A stretch of DNA of 64,000 nt from Sulfurimonas sp. (lineage in GTDB: Bacteria; Campylobacterota; Campylobacteria; Campylobacterales; Sulfurimonadaceae). Each line of letters begins with the position of its first letter. Positions within the stretch are counted from its first letter, which is position 1. The stretch covers positions 124,001-188,000 of the forward strand of contig NZ_JBFHGL010000004.1 of the NCBI RefSeq assembly GCF_041583195.1. The letters are read 5' to 3'. Under the pieces are notes generated by a model. The model saw nothing but the letters and a program-made list of their open reading frames with translations. It made no database searches and had not been told where the DNA came from. Shown in pieces: positions 1 to 64,000 of this stretch. The translations under genes and the position numbers were made by a program.

Positions 1-899
1 GCATATCCGATAGCAGCAGGTACACCACCATCAGGTACAGGAATAACAAGGTCAGCTTCAACAGGTTTAACGCGAGCTAACTCTTTACCCATCTCTTTTC
101 TTGCGTTGTATACGCTTTTACCAAATACATTTGAATCAGGTCTTGCAAAATACACATACTCAAATATACAGTGCTTAGGAGTTGGCTCAAAAACTTTGAT
201 GCTTTTTGGCTCTTTTCCCTCTGAGAATATAAGCAGTTCACCTGGTTCAACATCACGAATAAACTCTGCACCAACTAAATCAAATGCACAAGTTTCACTA
301 GCTACTATGTAACCACCATTCTGTAAACGTCCAAGGCTTAGAGGACGAAAACCGTGACGATCACGCATTGCAAACATTTTAGTACGACTTAAAAATACTA
401 AAGAAAATGCACCCTCTATTCTTTGAACAGCATCTATAATACGATCAAGAAGTTTCTCTTTTGAGCTTTTTGCGATCAGGTGAATAAGGTTTTCAGTATC
501 CATATATGTCTGAAATATTGCACCTTGCTTGATCAGATCATCACGAACCTCTTTTGCATTTGTAAGGTTACCATTATGAACAATTGCCATTTCACCTAAA
601 TCATATCTTGCAAAAACAGGTTGTGCATCTAAGATCGAGTCATCACCTGCAGTAGAGTAACGAGTATGTCCTATAGCAGAAGAACCACTTAAAGTTTTTA
701 GTTTTTGCTCATCAAAAACACGTGTAACTAAACCTCTTTTTTTGATTGTATGTAGTTTTTTATCATCAGCTGAAGAGATTCCAGCGGCTTCCTGACCACG
801 GTGTTGTAGTGAATGGAGTGAGAAGTAAGCAAGTTTTGAAGCTTCCTCATGACCAAATACACCTACAACAGCACACTTTTCGTTTACATTTTCAAGCAA
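1..899 (-). CDS. purF: Amidophosphoribosyltransferase, 3' end outside window
   Basis: Catalyses the first step of de novo purine synthesis, moving the amide nitrogen of glutamine onto PRPP. Reading starts at a TTG at 899, preceded by GAGGA at a good distance, and stays open to the window edge (299 codons). The residues after the start, MLENVNEKCAVVGVFG, fit a short propeptide in front of the N-terminal nucleophile cysteine (Cys9) of the class II glutaminase domain, and LQHRGQEAAGI follows as in the family. Near the edge the PRPP-site region VIPVPDGGVPAA appears. The C-terminal part of the phosphoribosyltransferase domain lies beyond base 1. Divergent from the J-domain gene. The family is certain; the start is very likely. 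Confidence 0.95.
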   Translation of the reverse strand, partial: MLENVNEKCAVVGVFGHEEASKLAYFSLHSLQHRGQEAAGISSADDKKLHTIKKRGLVTRVFDEQKLKTLSGSSAIGHTRYSTAGDDSILDAQPVFARYDLGEMAIVHNGNLTNAKEVRDDLIKQGAIFQTYMDTENLIHLIAKSSKEKLLDRIIDAVQRIEGAFSLVFLSRTKMFAMRDRHGFRPLSLGRLQNGGYIVASETCAFDLVGAEFIRDVEPGELLIFSEGKEPKSIKVFEPTPKHCIFEYVYFARPDSNVFGKSVYNARKEMGKELARVKPVEADLVIPVPDGGVPAAIGY

Positions 900-928
900 T
901 AGTAAGTCCTCGTTATAATATATTCGCA

Positions 929-934
929 ATTATA
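929..934 (-). promoter_or_regulatory. Candidate -10 element for purF
   Basis: On the minus strand this reads TATAAT, about 30 bases upstream of the purF TTG. It leaves a short leader carrying the GAGGA ribosome site. There is no clear -35, which is usual for sigma-70 promoters in Campylobacterota. Assigned by pattern and position only. Confidence 0.4.
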
Positions 935-1048
935 CAAAAAAAATACTAGCTGAAGTTTAAACTTTTTTATTATTTTTAATATGATATTTTTATAAAAATG
1001 GAATAAAAAATGCTTTAAAATTAGGAAAAATCTATAAAAGGTAGGAAT

Positions 1049-1852
1049 ATGGATATAGTTTTACGTAATAACCTTATACTTATCACAACTGGATTTGAAA
1101 CATTAAATACATCTTGGATGAAAGAGTTTTTAAATTGTCATTCACGCGGAATGCTTTTTTTACCAAAGGCTGTTTTGGTATTTAGAAATGAAACTTTAAA
1201 AGATGTACGCGAAGATTTTCTGCGTGAACTTTCACGTCACCATGCAGAGGTTCATGATTATGAGCATGAATTTTTCTTACGATCTATGTTGAAGTACGGT
1301 ACTCAACCCATTAGAATTGAATTAGACAAGTTAGAAGAGCCGGAAGTTGTAAAAGTGAATCTTTATGCATACGATAAAAATACGGTTTTAATATCACTAG
1401 ATTATCCAAATGCTTGGGTTTTAGCATATTTACGTTCACAACTGGAAGTTTATGTTGAGAAAGGGACAGATGTCTCTTTAGTAATTGATGTGAGTGATCA
1501 TAAGGCAAAGGCTAGATTAGAGCGTGCTTTAAATAAAAGACACATACTACATTACCAAATTCAGTATACATACGATAATAAATTTATGAGTAAGTTATAC
1601 AGTGATTTTGCTTCGTATAGTTTTGGAGATCTGTGTAAAGATTTTGAAGATGATAAAAACAAAAAATTCTATACTATTTTAGAATGTCCTATTGGTGCAA
1701 GCCAAGATGCACTCAAGAAAAGCTATAAAAAGTTAGCAAAGGTTTATCACCCTGATAAGATAATACACGAAGCACCGCATATGGTTACACATTATAAGCA
1801 GAAGTTCCAGCTTCTGCAAGAAGCGTATGAGGCTTTAAGAATAGTATCTTAA
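1049..1852 (+). CDS. J-domain (DnaJ-like) protein with unknown N-terminal domain
   Basis: Residues about 206-265 form a J domain with the HPD motif at 234-236, the part that stimulates Hsp70 ATPase activity; helix II is basic (KKSYKKLAKVYHPDK). The first 200 residues match nothing I recognise. There is no G/F-rich linker, zinc finger or C-terminal DnaJ substrate domain, so this is a type III J protein rather than DnaJ itself. It starts at ATG with AAGGTAGG upstream and has no signal peptide or membrane segment, so it is cytoplasmic. It converges with the DUF234 gene two bases away. What it delivers to DnaK is unknown. Confidence 0.85.
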   Translation: MDIVLRNNLILITTGFETLNTSWMKEFLNCHSRGMLFLPKAVLVFRNETLKDVREDFLRELSRHHAEVHDYEHEFFLRSMLKYGTQPIRIELDKLEEPEVVKVNLYAYDKNTVLISLDYPNAWVLAYLRSQLEVYVEKGTDVSLVIDVSDHKAKARLERALNKRHILHYQIQYTYDNKFMSKLYSDFASYSFGDLCKDFEDDKNKKFYTILECPIGASQDALKKSYKKLAKVYHPDKIIHEAPHMVTHYKQKFQLLQEAYEALRIVS

Positions 1853-1854
1853 AG

Positions 1855-2748
1855 CTATCTACTTTTTAGTAACGCTTCAAAATCACTTGCTTTATAAAGT
1901 GCTAAATCTTTTCCTGCCATTCCAGCTAGTTCTTTGGAAAAACCGCGTTTAGAAAAAAGTATTATCTGAGTTGGGGCAATATCCAGTTTCTCACATTTGT
2001 CTTGTAATTTGTTTAGCTCTTTTTTGTTCACTTTGTGGTTTGTCCATTTACACTCGGCTACATATATACTCCCGTTATCTGTAAGTGTCAGTATATCTAT
2101 CTCCATATTCATATCCCAGTAACTCCCGCTGCTGAGTATTTGTGCATCTCTAAGATTGTAGTTTAAAAGAAGTTCCGATAACTCTTCAAAAACTAAAGAT
2201 GTATATTGATTTTGTTTTTCATTAAATGCTTCGAAGAAATTATCATATTCCCCTAATTCTATCTCTTTTCTATAAGGAGATATAAAATAAAACCAAAAAC
2301 GCAAGTACGGCTGTGTAAATAATACCTTATCAGATATTCTATGACGTGCAAGTTCCCTTTTCACTTTAGTATCTTGCAACTCTCTTGGATGGGTTTCTCT
2401 TGAATATTCAACTTCTACCACACCGCGCTCTTGAAGATACTTTAAAGCAGCTCCGCCGTTAGAGTTGTTAAGTCCCGCTCTTTTAAAAGCGGAAAATATT
2501 CTTCTGTCACCTACGGCCAAAGCTTTTAAAAGCCTAATATTTATTGGATCACTATAGGTAATTCTTTCAACTTGTCTTGATAATACATCAAAATTCTCAA
2601 ATATATGCAAGCGTATAAGCTCAGTTATATGCATAGATGTGTCAAGTTCTACATCAAGTCCGCCGAAAATTGCAAAATATTCAATAAGTTGTTCCATGTC
2701 ATCAGGATAGTTTTTAAAATAAAATGAACGAAACTGTTCTAAAAGCAT
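1855..2748 (-). CDS. DUF234-type protein with PD-(D/E)XK-like C-terminus, no ATPase domain
   Basis: The C-terminal third (about 185-295) looks like DUF234, the module normally found at the end of archaeal-type STAND/AAA ATPases. It contains a PD-(D/E)XK-like arrangement: Glu189, Asp218 and E232-C-K234. The middle (about 70-120) resembles a winged helix. The usual N-terminal P-loop ATPase is absent, and the protein begins with an acidic helical region instead. Function is unknown; a nuclease or DNA-binding role is inferred from the fold signature. It sits 20 bases downstream of the Y-family polymerase on the same strand and could be cotranscribed. Start ATG at 2748. Confidence 0.65.
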   Translation of the reverse strand: MLLEQFRSFYFKNYPDDMEQLIEYFAIFGGLDVELDTSMHITELIRLHIFENFDVLSRQVERITYSDPINIRLLKALAVGDRRIFSAFKRAGLNNSNGGAALKYLQERGVVEVEYSRETHPRELQDTKVKRELARHRISDKVLFTQPYLRFWFYFISPYRKEIELGEYDNFFEAFNEKQNQYTSLVFEELSELLLNYNLRDAQILSSGSYWDMNMEIDILTLTDNGSIYVAECKWTNHKVNKKELNKLQDKCEKLDIAPTQIILFSKRGFSKELAGMAGKDLALYKASDFEALLKSR

Positions 2749-2768
2749 TCTATATTATCTCTCTATTT

Positions 2769-4040
2769 TTATAATTCACTACCCCATTTTAACATATCAA
2801 GTCCATATTTTTCTCTTAGTTTTTGATTTTGTTTTGTAAGTTTCTCCATTTTTTCCTCATCCGCAAAATTTATGAGTGATAGCTCCTTTCTGGAGTGCTG
2901 TGTAAAGCTTGAACAGTTTATACTAAGTCTTATGACACAAAGCCGTTTGTGTATATCTGCTTCGTTAAACAAAGATATACAAAGAGAATCAAATTTTTTC
3001 TCAGTAAAACGCTCACATAAAGATATGTTCTTATGAGATTTTTGATTCATTTCATACCTTATTCCAAGGTGATAAACAGTCGGTATAACACCGAGTTTTT
3101 GAATGGCGAAATTTAGATGACGGGCAAGTATATGTACGCGGCGTCTAAGCTCAACCCTGTCATAAACAGGCTCAATAGTGCGTGAAATTCCTATGCTTTT
3201 TCTTTCATGCTTTGTTTGTATAGGGGCATCACTTAAACCTTCTACACGTTTGTAAAGCTCTTTCGCATAAGGTCCCCAGCTTTCTAATGTGCCGCGGCGT
3301 TTACGCAATTCACCTAGTGTATGGATCTGTGCATCTTTTAATCGTTTAGACATGCTTCTGCCTATACCTGCAAAGTCTTCCACTTTTATAGGATTTATAA
3401 TTTTGTCAAAATTATGTTTATTTATAAGTTTACATCCAAACGGTTTTGCATAAGATGTTGCCATCTTTGCAATATAACGAGTTTTTGCAGCACCTATAGA
3501 TACCGGAAGATTAATCTCTTTTTTTATCTCATGTCGTAAATTATCTATAAACTCTTCGACATCCTCATCTTCTATCCAGCCACTTAAATCACCGTAAAAC
3601 TCATCTATACTTGCCTGTTCTATCAAAGGGATCTTTGTCTGTAGAAACTCATGCAATTTATGTGATAACTTTTGATATAAAGACATGTTTGGTGCTTTGA
3701 TGATCAGATGTGGACATAACCTTAGTGCATCCTCAATGCGCATAGCAGTTTTAACGCCGTATGAGCGTGCTTCATAGCTGGATGTTGTTAAGATACCGCG
3801 TATTTTTCCGTCACTATCTCTAAAGGCATTTAAGTCATCATCTTTAGCCTCGTAAGCTTTGTAAAAAGTTGGTACGAAGCTTCCTGAGTTTTCTAAATTC
3901 ACGGTTTGGTTTTTAGCTTCATTGTCAAATATTTTAGTATCGCTTCTCCCGCCTATAGCTACGGCTTTATGCTCAAGGCTGGGATCTATTGTACGTATGG
4001 CACTAACAAAAAAACAATCTATATCTATATGGATTTTCAT
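2769..4040 (-). CDS. Y-family translesion DNA polymerase (DinB/UmuC type)
   Basis: Error-prone lesion-bypass polymerase. The palm motifs are visible: IDIDCFF with Asp6 and Asp8 near the N-terminus, YEARSYGVKTAM at 89-100, and SIDEFYGD with Asp146-Glu147. A helix-hairpin-helix region follows (VEDFAGIGRSMSKRL), then the little-finger domain. The C-terminal ELSLINF resembles a beta-clamp peptide. Between AIGGRSD and the YEAR motif lie about 45 extra residues (roughly 34-80) compared with Escherichia coli DinB. I cannot decide between DinB and UmuC subfamilies; the length (423) and tail are closer to UmuC, but no umuD is adjacent. The family call is firm. Confidence 0.9.
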   Translation of the reverse strand: MKIHIDIDCFFVSAIRTIDPSLEHKAVAIGGRSDTKIFDNEAKNQTVNLENSGSFVPTFYKAYEAKDDDLNAFRDSDGKIRGILTTSSYEARSYGVKTAMRIEDALRLCPHLIIKAPNMSLYQKLSHKLHEFLQTKIPLIEQASIDEFYGDLSGWIEDEDVEEFIDNLRHEIKKEINLPVSIGAAKTRYIAKMATSYAKPFGCKLINKHNFDKIINPIKVEDFAGIGRSMSKRLKDAQIHTLGELRKRRGTLESWGPYAKELYKRVEGLSDAPIQTKHERKSIGISRTIEPVYDRVELRRRVHILARHLNFAIQKLGVIPTVYHLGIRYEMNQKSHKNISLCERFTEKKFDSLCISLFNEADIHKRLCVIRLSINCSSFTQHSRKELSLINFADEEKMEKLTKQNQKLREKYGLDMLKWGSEL

Positions 4041-4188
4041 ATTGTAATATTAATAAATTATCTTTTTAATTCTCAAAAATATGTCAATTTGCCAAAAAAA
4101 TCACACATATTATTATATGTTATTAAATATTTTACTTTTATAGATATTTATGATATAAATATGTTCTCATTTAAAAAGGGGATTTACT

Positions 4189-5070
4189 TTGTACAAAAAA
4201 ATATTTTTATTTCTATCACTTATATTTTTACTTACATCTTGTTCATCAACGGAAGAAAAAAAACTTAAAGTATCTGCTTCAACATGGATAGGTTATTCAC
4301 CACTTTATTACGCAAAAGAAAAAGGGTGGTTAAAGCCTTTAAATATAAAACTGTTACACGTTACATCATTAAGTGAAAACATGTATCTTTACGAAGCTGG
4401 GAATGCAGATGCATATGTAGGTACACAGTATGAACACAGCGTACTTTCAAAAAAAGATGCTTCACTTATGCCTATAATCTTGTTTGATCGCTCTTACGGC
4501 GGAGATATAGTTATGAGCAACGTATCAATAGATATTCTAAAAAATACTACAGAAGAGATCGATGCATATTTGGAAATGGACTCTATAAACAATACATTGC
4601 TAAAAGGTTTTATAAAAAAGTACAAACTACAAGATAAAAAAATAAACTATATAAACCGTGATCAGGGATACATATCTTCTATTAATTCTAAAGATCTCCA
4701 AAAGCCTACTATAATCGTTACATACACTCCATACGATCTAAAGCTTAAAAAACAAGGTTTTAAAAACATAGCTTCTACAAAGAGTGACTTAGACCTCTTG
4801 GTGATCGATGCATTGTATACGAAAGAAGAAACGTTGCTTAAGCATAAGGAACAGTTTGTATCGTTAAAAAAGTTAGTCGATAAGGCTATAAATAAACTTG
4901 AGAAAGACCCTTACGAATTTTATAAAACGATAAAGCCGTATATGTTAGAACTAAGCTATAAAGATTTTTCTGAAAGTCTTGGAAATATTAAGTGGATAAA
5001 TAAAAGTCTTACGAAAGAGTTAAAAAACAAAATGAAAGATTCTCATTATCAAATGAGCGGGTTACTGTAA
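4189..5070 (+). CDS. Lipoprotein solute-binding protein, SsuA/NMT1-like
   Basis: A type II signal peptide ends in LLTSC, giving lipidated Cys18, so the protein should be membrane-anchored on the periplasmic side. The next residues (STWIGYSPLYYAKEKGW) are the start of an NMT1/THI5/SsuA-like periplasmic binding fold, the class that binds taurine, nitrate or pyrimidine-like ligands. Start is a TTG at 4189 preceded by AAGGGGA; the only alternatives are much further in. No ABC permease or ATPase is near. Instead a membrane GGDEF-EAL gene begins one base after its stop, which suggests a ligand sensor for c-di-GMP signalling rather than uptake. The ligand is unknown. Confidence 0.8.
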   Translation: MYKKIFLFLSLIFLLTSCSSTEEKKLKVSASTWIGYSPLYYAKEKGWLKPLNIKLLHVTSLSENMYLYEAGNADAYVGTQYEHSVLSKKDASLMPIILFDRSYGGDIVMSNVSIDILKNTTEEIDAYLEMDSINNTLLKGFIKKYKLQDKKINYINRDQGYISSINSKDLQKPTIIVTYTPYDLKLKKQGFKNIASTKSDLDLLVIDALYTKEETLLKHKEQFVSLKKLVDKAINKLEKDPYEFYKTIKPYMLELSYKDFSESLGNIKWINKSLTKELKNKMKDSHYQMSGLL

Positions 5071-5071
5071 T

Positions 5072-7066
5072 ATGCTTTTGACAATACAAAGATTTACACA
5101 AATTACACTGATGTTTGTGCTTTTAATCGTATACTTGATTTTTGCAAACTATTATTTAAAGCAAAAAGAGGAAACATCACTTGTTATATTAAACTCTCTA
5201 AAAAACAATATGTCTGAACTTAGTTATATACTTTCAAAAAATATCTCTCAAGATTCAAATGTAAACTCTTCCCGTGCTATTTTAGACAGATACACGTCAA
5301 ATAACGATTATATAGCTGCTATACTTGTTGTAGAAGGTGATGAGATAGTAGTAACGACAGATCCATCTTATAATAGTATCCCATATGTAACAGATTTGAT
5401 TTCGGATAGTACTTTATCAGCATATGAAAAGATATATTCCCAAAAAGGTATTGAGGGACTTGTTAGGTTTTATGATAATGGCGTGCAACACACGTTAAGA
5501 TTAATATTTATGTTTGATAATGAAGAGATCGATATGCATTTTAATCAAAATAAAATATATTTTTCAATTTATTTTGGTCTATTGCCTATTATATTACTGC
5601 TTGTCTCATGGACAATCATAAAATATATAATTGCAAGGCCTTTGGAAAAATTACGTCAATATGCATATTATCAGAGCGCTGTTCCAAAATCATTTAAAAT
5701 AAAAGAACTCGAAGCTATACGTGCATCGATGGTTCAAACATTTTCAAGGCTTAACAAAGAGCAAAAAGAGTTGTATAGAATGGCTAGAACAGATTCTTTA
5801 AGCGGTTTGGCAAACCGTCACTCTTTGGATGAATATTTAAAAAGACAAATCGCAGACTCAGCGCATGATAAAAAAGAGTTTGCATTTTTATTTTTAGACA
5901 TAGATCACTTTAAAACAGTTAATGATGAACTAGGTCATACAATAGGTGATGAGTTATTAAAATCAGTATCTTCAAAAATCAAAGAGGCTATTCCTGAAAA
6001 TGATTTTGTAGCACGTGTAGGAGGGGATGAATTTGTAGTTATTCTGCATCAATATGACACATTAAGTGAATTGACGAAGATAGTTGAAAATATACAAAAG
6101 TCACTTAGTACACAGTGGGTTATAAAAACTCATCCTGTTAATATAACTTGTAGTGTAGGTATAGCTATATATTCAAAAGACGGAAAAGATGAAGTATCTT
6201 TAATGCAACACGCTAGTATGGCAATGTACGAGGCTAAGAAAAACGGGCGTGCATGTTATCATTATTTTACAGAGGAACTTAATCAAAAAGTTAAAGATAC
6301 AATAACGCTTGATAAGATGATGCGTCAAGCACTTAAGGATAAAGAGTATGAGCTCTATTATCAACCTAAAACAGATGTAAAAACCGGAGAAATTTTAGGT
6401 GTTGAAGCTTTAATTAGATGGATAAGCCCGTCAAAAGGTATGATCCCGCCAAATGTGTTTATTCCACTTGCAGAGGAAAATGGGTTTATTACAGAACTTG
6501 GCGACTGGGTTTTAGAAGAGGGGATTAAACAACAGGCTGCTTGGAAGGAAAAAGGGATAGATATTATAGTATCTATAAATGTCGCTACAAAACAACTGCT
6601 TGATAGGAGTTTTGAATATAAACTTACAAAACTGCTTAAAGATACAAAGGTTGATCCCTCAAAAATTGATATAGAGGTTACGGAATATCTGTTTTTAGAA
6701 GAGAATGACAATAATCTTTATACGTTAAATATGATACGTGAAAACGGACTTACTATCTCACTGGATGATTTTGGTACTGGATATTCATCTCTTTCATATT
6801 TGAAAAAGTTCCCAATCGATAATATAAAAATTGACAAAGTATTTATGGATGATTTTAATACAAAAGAGGGATCGATATTTGTTGAGACTATAGTTAAAAT
6901 GGGTCAAACTTTAAATATGAATATCATTGCAGAGGGTATAGAGCAAAAAGAACAAGTTGAGTATCTTAAAGAGATAGGTTGTAACTGTTACCAAGGATAT
7001 TATTGTTCTAAGCCACTCCCTGTGGAAGAATTTGAAAAATTTTATAAAGAATATAAACCAAGTTAA
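5072..7066 (+). CDS. Membrane diguanylate cyclase/phosphodiesterase (GGDEF-EAL)
   Basis: Makes and/or degrades c-di-GMP. Membrane helices at about 9-28 and 163-187 enclose a periplasmic sensor domain of roughly 130 residues with no recognisable family. The GGDEF domain (about 235-400) has an intact GGDEF at 317-321, but the RxxD inhibitory site reads PEND, so product inhibition is probably lost. The EAL domain (about 415-660) has E445-A-L447, SINVAT, EVTE, DDFGTGYSS, IKIDK and AEGIEQ, all needed for phosphodiesterase activity. Both domains look competent. Adjacent to the solute-binding lipoprotein, which may dock on the periplasmic loop as in the NspS-MbaA pair of Vibrio cholerae. Confidence 0.93.
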   Translation: MLLTIQRFTQITLMFVLLIVYLIFANYYLKQKEETSLVILNSLKNNMSELSYILSKNISQDSNVNSSRAILDRYTSNNDYIAAILVVEGDEIVVTTDPSYNSIPYVTDLISDSTLSAYEKIYSQKGIEGLVRFYDNGVQHTLRLIFMFDNEEIDMHFNQNKIYFSIYFGLLPIILLLVSWTIIKYIIARPLEKLRQYAYYQSAVPKSFKIKELEAIRASMVQTFSRLNKEQKELYRMARTDSLSGLANRHSLDEYLKRQIADSAHDKKEFAFLFLDIDHFKTVNDELGHTIGDELLKSVSSKIKEAIPENDFVARVGGDEFVVILHQYDTLSELTKIVENIQKSLSTQWVIKTHPVNITCSVGIAIYSKDGKDEVSLMQHASMAMYEAKKNGRACYHYFTEELNQKVKDTITLDKMMRQALKDKEYELYYQPKTDVKTGEILGVEALIRWISPSKGMIPPNVFIPLAEENGFITELGDWVLEEGIKQQAAWKEKGIDIIVSINVATKQLLDRSFEYKLTKLLKDTKVDPSKIDIEVTEYLFLEENDNNLYTLNMIRENGLTISLDDFGTGYSSLSYLKKFPIDNIKIDKVFMDDFNTKEGSIFVETIVKMGQTLNMNIIAEGIEQKEQVEYLKEIGCNCYQGYYCSKPLPVEEFEKFYKEYKPS

Positions 7067-7110
7067 AAGCATAAAAAAGATAATTCTTTATTTATGTTAA
7101 ACTTCCACTT

Positions 7111-7578
7111 ATGAGATATCTTTTAGTAGCTTTAGTTTTAATGTTTTCAGGGTGTAGTTTAAAAGAGTATAAACACACCCAAAGCAAAATAATCATAATA
7201 AAATCACCAAAGATAAAGTTTGCAGATCTTGGATATATAAGAAATTCTGACAAAGCTATAGAATTGGAGCTTTTTATAGCCGGAAACAGTATTAAAAAGA
7301 TCTCTATTAACCATCTAGTGTGCGTTGATGAAGGATGCATGACAAAGAGTGGTTTTAATGCAGATTATTTAAACCATTCATATCCAAGTGATTTGATGCA
7401 AAATATACTTTTATCAAAACCTATATATGATTCGATAAATTTAACTAAAACAGATAACGGTTTTTTTCAAAAGATCCAAAATGAAGATGTAGACATAAAG
7501 TATAAAGTAGATGCTAAAACTACTTTTTTTAAAGATATGAAAAATAACATAATATTTAAATTTAAAGAGGCGGAGTAA
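7111..7578 (+). CDS. Putative lipoprotein, unknown function
   Basis: A short hydrophobic leader ends in the lipobox LMFSGC, giving lipidated Cys15. The 140-residue mature part has no motif I recognise; it holds a cysteine pair in CVDEGC and is otherwise polar with beta-strand-like alternation. The ATG at 7111 has no Shine-Dalgarno sequence. It ends three bases before nfo and is probably cotranscribed with it, but nothing links the functions. Confidence 0.6.
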   Translation: MRYLLVALVLMFSGCSLKEYKHTQSKIIIIKSPKIKFADLGYIRNSDKAIELELFIAGNSIKKISINHLVCVDEGCMTKSGFNADYLNHSYPSDLMQNILLSKPIYDSINLTKTDNGFFQKIQNEDVDIKYKVDAKTTFFKDMKNNIIFKFKEAE

Positions 7579-7581
7579 ACA

Positions 7582-8469
7582 ATGTCAAATAAATTTGTTG
7601 GTGCACATACAAGTGCAAGCGGTGGAGTTCAAAACGCAGTAAATCATGCTATGGATATTGGTGCAAAGGCATTTGCACTTTTTACGAAAAACCAAAAACG
7701 TTGGGATGCAAAACCTTTTGATGCAAAAACTCTTGATCTATGGTTTGAGAGTCTTGAAAAATCTGGAATTTTGCCAAAACATATACTTCCACACGATAGT
7801 TATCTTATCAATCTTGGACATCCTGAAGAGGATAAGCTTGAAAAAAGTAGAAACGCTTTTATAGATGAGTTAGAGCGTTGTGAAGTTTTAGGACTTGATC
7901 GTCTTAACTTTCATCCTGGAAGTCATCTTGTAAAGTTATCTGCTAAAGAGAAAAAAGATGAGGTCTTTTTACGTGATGTTGAAGAGAGATGTTTAGACGT
8001 TATAGCCGAATCTATAAATATAGCCCTAGATCGTACAAACAATGTAAAAGCAGTTATAGAAAATACGGCGGGTCAAGGTACAAACTTAGGTTATACGTTT
8101 GAGCATCTTGCTTACATTATAGATAAGGTTGAAGATAAAAGTCGTGTCGGTGTTTGTATAGACACTTGCCATATGTTTGTATCAGGATATGATATCCGTA
8201 CTCGCGAAGCTTATGATAAAACATGGGGTGAGTTTGACAGAGTTGTAGGTCGTGACAAACTTATGGGTATGCACATAAATGATTCTAAGCCGCCACTTGG
8301 AAGTAAAAAGGACAGACACCATTCAATAGGTGAAGGTGAAATAGGTCTTGATGCCTTTAAGTTTATTATGAATGATGAAAGGATGGATGATATTCCACTT
8401 GTGTTAGAGACTATAAATAGTGACATTTGGAAACAGGAAATTGAGCTGTTATACTCATTTGTAGAATAA
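7582..8469 (+). CDS. nfo: Endonuclease IV (AP endonuclease)
   Basis: Cleaves DNA 5' to abasic sites in base excision repair, using a trinuclear zinc centre in a TIM barrel. Length 295 matches the family. Signature blocks are in order: [53 protein letters not shown] and LVLETI, which carry the conserved metal-binding His, Glu and Asp residues. Start ATG at 7582 with AGGCGGAG just upstream. Confidence 0.97.
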
Positions 8470-8521
8470 GTTAAGCTATAGTTTTGTAAGATTTGTCAAT
8501 ATACGATCTAGGGGAGAATAA

Positions 8522-9730
8522 ATGAAAAAAGTTTTTGTACCAATGTTTGCAGCTTCTGCATTACTTGCAGGGGGATACAATATACCTGAAAAATCAGTTA
8601 ATGCAGTAGCACTTAGTTCAGCAGTTGTAGCACACTCTTCAGGTGTTGATTCAGCTTATTATAATCCGGCGAACATCTCGTTTATGAGTGACGGTTCACA
8701 AATGGAACTAGACCTTATATATATAGGATTAAGCAAGGTTGATTATAAAGGTAGTGTTACAACATTACTCGGAACTACAAACGGTGTAGCTACAAGCTCA
8801 GAGAAAGAAGACTTTTTAGTTCCTTCTTTTCATTATATATCACCTAAAGTTGGACAGGTTCGTTATGCTTTAAGTATGGTTAGTCCGGGCGGACTTTCAA
8901 AAAGATGGTCTCAGCAGCCTGCAGCTGCACTCTCAGAAGAGTTTTCCCTGCAAACTATAGAGCTTAATCCCAGTGTTGCATATATGCTCAATGATAAGTT
9001 CTCATTAGCAGCTGGACTTAGAATGGTGTACAGTTCAGGCGTTGTAAAAGCTCAGATTCCTACCGTATATTTACAAAAACTAGAGGGTGATTCTTTGGAT
9101 TTTGGATATAACTTAGCACTTGCATATAAACCAACTAAAGAAGTTGAGGTAGGTGTGACTTATCGTTCAAATATTGATCTGACTTTAGACGGTGATGCCG
9201 ATATATATCATATGGCGTTAATTAATCCCCAAAGAAAAGTCGGAGTTAGCGTATCAGTACCGCTACCGGCATCTTTAAACATAGCTTTGGCATATACAAT
9301 TGCTGAAAAAACAACAGTTGAATTTGTATATGAGAGAAATTTTTGGTCATCTTATAATAGTTTGAATTTTGACTTTGAAGATGTAGTGGGAGAAGCAGTA
9401 TTTGGAACACCTAGTTTAAAAGACTGGAGTGATGTGAGTGCATACCGTTTTGGTGTTACGCATCAGTTAGAGAAATACAAGTTAATGGCTGGTATAGTTT
9501 TTGATAACACTCCAATACCAGAATCAACTCTAGGACCTGAATTACCTGATTCTGACTCTACGTCTGTATCGGTAGGTATGAGATATCAGGTAAATGAAAA
9601 GTTAGACTTTGGAATATCAACATTGTATTCAATGCGTGATGACAGAAAAGTTAATAATTCTCACTTAAGCGGTGAGTTTACTGATTCAAATATATTACTT
9701 GTATCTACGGGTATAGGATATAAATTTTAA
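8522..9730 (+). CDS. FadL/TodX-family outer membrane porin
   Basis: Outer membrane beta-barrel of the OMPP1/FadL/TodX family, which takes up long-chain fatty acids or aromatic hydrocarbons. An N-terminal signal peptide is followed by the family's hatch region, including the typical SAYYNPA motif. Alternating strands run to the end, which terminates in an aromatic residue (GIGYKF), as outer membrane barrels do. Length 402 is in the usual range. AGGGGAG precedes the ATG. The substrate cannot be told from sequence. The AAA ATPase gene starts nine bases after its stop, so the two are probably one transcript. Confidence 0.88.
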   Translation: MKKVFVPMFAASALLAGGYNIPEKSVNAVALSSAVVAHSSGVDSAYYNPANISFMSDGSQMELDLIYIGLSKVDYKGSVTTLLGTTNGVATSSEKEDFLVPSFHYISPKVGQVRYALSMVSPGGLSKRWSQQPAAALSEEFSLQTIELNPSVAYMLNDKFSLAAGLRMVYSSGVVKAQIPTVYLQKLEGDSLDFGYNLALAYKPTKEVEVGVTYRSNIDLTLDGDADIYHMALINPQRKVGVSVSVPLPASLNIALAYTIAEKTTVEFVYERNFWSSYNSLNFDFEDVVGEAVFGTPSLKDWSDVSAYRFGVTHQLEKYKLMAGIVFDNTPIPESTLGPELPDSDSTSVSVGMRYQVNEKLDFGISTLYSMRDDRKVNNSHLSGEFTDSNILLVSTGIGYKF

Positions 9731-9738
9731 GGATTTTT

Positions 9739-11472
9739 TTGAAAACATTAGTAGAATTTTTAAAAGAAAAAAATATAGCTAAATCGCAAATATTTTCACA
9801 ATTAAAATGTAGTGAAAACGAGGCTAAAATCCTTCAGTATTTAGCTTTTAAATATGTAGAAGGTAATGATGATGTCTTAGTTCTAGATATACTGCAAAGT
9901 CTTTTTGGAGCAGATAACTATGAGTACCTAGCACATTTAAAAGAGATTAAAAATCTTCTTGAACTTGGTTGGTTAAATCAGCAAAGTTTCACACCTATGA
10001 AAATAGCTGAAGTAACACCATTAGAGCTTTTAAATACTGCTGTAGGATTAGCTGCATCATTTTTAAAATTGATGCAGGATGTTACTGCAGAGATGGATCT
10101 TCCAGAAGCAAAACCATATATAGATCATCTGGAATATCTGCAAGATCAGTTCTTTAGAATAGAGTTATATCAAAAGATAAGCTCAATTCGTCAAAATGTA
10201 CATGAACACTCGCTTGGGATTGAGAGAATTCAAAACAAGCTAAAACTGCTTGAAGCAAGAATTGAGCAAAGAGTTGAACAAACGGAAGAGAAACTTGTTT
10301 TAGATAAGTTTTTCAAACAAAAAAAGATGGAAGGGTTAGAGCAGGTTATATTTATAGCACTTTTACGTGAAGAATACTCAGCGACAGATGCATCTTTAAG
10401 AGAGATGAATACTCTTATTGATCTAATCTCAATAGATGAGTATGATCGTATAAAAAACCGTTCACTATTAGAAGAGGGTTCACACCTTTTAAGTGAAGGT
10501 ATAATTGATTATGAAGAGATGCTAAATCCATTTGGTGGAATCAGCCGTGCATTTTATATAGCTGATGATGTACTTCAAAGTATAATCCATCCAAATAAAA
10601 ATAAAAAAGTAACACGCTTAAAACTAAACGCACTTATAGAAGAACAAGATATTTTTGAACTTGTTGAGCCTACAACTTCACTTGATGATGTTGTATTAAG
10701 CCCAGATACTAGGGACACGCTTGATAACTTGATGCGTCAGGTTGATAAAGAGGTTGTAAACCGCCTTGTGGAGTGGGGTATAAAAGACAAAAAACGCGGA
10801 ATAGATGCGCGTATTATTTTTTACGGAGCTGCTGGAACCGGTAAAACAATGACGGCATATTCGTTAGCAAAATCACTTAAGCGTCAGGTTCTAGCATTTG
10901 ATTGTTCTAAAATTCTTTCTATGTATGTAGGTGAGAGTGAAAAAAATGTACGTAAAATTTTTGATACATTTTATGATCTGACTGAGAAGACTAAAACAGA
11001 ACCAATACTATTACTAAACGAAGCAGATCAATTTCTAGGTTCACGCTCAAGCGGTAACATTACAGGTTCAGATCAGATGCATAATCAGATGCAAAACATA
11101 TTTTTAGAACAAATTGAAAACTTCAGAGGCATGCTTATAGCTACTACGAATCTACTTGAAAATATTGATAAAGCATTCTCTAGACGTTTTAACTATAAAA
11201 TAGAGTTCAAAAAACCAAATGAGGCTCAAAGGGAACAGCTTTGGGAAAAAATGCTTCCTAAAAAAGCCCCTTACGAGAAAGATTTTTCTATTAAAAAGTT
11301 AGCTCATTATCCTCTTTCTGGTGGTCAAATAAATCTCATTGTAAAAAATACTGCATATAAGGTGGCAGTTAAAGATAAACCTCTTTTTACAATGAAAGAT
11401 TTCGCAGATGAGATCCACAGAGAAAAAGTTGGAAATTTTGATTCTGAAAAAGTCATGGGATTTTTAGAATAG
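9739..11472 (+). CDS. AAA-family ATPase with long N-terminal helical region
   Basis: The C-terminal 260 residues form an AAA domain: Walker A GAAGTGKT at about 363-370, Walker B-like LLLNEAD with Asn in place of the usual Asp, sensor 1 ATTN, and an arginine-finger region SRRFNYKIEF. The first 300 residues are helical with a coiled coil at about 150-185. This layout resembles CDC48/proteasomal-type AAA proteins of unknown role. Start is a TTG with AAGGA upstream. Known bacterial AAA proteins with NEAD in Walker B exist, so the change need not abolish activity. No function is proposed. Confidence 0.8.
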   Translation: MKTLVEFLKEKNIAKSQIFSQLKCSENEAKILQYLAFKYVEGNDDVLVLDILQSLFGADNYEYLAHLKEIKNLLELGWLNQQSFTPMKIAEVTPLELLNTAVGLAASFLKLMQDVTAEMDLPEAKPYIDHLEYLQDQFFRIELYQKISSIRQNVHEHSLGIERIQNKLKLLEARIEQRVEQTEEKLVLDKFFKQKKMEGLEQVIFIALLREEYSATDASLREMNTLIDLISIDEYDRIKNRSLLEEGSHLLSEGIIDYEEMLNPFGGISRAFYIADDVLQSIIHPNKNKKVTRLKLNALIEEQDIFELVEPTTSLDDVVLSPDTRDTLDNLMRQVDKEVVNRLVEWGIKDKKRGIDARIIFYGAAGTGKTMTAYSLAKSLKRQVLAFDCSKILSMYVGESEKNVRKIFDTFYDLTEKTKTEPILLLNEADQFLGSRSSGNITGSDQMHNQMQNIFLEQIENFRGMLIATTNLLENIDKAFSRRFNYKIEFKKPNEAQREQLWEKMLPKKAPYEKDFSIKKLAHYPLSGGQINLIVKNTAYKVAVKDKPLFTMKDFADEIHREKVGNFDSEKVMGFLE

Positions 11473-11506
11473 TTACAAATCTTCCATATTTTGTATATTT
11501 AGGGTG

Positions 11507-11540
11507 AAAAACTATTACTTTTCTACACATATAGTTTTTT
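11507..11540 (+). terminator. Weak AT-rich hairpin with T-run after the AAA ATPase gene
   Basis: AAAAACTAT at 11507-11515 pairs perfectly with ATAGTTTTT at 11531-11539 around a 15-base loop, and the T-run continues to 11540. This could end the fadL-like/AAA transcript. The stem is nearly all A-T, so it is a weak candidate. Confidence 0.35.
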
Positions 11541-11543
11541 ATC

Positions 11544-11549
11544 TATAAT
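11544..11549 (+). promoter_or_regulatory. Candidate -10 element upstream of nuoA
   Basis: TATAAT lies about 170 bases before nuoA in the 244-base gap after the AAA ATPase gene. A second candidate, TATAGT at 11621-11626, is closer to the gene. Either could start the complex I operon; there is no clear -35 for either. Confidence 0.3.
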
Positions 11550-11716
11550 TTTGATGTTGCATTTTGTTACATTTATCAATTCTTATTTCTTTTCACAACT
11601 TCATTTAATACTCTTTTTGATATAGTGCAAGTAACTGTTTTTTCTATAGTCATGTCATGGGTATTTTAATGGCAAAAAATAGGGAATCAAAAGATATATA
11701 TTGAAGGATAGCTTAG

Positions 11717-12106
11717 ATGGAGCATATTACTACTGCAAATCCGTATTTTGGTGTATTTGTACTATTTGTAATAACATTTGGTGCATTTATAGGAACTACG
11801 ATAATTGCAAGACTTGCAAGTCGTGCTTTAGCGGCAAAAGATACTGAAAAGATTAAACTTTCAGTTTATGAGTGTGGACCGGAAGTTACGAAACAACCAA
11901 ATAGAGTTTCACCACAATTTTACTTATTTGCATTACTGTTTTTACTTTTTGATGTGGAGATTATCTTCATGTTTCCGTGGGCAGTTGATTATAAAGCATT
12001 AGGCTGGTTTGGTTTAGCTGAGATGCTAATGTTTATCGCATTATTAGCAATAGGTTTTGTTTATGCATGGAAGAAAGGAGCGCTTGAATGGCACAACATA
12101 AAATAA
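11717..12106 (+). CDS. nuoA: NADH-quinone oxidoreductase subunit A
   Basis: Small membrane subunit of complex I, at the junction of the hydrophilic arm and membrane arm. Three membrane helices are visible. The conserved loop between helices 1 and 2 carries YECGPEV, and [19 protein letters not shown] follows, both diagnostic. Length 129 is normal. AAGGA lies eight bases before the ATG. The end overlaps nuoB by 19 bases, and it is the first gene of the fifteen-gene nuo operon. Confidence 0.96.
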
Positions 12107-12597
12107 ATTATACACAAGATGGTGGTTTACCTGTAGCACTTACATCTATTGATAAGATTGCTAACTGGGGACGTTCGAACTCACTATGGGCACTTACTTA
12201 TGGTCTTGCTTGTTGTGGTATCGAGATGATGGCATCAGGTGCGTCAAGATATGACTTTGACCGTTTTGGTACTATTTTCCGTGCATCTCCTCGTCAGGCA
12301 GATGTTATGATCGTAGCAGGTACTTTAACTAAAAAGCACGCTGAATTCATTAAACGTCTTTATGATCAAATGACTGAGCCTAGATGGGTTATCTCTATGG
12401 GTTCATGTGCAAATACTGGTGGTATGTTTAACACATATGCAACTGTTCAAGGGGCTGACAGAATTATCCCTGTTGATTTATACCTTCCAGGTTGTGCACC
12501 TCGTCCAGAGACACTTCAGTATGGTGTTATGTTACTTCAAAAGAAAATTCGTGCAAACAAAGCAGGTCGTGCACAAAAAGCTAAAAGGTTAATGTAA
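12088..12597 (+). CDS. nuoB: NADH-quinone oxidoreductase subunit B
   Basis: Carries the terminal iron-sulfur cluster N2, which hands electrons to quinone. The ligands are visible: the adjacent cysteines in ACCGIEMMA, the cysteine in MGSCANTGG, and the cysteine in PGCAPRPE. Length 169 is typical. It overlaps nuoA at its start and shares its last base region with the nuoC start, so translation is probably coupled. Confidence 0.97.
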
Positions 12598-13406
12598 TGA
12601 GAGCATATAAACCAAAAGATAATGTACAAAAAAAACCTTACTACACAGACAGATATTGGAAAGCTCCACAAGTTGCAAAGTTTGATGTAGAAAGTGATGC
12701 ACAGTTTTTAGCTGATCTGAATGCTATTAAAGCTAAGTTTGAAGTATTGGATGCATTTATCCAAATTGAGCAAATGACTGTATGGATCAATCCATCAGAT
12801 ATTTACGGTGTATTAGAGCTTATGAGAGATGAGTTAGAATATACACAGCTTTCAGAGATGAGTGCTATTGACTTTTTAGCTGATCGCGGTGAGTTTGAGA
12901 TCTTCTATCAGATGTTAAGTATGGCTAAGCGTAAACGTATTCGTATCAAAATGGCTATCAAAGATGGTCAGGCTGTTGATTCTGTATCTAGCCTTTTCCG
13001 CTGTGCTGACTGGAGTGAGCGTGAGATGTTCGATATGTTCGGTATCGAAGCAAACGGACACCCGTTTATGAAGCGTATACTAATGCCTTATGACTGGCAA
13101 GGTTTCCCTCTTCTTAAAACTTATCCACTGCAAGGTGATGAGTTTGCTGCATGGTATGAAGTTGATAAAATTTACGGAAAAGAAGCACGCGATATTATCG
13201 GGCCTGAACTTCGTGATACTGCTCGTATTGACAGATATGATTCTGAGCGTTTTGCACGTCTTGGTCATGAAGTACCTAAGGGAATGGATCCGGATAAAGA
13301 AGAAAATAAAGATAAAGCACAGTCTTACCAAGAAGACGGCGGTGTATTTATGATTAAAAAATTAGATAAAGAGTCATCAAAAGTTATTGATGATCCTCAA
13401 AGATAG
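12597..13406 (+). CDS. nuoC: NADH-quinone oxidoreductase subunit C
   Basis: The 30 kDa hydrophilic subunit that packs against NuoD and NuoB. The conserved block is present: [21 protein letters not shown], followed by [22 protein letters not shown], the classic NuoC signature. Length is 269, with an N-terminal extension of about 25 residues and an acidic C-terminal tail past the core. It is separate from nuoD here, not fused as in Escherichia coli. It starts on the last base of nuoB. Confidence 0.95.
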
Positions 13407-13417
13407 GTGGTAAAAGT

Positions 13418-14659
13418 ATGGCACAAGTAAAAAATAGATTAACGCCGTTTTTTGAAAATATTACTTTTGATAGAGAAGATAATGAACTTATATTAAACTT
13501 CGGTCCTCAGCACCCATCAGCTCATGGACAGTTACGTTTAATGCTTCACCTTCAACAAGAGCAAATCGTAAAAGCACATCCTGATGTTGGATACCTTCAC
13601 CGTGGTATGGAGAAGATGGCTGAAAACATGATCTACAATGAGTTCATGCCGACAACTGACCGTATGGATTATATCGCTTCATCTTCAAACAACTACGGTT
13701 TTGCATTAGCAGTTGAAAAACTTGTAGGTTTAGAAGTACCTCGTCGTGCAAAAGTAATTCGTATGATGCTTTTAGAGATCAACCGTTTAATGTCTCACCT
13801 TTTCTGGTTAGCTACAACGGCACTTGATATCGGAGCAATGACAGTATTCTTATTTGCATTCCGTGAACGTGAATATTTAATGGATATTATGGAAGGTTAC
13901 TGTGGTGCACGTTTAACTCATGCAGCTATCCGTATCGGTGGTGTACCTTTAGATATTCAAGACAGTTTTATAGCTCAGCTAAAAACTTTCTTAGATAAAC
14001 TACCTCAAAACATTAAAGATTACGAAGATCTACTTGATCAAAACCGTATCTGGTTAATGAGAATGGAAGAGGTTGGTACTATACCAACTGATATGGCACT
14101 ATCTTGGGGTTGTACAGGTCCAATGCTTCGTGCATCTGGTGTAGCTTGGGATATCCGTAAAGAAGAGCCGTACGAGTTATACGATGAAGTTGAGTTTAAT
14201 GTTCCTTACTCTGACAAAGGTGATAACTATGCTCGTTACCGTATCTACATGGAAGAGATGAGAGAGTCTGCGAAGATCCTTTATCAAACAATAGATATGT
14301 ATCAAGAGACTGTAAAAAACAACCAAACTGAACTTATGGCTCATGCACCTCAGTATGTTTCAGCTCCAAAGTTAGACATTATGACTCAGAACTACTCATT
14401 AATGCAACACTTTGTACTTGTAACTCAAGGTATGCGTCCACCTGTAGGTGAGGTTTATGTTCCGACTGAATCTCCAAAAGGTGAGCTTGGTTTCTTTATC
14501 AATTCTCAAGGTGGAGCTTATCCGTATAGACTTAAACTTCGTGCGCCGTCTTTCTGGCATACAGGAATTTTAACTGACCTATTACCTGGTCACTATATTC
14601 CGGATGTTGTATCGATCATCGGTACTACAAATATCGTATTTGGTGAGGTAGATAGATAA
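13418..14659 (+). CDS. nuoD: NADH-quinone oxidoreductase subunit D
   Basis: The 49 kDa subunit that forms the quinone site with NuoB; related to NiFe hydrogenase large subunits. [15 protein letters not shown] near the N-terminus holds the conserved quinone-site His, and [10 protein letters not shown] and PTDRMDYI follow as expected. Length 413 is typical. AGGTGG precedes the ATG. Its last base overlaps the next gene. Confidence 0.97.
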
Positions 14660-14883
14660 TGAAAAGATATGACCTTAGACATTTAAAAGATAACTATGAA
14701 CCTCGTATGAAAGAGATTTTAGACGAGCATAAAGCAGGTGAAGTTGCTATATTTTTATTTGAAATCGGTGATTTTACACCGGTTCAAAATTCGGCAGACT
14801 TAGTAAAAGAATGCGGATATGAGCTTCTTAATTCATTAAAATTCAACGAAGTTGACTGGACTATCGTTGTTAAAAAAGGTTAA
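14659..14883 (+). CDS. Short NuoE-position protein, lacks NuoE iron-sulfur ligands
   Basis: A 74-residue acidic protein occupying the nuoE place between nuoD and the NuoF-like gene. True NuoE (about 160 residues) binds a [2Fe-2S] cluster with four cysteines; this protein has a single Cys, in VKECGYE, and cannot hold that cluster. Proteins of this size at the same locus are known from Helicobacter and Campylobacter and are often annotated as chain E by position. Here it is likely a structural partner of the modified electron-input module. It starts on the last base of nuoD. The function is inferred from context only. Confidence 0.75.
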   Translation: MKRYDLRHLKDNYEPRMKEILDEHKAGEVAIFLFEIGDFTPVQNSADLVKECGYELLNSLKFNEVDWTIVVKKG

Positions 14884-14892
14884 GGGTTAGTT

Positions 14893-16935
14893 TTGAGTAA
14901 AGTATATTTCTCAACGTGGCGCGAAGAGCAGATCAACAATATCGGTAAGCCTGAAGCTGAATGGCAAGAATCAGCTTATAATTTACCTGTTCAATATAAT
15001 GAACATTCTTCTTCTAAAGCGTTTATAGGTTGGGATGGTGTAGCTATATTTGATGAAAATATAGATGTTGTAAAGCTGGCTACTGAATATGCTCATCAAT
15101 ATCAAGAGTATTCTGAAGCGTGTGGTAGATGTGCACCTGGACGTTGGGGCGGACGTATTTTATACGATCTACTAGATAAGATTGCTCGTGGTGAAGGTAG
15201 TGTATCAGATATGGACCATTTAAAAGAGGTTTGTAAATCTATGCAGCTGACATCTAAGTGTGAGATTGGTAAAACTGTACCAAATCCACTGCTTGATCTT
15301 ATGACACATTTTGAAGATACTTTTTTAGAGTGTATCAATAGCCAAAAACCATCAAAACACTATAACGAAGATGTGGATTATATAGCTAAAATTACTGCAC
15401 CTTGTATGGATGCATGTCCTGCGCATGTTGATATTCCTGCATATATTGAAGGTGTTCGCGATTTAAGACTAGATGATTCTCTACGTGCTACTAGACAAAC
15501 AATGCCTCTTGCACATACATGTGGACGTGTATGTCCGCACCCGTGTGAAGATGAGTGTAGAAGAACAAATCTTGATTCTCCTATATCTATTATGGAGTTA
15601 AAACGTCTTGGTGCTGACTATGAAACAGATCACGGTCTTGGTTTTTACCATCCTGGCAAGGGCAAGAAAAAAGCTCCTATAGGAAAAAAAGTAGCAGTTA
15701 TCGGTGCAGGACCTGCAGGCTTAACTACAGCATACTATTTAGCACTTGATGGTGTAGAAGTAGATGTTTATGAAGAACTTCCAGTTCTTGGTGGTGAAGT
15801 TACTGTCGGTGTACCTGAATATCGTATGCCTTGGGGTAAATATCAAAAAGATATAGAAGCCGTAAAAGATCTTGGTGTTAACTTTATAATGAATCATAAA
15901 GTAACAGCTGATGAGATGCGTCAGTTTGAGACAGACTACGATGCGACTATGATAGCTTCAGGAACTAGACTTTCTAAAAAAGTAAGATGTGATAACGAAC
16001 GTACAGAGATTCAAGGTTACTGGGGTGCAATCGATTTTCTTGATTGGATAAACCTGTATGAAAAATTCGATATTACAACACCTGAACATGTTCAGAAGCA
16101 GCAAATGCTTCCAACTGATCATGTTGACCTAACTGGCAAAACAGTTGCATGTGTTGGTGGTGGTTTTACATCTATGGACGTTGTTCGTTGTTCAATTCGT
16201 GCAGGTGCTAAGCGTGTAATTATGCTTTATCGTCGTGATGAAAAAACAATTATCCGTAACACTACCTACGAAGAGTACCATGAAGCAGTTGAAGAGGGTG
16301 TAGAGTTTATTTTCCACTCGGCAGTTGCAAAAATGAATGATGAAAACGATGTATTAAAGTCACTTGATGTAGACAAGTTTGAGCTAGTACCTGACCCTGA
16401 TGGTGGTCGTCCACAGTTAGTTAAAATTGAGGGTGCTACTGAGACTATTGAGGTTGATTATCTAATCCCTGCTGTTTCTCAGTCGGCTGACTTTTCACAC
16501 TTACCAGAAGAGTGGGAATTAGAGATGACGTCTTGGGCATCACTTAAAACAAACGGTAAAGATTACATGACTAGCCGTAAAGGGATCTTTGCAGCAGGTG
16601 ACTGTGAATATGGTCCAATGACTATTGTTAATGCAGTTGGTCAAGCAAAACGTGCAGCATCTGTAATTAGCCGTTATGTTCAAAACGGTGGTGAGATTAC
16701 ATTAACTGATGATGAGATAATGGAAGATCACTTAAGAAAAATGAAGGTTTATGACAAAAATGAGAAAATTACTGGTTGGTTAGCCGGTGTTCCTCGTCAA
16801 AAATCTGAAGTTCTAGATGTAAATATTCGTAAGTATAATAACCAAGAAGTTAATTTTGGTTTTACGCAAGAACAAGCGATTAGCGAAGCTGAACGTTGTA
16901 TGCGTTGTTACTACATCGCTATGGTAGCTAGGTAA
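14893..16935 (+). CDS. Complex I input subunit: NuoF-remnant fused to GltD-like flavoprotein
   Basis: Takes the place of nuoF but is built differently. Residues about 70-155 match only the C-terminal Fe-S region of NuoF (CGRCAPGRWGG at 77-87, then C123). The NuoF FMN/NADH-binding domain is absent. Next comes a GltD/dihydropyrimidine dehydrogenase-type double [4Fe-4S] domain with C171, C175, C210, C214, C218 and C222. Two Rossmann folds follow, GAGPAG at about 273-278 for FAD and VGGGFTSMD at about 422-430 for NAD(P)H, with AAGDCEYGP near the end. It probably feeds electrons from NAD(P)H or ferredoxin into the NuoG clusters. Start is TTG with AAGGG upstream; the frame is open throughout, so this is a real fusion. 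Confidence 0.85.
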   Translation: MSKVYFSTWREEQINNIGKPEAEWQESAYNLPVQYNEHSSSKAFIGWDGVAIFDENIDVVKLATEYAHQYQEYSEACGRCAPGRWGGRILYDLLDKIARGEGSVSDMDHLKEVCKSMQLTSKCEIGKTVPNPLLDLMTHFEDTFLECINSQKPSKHYNEDVDYIAKITAPCMDACPAHVDIPAYIEGVRDLRLDDSLRATRQTMPLAHTCGRVCPHPCEDECRRTNLDSPISIMELKRLGADYETDHGLGFYHPGKGKKKAPIGKKVAVIGAGPAGLTTAYYLALDGVEVDVYEELPVLGGEVTVGVPEYRMPWGKYQKDIEAVKDLGVNFIMNHKVTADEMRQFETDYDATMIASGTRLSKKVRCDNERTEIQGYWGAIDFLDWINLYEKFDITTPEHVQKQQMLPTDHVDLTGKTVACVGGGFTSMDVVRCSIRAGAKRVIMLYRRDEKTIIRNTTYEEYHEAVEEGVEFIFHSAVAKMNDENDVLKSLDVDKFELVPDPDGGRPQLVKIEGATETIEVDYLIPAVSQSADFSHLPEEWELEMTSWASLKTNGKDYMTSRKGIFAAGDCEYGPMTIVNAVGQAKRAASVISRYVQNGGEITLTDDEIMEDHLRKMKVYDKNEKITGWLAGVPRQKSEVLDVNIRKYNNQEVNFGFTQEQAISEAERCMRCYYIAMVAR

Positions 16936-16944
16936 GGAGGCGCT

Positions 16945-19134
16945 ATGATTAAGTTTAAAATTAATGGACAAGAATTTAGCGCTAACAAAGGTGAGACTAT
17001 CTTAGACGTTGCAAGACGTGAAGGTATATATATACCTACTATGTGTTATCTGCCAAAAACTACAGCTAATGCATCATGTCGTATGTGTTGTGTAGAGGTT
17101 GAAGGTCAAGATGGTTTCGTACTTTCATGTAATACTCCTCCTGTAGAGGGTATTGAAGTAAAAACTGATTCAGATTCACTTTACAAAGAGCGTCAGAATA
17201 TCATGAAGATGTACAATGTAAACCACCCTTTACAGTGTGGTGTTTGTGATAAGTCTGGTGAGTGTGATCTTCAAAATAAAACTCTTGAGTTTTCAGTTGA
17301 AGAACAAACGTTTGCAGTACGTGATCAAGCACGTAAGAAGAAAAAGTGGGGTGTTCACACTTATGATCCGGGTCTTTGTATTCTTTGTGAAAAGTGTACA
17401 GCTGTTTGTAACGAAGTTGTAGGTAGTGAAGCACTTTATATTAAACCGGGTGGATACAAATCTGAGATCGATATAAATCGCAAGAACTGTATAGAATGTG
17501 GTGAGTGTATATCTGTTTGTCCTGTTGGAGCAATGGCTTCTACAGAGTTTAAATATTCATCAAATGCATGGGAGCTAAAACAGGTTCCATCAGCATGTGC
17601 ACATTGTTCAAGTGCGTGTTCACTTAACTACGAGTCCAAAGGTGATAGTATTCTTAGAGTTACTAACGAATCAGAGTTTTCATCACTATGTGGTGCAGGA
17701 AGATTTGGATTTGATTATGAAAACAAGGTTCTAAACAAAGATGAAGATTCATTTGCTGATGCACTTCAAAATTTAAAAAGTGCTAAAAATGTAATATTCA
17801 CTTCTGCAATAACTAATGAAGAAGCTTATATTTTAAATGAGTTAAAGAAAAAACTTGGATTTAACCTTGTAAATGATGAAGCTAAAAAATATCAAGAGTT
17901 TATGGAGAGTTTTGCATCATCAGCAAATACTTTACTATATAATGGGACACTCGAAGATATTAAAAAAAGTGATTATGTAATCTCAGTTGGATGTTCAATA
18001 TCTTCTGATAATCCTATGATCAGATTTTCACTTGCACAAGCTGTAAACCATAATAAAGCATATGTAGCATCTGTACACCCAGTAGAGGAAAGCTCTATTG
18101 CAAACTTAGTATCTTTATTTATTAAAAATGAAGTTGGAAGTGAAGAAGCTGCCTTAGCTATGATAGCTGATACATTTGTTGAAGATAAGTCAAATCAACA
18201 AGATTTTTTTGATTCACTTGACTTAGGTTATCTTTGTGGTGAGAGCAATATATCTGAAGAAGAGTTAGAACAGTTAAAACGTGGATATTTTAGAAAAAAC
18301 AACCCAATGTTAATAATCGGTGAAGATGTTATTAATCATCCTCGTGCGAACAACATAGCACTTATTGCAGGATATTTACAAAAAAATACTTCGTTCAAAG
18401 TTGTTGTAATTCCACCTGTAACAAATACACTTGGTGTAAGTCTGATCTGTGATCTAGATGAGGCTCAAGATGGACTAAGTGTAGGTTACAACGTTAAAGC
18501 TGATTACACGTTGAGTGCAAAAGGTAACGGTGATTTAGATATGCCTGCTTTAAATCAGCAAGAGGGGACATTTGTTAATATTGACAAAAATCTTGTTGTT
18601 CTAAATTCAGGTGTTGAGTATAAAGGTTATGAGTTAAACGATTTAGCTTCAGCCTTAGGTGTAGTTAGTGAAAATACTATTGATTATACTCACAAGTTAG
18701 GTTTTAAAGATATAGCATTTGATGAACTTGATTATTTTTATGACAATATCGGAAATGAATACCGTGGTTACAAAATTGAAGCAAAAAGCAATAGAAAAAG
18801 ACCAAAACTGGATGAAGTAGAAGAATTAGGTGAGTTTAACGGAAGTGTTGTATATAGTAAAAATCCAATAGATCAGTTTTCAATCTTTACAAAAGACTGT
18901 AAACAGATTATGGAAAAGACTGATTTAGTAGGTTCTGAGCAATTTGCAATGGCAGCTAAAATAAAGTCTGGAGATAAAGTGAAATTTATAATTGATGGAA
19001 TAGAGTATGTAAGAAACTTTCAACTCGATAGACATTTAAAAGGTACGATTGCCTATAATCCTACTTTCGATGTCGATTCAAAATCATCAAATTATAGATA
19101 CAATCAAGTAAAGTTAGAGGTAATAAATGAGTAG
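16945..19134 (+). CDS. nuoG: NADH-quinone oxidoreductase subunit G, first copy
   Basis: The large iron-sulfur subunit of the hydrophilic arm. In order it shows a [2Fe-2S] ferredoxin domain (CYLPKTTANASCRMC, then LSCNTP), the His/Cys motif HPLQCGVCDKSGEC, two [4Fe-4S] motifs CILCEKCTAVC and CIECGECISVCPVGA, and the CAHCSSAC...C set that holds cluster N7. A molybdopterin oxidoreductase-like domain follows without an obvious cofactor site. Length 729. GGAGG precedes the ATG. Its end overlaps the second nuoG by eight bases. Confidence 0.94.
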   Translation: MIKFKINGQEFSANKGETILDVARREGIYIPTMCYLPKTTANASCRMCCVEVEGQDGFVLSCNTPPVEGIEVKTDSDSLYKERQNIMKMYNVNHPLQCGVCDKSGECDLQNKTLEFSVEEQTFAVRDQARKKKKWGVHTYDPGLCILCEKCTAVCNEVVGSEALYIKPGGYKSEIDINRKNCIECGECISVCPVGAMASTEFKYSSNAWELKQVPSACAHCSSACSLNYESKGDSILRVTNESEFSSLCGAGRFGFDYENKVLNKDEDSFADALQNLKSAKNVIFTSAITNEEAYILNELKKKLGFNLVNDEAKKYQEFMESFASSANTLLYNGTLEDIKKSDYVISVGCSISSDNPMIRFSLAQAVNHNKAYVASVHPVEESSIANLVSLFIKNEVGSEEAALAMIADTFVEDKSNQQDFFDSLDLGYLCGESNISEEELEQLKRGYFRKNNPMLIIGEDVINHPRANNIALIAGYLQKNTSFKVVVIPPVTNTLGVSLICDLDEAQDGLSVGYNVKADYTLSAKGNGDLDMPALNQQEGTFVNIDKNLVVLNSGVEYKGYELNDLASALGVVSENTIDYTHKLGFKDIAFDELDYFYDNIGNEYRGYKIEAKSNRKRPKLDEVEELGEFNGSVVYSKNPIDQFSIFTKDCKQIMEKTDLVGSEQFAMAAKIKSGDKVKFIIDGIEYVRNFQLDRHLKGTIAYNPTFDVDSKSSNYRYNQVKLEVINE

Positions 19135-21616
19135 CAGTATTACAATTACAATAGATAATCAAGAGATTCAAACTACAGAGGGTGAATTTATATTAAATGC
19201 AGCGCGCGCAAATGATATATTTATACCTGCAATTTGTTATTTAACAAGATGTAGTCCAACTCTTGCATGTAGAATTTGTTTGGTAGAAGCTGATGGTAAA
19301 CAGGTGTATGCTTGTAATGCCAAGGCTAAAGAGGGTATGAATATTACCACTTCTACTGAGAACATTGAAAAAGAACGCCGTGCAATTATGGAGGTTTATG
19401 ATGTAAATCACCCTCTACAATGCGGTGTTTGTGATCAAAGTGGTGAGTGTGAACTTCAAAACTATACACTTGAACTAGGCGTTGATTCACAAAGTTATGC
19501 CATCAAAGATGTGAACCGTGAAGCGAAAGATTGGGGTCACCTTCACTATGATCCGGGCCTTTGTATAGTTTGTGAGAGATGTTCAACTGCATGTAAAGAT
19601 ATGATCGGTGACAACTCTTTAAAAACTGTACCGCGTGGTGCTGATGCATTAGATGCTGAGTATAAAGAGACAATGCCTAAAGATGCATATGCTATGTGGA
19701 ATAAGCTTAACAAATCTGTAATAGGTTTAACAAGCGGTGAAGATATGCTTGATTGTACATCTTGTGGTGAATGTGCTGCAGTTTGTCCTGTTGGAGCACT
19801 TGTAGATACTCAGTTTATGTATAAATCAAACGCTTGGGAATTAGAGCAGATTCCAGCTACTTGTGGACACTGTTCTGCAGGATGTCAGATCTCTTACGAT
19901 GTTAAACATACAAGTGTTTCGGATGATACTAAGAAAATTTATCGTGTTATGAATGAGTGGAACTATGTATCACTTTGTGGTGCAGGACGTTATGCATTTG
20001 ACTATGAAAACAGAGTTGAAGGTAAAGACGAAGCTGCATTTGCATCTGCAGTTGAAGCGTTTAATAAAGCTGAGTCTATTGAATTTACATCAACTATTAC
20101 AAATGAAGAAGCATTGATCTTACAAAAGATCAAAGAAAAAACAGGTGCTAAACTAGTAAATAAAGATGCATATGCATTCAAAACATTTTTAAATAATTAT
20201 AGTGAAGTAAGTGGAACAAAACTGTACGGAAACGACTTAAAAGCTACTCATAACTCTAACTTCGTTGTTTCTATCGGTACTGCACTTAAGAGCGATAATC
20301 CAAATGCTAGATATGCACTTAATAATTCTATGACTGTAAACAAAGGTGCTGGTTTATACTTCCACCCTGTAAAAGATCCAATTATTGAGGGTCTAGGTAA
20401 GTCTATTATGACAGTAGAGCATGCACCACTACAAGAAGAGGCAGCACTTTATTTAGTACTTGATCTATTTGCTGAAAAAGACAATTTGCCTGCTGATGTG
20501 AAAGAGTATTTAGCATCTTTCCACTCTGAAAAAACTGTAACTGTAACTGAAACTATTAAAGAAGAAGTTATAGAGATGGTAACAGAGACTAAAGTTAATG
20601 AAGAGACAGGTGAAGAGGAAGAGGTTCAGGTAGAGAAGAAAAAGATGGTTCCTAAAAAAGTTGAAAAAGATGTAGTGGTTGATGACAACGCTCTTTTAGC
20701 TGTTTTAGGTTTAGATGATAAATTTATGGAAACATTAAATAAAAATCTTGCTAAAAAAGATACTTTTGCTCTAATAGCAGGACCGGATCTATATAACCAT
20801 CCAAACTCTAAAAACTGTGCTCGTTTACTTGGATTAATTGAAAAATGTACAGATTTTGGTGTAACAATGATCCCGACTCTAACAAATACTTTAGGTGTAA
20901 GTCTAATTTGTGACTTGGATGAGACTGCTAGTGGATATACAGTTGGTTATAACACTAAAGGTGATTTTACTTTATCTGCTTTAGGTAACGGTGATTTAGA
21001 TATGCCGGCGATGAACCAGCAAGAGGGTACTTTAACTTCTATAAATAAAAGAGTTAACCCTACAAATGCAGCACTACCGTACAACGGTTATGTATTAAAT
21101 GATATAGCAAATGCACTTGGTCTAAAAGCTGAATTTACAGTTGATTACACTGCACAGCTTCCAGAAGATGCTGGATTTAAAACAGTAGATTTTGATTCTC
21201 TTCCAAATCACTATGAAAATGACGGAACAGAAAAACGTGGTTACGTGCTTGAAAATGTAAAAGTTAAGAAAAGTACAAACCAAAAAGTTGCTCCGTTTGG
21301 TGAAGATAAACTAGAAGGAACTTTAGTTTACTTAGCTAACCCTGTTAGACAATTTTCTGAGTTTACAAACAAAGCTACAAATGTAGATGAAGTAAGCGGT
21401 GTATATATGAGTGCAGATTACCTAAGTTCAAGTGACTTTAACGAAGGTGATAGTGTAAAAGTAAAAACTGATAATGGTGAGCTTGTTGCAAACATTGTAA
21501 GTGATAATAAAATAAGTGGTGAAATAGTACTTTTACCGACTTTTGATTCAAATCTAAATTCAGAGGCTTTATTTAGCGGTTACCGCTTCAGTTCAGCTTC
21601 GATAGAAAAGGTATAA
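19127..21616 (+). CDS. nuoG: NADH-quinone oxidoreductase subunit G, second copy
   Basis: A paralogue of the preceding gene with the same motif order: CYLTRCSPTLACRIC, HPLQCGVCDQSGEC, CIVCERCSTAC, CTSCGECAAVCPVGA and CGHCSAGC. It shares long near-identical stretches with copy 1 (for example NTLGVSLICDLDE and GNGDLDMP.NQQEGT), pointing to tandem duplication. It is about 100 residues longer, partly because of a strongly charged Val/Glu/Lys insertion at about 468-521 that copy 1 lacks. All Fe-S ligands remain, so both copies should be able to carry electrons. Overlapping reading frames imply coupled, roughly equal synthesis. Confidence 0.93.
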   Translation: MSSSITITIDNQEIQTTEGEFILNAARANDIFIPAICYLTRCSPTLACRICLVEADGKQVYACNAKAKEGMNITTSTENIEKERRAIMEVYDVNHPLQCGVCDQSGECELQNYTLELGVDSQSYAIKDVNREAKDWGHLHYDPGLCIVCERCSTACKDMIGDNSLKTVPRGADALDAEYKETMPKDAYAMWNKLNKSVIGLTSGEDMLDCTSCGECAAVCPVGALVDTQFMYKSNAWELEQIPATCGHCSAGCQISYDVKHTSVSDDTKKIYRVMNEWNYVSLCGAGRYAFDYENRVEGKDEAAFASAVEAFNKAESIEFTSTITNEEALILQKIKEKTGAKLVNKDAYAFKTFLNNYSEVSGTKLYGNDLKATHNSNFVVSIGTALKSDNPNARYALNNSMTVNKGAGLYFHPVKDPIIEGLGKSIMTVEHAPLQEEAALYLVLDLFAEKDNLPADVKEYLASFHSEKTVTVTETIKEEVIEMVTETKVNEETGEEEEVQVEKKKMVPKKVEKDVVVDDNALLAVLGLDDKFMETLNKNLAKKDTFALIAGPDLYNHPNSKNCARLLGLIEKCTDFGVTMIPTLTNTLGVSLICDLDETASGYTVGYNTKGDFTLSALGNGDLDMPAMNQQEGTLTSINKRVNPTNAALPYNGYVLNDIANALGLKAEFTVDYTAQLPEDAGFKTVDFDSLPNHYENDGTEKRGYVLENVKVKKSTNQKVAPFGEDKLEGTLVYLANPVRQFSEFTNKATNVDEVSGVYMSADYLSSSDFNEGDSVKVKTDNGELVANIVSDNKISGEIVLLPTFDSNLNSEALFSGYRFSSASIEKV

Positions 21617-21619
21617 TAT

Positions 21620-22600
21620 ATGGAAACAGCATATTTAATTGAAACTATTGTCAAAATAGTTGTAATTTTACTTGTATTTTCTGCTTTAGCAGGTTTAGGT
21701 ACATACTTTGAAAGAAAAGTGCTTGCATTTATGCAACGTCGTCTTGGACCAATGTATGTTGGTCCATTTGGATTACTGCAAGTTGCAGCAGATGGTATAA
21801 AGCTATTTACAAAAGAGGATATTATCCCATCTGGTGTTGTTGGTCGTATCTTTAAAATAGCGCCGGTTATTACAGCTGCAACAGCTTTTATGGCTGCAGC
21901 TGCAATTCCATTTTTACCATCTTTTGAGATATTTGGATACAAAGTTAATCCAATCGTATCAGATATCAATATTGGTATTTTATATATCCTTGGTGTAATG
22001 GGTGTTGGTCTATACGGTCCGCTTCTTGGTGGTATGGCATCAGCTAATAAGTTCTCACTTATCTCTGCTGCTCGTAGTGCTGCTGTATTTATCTCGTATG
22101 AGGTTGTTACAGGTTTATCTATTTTAGCTCCGATAATGATGGTTGGTTCATTGTCTCTTATAGATTTTAATAACTACCAAGCTGAGCATGGTTGGATAGT
22201 TTGGTCTCAGCCAGTAGCATTTATTTTATTCTGGATTGCAGCATTTGCTGAAACAGGTCGTACACCATTTCACTTAGTTGCAAATGATCACGAAATTATT
22301 GATGGTTTCGGTACTGAGTATTCTGGTATGAGATGGGGTCTTTTCTTCATCGGTGAGTATGCAAATATGTTCTTTATCTCTTTTGTTATCCCTCTTCTTT
22401 TCTTAGGTGGTTTTGGTGATGGAAGTTTATGGGGTGCATTAGCATTACTTGGTAAGATGTCGTTTTTCTTCTTCTTTTTCTTATGGACAAGAGCAGCTTG
22501 GCCAGATGTAAGACCAGACCAACTTATGTGGTTATGTTGGAAAGTTTTAATGCCAATAGCAGTGATAAACATAGTTATCACTGGTTTAGTTATGATGTAA
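21620..22600 (+). CDS. nuoH: NADH-quinone oxidoreductase subunit H
   Basis: Membrane subunit that closes the quinone channel. About eight membrane helices; the conserved loops ERKVLAFMQRRLGPMYVGPFG and AETGRTPFHLVA with the nearby acidic residues are diagnostic. Length 326 is normal. Starts four bases after the second nuoG and ends ten bases before nuoI. Confidence 0.97.
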   Translation: METAYLIETIVKIVVILLVFSALAGLGTYFERKVLAFMQRRLGPMYVGPFGLLQVAADGIKLFTKEDIIPSGVVGRIFKIAPVITAATAFMAAAAIPFLPSFEIFGYKVNPIVSDINIGILYILGVMGVGLYGPLLGGMASANKFSLISAARSAAVFISYEVVTGLSILAPIMMVGSLSLIDFNNYQAEHGWIVWSQPVAFILFWIAAFAETGRTPFHLVANDHEIIDGFGTEYSGMRWGLFFIGEYANMFFISFVIPLLFLGGFGDGSLWGALALLGKMSFFFFFFLWTRAAWPDVRPDQLMWLCWKVLMPIAVINIVITGLVMM

Positions 22601-22610
22601 GGGGTGATTG

Positions 22611-23231
22611 ATGAAAATTGAAGAACAATTTAACGATAGAAATGTAAGCGATAACGGCTACTTTATGGTAGATATCGCTGATTACCCTACTACACCGTGG
22701 GGTAAGTTTAAGCGCGTAATGAGCAGAACTTTTAAAGGTGAGCTTTTTGTTGGTCTTTGGGTAGTACTTCGTGAGATGATCAAATTTGATATCCATACTG
22801 TACAATATCCTGAAGAAAAAATGCCAATAGGTCCTAGATATCGTGCAGTTCACGAGATGAAAAGACTTTGGGAGAGTGATGCTGAGAGATGTATAGGTTG
22901 TGGTCTATGTGAGAAGATCTGTATATCTAACTGTATTAGAATGGACACTAAAATTGATGAAAACTCTCGTAAAGAGGTTAGTGAATACAGCATTAACCTT
23001 GGTCGTTGTATTTTTTGTGGATACTGTGCAGAGGTTTGTCCTGAACTTGCAATTACACACGGTGGTGAGTATGAGAATGCATCAGAACAGCGTGAACACT
23101 TCATTCTTTATGAAGATATGTTAACACCACTTGATAAGATGAAGGCGGGAACTCAACAAGAGTTTGAAGGTTTTGGTGCTATTACACCACATGAAGATGA
23201 GCGTGTTAAGAAAACACCTCTAGCATATTAA
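22611..23231 (+). CDS. nuoI: NADH-quinone oxidoreductase subunit I
   Basis: Ferredoxin-like subunit carrying clusters N6a and N6b. Both 2x[4Fe-4S] motifs are intact: CIGCGLCEKICISNC and CIFCGYCAEVCPE. The ATG at 22611 is preferred over the in-frame TTG one codon earlier, because AAGGGG at 22599-22604 is then six bases away. Length 206, with about 35 residues before the core and an acidic tail. Confidence 0.96.
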   Translation: MKIEEQFNDRNVSDNGYFMVDIADYPTTPWGKFKRVMSRTFKGELFVGLWVVLREMIKFDIHTVQYPEEKMPIGPRYRAVHEMKRLWESDAERCIGCGLCEKICISNCIRMDTKIDENSRKEVSEYSINLGRCIFCGYCAEVCPELAITHGGEYENASEQREHFILYEDMLTPLDKMKAGTQQEFEGFGAITPHEDERVKKTPLAY

Positions 23232-23242
23232 GGAGTATGGGT

Positions 23243-23818
23243 ATGTTTGAAGCGATTGCTTTTTATCTGTTTGCTTTTTTAACTATTGCGATGTTCTACA
23301 TTACAGTAACAACATCTCAAGCGTTATACGCTCTTACGGCACTGGCAGCAGGGATGATTTTTATTTCGGCATTTTTCTTTATATTAGGTGCTGACTTTTT
23401 AGGTGCAGTTCAGATAGTTGTTTATTCTGGTGCTGTTATGGCTCTATATGCTTTTGGTATGATGTTTTTTGACACTACGAGAGAGATTCAAGAGAAAAAA
23501 GGTAATCAGTACCTTGTAGTAGGACTAGCTACTATCAGTGCTGTTTTAGTTGTTGTAATTTTTGCAGCTCCAATTCTTGGTGATAACATCACAGCACTTT
23601 ATCCAATAGGAGATGAAGGAAATACACAAGAGGTTGGTATGGTTTTATTTACTAAATACCTAGTGCCTTTTGAAGTAGCAGCTGTTATGCTTTTAGTAGC
23701 TATGATCGCTGGTATTGTATTAGCAGGTAAGAAAATGGATGAATCTTTAACTCTTATGACTGAAGAAGAAATCAAAGATATGCGTGCTGAAAAAATGAAA
23801 CCAAAGGATCTTAAATGA
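23243..23818 (+). CDS. nuoJ: NADH-quinone oxidoreductase subunit J
   Basis: Membrane subunit with five helices, part of the region linking quinone chemistry to proton movement. The conserved segment FLGAVQIVVYSGAVMALYAF is present. Two ATGs lie close together; the one at 23243 is chosen because AGGAG at 23231-23235 is seven bases away, whereas the ATG at 23237 would leave almost no spacing. Its stop overlaps the nuoK start. Confidence 0.94.
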   Translation: MFEAIAFYLFAFLTIAMFYITVTTSQALYALTALAAGMIFISAFFFILGADFLGAVQIVVYSGAVMALYAFGMMFFDTTREIQEKKGNQYLVVGLATISAVLVVVIFAAPILGDNITALYPIGDEGNTQEVGMVLFTKYLVPFEVAAVMLLVAMIAGIVLAGKKMDESLTLMTEEEIKDMRAEKMKPKDLK

Positions 23819-24123
23819 TGGAAATTGGATTAAATCACTACCTTGTATTATCAACAATCCTTTTTGCTATAGGATTAGTTGGTGTAATGAAGAGAAAAAA
23901 TCTTTTAATGCTGTTTTTTGCAACTGAGATTTTATTAAACTCTGTAAATATTGCTTTTGCAGCGATCTCACATTACTATGGAGACCTTACAGGTCAAATG
24001 TTTGCATTCTTCGTAATTGCTATTGCTGCAAGTGAAGTTGCAGTTGGACTTGGTTTATTAATTGTTTGGCATAAACGTTACAACAATATCGACCTTGACT
24101 TTATGACAAGAATGAAAGGATAA
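23815..24123 (+). CDS. nuoK: NADH-quinone oxidoreductase subunit K
   Basis: Small three-helix membrane subunit, MrpC-like. It has the conserved buried glutamates in ATEILLNSVNIAF and AASEVAVGLGL. Length 102 is typical. The first two codons are both ATG and overlap the nuoJ stop; AAAGGA at 23803-23808 suits either. Confidence 0.95.
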   Translation: MMEIGLNHYLVLSTILFAIGLVGVMKRKNLLMLFFATEILLNSVNIAFAAISHYYGDLTGQMFAFFVIAIAASEVAVGLGLLIVWHKRYNNIDLDFMTRMKG

Positions 24124-24127
24124 GCTA

Positions 24128-26053
24128 ATGGAATTATTTTTATATACAGCTTTATTTGCACCACTAGTTGGTTCTTTATTTGCAGCACTATTCGGTTCAC
24201 GTCCAAAGATGGTGATTACTGGTATTGTTCCAAGTATATTATTAGGTGTATCACTAATTAGTTCAACTATTCTTTTAGTACTAGTTTTAACTACAGGGCA
24301 TACTTTACATGTTGAGATGATGACTTGGATGGCTACGGGTGATCTTTACATACCTTTTGGTTTTGTAGTTGATCAAGTGTCTGTAACTATGATGATGGTT
24401 GTTACATTAGTTTCAACTGTAGTTCATGTTTACGCTATCGGATATATGTCTCACGATAAAGGTTTTAACCGTTTCTTTGCATGGCTATCAGCTTTCGTTT
24501 TCTCAATGCTTGTACTTGTAATGAGTGACAACTTCGCAGGACTATTTATTGGTTGGGAAGGTGTTGGTCTTTGTTCATGGGGTCTAATCGGATTCTGGTA
24601 CAAAAAAGAGTCTGCTACATGGGCTGCTAACGAAGCGTTCATTATGAACCGTATAGCTGACCTTGGTATGTTAATCGGTATCTTCTTAATTTACTGGAAC
24701 ACAGGTTCTCTTCAGTATGATGTAGCATTTCCTGCAATGGCTGGTTTAGATGTAGCTACTTTAACTTGGATCGGTATCTTCTTATTTGTTGGTGCTATGG
24801 GTAAATCTGCACAGTTTCCACTACATACTTGGCTTGCAGATGCAATGGAAGGTCCTACACCGGTTTCGGCTCTTATCCACGCTGCGACAATGGTAACGGC
24901 TGGTGTATACTTAGTTGTTCGCTCAAATGAGTTATTTGCACTTATTCCTAATGTTGGATTATTTATCGCTAGCCTTGGTGCATTTGTTGCAATTTTTGCA
25001 GCTACTATGGCACTAGTTAACCGTGATATTAAACGTGTAATCGCATACTCAACTCTTTCACAGCTAGGTTATATGTTTGCTGCGGCTGGACTTGGTGCTT
25101 ATTGGGTTGCACTTTTTCACTTAATGGCTCACGCATTCTTTAAAGCTCTATTATTCCTAGGTGCTGGTAACGTTATGCACGCAATGGATGATGAACTTGA
25201 TCCGTTTAAAATGGGTGGACTTGGTAAGGCTATGAAAGGTACAATGATCATGATGACTATTGCATCTGTTGCACTAGCAGGTATCTTCCCATTAGCTGGT
25301 TTCTTCTCTAAAGATCTAATCTTAGAGGTAGCATTTGTTGATCATCATTTTATAATCTATTCAGTACTATTAGCTACTGCAGGTTTAACAGCATTCTATT
25401 CATTTAGAATTATCGCTCTAATCTTCCATGGTGAAGATCGTCACTCTGCTCTTGGATTCCACCCACACGAAGCATACAAATTTATGCTTTGGGCAATGGC
25501 TCCATTATTAGTATTAGCAATTATCGGTGGTTTTGCACTTAAAGGTAGCTACTATGAGATGGTTACTCAGCTTCTACCAGCTACAGAGTACCATGTACAC
25601 TCAGCTGTTGCTTACTGGACTATGACAATTGGTACTCAGCTTTTAGTACTTTTATCTATTGCATTTGCATATAAAAAATATATGTCAAAAGACATTAAAG
25701 TACCAGATGGTACAAGTGAAATGGAAAATAGATTTTGCTATAAACTACTTAAAAACCAATACTATATTCCATACTTTTATGAAGAGTATTTAGTAAAACC
25801 ATATAGAGAATTATCAACACTATTCTGGGAAAAAATTGATCTTAAAGTTGTTGATGCTACTGTTGATGGTATCGGTAAGATACTATATGCAACAGGGGAG
25901 AATACAAGAGGGATGCAAAGTGGAAACTTATCTACTATGCTTAAATGGATGGTAGCCGGACTTATAGGTTTACTGTCATTAGCTGTTGTTTTTGGACTAG
26001 CAGCAAGATATTCTGGTGAGATTAAAACAATCTTATCAGGTTTAGGAGTTTAA
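24128..26053 (+). CDS. nuoL: NADH-quinone oxidoreductase subunit L
   Basis: Distal proton-pumping antiporter-like subunit (MrpA type). Recognised by FAGLFIGWEGVGLCSWGLIG, the lysine-containing GAMGKSAQFPLHTWLADAM, and EGPTPVSALIHAATMVTAG. Length 641 fits, and the C-terminal lateral helix and anchoring helix are present. AAAGGA precedes the start, four bases after nuoK. Confidence 0.97.
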   Translation: MELFLYTALFAPLVGSLFAALFGSRPKMVITGIVPSILLGVSLISSTILLVLVLTTGHTLHVEMMTWMATGDLYIPFGFVVDQVSVTMMMVVTLVSTVVHVYAIGYMSHDKGFNRFFAWLSAFVFSMLVLVMSDNFAGLFIGWEGVGLCSWGLIGFWYKKESATWAANEAFIMNRIADLGMLIGIFLIYWNTGSLQYDVAFPAMAGLDVATLTWIGIFLFVGAMGKSAQFPLHTWLADAMEGPTPVSALIHAATMVTAGVYLVVRSNELFALIPNVGLFIASLGAFVAIFAATMALVNRDIKRVIAYSTLSQLGYMFAAAGLGAYWVALFHLMAHAFFKALLFLGAGNVMHAMDDELDPFKMGGLGKAMKGTMIMMTIASVALAGIFPLAGFFSKDLILEVAFVDHHFIIYSVLLATAGLTAFYSFRIIALIFHGEDRHSALGFHPHEAYKFMLWAMAPLLVLAIIGGFALKGSYYEMVTQLLPATEYHVHSAVAYWTMTIGTQLLVLLSIAFAYKKYMSKDIKVPDGTSEMENRFCYKLLKNQYYIPYFYEEYLVKPYRELSTLFWEKIDLKVVDATVDGIGKILYATGENTRGMQSGNLSTMLKWMVAGLIGLLSLAVVFGLAARYSGEIKTILSGLGV

Positions 26054-26056
26054 TAG

Positions 26057-27610
26057 ATGTTAGATCATATCTTATCGATTTTAATTTTCTTTCCGGCAGT
26101 AGCTGCAGTTTTTGGATTTGCTATCCAAAAAGACAGCTTGCGTGCTTACGGTACTGCTGTTGCAACGATTGAGTTCGTATTATCATTAATCTTATGGTAT
26201 TCGTTTGACTCAAATGTATCTGGTATGCAGTTTATGGAACAAATTGCATTAGTACCTGCTTTTGGTATTAACTATACTTTAGGTATTGATGGAATTTCAC
26301 TTTTCATAATTGTTTTAGCATCGTTCTTTACTATGATAGGTATTGCTTCACTGACTCCAACTAAAGATGAGAAGAACTTAATTATCACTCTTCTATTTTT
26401 ACAAATGACTATGGTTGGTGTTTTTGCTGCTTTAGATGCAATCGTGTTCTACGTGTTCTGGGAACTTTCACTAGTACCAATGTTATACATTATAGGTGCA
26501 TGGGGTGGTCCTCTTCGTATATACGCATCTGTTAAGTTCTTCCTATATACATTTGCAGGTTCACTTGTAATGTTAGTTGGTATCCTTTTCATGGCATATT
26601 TCTACTACCAAGCTACTGGTACATGGAGTTTTGCAATCTTAGAATGGTACAGACTTATATTACCTGAGTCATTCCAGATGTGGTTATTTGTGGCATTTTT
26701 CCTTGGTTTTGCTATCAAGGTACCAATGTTTCCATTCCATACTTGGTTACCATATGCTCACGGTCAAGCACCGACTATAGGTTCTGTAATACTAGCGGCA
26801 ATTTTACTTAAAATGGGTACATATGCGTTTATCCGTTTTTCACTGCCACTATTCCCGGATGCTTCTGTTGCATTTATGTTCCCAATCGCAGTTATCTCGA
26901 TCATTATGATTATCTATACTGCGATGGTAGCTTATGCACAAAAAGATGTTAAACAAGTTGTTGCATATTCATCAATTTCACACATGGGTGTTATCATCCT
27001 TGGTACTTTTGCACTAAATGTTGAGGGTATTTCAGGTTCAATCTTTTTAATGATTGCTCACGGTGTTGTTTCAGGTGCACTGTTCTTACTAGTTGGTGTA
27101 ATCTATGACAGACGTCATACAAAACTAATGAGTGAGTTTGGTGGTCTTGGTTCAGTTATGCCTCACTATGCAACTATATTCGGTATCATGTTAATGGCTT
27201 CAGTTGGTTTACCGTTAACTATAAACTTCGTAGGTGAGTTTTTAAGTTTACTAGGTTTCTATCAACAATCTCATATCTTAACTTTACTTGCAGGTACTGC
27301 AATTATCGTTGGTGCTATCTATATGTTAGCAGCGTATAAAAAAATGTTCTTCGGTGAAGTTACAAAAGATGAGAATAAAGATCTTCCAGATGTTAATAAA
27401 AGAGAATTAGTAGCACTTATTCCATTAACTATTATCACTATCTGGTTAGGTGTATATCCTAAACCTGTATTAGAACCAATTAATAACTCTGTAGAGTCAG
27501 TTGTACAATTAATGCACGACAAAGCTATTTCAGAGGAAGCAAAATCTCGTATCCCTAACTTAATTGAAGGTGTTGAGATTACAAAAACTTCTGCGAAGGA
27601 GGCAAACTAA
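26057..27610 (+). CDS. nuoM: NADH-quinone oxidoreductase subunit M
   Basis: Proton-pumping antiporter-like subunit (MrpD type). Conserved FYVFWELSLVPMLYIIGAWGG, FAIKVPMFPFHTWLPYAH and KQVVAYSSISHMG are visible. About fourteen membrane helices, length 517. AGGAG lies eight bases before the ATG. Its stop shares one base with the nuoN start. Confidence 0.97.
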   Translation: MLDHILSILIFFPAVAAVFGFAIQKDSLRAYGTAVATIEFVLSLILWYSFDSNVSGMQFMEQIALVPAFGINYTLGIDGISLFIIVLASFFTMIGIASLTPTKDEKNLIITLLFLQMTMVGVFAALDAIVFYVFWELSLVPMLYIIGAWGGPLRIYASVKFFLYTFAGSLVMLVGILFMAYFYYQATGTWSFAILEWYRLILPESFQMWLFVAFFLGFAIKVPMFPFHTWLPYAHGQAPTIGSVILAAILLKMGTYAFIRFSLPLFPDASVAFMFPIAVISIIMIIYTAMVAYAQKDVKQVVAYSSISHMGVIILGTFALNVEGISGSIFLMIAHGVVSGALFLLVGVIYDRRHTKLMSEFGGLGSVMPHYATIFGIMLMASVGLPLTINFVGEFLSLLGFYQQSHILTLLAGTAIIVGAIYMLAAYKKMFFGEVTKDENKDLPDVNKRELVALIPLTIITIWLGVYPKPVLEPINNSVESVVQLMHDKAISEEAKSRIPNLIEGVEITKTSAKEAN

Positions 27611-29124
27611 TGTCACCAGTAAATGTATCTGTAGAATCATTAAACTTAGTTACACTTGCACCAATGCTAACTCCAATAGTTGGTGCACTATTAATCTTAA
27701 TAGTTGATCTTTTTAAAGGTGGACTAGATAAGAGTTTATATGTAATGCTAAGTTTCTTATTTTTAATTATTGACTTTGGATTATTATTAGACAGTTCATC
27801 TGTTTTCTCTCAAGTTGGAACTGTAATGGGTCTTTTTGACGTTATGCTTATAGATGGTTTAGCTATTCTTTCGCAGTTTATAATCGTTGGTGCTTCACTG
27901 TTATTTATAGCATTAGCACTTACGCCAAAGCGTTTCCATGAGTTCTCTTACCCTGAGTTCTTTGCACTTTTCCTATTTATGATCGGTGGATTCCAGTTCA
28001 TGGTTGCAACTGACAACTTAATCTTAGTATTTGTTGGACTTGAGACTGCATCTTTAGCTCTATATACAATGATTGCTATGCACAACCGTGATAAAAGTTT
28101 CGAAGCAGCTGTTAAGTACTTTACAATGGGTGCATTAGCGGCAGGTTTCTTCTCTTTTGGTGCAATGGTATTTTACGCTCTTACTGGAAGTGTAGAGATC
28201 AATCAAATAGCAGCTGTACTTAATGCAAATAACTATGCTGATATAGGTTTTGTACTGGTTGGTGTAGCATTTATATTAGCTGCTTTTGGATTCAAATTAT
28301 CTATGGTTCCATTTCATACTTGGACACCTGATGTTTATGAGGGTTCTTCTGCCGCATTAGCTGGTTATATGTCAATTGTTCCAAAAATAGCTGGTTTTAT
28401 CGTAGCTATGCGTATCTTTGAATTTTTAATTCATAGTGGGATAGTATGGTTAGAAGTAGTATTATATGTTGTTGTAGTTGTAACTATGACTGCTGCAAAT
28501 ATTTGGGCATTAGTTCAGACTGATGTTAAACGTATGCTTGCATATTCATCTATTTCACATGCAGGTTTTGTAATGGCTGCATTATTAATAGGGACTACAC
28601 AAGCAAATTCAGCTTTATTTATGTATTGGATACTATTTAGTTTTACTAACCTTGGATCATTTTCTATGTTATGGATTTCACGTCAGAAAAACTTGCCGTC
28701 ATACCAGAGTTCAGACCATACATTTGAGAAGTTCTCAGGTATGATCAAAACTTCACCTGTAGCAGCTTCAATTATGGCTCTATTTATGTTAAGTTTAGCA
28801 GGTCTACCTCCATTTGCACTATTCTGGGGTAAAATGTATATGATATCTTCTGCAGTAACAAGTGGTTATACTGTTCTGGCACTTATTATGGCACTTAACT
28901 CTGCAATTGCTGGTTACTACTATCTTAAACTTATTGTATATATGTTTATGAAAGATCCTGCTGAGCAAAGTATCAGTACAAACGGTAAAGTATATGTTGC
29001 AAATGCATCAACTTCACTAAAAACTATAATCGGTATTGCTGTTATAGGAACTATTTTTGCTTTTATTGCAGTAAACCCAATATTAGAGTTCGTTACAACT
29101 TTTGTATATAATAGCGGGTATTAA
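27610..29124 (+). CDS. nuoN: NADH-quinone oxidoreductase subunit N
   Basis: Last proton-pumping subunit and last gene of the complex I operon. It shows FVGLETASLALYTM, FKLSMVPFHTWTPDVYEG and RMLAYSSISHAGFV, as expected. Length 504. GAAGGAGG lies upstream within nuoM. The next gene, pflA, follows after 22 bases, an order shared with Campylobacter jejuni. Confidence 0.96.
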   Translation: MSPVNVSVESLNLVTLAPMLTPIVGALLILIVDLFKGGLDKSLYVMLSFLFLIIDFGLLLDSSSVFSQVGTVMGLFDVMLIDGLAILSQFIIVGASLLFIALALTPKRFHEFSYPEFFALFLFMIGGFQFMVATDNLILVFVGLETASLALYTMIAMHNRDKSFEAAVKYFTMGALAAGFFSFGAMVFYALTGSVEINQIAAVLNANNYADIGFVLVGVAFILAAFGFKLSMVPFHTWTPDVYEGSSAALAGYMSIVPKIAGFIVAMRIFEFLIHSGIVWLEVVLYVVVVVTMTAANIWALVQTDVKRMLAYSSISHAGFVMAALLIGTTQANSALFMYWILFSFTNLGSFSMLWISRQKNLPSYQSSDHTFEKFSGMIKTSPVAASIMALFMLSLAGLPPFALFWGKMYMISSAVTSGYTVLALIMALNSAIAGYYYLKLIVYMFMKDPAEQSISTNGKVYVANASTSLKTIIGIAVIGTIFAFIAVNPILEFVTTFVYNSGY

Positions 29125-29146
29125 TATTATATAAAAAGGAGTATAG

Positions 29147-31522
29147 TTGTTAAAGGTATCGCTATTACTCCTTTTTTTCTTTTTTTCAAACTCTTTAGCG
29201 CTTGAAGTATATATAAACAGTGCTAAAGAGGATCACCAAAAATTCTCTACACTACACATAAAAGACACTGATAAGTTTCTTTGTCAGAAAGAGTTAAACG
29301 ACTTTAAAGAAACAGTAAAAGTTATATGTGCATTTTCAAAAAGTCCAAATCAAGAGATTAAAAAAATACAAAACGACTTTTTTAATATAGATACTCAGAT
29401 AAAAAATAAAACATTTTTTTTAATAATAAAACCGTTTAAAAAGATGAAACTACTGCCTGTCATATTTGATTTAAGTGAAGATGATAGTGTATATGTACCT
29501 AATGTTAAGCTTTCAAATCACTGGATGCTTGTTGGTTATGACCAAGAGTTACCATATATAAAAGAACAACAATATTCTCAAAACAGTATAAATTTTCCAT
29601 TTTTAATGGAAAGAGACAAGCTTCCTTATGTAGGTGGACTAGATGTAGAGGGTAATCCTGTTAAAGTAAAACAGGTACAGGATATAAAAGAGTTTTTAAG
29701 TCTTAAAGATTATTTTGAACAAGGTGACTATGAAAGATCTTTAGATAAGCTTGAAGAGGTGTTAGCTGAGTATCCAGATACTCTGTTTAAGCCTGAACTT
29801 TTGTATTATAAAATCAAAATCTTTGACAAGATGGACAGGTTCGATGATATTGTTCCGCTATCCAAAGTATTTTTACGTGAATACTCGGCTAATGATAATG
29901 TAGCTGAAGTTTTATCTATAACTTCAAAAACCTATGCTCGTTTAGGTCAGGGTACAAATGCAGATTACTTTTTTGACAGACTTTTTGAAGAACATAAAGA
30001 TAGTGAATTTGCAAATTGGGGACTAGTTTATAAAGGCGAGATGTTAGAAGATGAGGGGATGTCTTCTAAGTCGATAAGTTTTTATGAAAGAGCCTTAAAT
30101 AGAACAAATGATATCGATATAGCGGCAACAGCTGCATATAATTTGGCAAAATACTACTTAAATCATTTAAAACAAGAAAAAGCCAGTGAATATATAGCAA
30201 AGATATCAAATGCAAAACCATCGTACTTTAAAACCAGATATAACGAATCTAGAGATCTGATGGAGCAGTTTGCAACAGAGAAAGAGTATAAAAGTGCAGC
30301 AGATATAGCAGCAGCATTGGTAGAAGGGCAAAATAAAGACGATGAAGATGCAGAGTGGCTGCTTATGAATCAGGGTGTATGGCTAAGTCAGAGTAAAAAC
30401 AAAATAGAAGCATTAGAGCCTTTGAAAAAATATTTGGAAACTTATGAGTACGGTTTATATGAAGATGAAGTAAAAGTAGCAAAAGACAGCCTGTTTTTTG
30501 ATGAGAGTGCAGATGATAAAAATGTAAGCAAAAGAATTGCCAAATATGATGAACTTATGGATGTATATAAAGGTGATAGCATAGGTGAAAAAGCTATATA
30601 CGAAAAAGCAAAATTGCTAAATGAAAATAAAATGTATTTCGATACATTAAATATGGAAGATAAACTTTTAGCAATAGATAAAACTAAATACAAAGATACT
30701 GATAATATTATTCATAATGCAGCTGTTGGTTTTATGAAAGAGTCTTTAGAGAAAAGAAAATGTAACGAAGTGCTAATCACATCAAATGAGTATAATATAA
30801 CTTTATCGGATGAATGGGATGACGGCATTTATGAATGTGCGATGAAGGGAGGCGATTATGAGCTTGCTAGGAAAACATCCACTAAAAATCTAAATTCGAC
30901 AAATATAGAGCATAGAAAAAAATGGTTATATAGACATATTAAACTTGATTTTGCTACTGGAAATTATAGTGATGTGCTGCAAGCATCAAAAGAGTTGATA
31001 AAATTAATAGGTAAAGATAAAGCTTCGGAGTACTTAGATGTATATAGAGTGATATTTGATACATACCAAAGATTAGAACAAGATGAGAATATGCTAAATG
31101 CTGTAACTGATCTAGAAAAAGTATATGGTATTAACCATAAAGACATAGAGAGGTATGTATCTGTTATAGGTATTGGTGTAGATAAAAAAGATAATATACT
31201 TATAATAAAATATGCAAAAGATGTTATAGAGTTGCAGAATTCATCAAAAACATATACACAGTCTCCATATGTTGAGTTTTCACTATATGAAGCTTATGTA
31301 GATATAGAAGAGTTTAATAAGGCTTTAGAAGTTATTGAGTCTTTAGAGACAATAGATTTAAAACCAAAAGACAGAGTAAGACAAAAATATCTGCTAGGAA
31401 GTATATACAGTAAATTATGGCGTGATAGTGAAGCTATAGAAGCTTATAACGAAGTAATTAAGTTAGATCCAAACTCTGCATGGGCAGAGCTTGCAAAAAG
31501 TGCTAAAGATATAACTAAATAG
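29147..31522 (+). CDS. pflA: TPR protein, probable paralysed-flagellum protein PflA
   Basis: A 791-residue protein with a signal peptide (about 1-18) and many tetratricopeptide-like helical repeats from about 180 to the end (for example DYFEQGDYERSLDKLEEVL and SIYSKLWRDSEAIEAYNEVI). PflA is a periplasmic component of the Campylobacterota flagellar motor that helps form the wide stator ring. The call rests on size, signal peptide, repeat content and position: from memory, C. jejuni pflA lies immediately after nuoN and is close to this length. Start TTG with AAAAGGAG upstream. No flagellar genes adjoin it here; a generic TPR protein is the alternative. Confidence 0.75.
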   Translation: MLKVSLLLLFFFFSNSLALEVYINSAKEDHQKFSTLHIKDTDKFLCQKELNDFKETVKVICAFSKSPNQEIKKIQNDFFNIDTQIKNKTFFLIIKPFKKMKLLPVIFDLSEDDSVYVPNVKLSNHWMLVGYDQELPYIKEQQYSQNSINFPFLMERDKLPYVGGLDVEGNPVKVKQVQDIKEFLSLKDYFEQGDYERSLDKLEEVLAEYPDTLFKPELLYYKIKIFDKMDRFDDIVPLSKVFLREYSANDNVAEVLSITSKTYARLGQGTNADYFFDRLFEEHKDSEFANWGLVYKGEMLEDEGMSSKSISFYERALNRTNDIDIAATAAYNLAKYYLNHLKQEKASEYIAKISNAKPSYFKTRYNESRDLMEQFATEKEYKSAADIAAALVEGQNKDDEDAEWLLMNQGVWLSQSKNKIEALEPLKKYLETYEYGLYEDEVKVAKDSLFFDESADDKNVSKRIAKYDELMDVYKGDSIGEKAIYEKAKLLNENKMYFDTLNMEDKLLAIDKTKYKDTDNIIHNAAVGFMKESLEKRKCNEVLITSNEYNITLSDEWDDGIYECAMKGGDYELARKTSTKNLNSTNIEHRKKWLYRHIKLDFATGNYSDVLQASKELIKLIGKDKASEYLDVYRVIFDTYQRLEQDENMLNAVTDLEKVYGINHKDIERYVSVIGIGVDKKDNILIIKYAKDVIELQNSSKTYTQSPYVEFSLYEAYVDIEEFNKALEVIESLETIDLKPKDRVRQKYLLGSIYSKLWRDSEAIEAYNEVIKLDPNSAWAELAKSAKDITK

Positions 31523-31523
31523 A

Positions 31524-32291
31524 TTATAACTCTAAACAATCACTTATTGTATATAGACCTGCTTCTTTATCTACAAGCCAGCTAGCTGCACGGATAGCAC
31601 CTTTAGAAAATGTATTTCTAGAAGTTGCAGTGTGGTTTAGTTCAATAAACTCGCCGTCGTTATAAAAACCTACAGTATGGCGACCAACTATGTCACCGCC
31701 GCGAAGAGCCATAACACCAATCTCATCTTTAGTTCTCTCCCCAATATCACCATCACGTCCACTTACTCTTACTTTGTCTAAATCAAGTCCACGACCACGT
31801 GCTGCTGATTCACCAAGAGTCAGTGCCGTTCCGCTAGGTGCATCTTTTTTATGTTTATGATGCATCTCAACAATCTCTATATCAAAACCTTCCAGAGCTG
31901 CAGCAGCTTGGTATACAAGCTTGTTAAGAAGAGCTACACCTAAAGACATATTAGTAGCATAAAGTATCGGCATCTTTTCACTAGCCTGTTGTAACATATT
32001 TGCTTGGTGAGCACTCAAGCCTGTTGTACCTATAACAAGAGGTTTAGGGTGTTTAAGGGCAGCTTCTAGCAGAGCTTCACAAGCTTCTGGTAGTGAGAAG
32101 TCTATTACTATATCACAAGCATTTAAAAATGAATTGATGTCAGATGATACTAAAACAGACGGATCAACATTAAAATCAAGTTCACTTCTAACATACACAC
32201 TGCTTAGAGATATATCTTCAGTAGTTTTAAGATCTTCTAGTATTAGTTTTCCTACGCGACCGTTTGCACCAAATACACCAACTTTTGTCAT
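31524..32291 (-). CDS. dapB: 4-hydroxy-tetrahydrodipicolinate reductase
   Basis: NAD(P)H-dependent step of the lysine/diaminopimelate pathway. N-terminal Rossmann motif GANGRVGKL, the family signature [16 protein letters not shown] with the catalytic His and Lys, and GTTGLS in the middle. Length 255 is normal. AAGGT precedes the ATG. It converges on pflA one base away. Confidence 0.97.
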
Positions 32292-32361
32292 ATAATTTAC
32301 CTTGTTTAATTGTTTTTAAAATGATATCGAATCTTTATTTTATTTTTGTTAAAAAAGTTGG

Positions 32362-32367
32362 TATAAT
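32362..32367 (+). promoter_or_regulatory. Candidate -10 element for the 32385 gene
   Basis: TATAAT sits 17 bases before the ATG at 32385, with the ribosome site AAAGGG between. The transcript would have a leader of about ten bases. Confidence 0.4.
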
Positions 32368-32384
32368 TTTTCAAAGGGCAGTAA

Positions 32385-32807
32385 ATGAATTTAGATGACA
32401 ATACAAGAACAAGATTAGAATCAGAAATTAACAGAATGAACGATGCAAGTGAGAGATATGGTTCGGACATCTTAAGTGCAATTGTTTACCATGAAAAAGA
32501 TATAGATTTAGCTTTATTTGGCAGTTTTTTAAGAAAGAATGATAAAGTTGTAAGACTAGATAAAAATCATCATTTTGTAATGTTTTATTTTACTTCAGAA
32601 CAAGAAGCATATGAAGCTGCAAAACACTTACTTGCTCAATTAGATGATCATTTTGAAAACACTACATCATGCATAGCTATAGACTCTGATTGGAAAAATG
32701 ACTCTACAAATATGCTTATAAATAAACTTTATCAAATACTCCAAGAAACCAAGAAGCACTCGGTTTCAAGAATAGAGTATGAGGATATTTTGGATGAGAT
32801 CTTTTAG
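32385..32807 (+). CDS. Hypothetical protein, 140 residues, cytoplasmic
   Basis: I do not recognise a family. The protein is acidic and soluble, with no signal peptide or membrane helix. It has an N-terminal helix (res 1-40), a likely mixed alpha/beta centre ([23 protein letters not shown]) and a C-terminal helix. The His-rich strand and following helix faintly recall a degenerate nucleotidyl-cyclase-like fold, but no catalytic motif is present. AAGGG lies upstream of the ATG. It converges with trxB with a four-base overlap. Confidence 0.6.
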
Positions 32808-33748
32808 TTTAGCTTCTCATCAACATAAGATATAGCCTGAAGTGCTGCAACTGCACCATCACCTGCTGCCGATATAACCTGCTTTGGAGCAGCTATACGC
32901 ATATCACCTGTAGCCCATAGACCTTCACAAGAAGTTTTCATACTTATATCAACTATAACTTGACCTTGATCGTTTAGATCACATAAGAAGCTGCCGTCTT
33001 CTTGTTTAAGTGTTTGGTTGTTTACATCGTTCCCTACAAATGTAAAAACTCCAGGAACTTCAATATCACGGATTTCACCATTAGCGTTTTTTACTTTAAG
33101 GCCTGTCACACCCATAGCATCACCGTAAACTTCCTCAGGAGATGAGTTTAAAACTAGCTCAATATTTTCAGTGTTTTTTACACGATCTACTGTATTTGGA
33201 GCAGAACGGAACGTATCACGTCTATGTACAAGGTATACTTTATTACATATTTTAGCAAGGTATAGTGCTTCTTCTAAAGCAGTATCACCACCACCTATTA
33301 CCGCCACATCTTTTCCTTTATAGAAAAAACCATCACAGGTAGCACATGTACTTACACCTTTTCCAAAAAATTCACTCTCACCTTTATATCCTGCTAAACG
33401 AGGGCGGCTTCCAGTACCTATAATTACAGAATGAGCTTCATCAACCTCACCATCACCACGATGAATTTTAAAAACATCACCGTCTTTGCTTACACGAATA
33501 ACTTCAACCATATCATGTTTAAGACCAAATTTTTGACATTGTTCAGGCCATGGTTGCATAAGATCCATTCCCGTGATCTCACCCGTAACACCTGGATAGT
33601 TTTCTATCTCTGAAGAGTTAGTTATTTGACCGCCCGGCATACCTTTTTCATACATTACTACATTCTCTAATCCACCACGAGTTGTATATAATCCAGCTGT
33701 AAGTCCAGCAGGTCCACCGCCAATAATTGCACAGTCTAAAATAGCCAT
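32804..33748 (-). CDS. trxB: Thioredoxin reductase
   Basis: FAD-dependent reductase that uses NADPH to reduce thioredoxin. FAD motif [12 protein letters not shown] near the N-terminus, redox pair C135-A-T-C138 followed by Asp, NADPH motif [10 protein letters not shown], and C-terminal ATGDMR. Length 314 is typical. It is the last gene of a three-gene minus-strand unit, trxA - thioredoxin-like gene - trxB. Confidence 0.96.
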
Positions 33749-33770
33749 TTAAATCCTTTTTTAAATATGT

Positions 33771-34259
33771 TTATAGTTTTTTTACTTGAGATGCAAGCTC
33801 ATCAAGATTATCAAGTTTGCGTATCATACTATCTTGTTTATAAAGAGTATCTTTGTTTTTCTTTATAAAAAAAATAGATGGGGAATCATATATGTTAAAG
33901 CGCTGAATAAAGTTTAATGAGTTTTTAGTTCCTGATCGTAAAAAAGTTGTTGTCTTTGAATTTTCCCTTACTGTATTGTAGTAATCTATGGCTATTATAG
34001 GTATATTTAAATCAGTATTTGCAAGTTTTTCCTGTGTGTCTGATTCACGTGATGAGTAAAAAACTACAATGTATTTCTCTTCTGTAGGAGTAAAGACATC
34101 TTTTTTTTCATAAAAAGTCCACTCTTTAAAGTCTATAAATTTGTATTCTGAAAATTTAAAATTGAAGTAAGCAAAAGCTGCAGCTATAAGAGCTGCACCA
34201 AAAAAAGAAGCTAGTAGCGTAGAGACTGAAAGAAGACTTTTCCCTCCAGATCTTGCCAC
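33771..34259 (-). CDS. Membrane-anchored thioredoxin-fold-like protein without CxxC
   Basis: A single N-terminal membrane helix (about 10-32) is followed by a soluble domain of 125 residues. The domain order suggests a thioredoxin fold: a strand YIVVFYSSRES (63-73) where thioredoxins have FWAxWCxxC, then later NIYDSPSIFFI (122-132), which looks like the cis-proline loop and strand. The protein has no cysteine at all, so it cannot be a redox enzyme. It lies between trxA and trxB with spacings of 17 and 22 bases, so it should be cotranscribed. It may be a chaperone-like or scaffolding partner. The fold is inferred by eye, not by search. Confidence 0.6.
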   Translation of the reverse strand: MARSGGKSLLSVSTLLASFFGAALIAAAFAYFNFKFSEYKFIDFKEWTFYEKKDVFTPTEEKYIVVFYSSRESDTQEKLANTDLNIPIIAIDYYNTVRENSKTTTFLRSGTKNSLNFIQRFNIYDSPSIFFIKKNKDTLYKQDSMIRKLDNLDELASQVKKL

Positions 34260-34276
34260 TAAAAGCCTTTAAGAAA

Positions 34277-34597
34277 TTACGCTAAATGAGCGTCGATTTT
34301 TTCTGCTAGAGCTTGTTTAGATTGTGCTCCGACAACTTGGTCTACCATCTCACCGTCTTTGAAGAACATGATAGTAGGGATAGAGCGAATACCGAATTTT
34401 ACAGCAATATCTTGCTCTTCATCTGTATTTACTTTACAGATTTTCGCTTTACCTTCGTACTCTTCAGCTAACTCTTCGATAACTGGAGCAATCATACGAC
34501 ATGGTCCACACCATGGAGCCCAAAAGTCTACTAAAGATACACCTTCAGCTAAAGTTGATTCAAAATCTGCATTTGTTAATTCTAAATATTTACCCAT
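34277..34597 (-). CDS. trxA: Thioredoxin
   Basis: Cytoplasmic disulfide reductant. Active site WCGPC with Cys30 and Cys33, cis-proline loop GIRSIPTIMFF, length 106. First gene of the minus-strand unit that ends with its reductase, trxB. Confidence 0.97.
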   Translation of the reverse strand: MGKYLELTNADFESTLAEGVSLVDFWAPWCGPCRMIAPVIEELAEEYEGKAKICKVNTDEEQDIAVKFGIRSIPTIMFFKDGEMVDQVVGAQSKQALAEKIDAHLA

Positions 34598-34633
34598 TAC
34601 AATTTCCTTGTATTATTTAATTGTTATGAAAGT

Positions 34634-34639
34634 ATTATA
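34634..34639 (-). promoter_or_regulatory. Candidate -10 element for trxA operon
   Basis: The minus strand reads TGTATAAT, an extended -10 form, about 37 bases upstream of the trxA ATG. Pattern evidence only. Confidence 0.4.
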
Positions 34640-34799
34640 CAATCACAACTTTAAAGATTACTTTTGTTTTTTAGCATTTTTAAAAATAGTTTATTTCCTC
34701 TAAGTAACAAAAATACTTATGAAATATCTTGAATTAAAATTCATAGTTTCCCTTAAAGTTTTAGTATGTATAATAAGCCAAATTAACAGAAGGTTTGAA

Positions 34800-35243
34800 A
34801 TGGATTTAAAAATTTCAGAGGGTGAATTTGGTGTTAGACCACCTGTAACAAAACCGCATCCTGGTTTTTTACACGAAGTTGGTGAAGAGAGATTTAAAAA
34901 ACTGGTTTATGATCATTATACTGCGATCGAGACTAGTGATATAGCATTTTTGTTTCCTGTATTTGATGAAGAAGATTTTGCAGAAGCTAAAAAACACGCT
35001 TTTGATTTTTTAATTCAAATTTGCGGTGGTCCAAGATATTTTGAACAAACTAGGGGTGAGCCTAGAATGGTTGGACGTCATGCACCGTTTCGTATAGATG
35101 AACATGGTAGAAAAACTTGGCTTGGTTTATATAAACCACTTTTAGAAGCTTTGGTTGATGAAGGCATTACAGAGGAATATATCCAGTCTTTCTGGGATTA
35201 TCTAGATACATTCTCAATGTGGCTTGTAAACACAAAAAGTTAA
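34800..35243 (+). CDS. Truncated haemoglobin, group II-like
   Basis: A 2-on-2 globin of 147 residues. Group II features are visible: ICGGPRYFEQTRGEPRM, the proximal histidine in VGRHAPF, and the tryptophan in KTWLGLY (position G8). Such globins bind oxygen, nitric oxide or sulfide; the role in this organism is unknown. The ATG at 34800 is chosen because AGAAGG lies six bases upstream; the longer frame from 34719 would add a hydrophobic stretch that is not part of the family. A proline-rich N-terminal tail (GVRPPVTKPHPGF) precedes helix A. It converges with the PHP phosphatase gene, overlapping four bases. Confidence 0.9.
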   Translation: MDLKISEGEFGVRPPVTKPHPGFLHEVGEERFKKLVYDHYTAIETSDIAFLFPVFDEEDFAEAKKHAFDFLIQICGGPRYFEQTRGEPRMVGRHAPFRIDEHGRKTWLGLYKPLLEALVDEGITEEYIQSFWDYLDTFSMWLVNTKS

Positions 35244-36019
35244 AACTCTAAAAGCTGTCTTTTTCTATTTTTAAAGACAGCACATTCTTTATATCCTACA
35301 CTTTTTGCCATCTCAATAAGCTTATCAGAACTAAATCCGACTTGTTCAGGAGAGTGTGCATCTGATGCAAAAGTGATTGGTATATCTAACTTATACATAT
35401 ACTCTAGAATTTCCATTGACGGATATGCTTCTGCGATAGGTTTTCTAAATCCAGCAGCATTTAACTCTACAACCATATCGGCTTCTTTTATTGCGTGGAG
35501 CGCATTTTTTGCAATCTCTAATATGGGTTTTTTCGGTAAAAATTTAAATACTTTTATAAGGTCAATATGTCCAACTACATCAAAAAGTTTTGATCTAGCC
35601 ATATCTTCAATGGAGTTAAAATATTTTTCCCAGATCTCGTCTATATCCATCTCTTCATATTTACCTATAAACTCAGGATTGTCAAAGCCCCATTTATCAA
35701 TAAAATGCACACTCCCTATTAAGTAATCAACATCAACATCGAGTACTCTTTTATCCATATAACCATCTAAATAATCTACCTCATAAGCTAAAAGAATCTC
35801 TATTTTATCTTTATATTTTTCTTTTGCATCCAAAACATTTTTTTCATAAGTTTTCATTTGTGAAAAACTCATTCTATACTTTGGATCGAAGTCCATAGGG
35901 GCGTGATCTGAAAACCCAAAATATTTAGTTTTGTTATCTATAGCTTTTTCAATATATTCCTCTATAGTTCCCTCAGCATGGTTACAAAGGCTTGTATGGT
36001 TATGTAGATCTACTATCAT
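35240..36019 (-). CDS. PHP-domain histidinol-phosphatase-like protein
   Basis: PHP metal-dependent phosphoesterase fold. Metal-binding motifs: DLHNHTSLCNH at the N-terminus, FSDHAPM, EVDYLDG, GSVHFID, VGHIDLI and SDAHSPEQVGF. This set is typical of HisK/HisJ-type histidinol phosphatases, which supply histidine synthesis where the HAD-type enzyme is missing. Length 259. No his genes are nearby, so the substrate is inferred from family only. Confidence 0.85.
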   Translation of the reverse strand: MIVDLHNHTSLCNHAEGTIEEYIEKAIDNKTKYFGFSDHAPMDFDPKYRMSFSQMKTYEKNVLDAKEKYKDKIEILLAYEVDYLDGYMDKRVLDVDVDYLIGSVHFIDKWGFDNPEFIGKYEEMDIDEIWEKYFNSIEDMARSKLFDVVGHIDLIKVFKFLPKKPILEIAKNALHAIKEADMVVELNAAGFRKPIAEAYPSMEILEYMYKLDIPITFASDAHSPEQVGFSSDKLIEMAKSVGYKECAVFKNRKRQLLEF

Positions 36020-36089
36020 AAGAATTACTCTTTATTTATACTTTTTATGTTATTATAGTGTTAATTAAATTAATTTAGGGAAAAGTTTT

Positions 36090-36797
36090 ATGACTCAAGA
36101 AGAATTAGATGCATTGATGGGTGGAGACGTAGACCTTGATGCTTTAGATGAGAGTGTTGAAGAAGAGTCAAGTGCAGATATAGCTGAAGAGATTATTGAA
36201 GAGGTTGAGTCTGCTAAAATGGAAGAAGATATTCCTGATGGATATAGTGAAAAAACATCTCATCATTGGCCTCTTCCCGCAACAGATGAAAATAAAATGG
36301 TTCATCAACTTGATGATGTTACAAAAGAGAGTGAAGAGAAAGCGACTCAGATCTTTGATATCATTGAAAATATATCAAATGAGTTGATGGAAAAAGAGGA
36401 AAATGTTAATAATACTCTAGAAGTTATTAACTCAAATATAGAGCTTTTTACAACTTTAAGTGCAAAATTTCCTGAAGTCGAAGCTTTTAAAACGCAATTA
36501 TCTAAAAATGAGTCGGCATTAGAAGACGCAAATATAACTTTAGAGATGCTTCAAAACAGTGGTGACGACATTATGAATGTTATGGATATTATGCAGTATC
36601 AAGATATCCACCGTCAAAAAATCGAGCGTGTAATAAATGTTATGCGTGCACTCTCAAAATATATGAATACTCTATTTGAGAGTAAAGTAGATGATGATAA
36701 ACGTGTGTCTTCGGCTCAACATATTGTGGGTGATACGCATAACGATGTTGCGTCTACGGATGATATCGAAGCTCTACTTGAGCAGTTTGGAAAATAA
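36090..36797 (+). CDS. cheZ: CheZ-type CheY-P phosphatase (Campylobacterota type)
   Basis: Remote CheZ homologue that dephosphorylates CheY-P in chemotaxis. A long helical hairpin covers about 70-200. Its catalytic segment MQYQDIHRQKIERV puts Asp172 and Gln176 in the D-x3-Q spacing known for E. coli CheZ. The C-terminus DDIEALLEQFGK resembles the CheY-P-binding tail of CheZ. The N-terminus MTQEELDALMGG resembles the FliM CheY-binding peptide. AGGGAAAAG precedes the ATG. The next gene is a U32-family protein, as I recall for C. jejuni. Confidence 0.88.
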   Translation: MTQEELDALMGGDVDLDALDESVEEESSADIAEEIIEEVESAKMEEDIPDGYSEKTSHHWPLPATDENKMVHQLDDVTKESEEKATQIFDIIENISNELMEKEENVNNTLEVINSNIELFTTLSAKFPEVEAFKTQLSKNESALEDANITLEMLQNSGDDIMNVMDIMQYQDIHRQKIERVINVMRALSKYMNTLFESKVDDDKRVSSAQHIVGDTHNDVASTDDIEALLEQFGK

Positions 36798-36803
36798 TAA
36801 TAT

Positions 36804-38096
36804 ATGAGTAAAGTTGAGTTACTGTCTCCTGCGGGGACGCTAGAAAAATTAAAAATTGCATTTGATTATGGTGCAGATGCAGTATATGGGGGAGTTAGCC
36901 ACTTCTCACTTCGTATCCGTAGTGGTAAAGAGTTTACTATGGAGGATTTTGCTTTAGGGATAAAGTATGCCCATGAGCGAGGCAAAAAAGTATATGCAAC
37001 TATAAACGGTTTCCCTTTCAATTCACAACTAAATCTTTTGAAAAAACATATAGTTGCTATTGGCGCTTTGAATCCGGATGCTATCATAGTTGCAACTCCC
37101 GGTGTTCTAAAGCTGTGTCATGAACTATTACCTGATATGCCTTTGCATCTCTCGACTCAGGCAAACGTTATGAATGTACTTGATGCTAAAGTATATGCAG
37201 ATATGGGTGCTACTCGTATAATAACAGCACGTGAGATATCTCTTAAAGATCTAAAAGAGATAAAAAAAGAGCTGCCAGAACTGGAGCTTGAAGTATTTGT
37301 TCATGGTTCTATGTGTTTTGCATACTCTGGTAGATGTCTGATATCTACACTTCAAAGCGGTCGTGTACCAAACCGTGGAAGTTGTGCTAATGATTGTCGT
37401 TTCCCATATGAAATGTACGCTGCAAACCCTGAAACAGGAACACTTTTTAAACTTGAAGAGGAAGAGGGTGTAGGGACATATATAATGAACGCGAAGGATC
37501 TAAACTTAGCTTCACATATGCAAGAGATATTAGACAGTGGTGTAGTTGACTCACTAAAGATAGAGGGTCGTACAAAAACAGCTTACTATGCAGCTACTAC
37601 TGCCAAGGCTTATCGCATGGCTATTGATGACTATTATGCAGGCAAACTTGATAATGATAAGTACCAGTATGAACTAGAATCTCTGCAAAACCGTGGTTAT
37701 ACAGATGCTTATTTAGTATCCCGTCCTTTTGAGAAAAATGATACTCAAAGTCTTGATTTTACTATGCAGCTTGGTACTCATCAGGTAAGTGGTCAGGTAA
37801 ATGAAGAGGGGACACACTTTTTATGTAAATATAAAACATACCCAGGAGATGAGCTTGAAGTTCATATGCCATTAGATTCTAAAATAGATTATGTTGATAA
37901 CGATATTGGAACTACTTATGAGCGTGATGGCAGAGTTTATTTAAAGTTAAAACAACTAAAAGCTCAAAACGGAAAAATCTGGGAGTCTGTTCATAGCGGA
38001 AATGTAAACCCGATAGAGCTTCCGACTAAAATGCCAAAATTTACCTTTTTGAGAATACCGTCACATCCTGATATGGGGACATATCCTAAAAACTGA
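36804..38096 (+). CDS. U32-family protein (TrhP/YegQ-like)
   Basis: U32 proteins such as TrhP/RlhA take part in hydroxylation of tRNA or rRNA rather than proteolysis. N-terminal ELLSPAGTLEKLKIAFDYGADAVY and SLRIRSG are family hallmarks. The conserved cysteines appear in HGSMCFAYSGRCLIS and NRGSCANDCRFPY, and KIEGRTKTAYYAA follows. Length 430. Six bases after cheZ, on the same strand. The exact RNA target is not decidable from sequence; a tRNA uridine hydroxylation role is likeliest by family. Confidence 0.85.
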   Translation: MSKVELLSPAGTLEKLKIAFDYGADAVYGGVSHFSLRIRSGKEFTMEDFALGIKYAHERGKKVYATINGFPFNSQLNLLKKHIVAIGALNPDAIIVATPGVLKLCHELLPDMPLHLSTQANVMNVLDAKVYADMGATRIITAREISLKDLKEIKKELPELELEVFVHGSMCFAYSGRCLISTLQSGRVPNRGSCANDCRFPYEMYAANPETGTLFKLEEEEGVGTYIMNAKDLNLASHMQEILDSGVVDSLKIEGRTKTAYYAATTAKAYRMAIDDYYAGKLDNDKYQYELESLQNRGYTDAYLVSRPFEKNDTQSLDFTMQLGTHQVSGQVNEEGTHFLCKYKTYPGDELEVHMPLDSKIDYVDNDIGTTYERDGRVYLKLKQLKAQNGKIWESVHSGNVNPIELPTKMPKFTFLRIPSHPDMGTYPKN

Positions 38097-38132
38097 TATA
38101 ATTACTTTTAAAACCAATTCAAGGGGTAGATT

Positions 38133-39059
38133 ATGAGTAAAAAATTTCGTTTAGTTACTAGAAGTGATATGGACGGACTTGTATGTGCCGTTATTTTAAA
38201 ACAGCTTGAAATGATTGATGAGATAACGTTTGTGCATCCAAAAGACATGCAAGACGGTACAATCACAATTACTGAAAATGATATTATCACAAATCTTCCC
38301 TATGTGCCACAGGCTCACTTAGTATTTGATCATCATGAAAGTGAAACACTGCGTAATGAAAAAGCAGACAATCATATAATTATTGCTGATGCTCCATCGG
38401 CAGCACGTGTAGTATATGACTATTATGTAAAAGACAATGACCTCTCAATAATCAGAGAAGATATGATGTTAGCGGTTGATAAAGCCGATGCCGCTCAATT
38501 TTCAAAAGAAGACATTTTAAACCCTCAAGGATGGGATCTTCTTTCATTTTTAATGGATTCTCGTACAGGATTAGGCAGATTTAGAGATTTTAGAATATCA
38601 AATTATCAGTTGATGATGGACTTAATAGACTATTGTCACGATCACGGTATTGACGATATTATGAAACTTCCGGATGTCAAAGAGAGAATAGATCTTTATG
38701 AGATGTATGCAGATGATTTTAAAGAACAGTTAAATCGTTGTTCAACTGTATACGGGAATTTAGTAGTACTTGACTTAAGAAAAGAGGAAATAATTTATCC
38801 TGGTAACCGTTTCATGATCTATGCGCTTTTTCCTGAACAAAATATTTCTATACATGTAATTATGGGCTTTAAAGGGCAAAATACTGTTTTTGCTACAGGT
38901 AAATCTATACTTAATAAAACATCCAACACAAATGTAGGTGAGCTGATGCTCTCTTATGGTGGTGGCGGACATTCAGCAGCAGGGACTTGTCAGATAGATA
39001 ATGATAAAGCTGAAGATACATTAAAAGAATTAATAACTAAAATAAATCAAGACGGGTAA
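38133..39059 (+). CDS. DHH-family phosphoesterase
   Basis: Metal-dependent phosphoesterase. Motif RSDMDGLVCA near residue 10, the DHH motif in VFDHHES, and the DHHA1-type C-terminal GGGGHSAAGTC are all present. The family includes nanoRNases, pyrophosphatases and c-di-AMP or pGpG hydrolases; the specific substrate is unknown. Given the c-di-GMP genes in this window, degradation of pGpG is one possibility, but there is no direct evidence. Length 308, AAGGGG before the ATG. Confidence 0.85.
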   Translation: MSKKFRLVTRSDMDGLVCAVILKQLEMIDEITFVHPKDMQDGTITITENDIITNLPYVPQAHLVFDHHESETLRNEKADNHIIIADAPSAARVVYDYYVKDNDLSIIREDMMLAVDKADAAQFSKEDILNPQGWDLLSFLMDSRTGLGRFRDFRISNYQLMMDLIDYCHDHGIDDIMKLPDVKERIDLYEMYADDFKEQLNRCSTVYGNLVVLDLRKEEIIYPGNRFMIYALFPEQNISIHVIMGFKGQNTVFATGKSILNKTSNTNVGELMLSYGGGGHSAAGTCQIDNDKAEDTLKELITKINQDG

Positions 39060-39106
39060 AGATTTAATTCTGTATAATTTCACAAAAATTTAATAAGGGT
39101 ATATAT

Positions 39107-39607
39107 ATGAAATTCGTTTCAATAGTAATGGGTTCAAAAAGTGATTATGAGGTAATGAAGTCTTGTTCAGACACATTAGAGGCATTTGGAGTAAACTATG
39201 AGATGATTATCTCTTCTGCTCACCGTTCACCTGAGAGAACAGCTGAATATATTAAAACTGCTGAAGCTAAAGGTGCACAGGTATTTATTGCTGCTGCCGG
39301 TATGGCTGCACACTTAGCAGGTGTTTTATCTTCTAAAACTGTTAAACCTATTATTGGTGTACCAATGAGCGCATCTGCATTAAGCGGTATAGATGCACTA
39401 CTTTCAACTGTTCAAATGCCTGCTGGAATGCCAGTTGCTACAGTAGCAATAGGAAAAGCCGGTGCAATCAATTCAGCATTTTTAGCAATGCAAATGTTAG
39501 CACTTAATAATGAAGAGTTAGCGGTAAAATTAAAAGAAGATAGAATTGCTAAAGCTAAAAAAGTTGAAACAGATTCTATGGAGATTGAAACAATCATAGA
39601 GGCGTAA
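39107..39607 (+). CDS. purE: N5-carboxyaminoimidazole ribonucleotide mutase
   Basis: Purine biosynthesis step that moves the carboxyl group of N5-CAIR to give CAIR. The active-site blocks VMGSKSDYEVM and SSAHRSPERTAEY are intact, and MAAHLAGV follows. Length 166. AAGGG precedes the ATG. The DUF3972 gene follows after 22 bases. Confidence 0.97.
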   Translation: MKFVSIVMGSKSDYEVMKSCSDTLEAFGVNYEMIISSAHRSPERTAEYIKTAEAKGAQVFIAAAGMAAHLAGVLSSKTVKPIIGVPMSASALSGIDALLSTVQMPAGMPVATVAIGKAGAINSAFLAMQMLALNNEELAVKLKEDRIAKAKKVETDSMEIETIIEA

Positions 39608-39629
39608 ATACAACGGGGGAATATTATTC

Positions 39630-40103
39630 ATGAAGTGGATGAGTGACAAAGAATATATGGAGCTGACAGGCTTAGAGATGGAAGCTATAGATGATCTGTG
39701 TGATCGTGGAAAACTAAGCATAAAAGTTGAAGACGGTGTTAGATATATTGACCCCTCTAAAGGTGCACAAGAAGTAGTCGTTCCAGCAAAACTGCAAGAG
39801 CTCTCTGAGCGTAACACTCATGAGATGTTAGTACAACCAGAATTTGTTGAAAAAACAATAGGTACTATCATTAACCTTCATGAAAAAGTCCTTGATTCAA
39901 AAGATGAAACTCTACAAGCCGTAAAAGCTGAAAATGAGTTTCTAAAAGAAGCACTAGCTAGCCTGCAAGAGCTTTATGATGAAGATAGAAAAACTATCCA
40001 TACTCTTCAAGAGCAGTTAAAACTTTCACAACAAGAAGTTGAATTTATGAGACGTAAATACAAATTAATGTGGAACAAAGCAATTGATGATCATACAAGT
40101 TAA
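39630..40103 (+). CDS. DUF3972-like coiled-coil protein
   Basis: A 157-residue protein with an N-terminal winged-helix-like or MerR-like segment (MSDKEYMELTGLEMEAIDDL, then GVRYIDPSKG) and a long coiled coil at about 85-145. It resembles the Campylobacterota family DUF3972, found after purE in C. jejuni as far as I recall. The domain order, a helix-turn-helix-like head and a coiled-coil tail, suggests a DNA- or partner-binding protein. No function is known to me. GGGGGAA upstream. Confidence 0.65.
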   Translation: MKWMSDKEYMELTGLEMEAIDDLCDRGKLSIKVEDGVRYIDPSKGAQEVVVPAKLQELSERNTHEMLVQPEFVEKTIGTIINLHEKVLDSKDETLQAVKAENEFLKEALASLQELYDEDRKTIHTLQEQLKLSQQEVEFMRRKYKLMWNKAIDDHTS

Positions 40104-40116
40104 TTAAAAGTAGTTT

Positions 40117-40974
40117 ATGAATATAGCAAATGAATGCATAGGATGCATTGTCAACCAAAGTGTAAAAGTCTCAAAAGCGATAGATGCAGATGAGACACTC
40201 TCAAACAAACTAGTATCTACAGTAGAAGATATGAGCAAAAGTTTTTCATATTCAGATACTCCTCCAAAAATTGCGGCTGATGTTTATGAAAAGATGGCTG
40301 AGATAGCGAATAAAGAAGACCTTTACGATGAGGTTAAGGAACATTCGACTAAAAAAGCACTCTCTTTTGTACCGATAGTTAAAGAAAAACTCCAAAATTC
40401 AAGTGAAAAACTTTTAACTGCTACAAAAATTGCAGTAGCTGGAAATGTAATAGACTTAGCTGCTGAAGTAGAGTTTGACTTGGAAGAAGAACTTGAAAAG
40501 ATTTTTCATACTGAGTTTGCTTATAATGATTTTGATAGATTCAAAGATCAACTATCTGTTGCGAAAAAAGTAGTTGTTTTAGGTGATAATGTAGGCGAGC
40601 ATATCTTTGATTATATGTTTGTAGAGACTTTAAAAGAGTTGTATCCAAATATTAAGCTTACATATATGGTTCGTGGAAATCCAATAATCAATGATGTAAC
40701 AATAAAAGAGGCTAAAGAGGCCGGATTTGATCAAATATGTAATTTAGTAAATTCTGGGGTAAATACTCCAGGTTTTACATATGCAAGAGCTACAGATGAA
40801 GCCAAAGAGTTATTTGACAGTGCTGATCTAATTATCAGTAAGGGTATGGGAAATTACGAGTGTATGAGCCCGTCACATCGTAAAAATATTTGTTTTTTAT
40901 TAAAAGTAAAATGTAGTGTTGTTGCATCTTCACTTTCTAAAGAGATAGGAGATATCGTCTGTAAACTTACTTAA
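40117..40974 (+). CDS. DUF89 (ARMT1-like) metal-dependent phosphatase
   Basis: DUF89 proteins are metal-dependent phosphatases that clear damaged or harmful phosphometabolites. The metal-site motifs are visible: LGDNVGEHIFD, RGNPIINDVT, and SKGMGNYE. The N-terminal CIGCIV matches the archaeal/bacterial subfamily with a cysteine pair. Length 285. It starts 13 bases after the DUF3972 gene. The substrate is unknown. Confidence 0.82.
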   Translation: MNIANECIGCIVNQSVKVSKAIDADETLSNKLVSTVEDMSKSFSYSDTPPKIAADVYEKMAEIANKEDLYDEVKEHSTKKALSFVPIVKEKLQNSSEKLLTATKIAVAGNVIDLAAEVEFDLEEELEKIFHTEFAYNDFDRFKDQLSVAKKVVVLGDNVGEHIFDYMFVETLKELYPNIKLTYMVRGNPIINDVTIKEAKEAGFDQICNLVNSGVNTPGFTYARATDEAKELFDSADLIISKGMGNYECMSPSHRKNICFLLKVKCSVVASSLSKEIGDIVCKLT

Positions 40975-41049
40975 GCTTCAATTCTTCTTGTACTAAATCT
41001 AATCTAAACACTTAACTTTATTTTTATGTAAATATAACTACAATGATAG

Positions 41050-41133
41050 TTGATGATTGCCAAACTTACTGTGAAGTAAGGACGGAAAGCCATGGGTCTC
41101 AGGTTTTAATGAGATCGCCAGGTTGCTGATAAT
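41050..41133 (+). ncRNA. Cyclic-di-GMP-I (GEMM) riboswitch
   Basis: Two-hairpin RNA with the GEMM-I layout. Hairpin 1 is GCCAAAC followed by the stem CTTACT/AGTAAG closed by a GTGA tetraloop (GNRA class), then GGACGGAAAGCC, matching consensus GGACGCAAAGCC with one change. Hairpin 2 opens with GGGTCTCA, pairs with TGAGA, and returns with GCCAGGTTGCTGA, close to the consensus tetraloop-receptor strand GCCAGGTTGCCGA. The outer P1 helix could not be confirmed by eye. It lies about 75 bases upstream of the 41208 gene. Binding c-di-GMP is known for this class; activity here is inferred. Confidence 0.88.
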
Positions 41134-41154
41134 GTTCTCGCATTATTATATTTT
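41129..41154 (+). terminator. Possible expression platform hairpin of the GEMM riboswitch
   Basis: ATAATG at 41129-41134 pairs with CATTAT at 41141-41146 around a six-base loop and is followed by TATATTTT. The 5' arm overlaps the last bases of the aptamer, so folding of one may exclude the other, as expected for a transcription-control switch. The stem is short and A-T rich, so terminator strength is doubtful. Confidence 0.45.
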
Positions 41155-41207
41155 CCCCCTAGCTTTTAGTAGTATGCAAACATATACTTGATTTCAAAGG
41201 ATCTGTT

Positions 41208-41597
41208 ATGAAAAGTATTTTGTTTATTCTACTCGTTGCTTTAATTTCTCTAGAGGCCAATACACACTACATGGCCCATGAAAATGAGTCTGTACAAGTC
41301 CCAAAAAATGGATTAGGGTATTCGTACGAAGTCAATAAGCATTTTGAACCGTTTGTTTATCTAAACAATAAACTTCAAGATATGAAGATGAATTTTAAAG
41401 ATTTCGATCTTTCAAATATCGGTATAGATATTGGAGTTTCAGGAGATTTAAGTAACTCTTTTAGCTATTTTTTTAAATACTCTTCTACAGAGAAGATGTA
41501 TTACAAATTAAAGGATTATTACGAGCACTATAGTACTCTTAAACAAGACACTATGGAAAACTCAAAGATATACCTTGGTTTAAATATTAGATTTTAA
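41208..41597 (+). CDS. Small exported protein, possible outer membrane, under c-di-GMP riboswitch
   Basis: A signal peptide (about 1-18, ending SLEA-N) leads a mature protein of about 110 residues. The C-terminus ends in ENSKIYLGLNIRF, a beta-strand with a terminal phenylalanine, the usual outer membrane assembly signal. Middle strands (SNIGIDIGVSGDLSNSFSYFFKY) also alternate. It is too short for a full monomeric barrel, so it may be a surface or oligomeric barrel component. AAAGGA precedes the ATG. The riboswitch upstream predicts control by c-di-GMP. No family recognised. Confidence 0.65.
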   Translation: MKSILFILLVALISLEANTHYMAHENESVQVPKNGLGYSYEVNKHFEPFVYLNNKLQDMKMNFKDFDLSNIGIDIGVSGDLSNSFSYFFKYSSTEKMYYKLKDYYEHYSTLKQDTMENSKIYLGLNIRF

Positions 41598-41659
41598 ATT
41601 AACATTTTTTATATATTAGAAAAGGTACAATTGCATAACTAAAAACGACGGAATTACTT

Positions 41660-42511
41660 ATGCAACAAAATAAACACCTGGAATTAGGCGTAATAAATAC
41701 GCTTCTAATTGATAGAGAAACACCTCATGGACTTTTTTTAATATCTGAAGATGAAAAAGATGTACTGCTTCCAAAAGCTTATGTAACTGAGGATATGGAA
41801 GTAGGATCTCTTATAGATGTATTTTTATATACTGACTCAGAAGATAGATTAATAGCAACAACACTAACACCAAAAGCTAAGTTAGATGAATTTGGCTTTT
41901 TTGAAGTTGTGGATGTGGCAAAATTCGGTGCATTCGTGAACTGGGGCTTGCCAAAAGATCTTCTAGTTCCAAACAAACTGCAAAAATCACCATTTAAAAT
42001 AGGTCAAAAACGCTTTTTAAAAGTTGTTTACGATGAACGCACACACAGACTTGTCGGAAGTGAAAAAACACAAGATTTTTTTATTCACAAACCAAAGGGA
42101 TTAAAACCGCATCAAGAGGTTAAGATAATTATTATTGCCAAAACACCGCTTGGTTTTAAGTGTATAGTTGAAGATAAATATGAAGGTTTGATTTATAAAA
42201 ATGAAGTTTTTCAAAAAATTGATATAGGTGATGAAACAAAAGCTTATATCAAGACTGTAAGAAAAGACGGTAACTTAGATATCTCACTTCAACCAAGTGG
42301 AAATAAGAAAAAAAGCAGTGATGCTGATCAAGTTTTACAACTTTTAAAAGATAACGGCGGGCTTATGCCTTATAACTATAAAAGTGATGCAGACCTAATA
42401 AGCGATGTTTTTTCCATGAGTAAAAAATCTTTTAAAAAGAGTTTAACTAAATTACAAGATGATGGTATAATTGAAGTCAAAGATACCGGCATCTATCTAA
42501 AGGTAAATTGA
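41660..42511 (+). CDS. S1-domain RNA-binding protein, CvfB-like
   Basis: Resembles CvfB/YitL proteins: an S1-like segment (about 5-65), a second S1 domain (FFEVVDVAKFGAFVNWGLPKDLLVP, about 75-140), a third OB-like segment, and a C-terminal winged helix (about 225-283). CvfB influences virulence and biofilm genes in Gram-positives; here the role is unknown. Length 283. Its TGA shares its last base with the plsC-like start. Confidence 0.82.
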   Translation: MQQNKHLELGVINTLLIDRETPHGLFLISEDEKDVLLPKAYVTEDMEVGSLIDVFLYTDSEDRLIATTLTPKAKLDEFGFFEVVDVAKFGAFVNWGLPKDLLVPNKLQKSPFKIGQKRFLKVVYDERTHRLVGSEKTQDFFIHKPKGLKPHQEVKIIIIAKTPLGFKCIVEDKYEGLIYKNEVFQKIDIGDETKAYIKTVRKDGNLDISLQPSGNKKKSSDADQVLQLLKDNGGLMPYNYKSDADLISDVFSMSKKSFKKSLTKLQDDGIIEVKDTGIYLKVN

Positions 42512-43194
42512 TGACATTTAACCAGCTTAAAATGGCTATTTATGCGACATACTTAACAAATATATATGGATATAAATTAACAAAAGTTTCAGACGTACAG
42601 GATAAAAAAAAGTTAAGAACTGAGTATTCAAACAGATTATTATCAAAACTAAATATAGAGATAAAAGTTATAAATGAAGACAAAATTCCAAAAGATGGAC
42701 AATACCTTTTATTATCAAATCATCGCACAATTATAGACCCTTCAATTGTAGAAATAGCTACCCAAAACAGTAATATATATGGTCATTGGATAGCTAAGAA
42801 AGAATTGTATAACTCTTTCTTTTTTGGTATGTTCGTAAGAAATGCAGGTACTATTTTGTTAGATAGAGAGTCATCTCAGATGAGCGGTTTTTTCAAAGAC
42901 ATAAGAAAAGTAGTTAAATCAGGTGATAGTGTGTACATATTTCCAGAAGGTACGAGAAATCAGACTGATGACGTGCTTGGAGAGTTCAAAGGCGGGGCTG
43001 AAAAGATAGCAAAAATGAACAAAATAGATATGCTTCCTGCTTTTATACGCGGTCGTGCAGATCAAACACTTAAAGATGCTATTAGAGATTCTAGCGAGCA
43101 TAGAGTTATTGAGATTGAATTTGGTGATTTGATATCTTATGAAGATAATATAGATTCAATTGAAGAGCTATATAAACAGAGGTTTAATTTATAA
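42511..43194 (+). CDS. 1-acyl-glycerol-phosphate acyltransferase (PlsC family)
   Basis: Acyltransferase motif I NHRTIIDPS gives the H71-x4-D76 pair; motif III is FPEGTRNQ. It transfers acyl chains to lysophosphatidate or a related lysolipid at the inner membrane. Length 227. The ATG at 42511 overlaps the CvfB-like stop and is preferred over a TTG one codon earlier because of its AAGG spacing. It is followed at 14 bases by a lipid-transport permease, which fits a phospholipid-related operon. Confidence 0.88.
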   Translation: MTFNQLKMAIYATYLTNIYGYKLTKVSDVQDKKKLRTEYSNRLLSKLNIEIKVINEDKIPKDGQYLLLSNHRTIIDPSIVEIATQNSNIYGHWIAKKELYNSFFFGMFVRNAGTILLDRESSQMSGFFKDIRKVVKSGDSVYIFPEGTRNQTDDVLGEFKGGAEKIAKMNKIDMLPAFIRGRADQTLKDAIRDSSEHRVIEIEFGDLISYEDNIDSIEELYKQRFNL

Positions 43195-43208
43195 AAAGGG
43201 TGTAATTC

Positions 43209-43994
43209 TTGTTTGGATTTTTGCAAAGCATAGGTGATAAAACAATAAAGATATTTTTCTCATTTTATGAGGCTATTGTATTTATCGGTATATGTTTAAT
43301 CCACATGATTAATCCAAAAAGCTACAATCCAGCAATGCGTGTCGTTTTGGTAAAACAGATATATTTTACATCTATTGGAATTTTGCCAATATTTTCATTT
43401 ATGGCTATCTTGTTTGGTACTATATTCATCGGAATAATTATATACTTTGCCACACTTTACGGTCTTGAAGATGACATAGGTGAAATACTGGTTACATTTG
43501 CCATTAAAGAGTTCTCACCGTTTTTTACAACACTTCTTATTGCACTTCGGTCATCTACTGCCATTAATACCGAGATCGCAGTTATGAAAGTAAATAAAGA
43601 GATAGATAGCCTAAGAGCGTTCAAAATAGATTTTATAGATTATCTGTTTTTACCAAGAATTATAAGCGGTGTAGTCAGTGTGACTGCTCTATCAACTCTT
43701 TTTGCTATTATTATGCTTTTAGGCGGTTATCTTTTTACCCTTTTTTATATGAATATGGATTTTCATACATATAAATCGATACTTATAAGTGCTATAGATT
43801 TTGAAGATCTGGCAGTGTTAATACTAAAGGCGATGTCTTTTGGTTTTGTTATCATGATGATTCCGATTTATAGCGGTTTAAAAACTGCTCACGGGTATAC
43901 CGCGATTCCAATCTCTGTTCTTAATGGGATGATGAAGCTTTTTATAGCTATCTTTTTTGTAGAGGTGTTATCATTACTAATTCAATGGATTTAA
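43209..43994 (+). CDS. MlaE-type lipid ABC transporter permease
   Basis: Membrane permease of the MlaE/Iam family, moving phospholipids between inner and outer membranes. About five helices; the conserved cytoplasmic coupling segment with Glu is seen in SSTAINTEIAVMKVNKEIDSLRA. Length 261. Start TTG with AAGGG upstream. The next gene overlaps its end by ten bases. In C. jejuni the matching genes are, from memory, iamB and iamA followed by an MCE protein. Confidence 0.9.
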   Translation: MFGFLQSIGDKTIKIFFSFYEAIVFIGICLIHMINPKSYNPAMRVVLVKQIYFTSIGILPIFSFMAILFGTIFIGIIIYFATLYGLEDDIGEILVTFAIKEFSPFFTTLLIALRSSTAINTEIAVMKVNKEIDSLRAFKIDFIDYLFLPRIISGVVSVTALSTLFAIIMLLGGYLFTLFYMNMDFHTYKSILISAIDFEDLAVLILKAMSFGFVIMMIPIYSGLKTAHGYTAIPISVLNGMMKLFIAIFFVEVLSLLIQWI

Positions 43995-44446
43995 AACTTT
44001 TTCCTACGTATAAGGAGTTGGATAAATATATAAAAAGCAGTTCTGATTATGCTGTTATATCAAAAGATTTTCCGCTTATATCTAATCTTAATATGACGGA
44101 AAATATATCTCTAATAAAAGAGGTACAAGAGTTTATGAGTGTAGAAGATGCCCAAAAACTGGCACGTGAGTATTTAAAACTAATATCCTATGAAGATCTT
44201 GGAAATAAAAGGGTAAACAACTGCACTGAGGTTGAGATTTTTTATGTAAAGTTTATACGAGCTCTTTTTAGCGATGCTCAAAATATTTACATTTCTACAC
44301 CGTTTGTAATACTTCAATCAGTTGTAAATATGGATGAGATTATAAATAATCTGCTAAAATATAATTCTGAAAAAAATATAATGATTTTAGATCTAAATTC
44401 TAATGAGCATAGATACAAGGGGAGTACTTGCAATACGATAAGATAA
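43985..44446 (+). CDS. Degenerate ABC ATPase-like protein in the Mla operon, no Walker A
   Basis: It occupies the slot of the MlaF/IamA ATPase but is only 153 residues long. Local segments can be laid over an MlaF-type ATPase: FPLISNLNMTENISLI for the Q-loop/ENV region, RVNNCTEVEIFYVKFIRAL for the LSGG signature and following helix, and NIYISTPFVIL for Walker B. The Walker A motif is missing, the signature is lost, and the Walker B Asp-Glu pair reads Ser-Thr. The frame is intact, and overlaps with both neighbours (10 and 19 bases) imply that it is translated. It may be a non-catalytic subunit that survived a loss of ATP hydrolysis. Confidence 0.6.
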   Translation: MDLKLFPTYKELDKYIKSSSDYAVISKDFPLISNLNMTENISLIKEVQEFMSVEDAQKLAREYLKLISYEDLGNKRVNNCTEVEIFYVKFIRALFSDAQNIYISTPFVILQSVVNMDEIINNLLKYNSEKNIMILDLNSNEHRYKGSTCNTIR

Positions 44447-45279
44447 AAATTATTGTCGGTATTTTTGTTTTAGTACTTTTGGTAACTATAACATCATTTT
44501 TATATATGGTTATGGATGAGAAGGGTACGTTCAACAAACGCTACACTTTCCACTTTAATACCGCATCAGCAGAGTCTTTCCATGTCGGTATGCCGCTAAA
44601 ATTTTCCGGTTTTAATATTGGTGTAATAGATTTGATGAAACTTCGCTCAAACGGAAGTGTAAAGATGGAGTTTTCCGTACCTGAAGAAAATAAAAAATGG
44701 ATAACTAAAGATTCGGTACTGATCATTAAAAAACCGCTAATCGGAGCTTCACATATAGAGCTTTACTCTGCTTTTGACAACCCTTTACTCGAAGATGGTG
44801 GAGAGTTGATGTTGATCATGAATGACGATATAAACGACATGGTAGATAAACTGCATCCACTTATAGACAAGGTTATAAGTATTGTAACTAATGTAGATAA
44901 AATAACAAAAAAACTATCTTCGAATGATTCGCTGCTTACATCATTAACAGGTTCTGAACAGACAAGTAAAGATTTTCAAAAGATACTGCAAAGTCTTGCC
45001 GTTATGATGGATGATATAAAAAAGATTACAAAAAATTTAGATAAAGATATTGTAAGTCCTGCATCATCTGCCGTTGGCGAATTAGACAAGATACTAAAAG
45101 ACGTAAATCAAAAATTAAAAGATCTGGATGGAACTGTCAAAGCTGTAGGATCTTTTGATACTGAACTAGAAGATATAAAAACACAAATTAGCTCAGGTCT
45201 GCAAAAATCAAATGAATTAATGGATAAGGTTGATGCAATTTTAGTTGATGAAAAAAACTTTGAGGTAAAATTACCATGA
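44428..45279 (+). CDS. MlaD-type MCE-domain lipid-transport protein
   Basis: An N-terminal membrane helix (about 8-28) is followed by an MCE domain (about 38-120; HVGMPLKFSGFNIGVIDLM and PLIGASHIEL) and a long helical region to the end. MCE proteins form hexameric rings that carry phospholipids across the periplasm. Start TTG with AGGGGAG. Its stop overlaps the lipoprotein gene by four bases. Confidence 0.9.
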   Translation: MQYDKIKIIVGIFVLVLLVTITSFLYMVMDEKGTFNKRYTFHFNTASAESFHVGMPLKFSGFNIGVIDLMKLRSNGSVKMEFSVPEENKKWITKDSVLIIKKPLIGASHIELYSAFDNPLLEDGGELMLIMNDDINDMVDKLHPLIDKVISIVTNVDKITKKLSSNDSLLTSLTGSEQTSKDFQKILQSLAVMMDDIKKITKNLDKDIVSPASSAVGELDKILKDVNQKLKDLDGTVKAVGSFDTELEDIKTQISSGLQKSNELMDKVDAILVDEKNFEVKLP

Positions 45280-45923
45280 TAAAATTTAGTGCTATATTTT
45301 TTATTATGTTTTTTAGCGCATGTTCATTTAAAACACCTCCTAACGAGTGGCAATACAAATCAGTAAATGCTTACGAATCATATAAAAAAAATTTTCTCTC
45401 TTCAAACAATTCTTTGGCAGATAGTGATTTAAAAAGAGCAGTAGGACATGCGAAGAAAAGTTCTAATCTGGACCAACTAGCTAGAATATATTTAGGCAAA
45501 TGCGCTATAAATAACTCTGTAGGTATAGAAGACAGTTGTACTGAGTTTAAAGAGCTGGAGAGTTTGGTAGATGATCAAACTATGCATAGTTATTATCTTC
45601 TAATAGTAAATAAACTAACATACGATGATATAGAGAATTTACCGGATACATACAAAAGTTTTGCATATTCGTATATAAATAAAGACTATAAACAAGCTGT
45701 CAAAGAGATGTTTGATATTCAAACCATTACATCAAAATTAATTGCCGCAAATATCGTTAAAAGTAATATGTCGGTTGAAGATATAGAAAAATTGCTTGAA
45801 GAAGTATCATTTTATGGTTATAAAAAAACTGTTGTGTATTGGTTGAAAGTTATGAAAACTAAAGTGGAAGACACACTGAAGATACAAAAAATTGATAAAA
45901 AAATAAAAATTTTGGAATCTTAA
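45276..45923 (+). CDS. Lipoprotein of the lipid-transport operon
   Basis: A type II signal peptide with lipobox FFSAC (Cys16). The mature part of about 200 residues is helical and lysine-rich, without a recognised domain. As the fourth gene of the mlaE-like cluster with overlapping start, it probably serves as the outer membrane partner, comparable in role to MlaA or a Cj1649-like lipoprotein. Role inferred from position. Confidence 0.7.
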   Translation: MIKFSAIFFIMFFSACSFKTPPNEWQYKSVNAYESYKKNFLSSNNSLADSDLKRAVGHAKKSSNLDQLARIYLGKCAINNSVGIEDSCTEFKELESLVDDQTMHSYYLLIVNKLTYDDIENLPDTYKSFAYSYINKDYKQAVKEMFDIQTITSKLIAANIVKSNMSVEDIEKLLEEVSFYGYKKTVVYWLKVMKTKVEDTLKIQKIDKKIKILES

Positions 45924-45933
45924 GTGCGGTACA

Positions 45934-45954
45934 GTCTTTTGAGTCAGTAAAGAC
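45934..45954 (+). terminator. Small hairpin after the lipid-transport operon
   Basis: GTCTTT at 45934-45939 pairs with AAAGAC at 45949-45954 around a nine-base loop, just after the lipoprotein stop. There is no T-run, so it could be a 3' end structure but not a clear intrinsic terminator. Confidence 0.25.
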
Positions 45955-45991
45955 CATACATGGAGAATCGATATAAAAATTATATATAAAG

Positions 45992-46009
45992 ATTGTTACA
46001 GAATTGTTA
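45992..46009 (+). repeat. Two ATTGTTA direct repeats, 11-base spacing
   Basis: ATTGTTA at 45992-45998 and again at 46003-46009, exactly 11 bases apart, so both face the same side of the helix. They lie about 55-70 bases upstream of the chorismate mutase start. This spacing suits an OmpR/PhoB-type regulator. The sequence is AT-rich, so chance is possible. Confidence 0.35.
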
Positions 46010-46061
46010 ACAAATTTTTATCTATATTTAGTTAATATTACTTTAAACAAAGGATACGAAT

Positions 46062-46355
46062 ATGAAAGAGTGTAAAACGTTAGCAGAGGTTAGAGAAGAG
46101 ATCGATAAAATAGATGATGAAATAGTTGAACTTATAGCTAAAAGAAATCGTTATATTCACCAAGCTGCAAAATTTAAAAACTCTATTGATGAAGTTAAAG
46201 CTGATGATAGAATAGAAGAGGTAAAGCAGCGTGTACGTGCAAAAGCTATTGAGTTAGATGTGTCTCCAAACCTTATTAGTGAGCTTTTTACAAAAATGAT
46301 AGATGAGATGGTAGAATCTGAGATAGCTCAGTTTCGTGATACTACAAACTTTTAA
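46062..46355 (+). CDS. Chorismate mutase family protein (AroQ type)
   Basis: A 97-residue all-helical protein of the AroQ fold. It carries TLAEVREEIDKIDDEIVELI with the active-site Arg, then AKRNRYIHQAAKFK with the Arg and Lys of the active site, and DDRIEEV. The text QAAKFK is closer to PchB-like and monofunctional mutases than to the PheA N-domain. Chorismate mutation to prephenate is the likely activity; isochorismate lyase cannot be excluded. AAAGGA upstream. The double rhodanese follows after eight bases. Confidence 0.85.
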   Translation: MKECKTLAEVREEIDKIDDEIVELIAKRNRYIHQAAKFKNSIDEVKADDRIEEVKQRVRAKAIELDVSPNLISELFTKMIDEMVESEIAQFRDTTNF

Positions 46356-46363
46356 AGTGTGAC

Positions 46364-47218
46364 ATGAAGAAAATATTTTTTTTAATTTTAACAGCTCTGA
46401 ATATTTATGCATATGATCCTTTTATAAGTGCACAAACTTTAAAAGGTATTTTAGATGATAAAGAATTAGTTTTAATAGATGTTAGTGACAGCTATGAAAA
46501 GAGTCATATTATAGGTGCACAAAGTTTAGATGTAGATGTACTGCTAAAAGATGAATTATACACCCCTTTAATTGATAATGAAGACATGCAGGATCTTTTT
46601 AGAGATATGGGTATAAATAATAGTTCAACTATAGTAATCTATGGTAGAAGTAATAATACAGATATAGAAAATGCAGCATTTTTAGCATATGTTTTAATAT
46701 CTAAAGGTTTTGAAAATGTAACAATACTTGATGGTGGATATATGGCATGGGTATTTGAATATGATCTGTTTACTACAACAAAAGAACCTGAAATAGAAGA
46801 TGGTTTTATTAGCTTATATGATAATAACTTATCAGTAGATTTTAGTTATATAAAAGAGAATCAAGATACTTTTTTTATAGATGCCAGATATCCTCAATTA
46901 TATTATGGAATATCTGAAGATGAAGATGATAAGTATATAGGACATATTTTAGGTGCTAAAAACTCTTACTATGCATATAAATTTTCAAGAGATAAAACTC
47001 TGCGCAGCCAAAATGAATTAGATGAATTTTACAAAGATGGTTTAGGTATAGATAGAGCAAAAAATATTGTAATATATGCAAATAATCCAAAAGAAGCTGC
47101 TGTAGAGTGGTATATAATTCACCAACACCTAGGGAATAAAAACGCTAAGATCTACTATAATTCATTTAAAGAATATGTTGATTGGGATATGGAAACAGAG
47201 CGTTTTAAGTGGGAATAG
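46364..47218 (+). CDS. Exported tandem rhodanese-like protein with no cysteine
   Basis: A signal peptide (about 1-17) leads two rhodanese-like domains. Domain 1 (about 25-135) has VLIDVSDSYEKSHIIGAQ and ILDGGYMAW; domain 2 (about 150-280) has FFIDARYPQLYYG, GHILGAKN and IVIYANNPKEAAVEWY. In thiosulfate sulfurtransferases the last segment carries the catalytic CxxGxTA; here the cysteine place holds alanine. The protein has no cysteine anywhere, so it cannot form a persulfide. It may bind sulfur compounds or proteins without transferring sulfur. Confidence 0.78.
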   Translation: MKKIFFLILTALNIYAYDPFISAQTLKGILDDKELVLIDVSDSYEKSHIIGAQSLDVDVLLKDELYTPLIDNEDMQDLFRDMGINNSSTIVIYGRSNNTDIENAAFLAYVLISKGFENVTILDGGYMAWVFEYDLFTTTKEPEIEDGFISLYDNNLSVDFSYIKENQDTFFIDARYPQLYYGISEDEDDKYIGHILGAKNSYYAYKFSRDKTLRSQNELDEFYKDGLGIDRAKNIVIYANNPKEAAVEWYIIHQHLGNKNAKIYYNSFKEYVDWDMETERFKWE

Positions 47219-47253
47219 TGTAAAATTCCAAAAAATTATTTGAGAGAGATAAG

Positions 47254-48135
47254 ATGATAACTTTTAGTGAGATGCTATTAAAACTTCAAGAGTTTTGGAT
47301 GAAAGAGGGTTGTAATATTGTTCAGCCTTACGATATTCCAGCGGGTGCGGGGACATTTCACCCGGCTACGTTTTTACGCTCACTAGACTCAACTCCTTGG
47401 GCTACGGCTTATGTAGCACCTTCTCGCCGTCCTACTGATGGGCGTTACGGAGAGAACCCAAATAGACTTGGATCGTACTATCAGTTTCAGGCACTTATAA
47501 AACCATCACCGGATAATATTCAAGAGCTTTATCTAAAATCATTAGAGTATTTAGGTCTTGATGTAAGTAAACACGATATCCGTTTTGTTGAAGATAACTG
47601 GGAGTCTCCTACACTTGGTGCATGGGGTCTTGGTTGGGAAGTATGGTTAAACGGTATGGAAGTTACTCAGTTTACTTACTTCCAACAAGTAGGTGGTGTT
47701 GAGTGTAATCCAGTTGCAGTTGAGATCACTTATGGAACTGAGCGTTTAGCTATGTATCTTCAGGGAGTTGACTCTGTTTTTGACATTGTTTGGAATGAGA
47801 ACGAACACGGTAAGACTCTATATAAAGATGTGCATAAAGAGAGTGAAATAGAATTCTCTAAATATAACTTTGAAGTAGCAGACACTGATATGCTTTTTGC
47901 AGAGTTTAACGCAAAAAGCGAAGAGTGTTTAAAAACTCTTGAAGCTGGTCTTCCTCTGCCTGCATATGATCTATGTATGATGGCATCAAATACTTTTAAC
48001 GTTTTAGATGCAAGAAAAGCAATCTCTCAAACTGAGCGTCAAAACTACATACTGAAAATTCGTGAACTTTCAAAAGGTTGTGCCGAACTATATAAGGCTC
48101 AAGAGGAAGAAAGACTAAAAAGAGTCAAAGGTTAA
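47254..48135 (+). CDS. glyQ: Glycyl-tRNA synthetase alpha subunit
   Basis: Catalytic subunit of the bacterial alpha2beta2 glycyl-tRNA synthetase. Opens with the diagnostic [19 protein letters not shown] and continues with [12 protein letters not shown] and [19 protein letters not shown]. Length 293 is standard. The beta subunit gene is not in this window; it is separate in Campylobacterota. GAGAG before the ATG. Confidence 0.98.
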
Positions 48136-48203
48136 TATATAAGAAATAATTATTTAATTTCCTAGATTGTCACTAAAAACTATCTACTTTTAAAAAATTA
48201 TAT

Positions 48204-48209
48204 TATAAT
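48204..48209 (+). promoter_or_regulatory. Candidate -10 element for the 48242 gene
   Basis: TATAAT 32 bases before the ATG at 48242, in a 106-base gap after glyQ. Pattern evidence only. Confidence 0.35.
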
Positions 48210-48241
48210 GTTTTGTAATATTTTGATAGATAGGTTTAGCG

Positions 48242-48493
48242 ATGGAAAAAATAGTTGATTCACTTGACTTAATGTATTATAAGTATGACAAGAAAAACAA
48301 AACTCTTTTTTATGAGGGTAAGTTTTCTACCCACTTCATTGAACCTGAATTTTTCAAAATAACATATCATCTCAGCTCTAAAAAAATAGATTATAAAGTT
48401 CTAAAAGATAAAACTATCCAATTTGGTTACAGTGAATTATCTCTAATAGAAAAGTTTAAAACATATATTAAACAGATTATGTATAAAAAATAA
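48242..48493 (+). CDS. Small hypothetical protein, 83 residues
   Basis: Basic, soluble, no signal peptide or cysteine. Alternating residues (KKNKTLFYEGKFSTHF and KTIQFGYSELSL) suggest a small beta-rich fold. No family recognised. A candidate promoter lies upstream and the gene stands alone, converging with a rhodanese gene two bases from its stop. Confidence 0.55.
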   Translation: MEKIVDSLDLMYYKYDKKNKTLFYEGKFSTHFIEPEFFKITYHLSSKKIDYKVLKDKTIQFGYSELSLIEKFKTYIKQIMYKK

Positions 48494-48495
48494 AA

Positions 48496-48978
48496 CTATT
48501 TTTTAACTAAAGTAATTTCACCAAAATAACTATTAAGTGTCCTTCCACTATCAAGCCAGTTAACTAAACCGTTTCTTATATTTTTTACATTTGTAAACCC
48601 CATTTTTTTAAGCTGCTCTGCTGCTAAAAGTCCCCGTGGACCTTTGAAACAGTAAGTTACAATAGGTACATCATGACCATATTTTTCAAATATCTTTTTT
48701 ATAGCTACAAACTCAAGTTTTCCTCTAGGAATAGTCATGTGGTTTTCTTTTCTCAAATATCCGCTTGCAAACTCTTCAGGTTCTCTTACATCTAAAAGAA
48801 GTATGTTTAAATCACTTAGATCAAGTTCGTCCGGTTCAATTTGCTTAACCTCTTTTTCCGCATGAGCAATTAGTTTCTTAAATTGCTCAGTTAGATAAAC
48901 TTCAGCACGTCTTTGTGCCAACTGCTCCAGGTCTAGGTGTGCCGAATCTTTAATAGTGTCCATTCTGTTGTTTCCCAT
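48496..48978 (-). CDS. Rhodanese-domain protein with active-site cysteine
   Basis: Single rhodanese domain at about 55-150: LLLDVREPEEFASGYL, then the catalytic loop VTYCFKGPRGLLAAE with its cysteine, and KNIRNGLVNW. Likely sulfur carrier or sulfurtransferase; partner unknown. An N-terminal helical extension of about 50 residues precedes the domain. Two ATGs are possible (48978 and five codons later); the second has GGGA a little upstream. Confidence 0.85.
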   Translation of the reverse strand: MGNNRMDTIKDSAHLDLEQLAQRRAEVYLTEQFKKLIAHAEKEVKQIEPDELDLSDLNILLLDVREPEEFASGYLRKENHMTIPRGKLEFVAIKKIFEKYGHDVPIVTYCFKGPRGLLAAEQLKKMGFTNVKNIRNGLVNWLDSGRTLNSYFGEITLVKK

Positions 48979-49061
48979 TCTATATGTTTTGTTATTATAA
49001 CCGTTTTAAGTAAGTTTATGATAGATTTTGAACTTTAAAAATCCAAATTAAAGCAGGTAAC

Positions 49062-51299
49062 TTGTCGCAAACTCTTATAGGTCAGATAGAACGAATACTT
49101 TTTGAAAGTGATGATGGTTTTTTTATAGCTGTTTTAAAGAGTGGAGAGAAGATATCTGGCACCTATTTTGAGAGTGATGTTAGCCATATAAAAAAGTCTG
49201 CCGTTACACTTAGCGGAGAGTGGCATGAACATAAAAAATACGGTAAAACATTTAAGTTTGACTCAATCAAAGTAAACCAAAATCAGCTCTTTTTCTTTTT
49301 AAATAAGATCGTAAAAGGTTTTACTAAAAAATTATCTGCAGAATTAATTGAGCATTTTGGACAAGAGGGACTTGTAGATATACTTGACAACGATATTGAA
49401 AGACTTTTAGAGTTTAACGGCATAAAAGAAAAAAGACTTAAAAAGATTCAAACTTCGTGGAAAAAGTTTCGCTCCATGCGTGAACTGGGTGAATTTTTAA
49501 GCCCATATGATGTTTCTCCTGCACTTTTAACGACTATAGCTTCGGCACTTAAAGATGTGGAAGAACCATGTTCTAAAATAAAAAACAATCCATATATTTT
49601 AACTTCTATACAAGGGATCGGCTTTAAGCGTGCAGATGAATTGGCACTGAAGATGGGTGTAAAAGAATCTGATGAAAATCGTCTTAGTTCTGCTATGGAT
49701 TATGTACTTTTGGACTATTGTGAATCTCAGGGTAATTCATGTATAGCTAAAGATATATTATTTAATGGACTAAATGAACTGCTTGGTTTTTCGGATGTAA
49801 ATCTGTATGAAGCTATATTGGTAGAGCGCGTGGCTGAACAAAGCATAGTTCTTATGAAAAACGGTAGGGTCTCACCTGCAAGACTTTATGATTCCGAAAA
49901 ATATCTGTATGATGAGTTCACTCGTCGTGCAAAAAAGAAAAACGATGTTTTAGTTAAAAATTTAGATGCTTTTTTGGAAGATAGTGAACTAAAACTGGGT
50001 GATCAGCAGCTAGAAGCTGTAAAGACTATAAATGATGGTGCAAATATCTTGTTCCTTGTCGGTTATGCAGGAACTGGTAAATCAACTACGTCAAAGACTC
50101 TTTTAAAACTTTTAAATACAAAGTACAATGAAAAAGAGATCATGACGTGTGCACTAAGCGGTATAGCATCTCAGAGAATTGCAGATACGACAGGTTATGA
50201 ATCTGCTACTATCCAATCACTTTTGGTCAAGTTTGAAGACAGAGATGATTTTCCATTCTCAGTTATGCTGATCGATGAAGCTTCTATGATCAACTCTTCA
50301 CTTTTTGCAAGGCTTCTTGCAAAAATTCACCGTGATGCAATTTTAATAATAGTAGGTGATGATGCACAGCTTCCACCTATAGGTGCTGGAAATGTGCTTA
50401 GCGATATGTTAACGCTTAACATTACACCTATAGTTAAGCTTACAAGGATCTATCGACAAAGTGAAGATCAAGCCATAACTTTGATAGCCAATGATATTCG
50501 TCAGGGTATAGTTCCTCAGTATCGTGCTAAATATGATGACTTTGAGTTTGTAGATATAAGTATGCCAAATTATTATGCTCTAAAAAATCAGCTCTCTCAA
50601 AACCAACTAAGTGATCTTCGTGAACAAAACTCACAAAATATTATAAACCATATGCTACATCTTGTAGTCGCTTCGCTTGAAAAAGCAAGATACAGACTTA
50701 AAAACAAAGAGATCAAAGAGTATCTAAACTATTTTCAAGTGATCACACCTATGAAGGGCGGTAGTTTAGGAACTACGAACTTAAATAAAGTTTTGCAAGA
50801 GTATTTTAACCCTAATCCTAAAAAGTGTGTAAAACGAGGTGAATTAGAATTTCGTTTGATGGACAAAGTAGTTCACACTAAAAATGAAAATATGACCTCG
50901 TGGAGCGGTGACGCTTTTAAAGAGAATGAAGATTCGGCACAAAGGCGTATTTTTAACGGTATGAGCGGACTTTTATTTAAGATAGATGAGGATGAAGAAC
51001 AGGTGTTCGTGTTTTATCCAAATGAAGATGTGGTTGTAGTTTACGAATATGATGAGTTAAAAAACTATCTTATGTTATCATATGCACTTACTATCCATAA
51101 AGTACAAGGGATGGAGTACGATATAGTTGTGATGCCTATGAGTTTTTCTCATTTTATTATGCACAACACTAAGCTTATATATACGGCTATTACAAGAGCT
51201 AAACACAGATGTATAATAATAGGTGAGAGTGCAGCTTTTGAGAGCGGATGCAGAAAGTTTGAACAGACAAGGCGAGATACTGTTTTATTAGAATTGTAA
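49062..51299 (+). CDS. RecD2-like superfamily 1 DNA helicase
   Basis: 5'-3' helicase of the RecD2 type, standing alone without RecB or RecC. The N-terminal domain (res 1-75) has the RecD2 beta-barrel start (GQIERILFESDDGFFIAVL), then helix-hairpin-helix repeats, and Walker A GYAGTGKS at 334-341, IDEASMIN, GDDAQLPPIG, and the C-terminal LSYALTIHKVQGMEYD and YTAITRAKHRC. Length 745 is typical. Start TTG with AGCAGG. RecD2 proteins act in DNA repair and replication-fork maintenance. Confidence 0.9.
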   Translation: MSQTLIGQIERILFESDDGFFIAVLKSGEKISGTYFESDVSHIKKSAVTLSGEWHEHKKYGKTFKFDSIKVNQNQLFFFLNKIVKGFTKKLSAELIEHFGQEGLVDILDNDIERLLEFNGIKEKRLKKIQTSWKKFRSMRELGEFLSPYDVSPALLTTIASALKDVEEPCSKIKNNPYILTSIQGIGFKRADELALKMGVKESDENRLSSAMDYVLLDYCESQGNSCIAKDILFNGLNELLGFSDVNLYEAILVERVAEQSIVLMKNGRVSPARLYDSEKYLYDEFTRRAKKKNDVLVKNLDAFLEDSELKLGDQQLEAVKTINDGANILFLVGYAGTGKSTTSKTLLKLLNTKYNEKEIMTCALSGIASQRIADTTGYESATIQSLLVKFEDRDDFPFSVMLIDEASMINSSLFARLLAKIHRDAILIIVGDDAQLPPIGAGNVLSDMLTLNITPIVKLTRIYRQSEDQAITLIANDIRQGIVPQYRAKYDDFEFVDISMPNYYALKNQLSQNQLSDLREQNSQNIINHMLHLVVASLEKARYRLKNKEIKEYLNYFQVITPMKGGSLGTTNLNKVLQEYFNPNPKKCVKRGELEFRLMDKVVHTKNENMTSWSGDAFKENEDSAQRRIFNGMSGLLFKIDEDEEQVFVFYPNEDVVVVYEYDELKNYLMLSYALTIHKVQGMEYDIVVMPMSFSHFIMHNTKLIYTAITRAKHRCIIIGESAAFESGCRKFEQTRRDTVLLEL

Positions 51300-51309
51300 T
51301 GGATTGACA

Positions 51310-52605
51310 ATGCCAAATATTCATAGAAAACGAAATAAATCTTTAGGCTTACCTGAGCTTATTGCCATAGCACTAGGCGGTATGATTGGTGGCGGGATAT
51401 TCTCTGTTTTAGGGATATCTGTCTCTATGATCGGCGTATACACACCGATAGCTTTTATAGTAGGTGGAGTGCTTGCTCTGCTTGCAGCTTATTCATATGT
51501 GAAACTCGCCCTGTATTACAGGGATGAGGGTGCTACTTACTCTTTTTATAAAAAAACATTTCCAAAATCAAAATTTGCAGCATCAGTAGTTGGGTGGTGG
51601 GTGACATTTGGTTATATAAGTACGCTTGCTCTGTACTCATATACTTTTGCGTCTTACGCGATCAGCGGATTTGAATTTGCAAACAGTGAAATAGCCAGAA
51701 AAGCGGTCGCAGGATTTATAATACTGCTCTTTACACTTGTTAATGTTTGGAGTGTTAAGGGGATGGGAAAAATAGAAGATATTATGGTTTATACGAAACT
51801 GGTGATTTTAATAATAATCTCATTTGTTCTTATAAACAACTCAAACACTACTATCCCCACTATTATACAAAACCATGAAGATATGCAAATATCATCTGTC
51901 CTTATCGTAGCGTCACTGACTTTTGTTGCTTATGAGGGGTTTCAGCTCGTTATAAATGCGGTAAATGAGATGGAAAATCCAAGACTAAATATACCTAGGG
52001 CAATCTACAGCTCAATAGTGATTACAACTTTGGTTTATGCAGTTATTGCAATAGGTGCTATTATGGCTATACCGTTTGAGAATATCATACAAAATCAGGA
52101 ATACGCTCTGGCTTCAGGTGCAGGTGAAGTTCTTGGAAATATAGGAGCTGAGCTTGTGATCATTGGTGCGCTTTTAGCTACAAGTTCTGCGATTAGCGGG
52201 ACACTTTTTGGAGCTTCAAGATTGATGTCTGTAATAGCAAACGATGGATATTTTCCAAAATTTTTAACAAAAAGAGAAAACAATATTCCGGTATACTCAA
52301 TTGTGACAATGGCTTTACTTACATTTTGTTTGATTCTTAGCGGTAATTTGGTTGTTATACTTGAGTTTGGGAGTGTGACGTTTTTGCTTGTCTCACTGCT
52401 TATGGCATATGCAAATTTTAAAATTCGAAGTGTTACAAACTCATCGCTTATTGTAACCCTCATATCAGTTTTTGGTCTTATATCTGGTACATTAGCTATA
52501 CTTTTTTATGAATCATCAACAGATATAGAACAGATCTATTATATAGGTGGATTATATATGCTTCTTACTTTTTTTGCCTGGGTTTTTACATATAGAAGTA
52601 ATTAA
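51310..52605 (+). CDS. APC-family amino acid permease
   Basis: About twelve membrane helices. The first helix has the APC signature IALGGMIGGGIFSVLG, and a later segment shows VAYEGFQLVINAVNEMENPRLNIPRAI, typical of the family. Amino acid or amine uptake is likely; the substrate is not assigned. The ATG at 51310 is preferred to a TTG two codons earlier. It follows the recD2-like gene by ten bases. Confidence 0.88.
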   Translation: MPNIHRKRNKSLGLPELIAIALGGMIGGGIFSVLGISVSMIGVYTPIAFIVGGVLALLAAYSYVKLALYYRDEGATYSFYKKTFPKSKFAASVVGWWVTFGYISTLALYSYTFASYAISGFEFANSEIARKAVAGFIILLFTLVNVWSVKGMGKIEDIMVYTKLVILIIISFVLINNSNTTIPTIIQNHEDMQISSVLIVASLTFVAYEGFQLVINAVNEMENPRLNIPRAIYSSIVITTLVYAVIAIGAIMAIPFENIIQNQEYALASGAGEVLGNIGAELVIIGALLATSSAISGTLFGASRLMSVIANDGYFPKFLTKRENNIPVYSIVTMALLTFCLILSGNLVVILEFGSVTFLLVSLLMAYANFKIRSVTNSSLIVTLISVFGLISGTLAILFYESSTDIEQIYYIGGLYMLLTFFAWVFTYRSN

Positions 52606-52608
52606 ATT

Positions 52609-53445
52609 TTAGTTGTATTGAACATCTTGTATGTTTAATTTATAGTAAGTGAACTCTTTATTGTTTATAAGCCATGAAACTTCACCGTATTGTGGGATCA
52701 GGTAATGATCTTTTTGAACATAGTTTGATACTTTGCAACTCCAAGGTGTAGCTATGTAATGATCATCCACACCTCTAAATCGATTAGGTGAATATATTGA
52801 GCTTATCTCGCCTTTTTCATTAAAACTAAATTCTAATGAGGTAGTAGTATCTCCATCAGTTATAGTAGCTTTTGCAGTGTTTGCATCTATGCTTGTCCAT
52901 TTCACTCCTTGACTCGGAAGAAGAGCTGTGGGGTACCATATAGCCTCAGCCAAATATCTTTGCAGGGCAGCTTCATTTAACTCTTTTTTTTCGAATTGAT
53001 CAACTACAGTATAGACAGATAAAAACTTGGCTTTTATACCAGCTTTTGAATCTATGTACGAGTCAAACACATTTACATATATACCTGCATCTATGGATAT
53101 TTTCGCATGCCATGTAAATCCTTTTGGCTTTGTAGAAAAAAACTGCTGAGCTTCTGTTTTTGAAAACTTCTCAGAATTCTCATCCATTCTAAACTCTCCA
53201 ACCTGTGATACGTAAGCTCTGTTGATAATCGCAGATTTGTCTTTTAAAACAAGATGAAAATATTTTTGTACAGGTTTAGGAAGAGTATTTAACTCTTCAA
53301 AATTAACAAGTTTTTTTTCATTTGATGCATTAGTGAAAAGATCTTTAGATGCAGAAGATGTAAAATTAAGCCAAGAGATTTGAAGTACGAAAAAAGCTAA
53401 AAGTGCCAATACGGATAAAATAATAGTAGTTTTTAGAACAAACAT
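52609..53445 (-). CDS. Membrane-anchored DUF6544/DUF6920-like protein
   Basis: One N-terminal membrane helix (about 5-25) followed by a 250-residue soluble part, probably in the periplasm. Segments such as LPKPVQKYFHLVL and AEAIWYPTALLPSQGVKW recall a family of unknown function annotated DUF6544 or DUF6920; I am not certain of the number. No catalytic motif seen. It converges on the APC permease gene three bases away. Confidence 0.65.
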   Translation of the reverse strand: MFVLKTTIILSVLALLAFFVLQISWLNFTSSASKDLFTNASNEKKLVNFEELNTLPKPVQKYFHLVLKDKSAIINRAYVSQVGEFRMDENSEKFSKTEAQQFFSTKPKGFTWHAKISIDAGIYVNVFDSYIDSKAGIKAKFLSVYTVVDQFEKKELNEAALQRYLAEAIWYPTALLPSQGVKWTSIDANTAKATITDGDTTTSLEFSFNEKGEISSIYSPNRFRGVDDHYIATPWSCKVSNYVQKDHYLIPQYGEVSWLINNKEFTYYKLNIQDVQYN

Positions 53446-53553
53446 GTAAACTCTTTTTAGAAATTATACTTTATTTATTAGGCATAAAATAAATTATTGT
53501 AAAATTGCATTTGTAAAAACTATTTTATGAAATAAAATTAAGGAAGATTTATT

Positions 53554-53835
53554 ATGGCATATGCAGAAGCAAGACATATATTAGTACCGACAGAGGAAGA
53601 GTGTAATGCTCTAAAAGCAGAGATCGAAGCTGGAGCAGACTTTGCAGATATAGCAGCACAAAAATCAGAATGCCCATCTGGTAGAAACGGCGGAGCTTTA
53701 GGTAGATTTTCTCCTGGTCAAATGGTACCTGAATTTGATGAGGCTGTATTTCGCGGTGGTGATGTAGGTGAACTTCAAGGACCTATACAGACACAATTTG
53801 GTTTTCACCTTTTAGAAGTTACAGCAAGAGGCTAA
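53554..53835 (+). CDS. Parvulin-type peptidyl-prolyl isomerase
   Basis: A free-standing PpiC domain of 93 residues: ARHILVPTEEE, ADFADIAAQKSECPSGRNGGALGRF and FGFHLLEVTARG, in the right order with the conserved His residues. It has no signal peptide, so it is a cytoplasmic PpiC-like folding helper. AAGGAAG upstream. An AguB-like gene begins three bases after its stop. Confidence 0.93.
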   Translation: MAYAEARHILVPTEEECNALKAEIEAGADFADIAAQKSECPSGRNGGALGRFSPGQMVPEFDEAVFRGGDVGELQGPIQTQFGFHLLEVTARG

Positions 53836-53838
53836 GTC

Positions 53839-54699
53839 ATGGTAAAAGTAGCGGCACTTCAGATGGCAATGGGGGAAGATAAAGAGGCAAATGTAAATAA
53901 AGCTGAATCTTTTGTTAGAGAAGCTGCTTCTAATGGAGCAAACATTATCTTGCTGCCTGAGTTGTTTGAGGGCTTATACTTTTGTAAAGACATGGACAAA
54001 AAGTATTTTGAGTGGGCTAAACCACTTCAAAATAATAAACTGATAGAGCGTTTTGCACTGCTTGCAGATGAACTTAATGTGGTTATATTGGTTTCTTATT
54101 TTGAAAAAGCAAAAAATAAATATGATGAGGTTGAGTATTTCAACTCTTTAGTTGTAGTAAATGCAGATGGAACTATAGGCGATAACTACCGTAAAACTCA
54201 TATACCTGACGGTCCTGGATATGAAGAGAAGTTTTACTTTAAACCTGGAGATACTGGATTTAAAGTATGGGATACAAAGTTTGGTCGTATAGGTGTAGGG
54301 ATCTGTTGGGATCAGTGGTTTAGTGAGACAGCACGTGCACTGGCTATTAAAGGTGCTGAGATAATTTTTTACCCTACTGCGATCGGAAGTGAACCTGAGA
54401 TTGGAGTTGATTCTAAAGATCATTGGCAGCGTGTACAGATGGGTCACTCAGCTTGTAACACTGTGCCTGTAGTTGCAGCAAACCGAATTGGTGTAGAGGA
54501 TGGTGAGAGTTGTTCTCTGACATTTTACGGTTCATCTTTTATGACTGATTACACTGGTAAAAAAATAGCTGAAGCAAGCCGTGATAAAGAGGAGATCATT
54601 TACGCTGAGTACGATCTAGAAGAGAATAAAAAACAGCGTATCTACTGGGGGCTTTTACGAGATAGACGTCCTAGTTGTTATGAAGATCTGACAATATAA
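53839..54699 (+). CDS. aguB: N-carbamoylputrescine amidase
   Basis: Carbon-nitrogen hydrolase of the nitrilase family with catalytic triad Glu41, Lys119 and Cys156. Segments LLPELFEGLYF, NYRKTHIPDGPGYEEKFYF and GICWDQWFSETARAL match AguB closely. It converts N-carbamoylputrescine to putrescine. Length 286. The agmatine deiminase gene (aguA) is not in this window. Its last 29 bases overlap miaA on the other strand. Confidence 0.92.
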   Translation: MVKVAALQMAMGEDKEANVNKAESFVREAASNGANIILLPELFEGLYFCKDMDKKYFEWAKPLQNNKLIERFALLADELNVVILVSYFEKAKNKYDEVEYFNSLVVVNADGTIGDNYRKTHIPDGPGYEEKFYFKPGDTGFKVWDTKFGRIGVGICWDQWFSETARALAIKGAEIIFYPTAIGSEPEIGVDSKDHWQRVQMGHSACNTVPVVAANRIGVEDGESCSLTFYGSSFMTDYTGKKIAEASRDKEEIIYAEYDLEENKKQRIYWGLLRDRRPSCYEDLTI

Positions 54700-55570
54700 T
54701 CTCTTCTAACTCTTCAAGCGGTGCACTTATTAGACCTTCAAACTGATTTTTATTAAAAGTTTGTTGTCGTTTTGCAAGTTGTGCCGTGTGGATTGAGATA
54801 AGCTCTAACATCTCTTTTTTATCTATCTTTCCATCTAAATAATCAAGTACTTCAACTATTCCTATAGCTCCCATAGAGTTTGGCTCTCTAGTATATTTTT
54901 GCTCTAAATATGCCACTTCATCAATTAGACCCATATCTAACATTTTAGAGGTGCGTTTTTGAATTCTTTGTCTTAAAACATCACGCTCTACATCTATGTT
55001 GAAAATTATAAGATCTTTAATGATCGGTTTTGGAGGATTTTGCTCAAACCATTTACTTGGAATTGTTTTAGAAGCTTCATATATAATCAGTGCTTTTTCT
55101 ATACGGTAGCTGTCATTTGCAGATATGTTTTTCATATACTCGGGATCTTGAAGTTTTAAAAAGTTGTATGTACTTTCCAGATCTATCATAGCTCTGTTAA
55201 CGTTTTTTTTACCTTCTAAACTAAGTTCAGGAACAGGTGATAAGCCTTGCAGTAGAGATTTTAAGTAAAAAGATGTTCCGCCTACTATAACAAGGTTTTT
55301 GCCGTCTTCTTTACATTTGGCAACTACATCATGATAAAGTTTTATAAAAATATCAACAGAAAAGTGTTCATTAGGGTATATCTCATCTATGCCAAAATGT
55401 TTAACTTCAGAGAGTTCTTCACGGCTAGGTTTAGCTGAAACTATATCTATCTCTTTGTAGATGCTGAGTGAGTCTATAGATAGTATATATGCATCGATTT
55501 TTTTTGCGATCTTTATGGCAAGATCACTTTTACCAGATGCTGTAGGACCTATGATGGCAAGTTGCTTCAT
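54671..55570 (-). CDS. miaA: tRNA dimethylallyltransferase
   Basis: Adds the dimethylallyl group to A37 of tRNAs reading UNN codons. P-loop GPTASGKS at 8-15, IDSLSIYKEIDIVSAKPS with the catalytic Asp, and VGGTSFYLKSLLQGL. Length 299. It is the last of three closely packed minus-strand genes (AEC carrier, lipoprotein, miaA) and overlaps aguB convergently. Confidence 0.95.
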   Translation of the reverse strand: MKQLAIIGPTASGKSDLAIKIAKKIDAYILSIDSLSIYKEIDIVSAKPSREELSEVKHFGIDEIYPNEHFSVDIFIKLYHDVVAKCKEDGKNLVIVGGTSFYLKSLLQGLSPVPELSLEGKKNVNRAMIDLESTYNFLKLQDPEYMKNISANDSYRIEKALIIYEASKTIPSKWFEQNPPKPIIKDLIIFNIDVERDVLRQRIQKRTSKMLDMGLIDEVAYLEQKYTREPNSMGAIGIVEVLDYLDGKIDKKEMLELISIHTAQLAKRQQTFNKNQFEGLISAPLEELEEIILSDLHNN

Positions 55571-55990
55571 CTACTCTCTCTTTGCGAAATTTAATTCATC
55601 CAGCATTTTATCAAAACCCGCTTTAATATCTTTTTTAGTTATATCATCATCAAGATCAATATAGTAGCTGTAGTAAAGTTTGTTTTCTTTTTTTATCTCA
55701 TATCTTATGTAACTGCTTGGCATACCGTAAGCTTTTTTGTCTACATTTTGGTTTGAATTACATGTTATAGAGTTTTTGTAAGATACTATCAAGTCAACTT
55801 CACAGTTTTGATCAAAAACATAAAGGTCATTGAGTGAATTTTCTATATTTTTATTTGGTGGAAAAACCAAAAGCCTCATACACTCTATGTCCTTATCCAG
55901 TATGCGTTTATCATACACTCTGCTGATGGAATTCTCCGAGCATCCTAAAAAGAAAATGGTAGCAATAAATAGTAAAAGTTTTAAAACCAT
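55571..55990 (-). CDS. Putative lipoprotein
   Basis: Type II signal peptide with lipobox FFLGC (Cys17). The mature part has four further cysteines (ECMRL, NCEVDL, ITCN and so on) and no recognised domain. It overlaps the AEC carrier end by ten bases and abuts miaA, so it is cotranscribed with both. Function unknown. Confidence 0.6.
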   Translation of the reverse strand: MVLKLLLFIATIFFLGCSENSISRVYDKRILDKDIECMRLLVFPPNKNIENSLNDLYVFDQNCEVDLIVSYKNSITCNSNQNVDKKAYGMPSSYIRYEIKKENKLYYSYYIDLDDDITKKDIKAGFDKMLDELNFAKRE

Positions 55991-56889
55991 TTTAGCACTT
56001 CTACACCTATAAATATGATTCCCAAAAATGCTATAGAAGATATAAATACAAGTGCCGTAACAATGCGTGGCTGACAGTCATAAAGTGAAGCAAGGTTTAC
56101 GTTTGCAATAGCTAAAGGCATAAGCAGTTCCATAAAAATAATGCCTTTGATCATTGGATCTAGATCAACAAAGCTAAGGACTATAAAAGTGACAATAGGA
56201 AGTATGAGAAATTTAAAACTCATAACCCAAAGCACTAGGCGTTTGCTTATTAGTTTGATCTTTGTTCCGTAAAGATATATTCCAAACAAAAACAGCTGCA
56301 TTGTCATAGAAGCATAAGCACCCATCATAAGCATGTTCATTACAACTTCGCTTGGCTGATAGTTGTTGACACTTAGCAGTATTGCAATTATTGCAGCCCA
56401 AAGTATAGGGAGCTTTACTATATTTAAAAGTGAGGTTTTTGCATCATAAGTTCCGCGTGAATAGTAATAAACCCCCATAGTATAAACAACAAAAACATTT
56501 ACCAAATTTACAACTGTTGTGTAGGGAATAGACTCCTCACCAAAGATCGCTATGTTTAGTGGAATTCCAAGATTCCCAGTATTTCCTATGATCGCTGCAA
56601 CTGTAGCTATTGAGTACTCTTTTTTATTCTCAAACAAAAACTTTGCAAGTATTGCAGATATCAATATTACTACAACTACAATTGCCAGGTAAACAGATGG
56701 TGCATAGAGCAGAGTGATATCTACAGGACGAACCAAAAGTCCCCAGAAAGTTAAAAAAACCTGTAGAAAATAAACATTTAAAATAGTTATTGTTTTATCA
56801 TCTATTTTTTCTTTAAAACTTATTTTAGAGATGTAACCCATAATGATAAAGATATAAATAGCAATAATGGAGTATATTATAGAGCTCAT
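55981..56889 (-). CDS. AEC-family (auxin efflux carrier-like) transporter
   Basis: About ten membrane helices with the AEC features, including AAIIGNTGNLGIPLNIAIFG in the middle and LPLAIANVNLASLY near the end. Bacterial members move malonate or other organic anions; the substrate here is unknown. The ATG at 56889 is chosen because it gives the family's usual beginning; an upstream TTG at 56922 lacks a ribosome site. Length 302. Confidence 0.88.
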   Translation of the reverse strand: MSSIIYSIIAIYIFIIMGYISKISFKEKIDDKTITILNVYFLQVFLTFWGLLVRPVDITLLYAPSVYLAIVVVVILISAILAKFLFENKKEYSIATVAAIIGNTGNLGIPLNIAIFGEESIPYTTVVNLVNVFVVYTMGVYYYSRGTYDAKTSLLNIVKLPILWAAIIAILLSVNNYQPSEVVMNMLMMGAYASMTMQLFLFGIYLYGTKIKLISKRLVLWVMSFKFLILPIVTFIVLSFVDLDPMIKGIIFMELLMPLAIANVNLASLYDCQPRIVTALVFISSIAFLGIIFIGVEVLKWF

Positions 56890-56961
56890 AATGAAATTAT
56901 ATCTAAGTATAATTAGATACAATATACTATAATGTGAATATTATTTAAAAAAGGGATAGAC

Positions 56962-59190
56962 TTGAGTGAAGTTCATGGTGATGAAGTTTTACTAAAAGCA
57001 TTGACAAAGTTTATAACTGCTTATGCACCACTAAAAGGTGAAGATTATTATGAAGCTTTGTCTAGATATGTTGTTGAAAACTTTGAATTTGAATATGCTT
57101 TTGTCGGAAAGATTAACGATAACATTACGGCTGTTGATGTAATATCCGGTTGGGCTAAAGACAAGCCGATCACAACTTTTAGTTACAACTTGGAAAATAC
57201 ACCGTGTGATAAAGTTGTCTCTTATGATTATGAAATCCATCCTAAAGATGTGCAAAAACTCTATCCAAACGATCAAATGATAAAGAGTATGGGTGTAGAA
57301 GCTTACTCCGGTATAGCTTTGACAAATAAAGATCAAGCACCAGTTGGAATTTTTGTAGCCATAAGTAAAAAACCTTTTAAAAACCCACAGTTGGTTGAGC
57401 ATATACTAAAACTGTGTGCAGGTTTTTTAAGTGCTGAGATGCAAAGATATGCAGTTGAACTCAGCACAAAAAATTTAAAAAACATAGCTTATTATGATCC
57501 TTTAACAAAGCTACCCAATAGACTCCTTATTACAGACAGAATAGCTCGTGCTATTGCAAATCAAAGCAGAGAAAAAAATATAGTAGCAATTTGTCTGCTT
57601 GATCTGGATGGTTTTAAAGATGTAAACGATACTCTTGGACATGATGCAGGAGATTATGTTTTAATAGAAGTAGCAAGAAGAATAGAAGATCTGATAAGAC
57701 CCGAAGACACTGTTGCAAGACTTGGAGGGGATGAATTTGTAATTGTTTTAAGCGATATAGATACATCTGAAGATGCCGGAAAAGTTTTAGTAAGAGTACT
57801 AAATGCAGTAGCAGCTCCGTATAATTTTAAAAATAAACTTATTAAGTCTATCTCGGCTAGTATCGGTGTAGCCATATACCCTGAAGATAATGTAGATGAT
57901 GATACTCTGATAAGACACGCCGATCAAGCAATGTATAAAGCTAAAAACAGCGGTAAAAATCAGTTTCGTTTTTTTGATGCAAAAGAACATGTAAAAGTAA
58001 AAGCAAATTTCAAAGCTTTAAAGAAGATTGAAAAAGCTATTGACAACGGTGAATTTCAACTCTATTATCAACCAAAACTTAGTGCACATAATTTAAAAGT
58101 TGAAAGCTTTGAAGTACTTTCCAGATGGGTACATCCTGTTCTTGGAGTGCTATCACCAAGTGAGTTTTTACCACTTATAGAAAATGATGATTTGATGTAT
58201 AAGTTTGATGAGTGGGTTATTAGAGAGTCATTACTAGGTGTTGAGAAGTTAAAAAAAGAAGGTATTAATGTATATCTGTCCGTAAATATATCGCCTAAAC
58301 AGTTTAAACAAACTAACTTTGTAGGTAAGGTTAAAAACATTGTTACTGATATGGGTATAGACCCTTCTTATTTAAAGCAAATAGAGTTTGAAATAACTGA
58401 AAACACGGCTTTAGAGAGTATAACTCATACCAATGAGACTATGTTTGAATTAAACAGTATGGGTGTTAGTTTTGCTTTGGATGATTTTGGAACCGGTTAT
58501 TCATCTTTAACACACTTGAAACAGCTCAATGTAAACACCATTAAAATAGATAGAAGTTTTATAGATGATATGCTGCATGACTCGCAAGATATGGCTATTG
58601 TAAATGCCATAATTTCACTCTCTAAAGTTTTTCAAATTGAAGTTGTAGCTGAGGGTGCTGAAAATATAGAACAACTTCTGATGCTTCTGGAACTTGGTTG
58701 TGATTCTATTCAAGGCTATACTATTGCAAAACCTATGAGTTATGAAGCTACACTAATTTATATGAAAAATTTTACATCTGACCCTAGATGGAAAGTTGTT
58801 ACAAAAAATATTCCTAGACGTGCTGACTTTGAACTGTTACTTGCTGAGAGCAACCATAAATACTGGGCTGAACTTGTAATAGACAGTATAAGTAGAGACA
58901 ACTATAAAAATATTCCACAGCTTTCATATAATTCGTGTAGACTTGGAAAATGGATGCATAATAACGGGAAAGTGCACTTTTCAAAATATGGAAGCTTTCA
59001 TGAGTTAAAAACTATTCATAAAAATATACATAAAGAGGTTGGTTTAATTATTGAAAAGTTAAGTAAAGGTGCTTCAGAAGAAGAAAGAGAAAAAAGTATT
59101 GAAAAAATTGTAACTATGAGAAATAAACTTGTATCTGCAATAAATAAATTAGAAATAGAGTATAAAGAAGATAAGGGGATTAAACAATGA
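56962..59190 (+). CDS. GAF-GGDEF-EAL protein with C-terminal zinc-binding CZB domain
   Basis: Cytoplasmic c-di-GMP enzyme with no membrane helix. A GAF domain (about 15-165) is followed by a GGDEF domain with GGDEF at 255-259 and an intact RPED inhibitory site just upstream. The EAL domain uses the variant E384-V-L but keeps EITE, DDFGTGYSS, IKIDR and AEGAENIEQ. The C-terminal 110 residues are a CZB domain with putative zinc ligands His632, Cys659, His686 and His690, and the motif CRLGKW. CZB domains sense zinc in E. coli DgcZ and in chemoreceptors. Start TTG; it overlaps the haemerythrin gene by four bases. Confidence 0.92.
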   Translation: MSEVHGDEVLLKALTKFITAYAPLKGEDYYEALSRYVVENFEFEYAFVGKINDNITAVDVISGWAKDKPITTFSYNLENTPCDKVVSYDYEIHPKDVQKLYPNDQMIKSMGVEAYSGIALTNKDQAPVGIFVAISKKPFKNPQLVEHILKLCAGFLSAEMQRYAVELSTKNLKNIAYYDPLTKLPNRLLITDRIARAIANQSREKNIVAICLLDLDGFKDVNDTLGHDAGDYVLIEVARRIEDLIRPEDTVARLGGDEFVIVLSDIDTSEDAGKVLVRVLNAVAAPYNFKNKLIKSISASIGVAIYPEDNVDDDTLIRHADQAMYKAKNSGKNQFRFFDAKEHVKVKANFKALKKIEKAIDNGEFQLYYQPKLSAHNLKVESFEVLSRWVHPVLGVLSPSEFLPLIENDDLMYKFDEWVIRESLLGVEKLKKEGINVYLSVNISPKQFKQTNFVGKVKNIVTDMGIDPSYLKQIEFEITENTALESITHTNETMFELNSMGVSFALDDFGTGYSSLTHLKQLNVNTIKIDRSFIDDMLHDSQDMAIVNAIISLSKVFQIEVVAEGAENIEQLLMLLELGCDSIQGYTIAKPMSYEATLIYMKNFTSDPRWKVVTKNIPRRADFELLLAESNHKYWAELVIDSISRDNYKNIPQLSYNSCRLGKWMHNNGKVHFSKYGSFHELKTIHKNIHKEVGLIIEKLSKGASEEEREKSIEKIVTMRNKLVSAINKLEIEYKEDKGIKQ

Positions 59191-59615
59191 GCAGTCAGCT
59201 AGGGGAAATAAAATGGAGTACAGATTATGAAACAGGTGTTGAGGAAATAGATGAACAACACCATATATTAGTAAACACTCTAAATGAAGCTAACGAGCTT
59301 CTTACAAAAGAGTATTCTTTAGAAAATTTGCAAAACATAACGAAGGATCTACTTAGTTATGCACTTTACCATTTTGAAACAGAAGAGGAGTTAATGCAGG
59401 AGTACAACTATGAAGGTGAGGCTCCAAAAGACTTTGAGAATCATATGAAACAACACAGAGATTTTTCTGCAAAAGTTGTTGAGGTTAGAGACTCTTTAAA
59501 ATCAGGTAACCTGATAGGTCAAGATGAACTTATAAGTTTTTTATTAAACTGGCTACTTAATCATATAGATAAAACAGATAAGAAGTTAGGTAAATTCTTA
59601 TCAGAGAAAATGTAA
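59187..59615 (+). CDS. Bacteriohaemerythrin
   Basis: Di-iron oxygen-binding protein. All seven expected ligands are in place and correctly spaced: His25, His62, Glu66, His86, His90, His126 and Asp131. Length 142. It starts inside the GAF-GGDEF-EAL-CZB gene, so the two should be translated together. It may deliver oxygen or report it to the signalling proteins on either side; this is inference from position. Confidence 0.93.
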   Translation: MSSQLGEIKWSTDYETGVEEIDEQHHILVNTLNEANELLTKEYSLENLQNITKDLLSYALYHFETEEELMQEYNYEGEAPKDFENHMKQHRDFSAKVVEVRDSLKSGNLIGQDELISFLLNWLLNHIDKTDKKLGKFLSEKM

Positions 59616-59650
59616 AGAACATTTTTATAATTTGTGAAGTGTGATATAAG

Positions 59651-61513
59651 ATGAATTATAAATTTTCAGAAATAGCTGATATTAAAATGTTGCAGGACCT
59701 ACTCGATGGTTTTGCTCCACTGTATCCAGTGGCTACTGCAATTCTTGACGTAGATGGTGAGATACTTGCCGCTTCAAACTGGAGACGTATATGTACAGCT
59801 TATCACAGGGTTGAACCGACAACATCTCAGAGATGTTTAGAGAGTGATACTGCACTAGCAAACGGACTAAGTGAACAAAAAGAATATAACGTTTATAAAT
59901 GTAAAAATGGTCTTGTTGATGTCGCGTTTCCAATAATTATAGACGGTAAACACCTTGCCAATTTTTTTATCGGACAGTTTCTTTTTGAAGAGCCAGATAG
60001 AGAATATTTTATAAATCAAGCTAAAACATTCGGTTTTGACACATCAGACTATTTAAAAGCTCTTGATGAAGTAAAAGTTATACCTGAACAAGAGATAAAA
60101 AACCTTTTAGAGTTTTTTGCCAAACAAGTAAATATTTTAGCAAAGCTCGGAAAAGCAAATCTAGACGAACAGAATATTAATGCTAAGCTTGAGCAAAAAG
60201 TTCAAGCAAGAACAGTGGAACTTGAAAAAATAAACCAACTTTTAAAAAAATCACAGGAGATTGCCAATTTGGGAATTTGGGAGTTGGATATAGTCAACAA
60301 TAAGTTGTACTGGTCAGATGAAATATTTAAGATATTTGAAAAAAATAAAAAGAATTTTTCTGCATCATATGAAGGTTTTATAGAGGTTGTACACCCTGAT
60401 GATCGTGAGCTGGTTTCCAGTGCTTATGAGAACTCTATTGTTACTAAAGAGAAGTATCAAATCGCTCATAGATTGATTATGGATGATGGACGGATCAAGT
60501 GGGTAGAGGAACAGTGTGAAACTGAATTTGACTCGCAAGGAAATGCTCTTAAATCAATTGGAACTGTTTATGATATTACAAGACGTAAAGAGGTAGAAGA
60601 ACTTCTACAAGAGACACTTGATAAACAAAATGCCATACTAAAAGTGGAAAATGTAGGATTTGCTTTTACAAAAAAGAGAAAGTTTACATGGGTGAATAGT
60701 GCATTTGAAAATATGTTTGGTTATGACAATGGTGAACTTGTTGGAAAAAGCACAAGAACTATTTATGCAAGTGATGAAGGGTATCGTTATTATGGAAAGG
60801 TAGGATATCCAAAGCTAGTTGAAAACGGTGTCTATAATCAAGAGGTAGAGTGTATTAGAAAAGATGGCAGTCATTTCACGATATTGGCAAGTATGACAGC
60901 ACTGACGAATGATTTAAGTGAAGCAGTCGGTGTTTTTGTTGATGTGACAGAAGCTACTGAACTAAGAAAACAATTAGAAGAAATTAATCAGCAATTAGCT
61001 GAACGAGCTAACAGAGATTTCCTAACAAAACTTTACAATAGACGTGGCTTTGAGGAACGTTGCAAAGAGGTAATTGAATTTGCAAAGAGGGAAGGTTCAA
61101 AAATTAGTATTGCAATGTTTGATGTTGATCATTTCAAGAAGGTTAATGATACATTTGGGCACGATGAAGGTGATAAAGTTTTAAAGTTTGTCGCAGATAC
61201 TTTAGTTGATATAGGTAGAAAAAGTGATATTATAGGTCGTTATGGTGGGGAAGAGTTTATTTTGTTAATGCCTCCAAAAACAGATGTAGAAGAATCTATT
61301 ATTGCAGCAGAAAGAGTTAGGCTGTCTATTCAGAATAATCCTATTGATAATATTGGTAAAATAACTATTAGTGCCGGAGTCGCAACTATATTTCCTAATC
61401 CAAACGATGATACGAAACAAATTGCAGATATTTTAAGAAAACAGGCAGATAAAGCACTCTATTATGCTAAAGAAAACGGTAGAAACAGAGTAGTTCATTC
61501 TGATAAATTGTAG
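59651..61513 (+). CDS. PocR-PAS-PAS-GGDEF diguanylate cyclase
   Basis: Domain order: PocR-type ligand-binding domain (about 5-175) with conserved cysteines in RRICTAYHRVEPTTSQRC and YKCKNGLVDV, a coiled coil, two PAS domains (about 205-315 and 325-435), a second coiled coil, and GGDEF (about 455-615) with GGEEF at 532-536 and an intact RKSD inhibitory site. No EAL domain and no membrane helix, so it should make c-di-GMP in the cytoplasm. PocR domains often bind small hydrocarbons or glycols. It lies 36 bases after the haemerythrin gene. Confidence 0.92.
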   Translation: MNYKFSEIADIKMLQDLLDGFAPLYPVATAILDVDGEILAASNWRRICTAYHRVEPTTSQRCLESDTALANGLSEQKEYNVYKCKNGLVDVAFPIIIDGKHLANFFIGQFLFEEPDREYFINQAKTFGFDTSDYLKALDEVKVIPEQEIKNLLEFFAKQVNILAKLGKANLDEQNINAKLEQKVQARTVELEKINQLLKKSQEIANLGIWELDIVNNKLYWSDEIFKIFEKNKKNFSASYEGFIEVVHPDDRELVSSAYENSIVTKEKYQIAHRLIMDDGRIKWVEEQCETEFDSQGNALKSIGTVYDITRRKEVEELLQETLDKQNAILKVENVGFAFTKKRKFTWVNSAFENMFGYDNGELVGKSTRTIYASDEGYRYYGKVGYPKLVENGVYNQEVECIRKDGSHFTILASMTALTNDLSEAVGVFVDVTEATELRKQLEEINQQLAERANRDFLTKLYNRRGFEERCKEVIEFAKREGSKISIAMFDVDHFKKVNDTFGHDEGDKVLKFVADTLVDIGRKSDIIGRYGGEEFILLMPPKTDVEESIIAAERVRLSIQNNPIDNIGKITISAGVATIFPNPNDDTKQIADILRKQADKALYYAKENGRNRVVHSDKL

Positions 61514-61536
61514 ATTAATTAGTTTTTGGAGAAAAG

Positions 61537-61881
61537 ATGAAACAAGATAAACTTCTTATAGTATGGTCAAGTGGTGAAATAGACGTAGCTAAAAGACTTA
61601 TACTTCTTTACGGCTCAGTGATGCTTGAGAGAAAATATTGGGACGCGGCTACTATTATGGTTTGGGGACCATCAGCAAAGCTAATAGCTGAAAATAAAGA
61701 GATTCAAGAAAGAGTCAAAGTAGTTATGGATACAGGTGTAAAGTTTAATACATGCGTAGTTTGCTCAGATGAATACGGTATAACTGATCAGCTAAAAGAG
61801 TTAGGAATAGAGCCTATACATACAGGCGAGATGTTGACTGAATCTCTAAAGAGTGACGACACAAAAGTTTTAACATTTTAA
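61537..61881 (+). CDS. DsrE-family protein
   Basis: Small alpha/beta protein of the DsrE/DsrF-like type, which act as sulfur carriers or regulators. It shows the family's start (KLLIVWSSGEIDVAKRLILLYG) and a cysteine pair in FNTCVVCSDEYG, where DsrE proteins hold the active cysteine. Length 114. GGAG before the ATG. It lies 24 bases after the PocR-PAS-GGDEF gene. Confidence 0.8.
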   Translation: MKQDKLLIVWSSGEIDVAKRLILLYGSVMLERKYWDAATIMVWGPSAKLIAENKEIQERVKVVMDTGVKFNTCVVCSDEYGITDQLKELGIEPIHTGEMLTESLKSDDTKVLTF

Positions 61882-61884
61882 TTG

Positions 61885-61890
61885 TATAAT
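61885..61890 (+). promoter_or_regulatory. Candidate -10 element directly before a thioredoxin-like gene
   Basis: TATAAT ends six bases before the ATG at 61897, and no Shine-Dalgarno sequence is present. A transcript from this element would begin at or next to the start codon, so a leaderless message is possible. Confidence 0.4.
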
Positions 61891-61896
61891 TTTGCC

Positions 61897-62217
61897 ATGC
61901 AAACATTAGAAAATATACAACAAACGATCAAAGAAAACCTGGCTGTAATGGTGTACTTCTCAGCTCCCACATGTAATGTATGCCATGCTTTAAAACCAAA
62001 ACTTTTAGAAGCACTTGAAGCAAACTTTGAAGACTTTAAAGTTGAGAGTGTAGATATAAGTGTAAATGAAGATATAGCACCGCACTTTGGAGTTTTTGCT
62101 ATTCCTACTATATTGATTTTTTTAGATGGCAAAGAGTTTTTACGCAAAAGCAGAAATATGAGTGTTGATGAGGTAATCCGCGAGATCAAACGTCCATACG
62201 AGATAATGACATCTTAA
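61897..62217 (+). CDS. Thioredoxin-like protein with CxxC
   Basis: Thioredoxin fold, 106 residues. Active site APTCNVCHAL has Cys26 and Cys29 (CNVC instead of CGPC), and the cis-proline loop is GVFAIPTILIFL. It is not the housekeeping TrxA, which is at 34277. The ATG at 61897 is preferred to the TTG at 61882. It lies directly between the DsrE-like gene and an SDR enzyme, and may reduce a dedicated partner. Confidence 0.86.
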   Translation: MQTLENIQQTIKENLAVMVYFSAPTCNVCHALKPKLLEALEANFEDFKVESVDISVNEDIAPHFGVFAIPTILIFLDGKEFLRKSRNMSVDEVIREIKRPYEIMTS

Positions 62218-63035
62218 TGAAAAATATACTAATAACTGGATGCTCAAGCGGAATAGGTTACGACACTGCACACTATCTTCAACAAAACGGTTACAAAGTT
62301 TATGCAACTGCCAGAGAGCAAGAAGATGTTGAGCGTTTAAAAGCCGAAGGTTTACGCTCATATCTTTTAGATGTAAGAGATGCTGAGCAGATAAAAGAAG
62401 TGCTAGATTTGATTATAAAAGAAGACGGCGAGTTATATGCACTGTTTAACAATGCTGGATTCGGTCAGCCTGGAGCTGTAGAAGATATTACAACTACAGT
62501 TCTTAAAGAGCAGTTTGAGACAAACCTTTTTGGTTTGCATGAGCTTACATATCAAGTTTTAAAAATTATGCGCTCTCAAGGTTATGGTCGAATTATGCAG
62601 CACTCTTCCGTTTTAGGAATAATCTCTCTTCGTTTCCGTGGAGCCTACAATGCAAGCAAATATGCAATAGAAGGGTTGTGCGATACTTTGCGTCTGGAAC
62701 TTATGGACAGCGATATATATGTAAGTACTATAAATACTGGTCCTGTAAAAAGTGATTTTAGAAAAAACGCAACTATAAAATTTAGACAAAATGTAGATTT
62801 AGAACAGAGTTTGTGGAAAAGCGAGTATGAAGCTCAGTTGTTAGAGAGAAAAGAGAGTAAAGATACTGACATCTTTACAAAAAACAGCGATGTTGTTATA
62901 AAAAACATAGTCCATGCACTTGAAGCTAAAAAACCTCGTCCTAGATACTATAATACCTTAGCCACCCATTTACTGGGTGGCTTTAAAAGAGTTTTACCAA
63001 CGTCTTTTTTAGATAAGTTACTGTTAAAAATATAG
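62217..63035 (+). CDS. Short-chain dehydrogenase/reductase
   Basis: Classical SDR fold. Cofactor motif TGCSSGIG at 6-13, NNAG in the middle, the catalytic Ser in QHSSVLG, and YNASKYA with catalytic Tyr and Lys. A C-terminal extension of about 60 residues past the core (KNIVHALEAKKPRPRYYNT) is typical of the larger SDRs. Starts on the last base of the thioredoxin-like gene. Substrate unknown. An eight-base inverted repeat lies within the 3' end. Confidence 0.9.
   Translation: MKNILITGCSSGIGYDTAHYLQQNGYKVYATAREQEDVERLKAEGLRSYLLDVRDAEQIKEVLDLIIKEDGELYALFNNAGFGQPGAVEDITTTVLKEQFETNLFGLHELTYQVLKIMRSQGYGRIMQHSSVLGIISLRFRGAYNASKYAIEGLCDTLRLELMDSDIYVSTINTGPVKSDFRKNATIKFRQNVDLEQSLWKSEYEAQLLERKESKDTDIFTKNSDVVIKNIVHALEAKKPRPRYYNTLATHLLGGFKRVLPTSFLDKLLLKI
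62961..62981 (+). repeat. Inverted repeat within the SDR 3' end
   Basis: GCCACCCA at 62961-62968 and TGGGTGGC at 62974-62981 form a perfect eight-base stem with a five-base loop, inside the SDR coding sequence. TTTAAAAG follows; this is a weak tail for a terminator. Confidence 0.4.
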
Positions 63036-63221
63036 TTATTTAACTTTTTTTACAGCTTTCTTAGCTACTTTTTTTGCTACTTTTTTAGTAGCAGGTTTTT
63101 TCTTTAGAACTTTTTTCGTAGCTTTCTTTGCTACTTCTTTAAGCTCTTTTTTCTTAACAGCTTTTTTTGCTGTTTTTCTTACGATCTTTTTAACAGCTTT
63201 TTTCTTTAGAACCTTTGCCAT
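63036..63221 (-). CDS. Histone H1-like lysine/alanine-rich basic protein
   Basis: A 61-residue protein made almost entirely of Lys, Ala and Val in KKAVKK/KKVAKK-type repeats, like the basic tails of eukaryotic H1 and of bacterial HC1/HC2 and AlgP-like proteins. It should bind DNA or RNA non-specifically and may compact the nucleoid or ribosome-associated RNA. AGGAG precedes the ATG. A dyad operator candidate lies in the leader. It converges on the SDR gene with no gap. The low-complexity sequence makes homology hard to judge. Confidence 0.75.
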   Translation of the reverse strand: MAKVLKKKAVKKIVRKTAKKAVKKKELKEVAKKATKKVLKKKPATKKVAKKVAKKAVKKVK

Positions 63222-63243
63222 TTCTAACTCCTGTTGTTATATA

Positions 63244-63263
63244 TTTATTACATCTGTAATAAA
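63244..63263. promoter_or_regulatory. Near-perfect 20-base dyad upstream of the histone-like gene
   Basis: TTTATTACA and TGTAATAAA form nine-base perfect arms around a two-base centre. On the minus strand it falls just after a TATACT -10 candidate (63272-63277), i.e. around +2 to +21 of a predicted transcript. The two-base centre cannot form an RNA loop, so a protein-binding operator fits better. Confidence 0.5.
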
Positions 63264-63303
63264 CTCCAAGTAGTATATATTTTTTGATTTATAATGTCAA
63301 ATT

Positions 63304-63334
63304 TGGTTACATAATGGTGACATTTTGGTTACAA
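63304..63334. repeat. Three 11-base direct repeats (GGTTAC/GGTGAC)
   Basis: GGTTAC at 63305, GGTGAC at 63316 and GGTTAC at 63327, each embedded in a TTGGTTACATA-like unit and spaced exactly 11 bases. Direct repeats at this spacing are typical binding sites for OmpR/PhoB-type response regulators. They lie about 40 bases upstream of a TATAAA -10 candidate at 63373-63378 for the 63419 gene. Confidence 0.55.
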
Positions 63335-63418
63335 AGTTTTATCTAAGAAAAGCTTCTAGTCTTAATCTACGGTATAAATATTGTACATATAAATATATAT
63401 TATTTTTAAGGAAGCAAT

Positions 63419-63793
63419 ATGGATTATGAAAACATGTATAAAAAAGCATATGACTGGGCTTTAACTCATACTTTTGAAGAGATTGAGATCGACTATGCCG
63501 CAAGACTTGCACTAAAAATGTTAGATGATTCGTGTAATATGACACATGAAGATAGAAGAGTTTTTTTTAATGTATATGACGCTTTAACAGACAGAGCAGA
63601 TGTAAAACTTGAAGATGATGTAAATCAGCTTATACAACTCGCAAGAAACAGACAGACTATATTTTCAAAACCAGAGTTTGCTCATATAGTCCATGCTTGT
63701 AAAATGGAAGTTATGCCTACAACTGAAAAAAGAGATATGAAAAAGTTTAAAAAACTGGTTAGAAAAAATTTAGGGTTACTAGAAGAGGAATAA
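63419..63793 (+). CDS. Hypothetical protein, 124 residues, helical
   Basis: Soluble, mostly helical protein with no signal peptide; two cysteines and no recognised domain. The central part (ARLALKMLDDSCNMTHEDRR) and C-terminal basic helix (EKRDMKKFKKLVRKNL) suggest a protein- or RNA-binding role, but nothing is assigned. AAGGA precedes the ATG. The upstream 11-base repeat array is its most informative feature: the gene is probably under a response regulator. Confidence 0.6.
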   Translation: MDYENMYKKAYDWALTHTFEEIEIDYAARLALKMLDDSCNMTHEDRRVFFNVYDALTDRADVKLEDDVNQLIQLARNRQTIFSKPEFAHIVHACKMEVMPTTEKRDMKKFKKLVRKNLGLLEEE

Positions 63794-63805
63794 GTGATTT
63801 TGAAG

Positions 63806-63823
63806 AGAGATGCAACCATCTCT
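63806..63823 (+). terminator. Seven-base hairpin after the 63419 gene
   Basis: AGAGATG at 63806-63812 and CATCTCT at 63817-63823 form a perfect stem with a four-base loop 13 bases after the stop. No T-run follows, so termination is uncertain. The rest of the window to 64000 is AT-rich and shows no gene. Confidence 0.35.
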
Positions 63824-64000
63824 AATCAAAGTTTCTGAATAGATATAGAATTATAAACTTTAAATTAATAAACAACTTCAATTATTTATATAAAAAATGT
63901 TCAACAAATAACACTATTCGGAAAAGTATATTTACTCGTATATAAAAACATCATTTTAATTAACATTTTTTGTGTTTACTTATTTATCTAATATCAAGTT

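Follow-up and report, generated by a model that had tools for sequence, protein, structure and literature searches.

Results

A solute-binding lipoprotein gene lies directly ahead of a GGDEF-EAL gene

Within the window (the whole 64,000-nucleotide stretch of DNA analysed here), a gene for a predicted solute-binding lipoprotein is followed, 1 base past its stop codon, by a gene for a two-helix membrane protein with a periplasmic loop, a GGDEF domain and an EAL domain (Table 1). The initial annotation had read the arrangement in the same way, and Pfam and hydropathy analyses bear it out.

Table 1. Features of the lipoprotein-receptor gene pair, in window coordinates
Feature	Position	Strand	Basis
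Ribosome-binding site of lipoprotein gene, AAGGGGA	4176..4182	+	Six bases before TTG start; direct sequence reading
NMT1/SsuA-class solute-binding lipoprotein, 293 aa, TTG start	4189..5070, stop included	+	Pfam NMT1; AF2; fold search; core signalling-linked SBP family
Lipobox Cys18 (LLTSC)	4240..4242	+	Sequence; LPAM_1 E 0.006
Two-TM GGDEF-EAL receptor, 664 aa	5072..7066, stop included	+	Pfam; conserved partner of SBP family
Periplasmic sensor/putative docking loop, ~residues 28-168, possibly PAS/Cache-like	5153..5575	+	AF2 pLDDT 89; WalK match; loop homology across outputs
Second TM helix, ~residues 170-188	5579..5635	+	Hydropathy; AF2 helix 150-200
GGDEF domain (diguanylate cyclase), GGDEF at residues 317-321	5786..6250	+	Pfam PF00990, 157.7 bits; motif invariant in partners
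EAL domain (c-di-GMP phosphodiesterase), EALIR 445-449, DDFGTG 565-570	6317..7015	+	Pfam PF00563, 231.5 bits; catalytic set invariant

The lipoprotein narrowly exceeds the Pfam cut-off for NMT1 (PF09084; 21.2 versus 20.5 bits), and its LPAM_1 match in the Pfam search is weak (E 0.006). Its assignment to the SsuA/NMT1 class of solute-binding proteins (SBPs) is confirmed despite the low Pfam score, because fold matches provide independent evidence: an AF2 model built from 40 relatives (pLDDT 92.9) retrieved TauA (TM up to 0.72), SsuA, Thi5 and ThiY, with TM of approximately 0.6-0.7 overall and 10-16% identity. Sequence matches to PDB chains (ankyrin, myosin and others) were spurious, and the class was taken from the fold search instead. 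Neither Pfam nor the fold search yielded a match to PotD-type families.

In the receptor, hydropathy places two hydrophobic segments on either side of a loop of about 140 residues, and the stretch between them matches no credible Pfam family. The GGDEF motif and the EAL-site residues E, N, E, DD, K, E and Q are present in all 44 GGDEF-EAL partners examined (see below), and, judged by these residues, both domains of the receptor are predicted to be catalytically competent. The arginine of the inhibitory site is missing from the window's copy.

The gene pair is conserved across relatives and across outputs

The host genome (2.38 Mb, 99.9% complete) encodes 62 GGDEF domains, or about one gene in 40, along with approximately 25 EAL matches. 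Within Campylobacterota, the closest named relative of the gene comes from a metagenome-assembled genome (MAG) of Sulfurimonas, and the host most probably belongs to this phylum, close to Sulfurimonas. With so many GGDEF domains in one genome, a lone SBP/GGDEF adjacency may be accidental, and conservation across relatives was therefore used as the test. The search for SBP relatives covered named genome contigs as well as 200 genomes from the same family as the window, 298 from the same phylum and 63 from the order to which a Thiomicrorhabdus relative belongs. For about 110 of the SBP relatives, a wider stretch of surrounding DNA was retrieved. A core family stood out on the family model at 257 bits or more (257-427), with everything else scoring at most 122. 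Although the profile was trained on signalling-linked members, this circularity is unlikely to affect the pairing result, because the score gap is wide and, in a tree with ABC-linked NMT1 proteins as the outgroup, the core SBPs group together as a single, long-stemmed clade (SH-aLRT 99).

All 80 core SBPs with readable downstream DNA, that of the window included, have a membrane signalling gene directly 3' on the same strand, mostly with a 4-base overlap or a gap of 0-1 base; MAGs are among the genomes counted, and some of the partner genes are split or truncated. The partners comprise 52 GGDEF-EAL proteins, 19 EAL proteins with a degenerate GGDEF domain, 6 hybrid histidine kinases and 3 PAS-GGDEF proteins. 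The adjacency of SBP and receptor is thus far beyond chance across relatives, and it survives swaps of the output among GGDEF-EAL, degenerate-GGDEF-EAL, GGDEF-only and hybrid histidine kinase, which extends the initial annotation, where only a GGDEF-EAL partner had been considered. For most of the more distant NMT1 relatives (58-122 bits), which come largely from the Thiomicrorhabdus order, the next gene likewise encodes a GGDEF or GGDEF-EAL protein, in some cases with a Phosphonate-bd domain of its own. The pairing is common to Campylobacterota and Gammaproteobacteria of the Thiomicrorhabdus/Hydrogenovibrio type.

The reciprocal search, with a profile of the N-terminal 239 residues of the receptor run over the 200 genomes, gave the same picture. 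An SBP gene lies immediately upstream of 42 of the 44 strong matches (at least 150 bits); one of the other two sits at a contig edge, and the remaining one (L209) has no SBP, so that the receptor can exist alone. Weaker relatives of the sensor were found in other contexts, including PAS-GGDEF genes behind amt-glnK-amt-tonB without an SBP. GGDEF receptors with a related sensor domain and no SBP were seen at L210, L213 (PAS-GGDEF), L214, L215, L217 and L219, and the genes ahead of the L213 receptor encode Amt, P-II, Amt and TonB. Given the position of these SBP-less receptors, the sensor domain could also serve other partners or inputs.

Several apparent exceptions were cleared up on inspection. 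An antisense ORF had masked the 850-aa EAL partner at L222 and the SBP at L187 and L188, and what looked like SBP-receptor fusions in L037 and L136 are genes that abut in frame with a stop codon between them.

Some loci bring further genes alongside the pair. At L071, L072 and L035 (genus g16 and a MAG), the pair follows three genes, which in L071 encode homologues of FliP, MotB and MotA and indicate a motility context; these upstream genes had been candidates for ABC components, which they are not (Pfam was run on L071). At two loci, an MCP-type chemotaxis gene ends 22 bases before the SBP gene (L108:3004-4272 and L110:3160-4428); its soluble product was rejected as a second docking target, having no TM segment and no similarity to the loop. 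In genus g14, a gene of 406-408 codons for a protein with an HDOD domain and a weak EAL match follows the approximately 820-aa degenerate-GGDEF-EAL receptor (L042:128-1354 (-), L045:741-1961 (-) and similar loci), and possibly represents a third component.

The lipoprotein lacks an importer of its class

NMT1-class SBPs usually serve ABC importers with SsuC/TauC-type permeases. As the initial annotation had pointed out, no ABC permease or ATPase gene lies near the lipoprotein gene. Throughout the genome, five BPD_transp_1 domains were found, belonging to PstC, PstA, ModB and Opp/Nik-type B and C components, and none of these five permeases is of the SsuC/TauC type; the window's SBP therefore has no importer of its class in the host genome. 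The only other NMT1 domain found there sits in an 809-aa NMT1-Phosphonate-bd-TM-GGDEF fusion (L208:2356-4785 (-), contig C8). This fused domain is canonical and falls outside the core family, and both NMT1 domains of the genome are thus tied to GGDEF proteins.

These data bear on the view that the lipoprotein is an ordinary importer subunit whose permease and ATPase are encoded elsewhere, its position beside the receptor gene serving co-regulation only or a dual role in transport and signalling. The usual function of the class speaks for this view, as does the presence of a BPD permease gene next to three distant relatives (L124, L125 and L127). However, no NMT1 protein beside an ABC permease scored above 54 bits with the family model, ABC genes adjoin none of the 80 core SBPs, and the permeases of this almost complete genome are restricted to phosphate, molybdate and Opp/Nik types. 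Relatives placed beside ABC genes rather than the GGDEF-EAL gene, the case that would have counted against a signalling pair, were sought and are absent from the core. We consider the importer explanation very unlikely.

A homologous sensor loop accompanies most outputs

In the model of the receptor's sensor region, a long N-terminal helix is followed by another helix and a mixed sheet. Among relevant PDB structures, the extracellular domain of WalK matches it best (E 0.004), followed by KinD (0.09) and other Cache domains (E >0.1); the structure of LuxQ, whose periplasmic domain is of the PAS type, gave an insignificant match (E 0.85). The modelled loop may thus have a PAS/Cache-like fold.

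Pairwise hhalign comparisons of loops stripped of TM segments, in which size-matched loops of other SBP-linked receptors stayed below 4% and serve as the safeguard for values that are not database-calibrated, linked the GGDEF-EAL partners to the main degenerate-GGDEF-EAL group (97.2%) and to the GGDEF-only partners (93.6 and 89.9%), and more weakly to two outlying EAL groups (73 and 62%). By this measure, nearly all c-di-GMP partners of the SBP have a homologous periplasmic loop. The periplasmic domain is conserved together with the SBP across most of the output swaps, a point beyond the scope of the initial annotation. The histidine-kinase partners carry an unrelated dCache loop instead, and the L115 loop does not match those of the GGDEF-EAL partners; any docking can therefore not be identical in all pairs. 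A mirror-tree comparison of SBP and loop gave no specific co-evolution signal (partial r 0.31).

Pocket-type residues are retained

Eleven residues are identical in all 78 core SBPs compared (W33, G35, P38, Y41, T79, S102, D106, E129, Y179, P181 and D207), and Q159 is kept in 76 of the 78. These residues are kept whatever the output type and with either kind of anchor, and several of them lie at strand ends in the AF2 model, which is where SBPs bind ligands; we call them pocket-type on the basis of conservation and strand-end position. Their conservation suggests a retained and probably common ligand, and their nature points to a solute that is small, polar and perhaps cationic rather than to a sulfonate. 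As to the anchor, SBPs paired with the approximately 820-aa EAL receptors (L042, L044-L053, L075 and L077) have lost the lipobox and kept an N-terminal hydrophobic anchor.

The same residues weigh on a second alternative, namely that the lipoprotein is a ligand-independent protein regulator, such as an inhibitor or a sensor of envelope stress, whose SBP cleft stands empty. YfiR, the protein regulator of YfiN, provides the model; the WalK-like fold of the loop would fit, WalK being under the control of partner proteins, and the pairing is as strict as that of a dedicated regulator. Nevertheless, a dead pocket would not be expected to keep its cleft-type W, Y, T, S, D, E, Q, Y and D residues unchanged in 76-78 of 78 deeply diverged members, and we regard this alternative as very unlikely.

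Discussion

The two genes likely encode one signalling device, in which a transporter-free SBP binds a ligand, docks on the receptor loop and shifts the balance between synthesis and breakdown of c-di-GMP; of this scheme, we infer the docking, the ligand control and the direction. It builds on what the sequences show, namely the gene pairing, the missing importer, the conserved pocket-type residues, the conserved sensor domain and the intact catalytic residues. The lipoprotein, tethered in the periplasm and no longer serving a transporter, would bind a small ligand in the cleft between its lobes and dock on the receptor encoded by the next gene, at its putatively PAS/Cache-like periplasmic domain. 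This docking, dependent on the ligand, would then move the second TM helix and the conserved helical linker, and this movement would shift synthesis by the GGDEF domain against breakdown by the EAL domain. More tentatively, and with some doubt, the dedicated NMT1-class SBP and the unnamed periplasmic docking domain might form a plug-in sensor cassette for one conserved ligand, coupled to cyclase/phosphodiesterase, phosphodiesterase, cyclase or histidine kinase and passed between Campylobacterota and Gammaproteobacteria, possibly reading a solute or shared chemical signal of their habitats.

Control of c-di-GMP enzymes by a periplasmic-binding-protein fold is seen in RmcA and other c-di-GMP proteins with such domains, but these carry the binding domain within the receptor chain itself, whereas here it is a separate lipoprotein. 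The ScrABC system of Vibrio parahaemolyticus includes ScrA, which makes the signal. ScrB-ScrC is like the present pair in joining an SBP to a bifunctional GGDEF-EAL receptor, and has been cited as SBP-controlled (PMC9602780); unlike there, no conserved synthase-like third gene was seen with the present pairs. Docking of an SBP on the periplasmic sensor domain of a receptor, predicted for our pair, is the principle of LuxP-LuxQ, TorT-TorS and XylFII-LytS (XylFII-LytS and TorS cited in PMC9602780), although these systems have histidine-kinase outputs and use other SBP families.

The closest parallel, already drawn in the initial annotation and upheld here as an analogy, is NspS-MbaA of Vibrio cholerae and Sinorhizobium meliloti. 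There too, an SBP gene stands right before, and nearly overlaps, a gene for a two-TM GGDEF-EAL protein, with most nspS-mbaA pairs overlapping by 3-16 bases (PMC9993111), and the SBP is used for signalling rather than transport (PMC8967002, PMC9993111), as we predict for the present one. Norspermidine-bound NspS promotes the cyclase activity of MbaA, and its absence, or spermidine, leads to phosphodiesterase activity (PMC8967002). Membership of the pair in this polyamine family itself would account for the gene order, the near-overlap and the receptor architecture, and the conserved acidic and aromatic residues would suit an amine ligand. However, NspS is PotD/PotF-like (PMC9993111) and polyamine-binding, whereas the present SBP is of the NMT1/SsuA/TauA/Thi5 class in both Pfam and fold, a difference that the initial annotation had noted, and its family couples also to EAL-only, GGDEF-only and histidine-kinase outputs. 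We deem such membership extremely improbable; the best reading of the comparison is that the pair would work like NspS-MbaA without homology on the SBP side, its SBP class placing it outside that family. Pairs like this one might explain cases of mbaA without nspS, such as the mbaA homologue reported for the genome of Nautilia profundicola (PMC2628731).

In general, SBPs are known to drive chemoreceptors as well as kinases and c-di-GMP enzymes (PMC9602780), and it is established that SBPs can gate c-di-GMP receptors (PMC8967002, PMC9602780). The PBP clan is prevalent in c-di-GMP proteins; of its 27 families, only SBP_bac_3 had been studied in c-di-GMP networks according to a review (PMC8846402). 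Our literature search, of partial coverage and hence weak as evidence, found no account of NMT1-class SBPs that pair with a GGDEF-EAL protein. So far, SBP-controlled c-di-GMP receptors amount to very few examples. The class described here is widespread, differs in the fold of its binding protein and has a putative docking domain without a name, and it occurs in bacteria for which the control of biofilm and motility decisions is little known. Since the pocket-type residues are invariant across differing outputs, the identification of a single ligand could reveal the signal of dozens of receptors. The natural output swaps also offer a ready-made experiment, with one periplasmic sensor driving different enzymes.

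Elsewhere in the window, this genome offers a possible effector of c-di-GMP: a c-di-GMP-I riboswitch aptamer (RF01051, 60.4 bits; 41049-41130, +) upstream of a small secreted-protein-like ORF (41208-41597).
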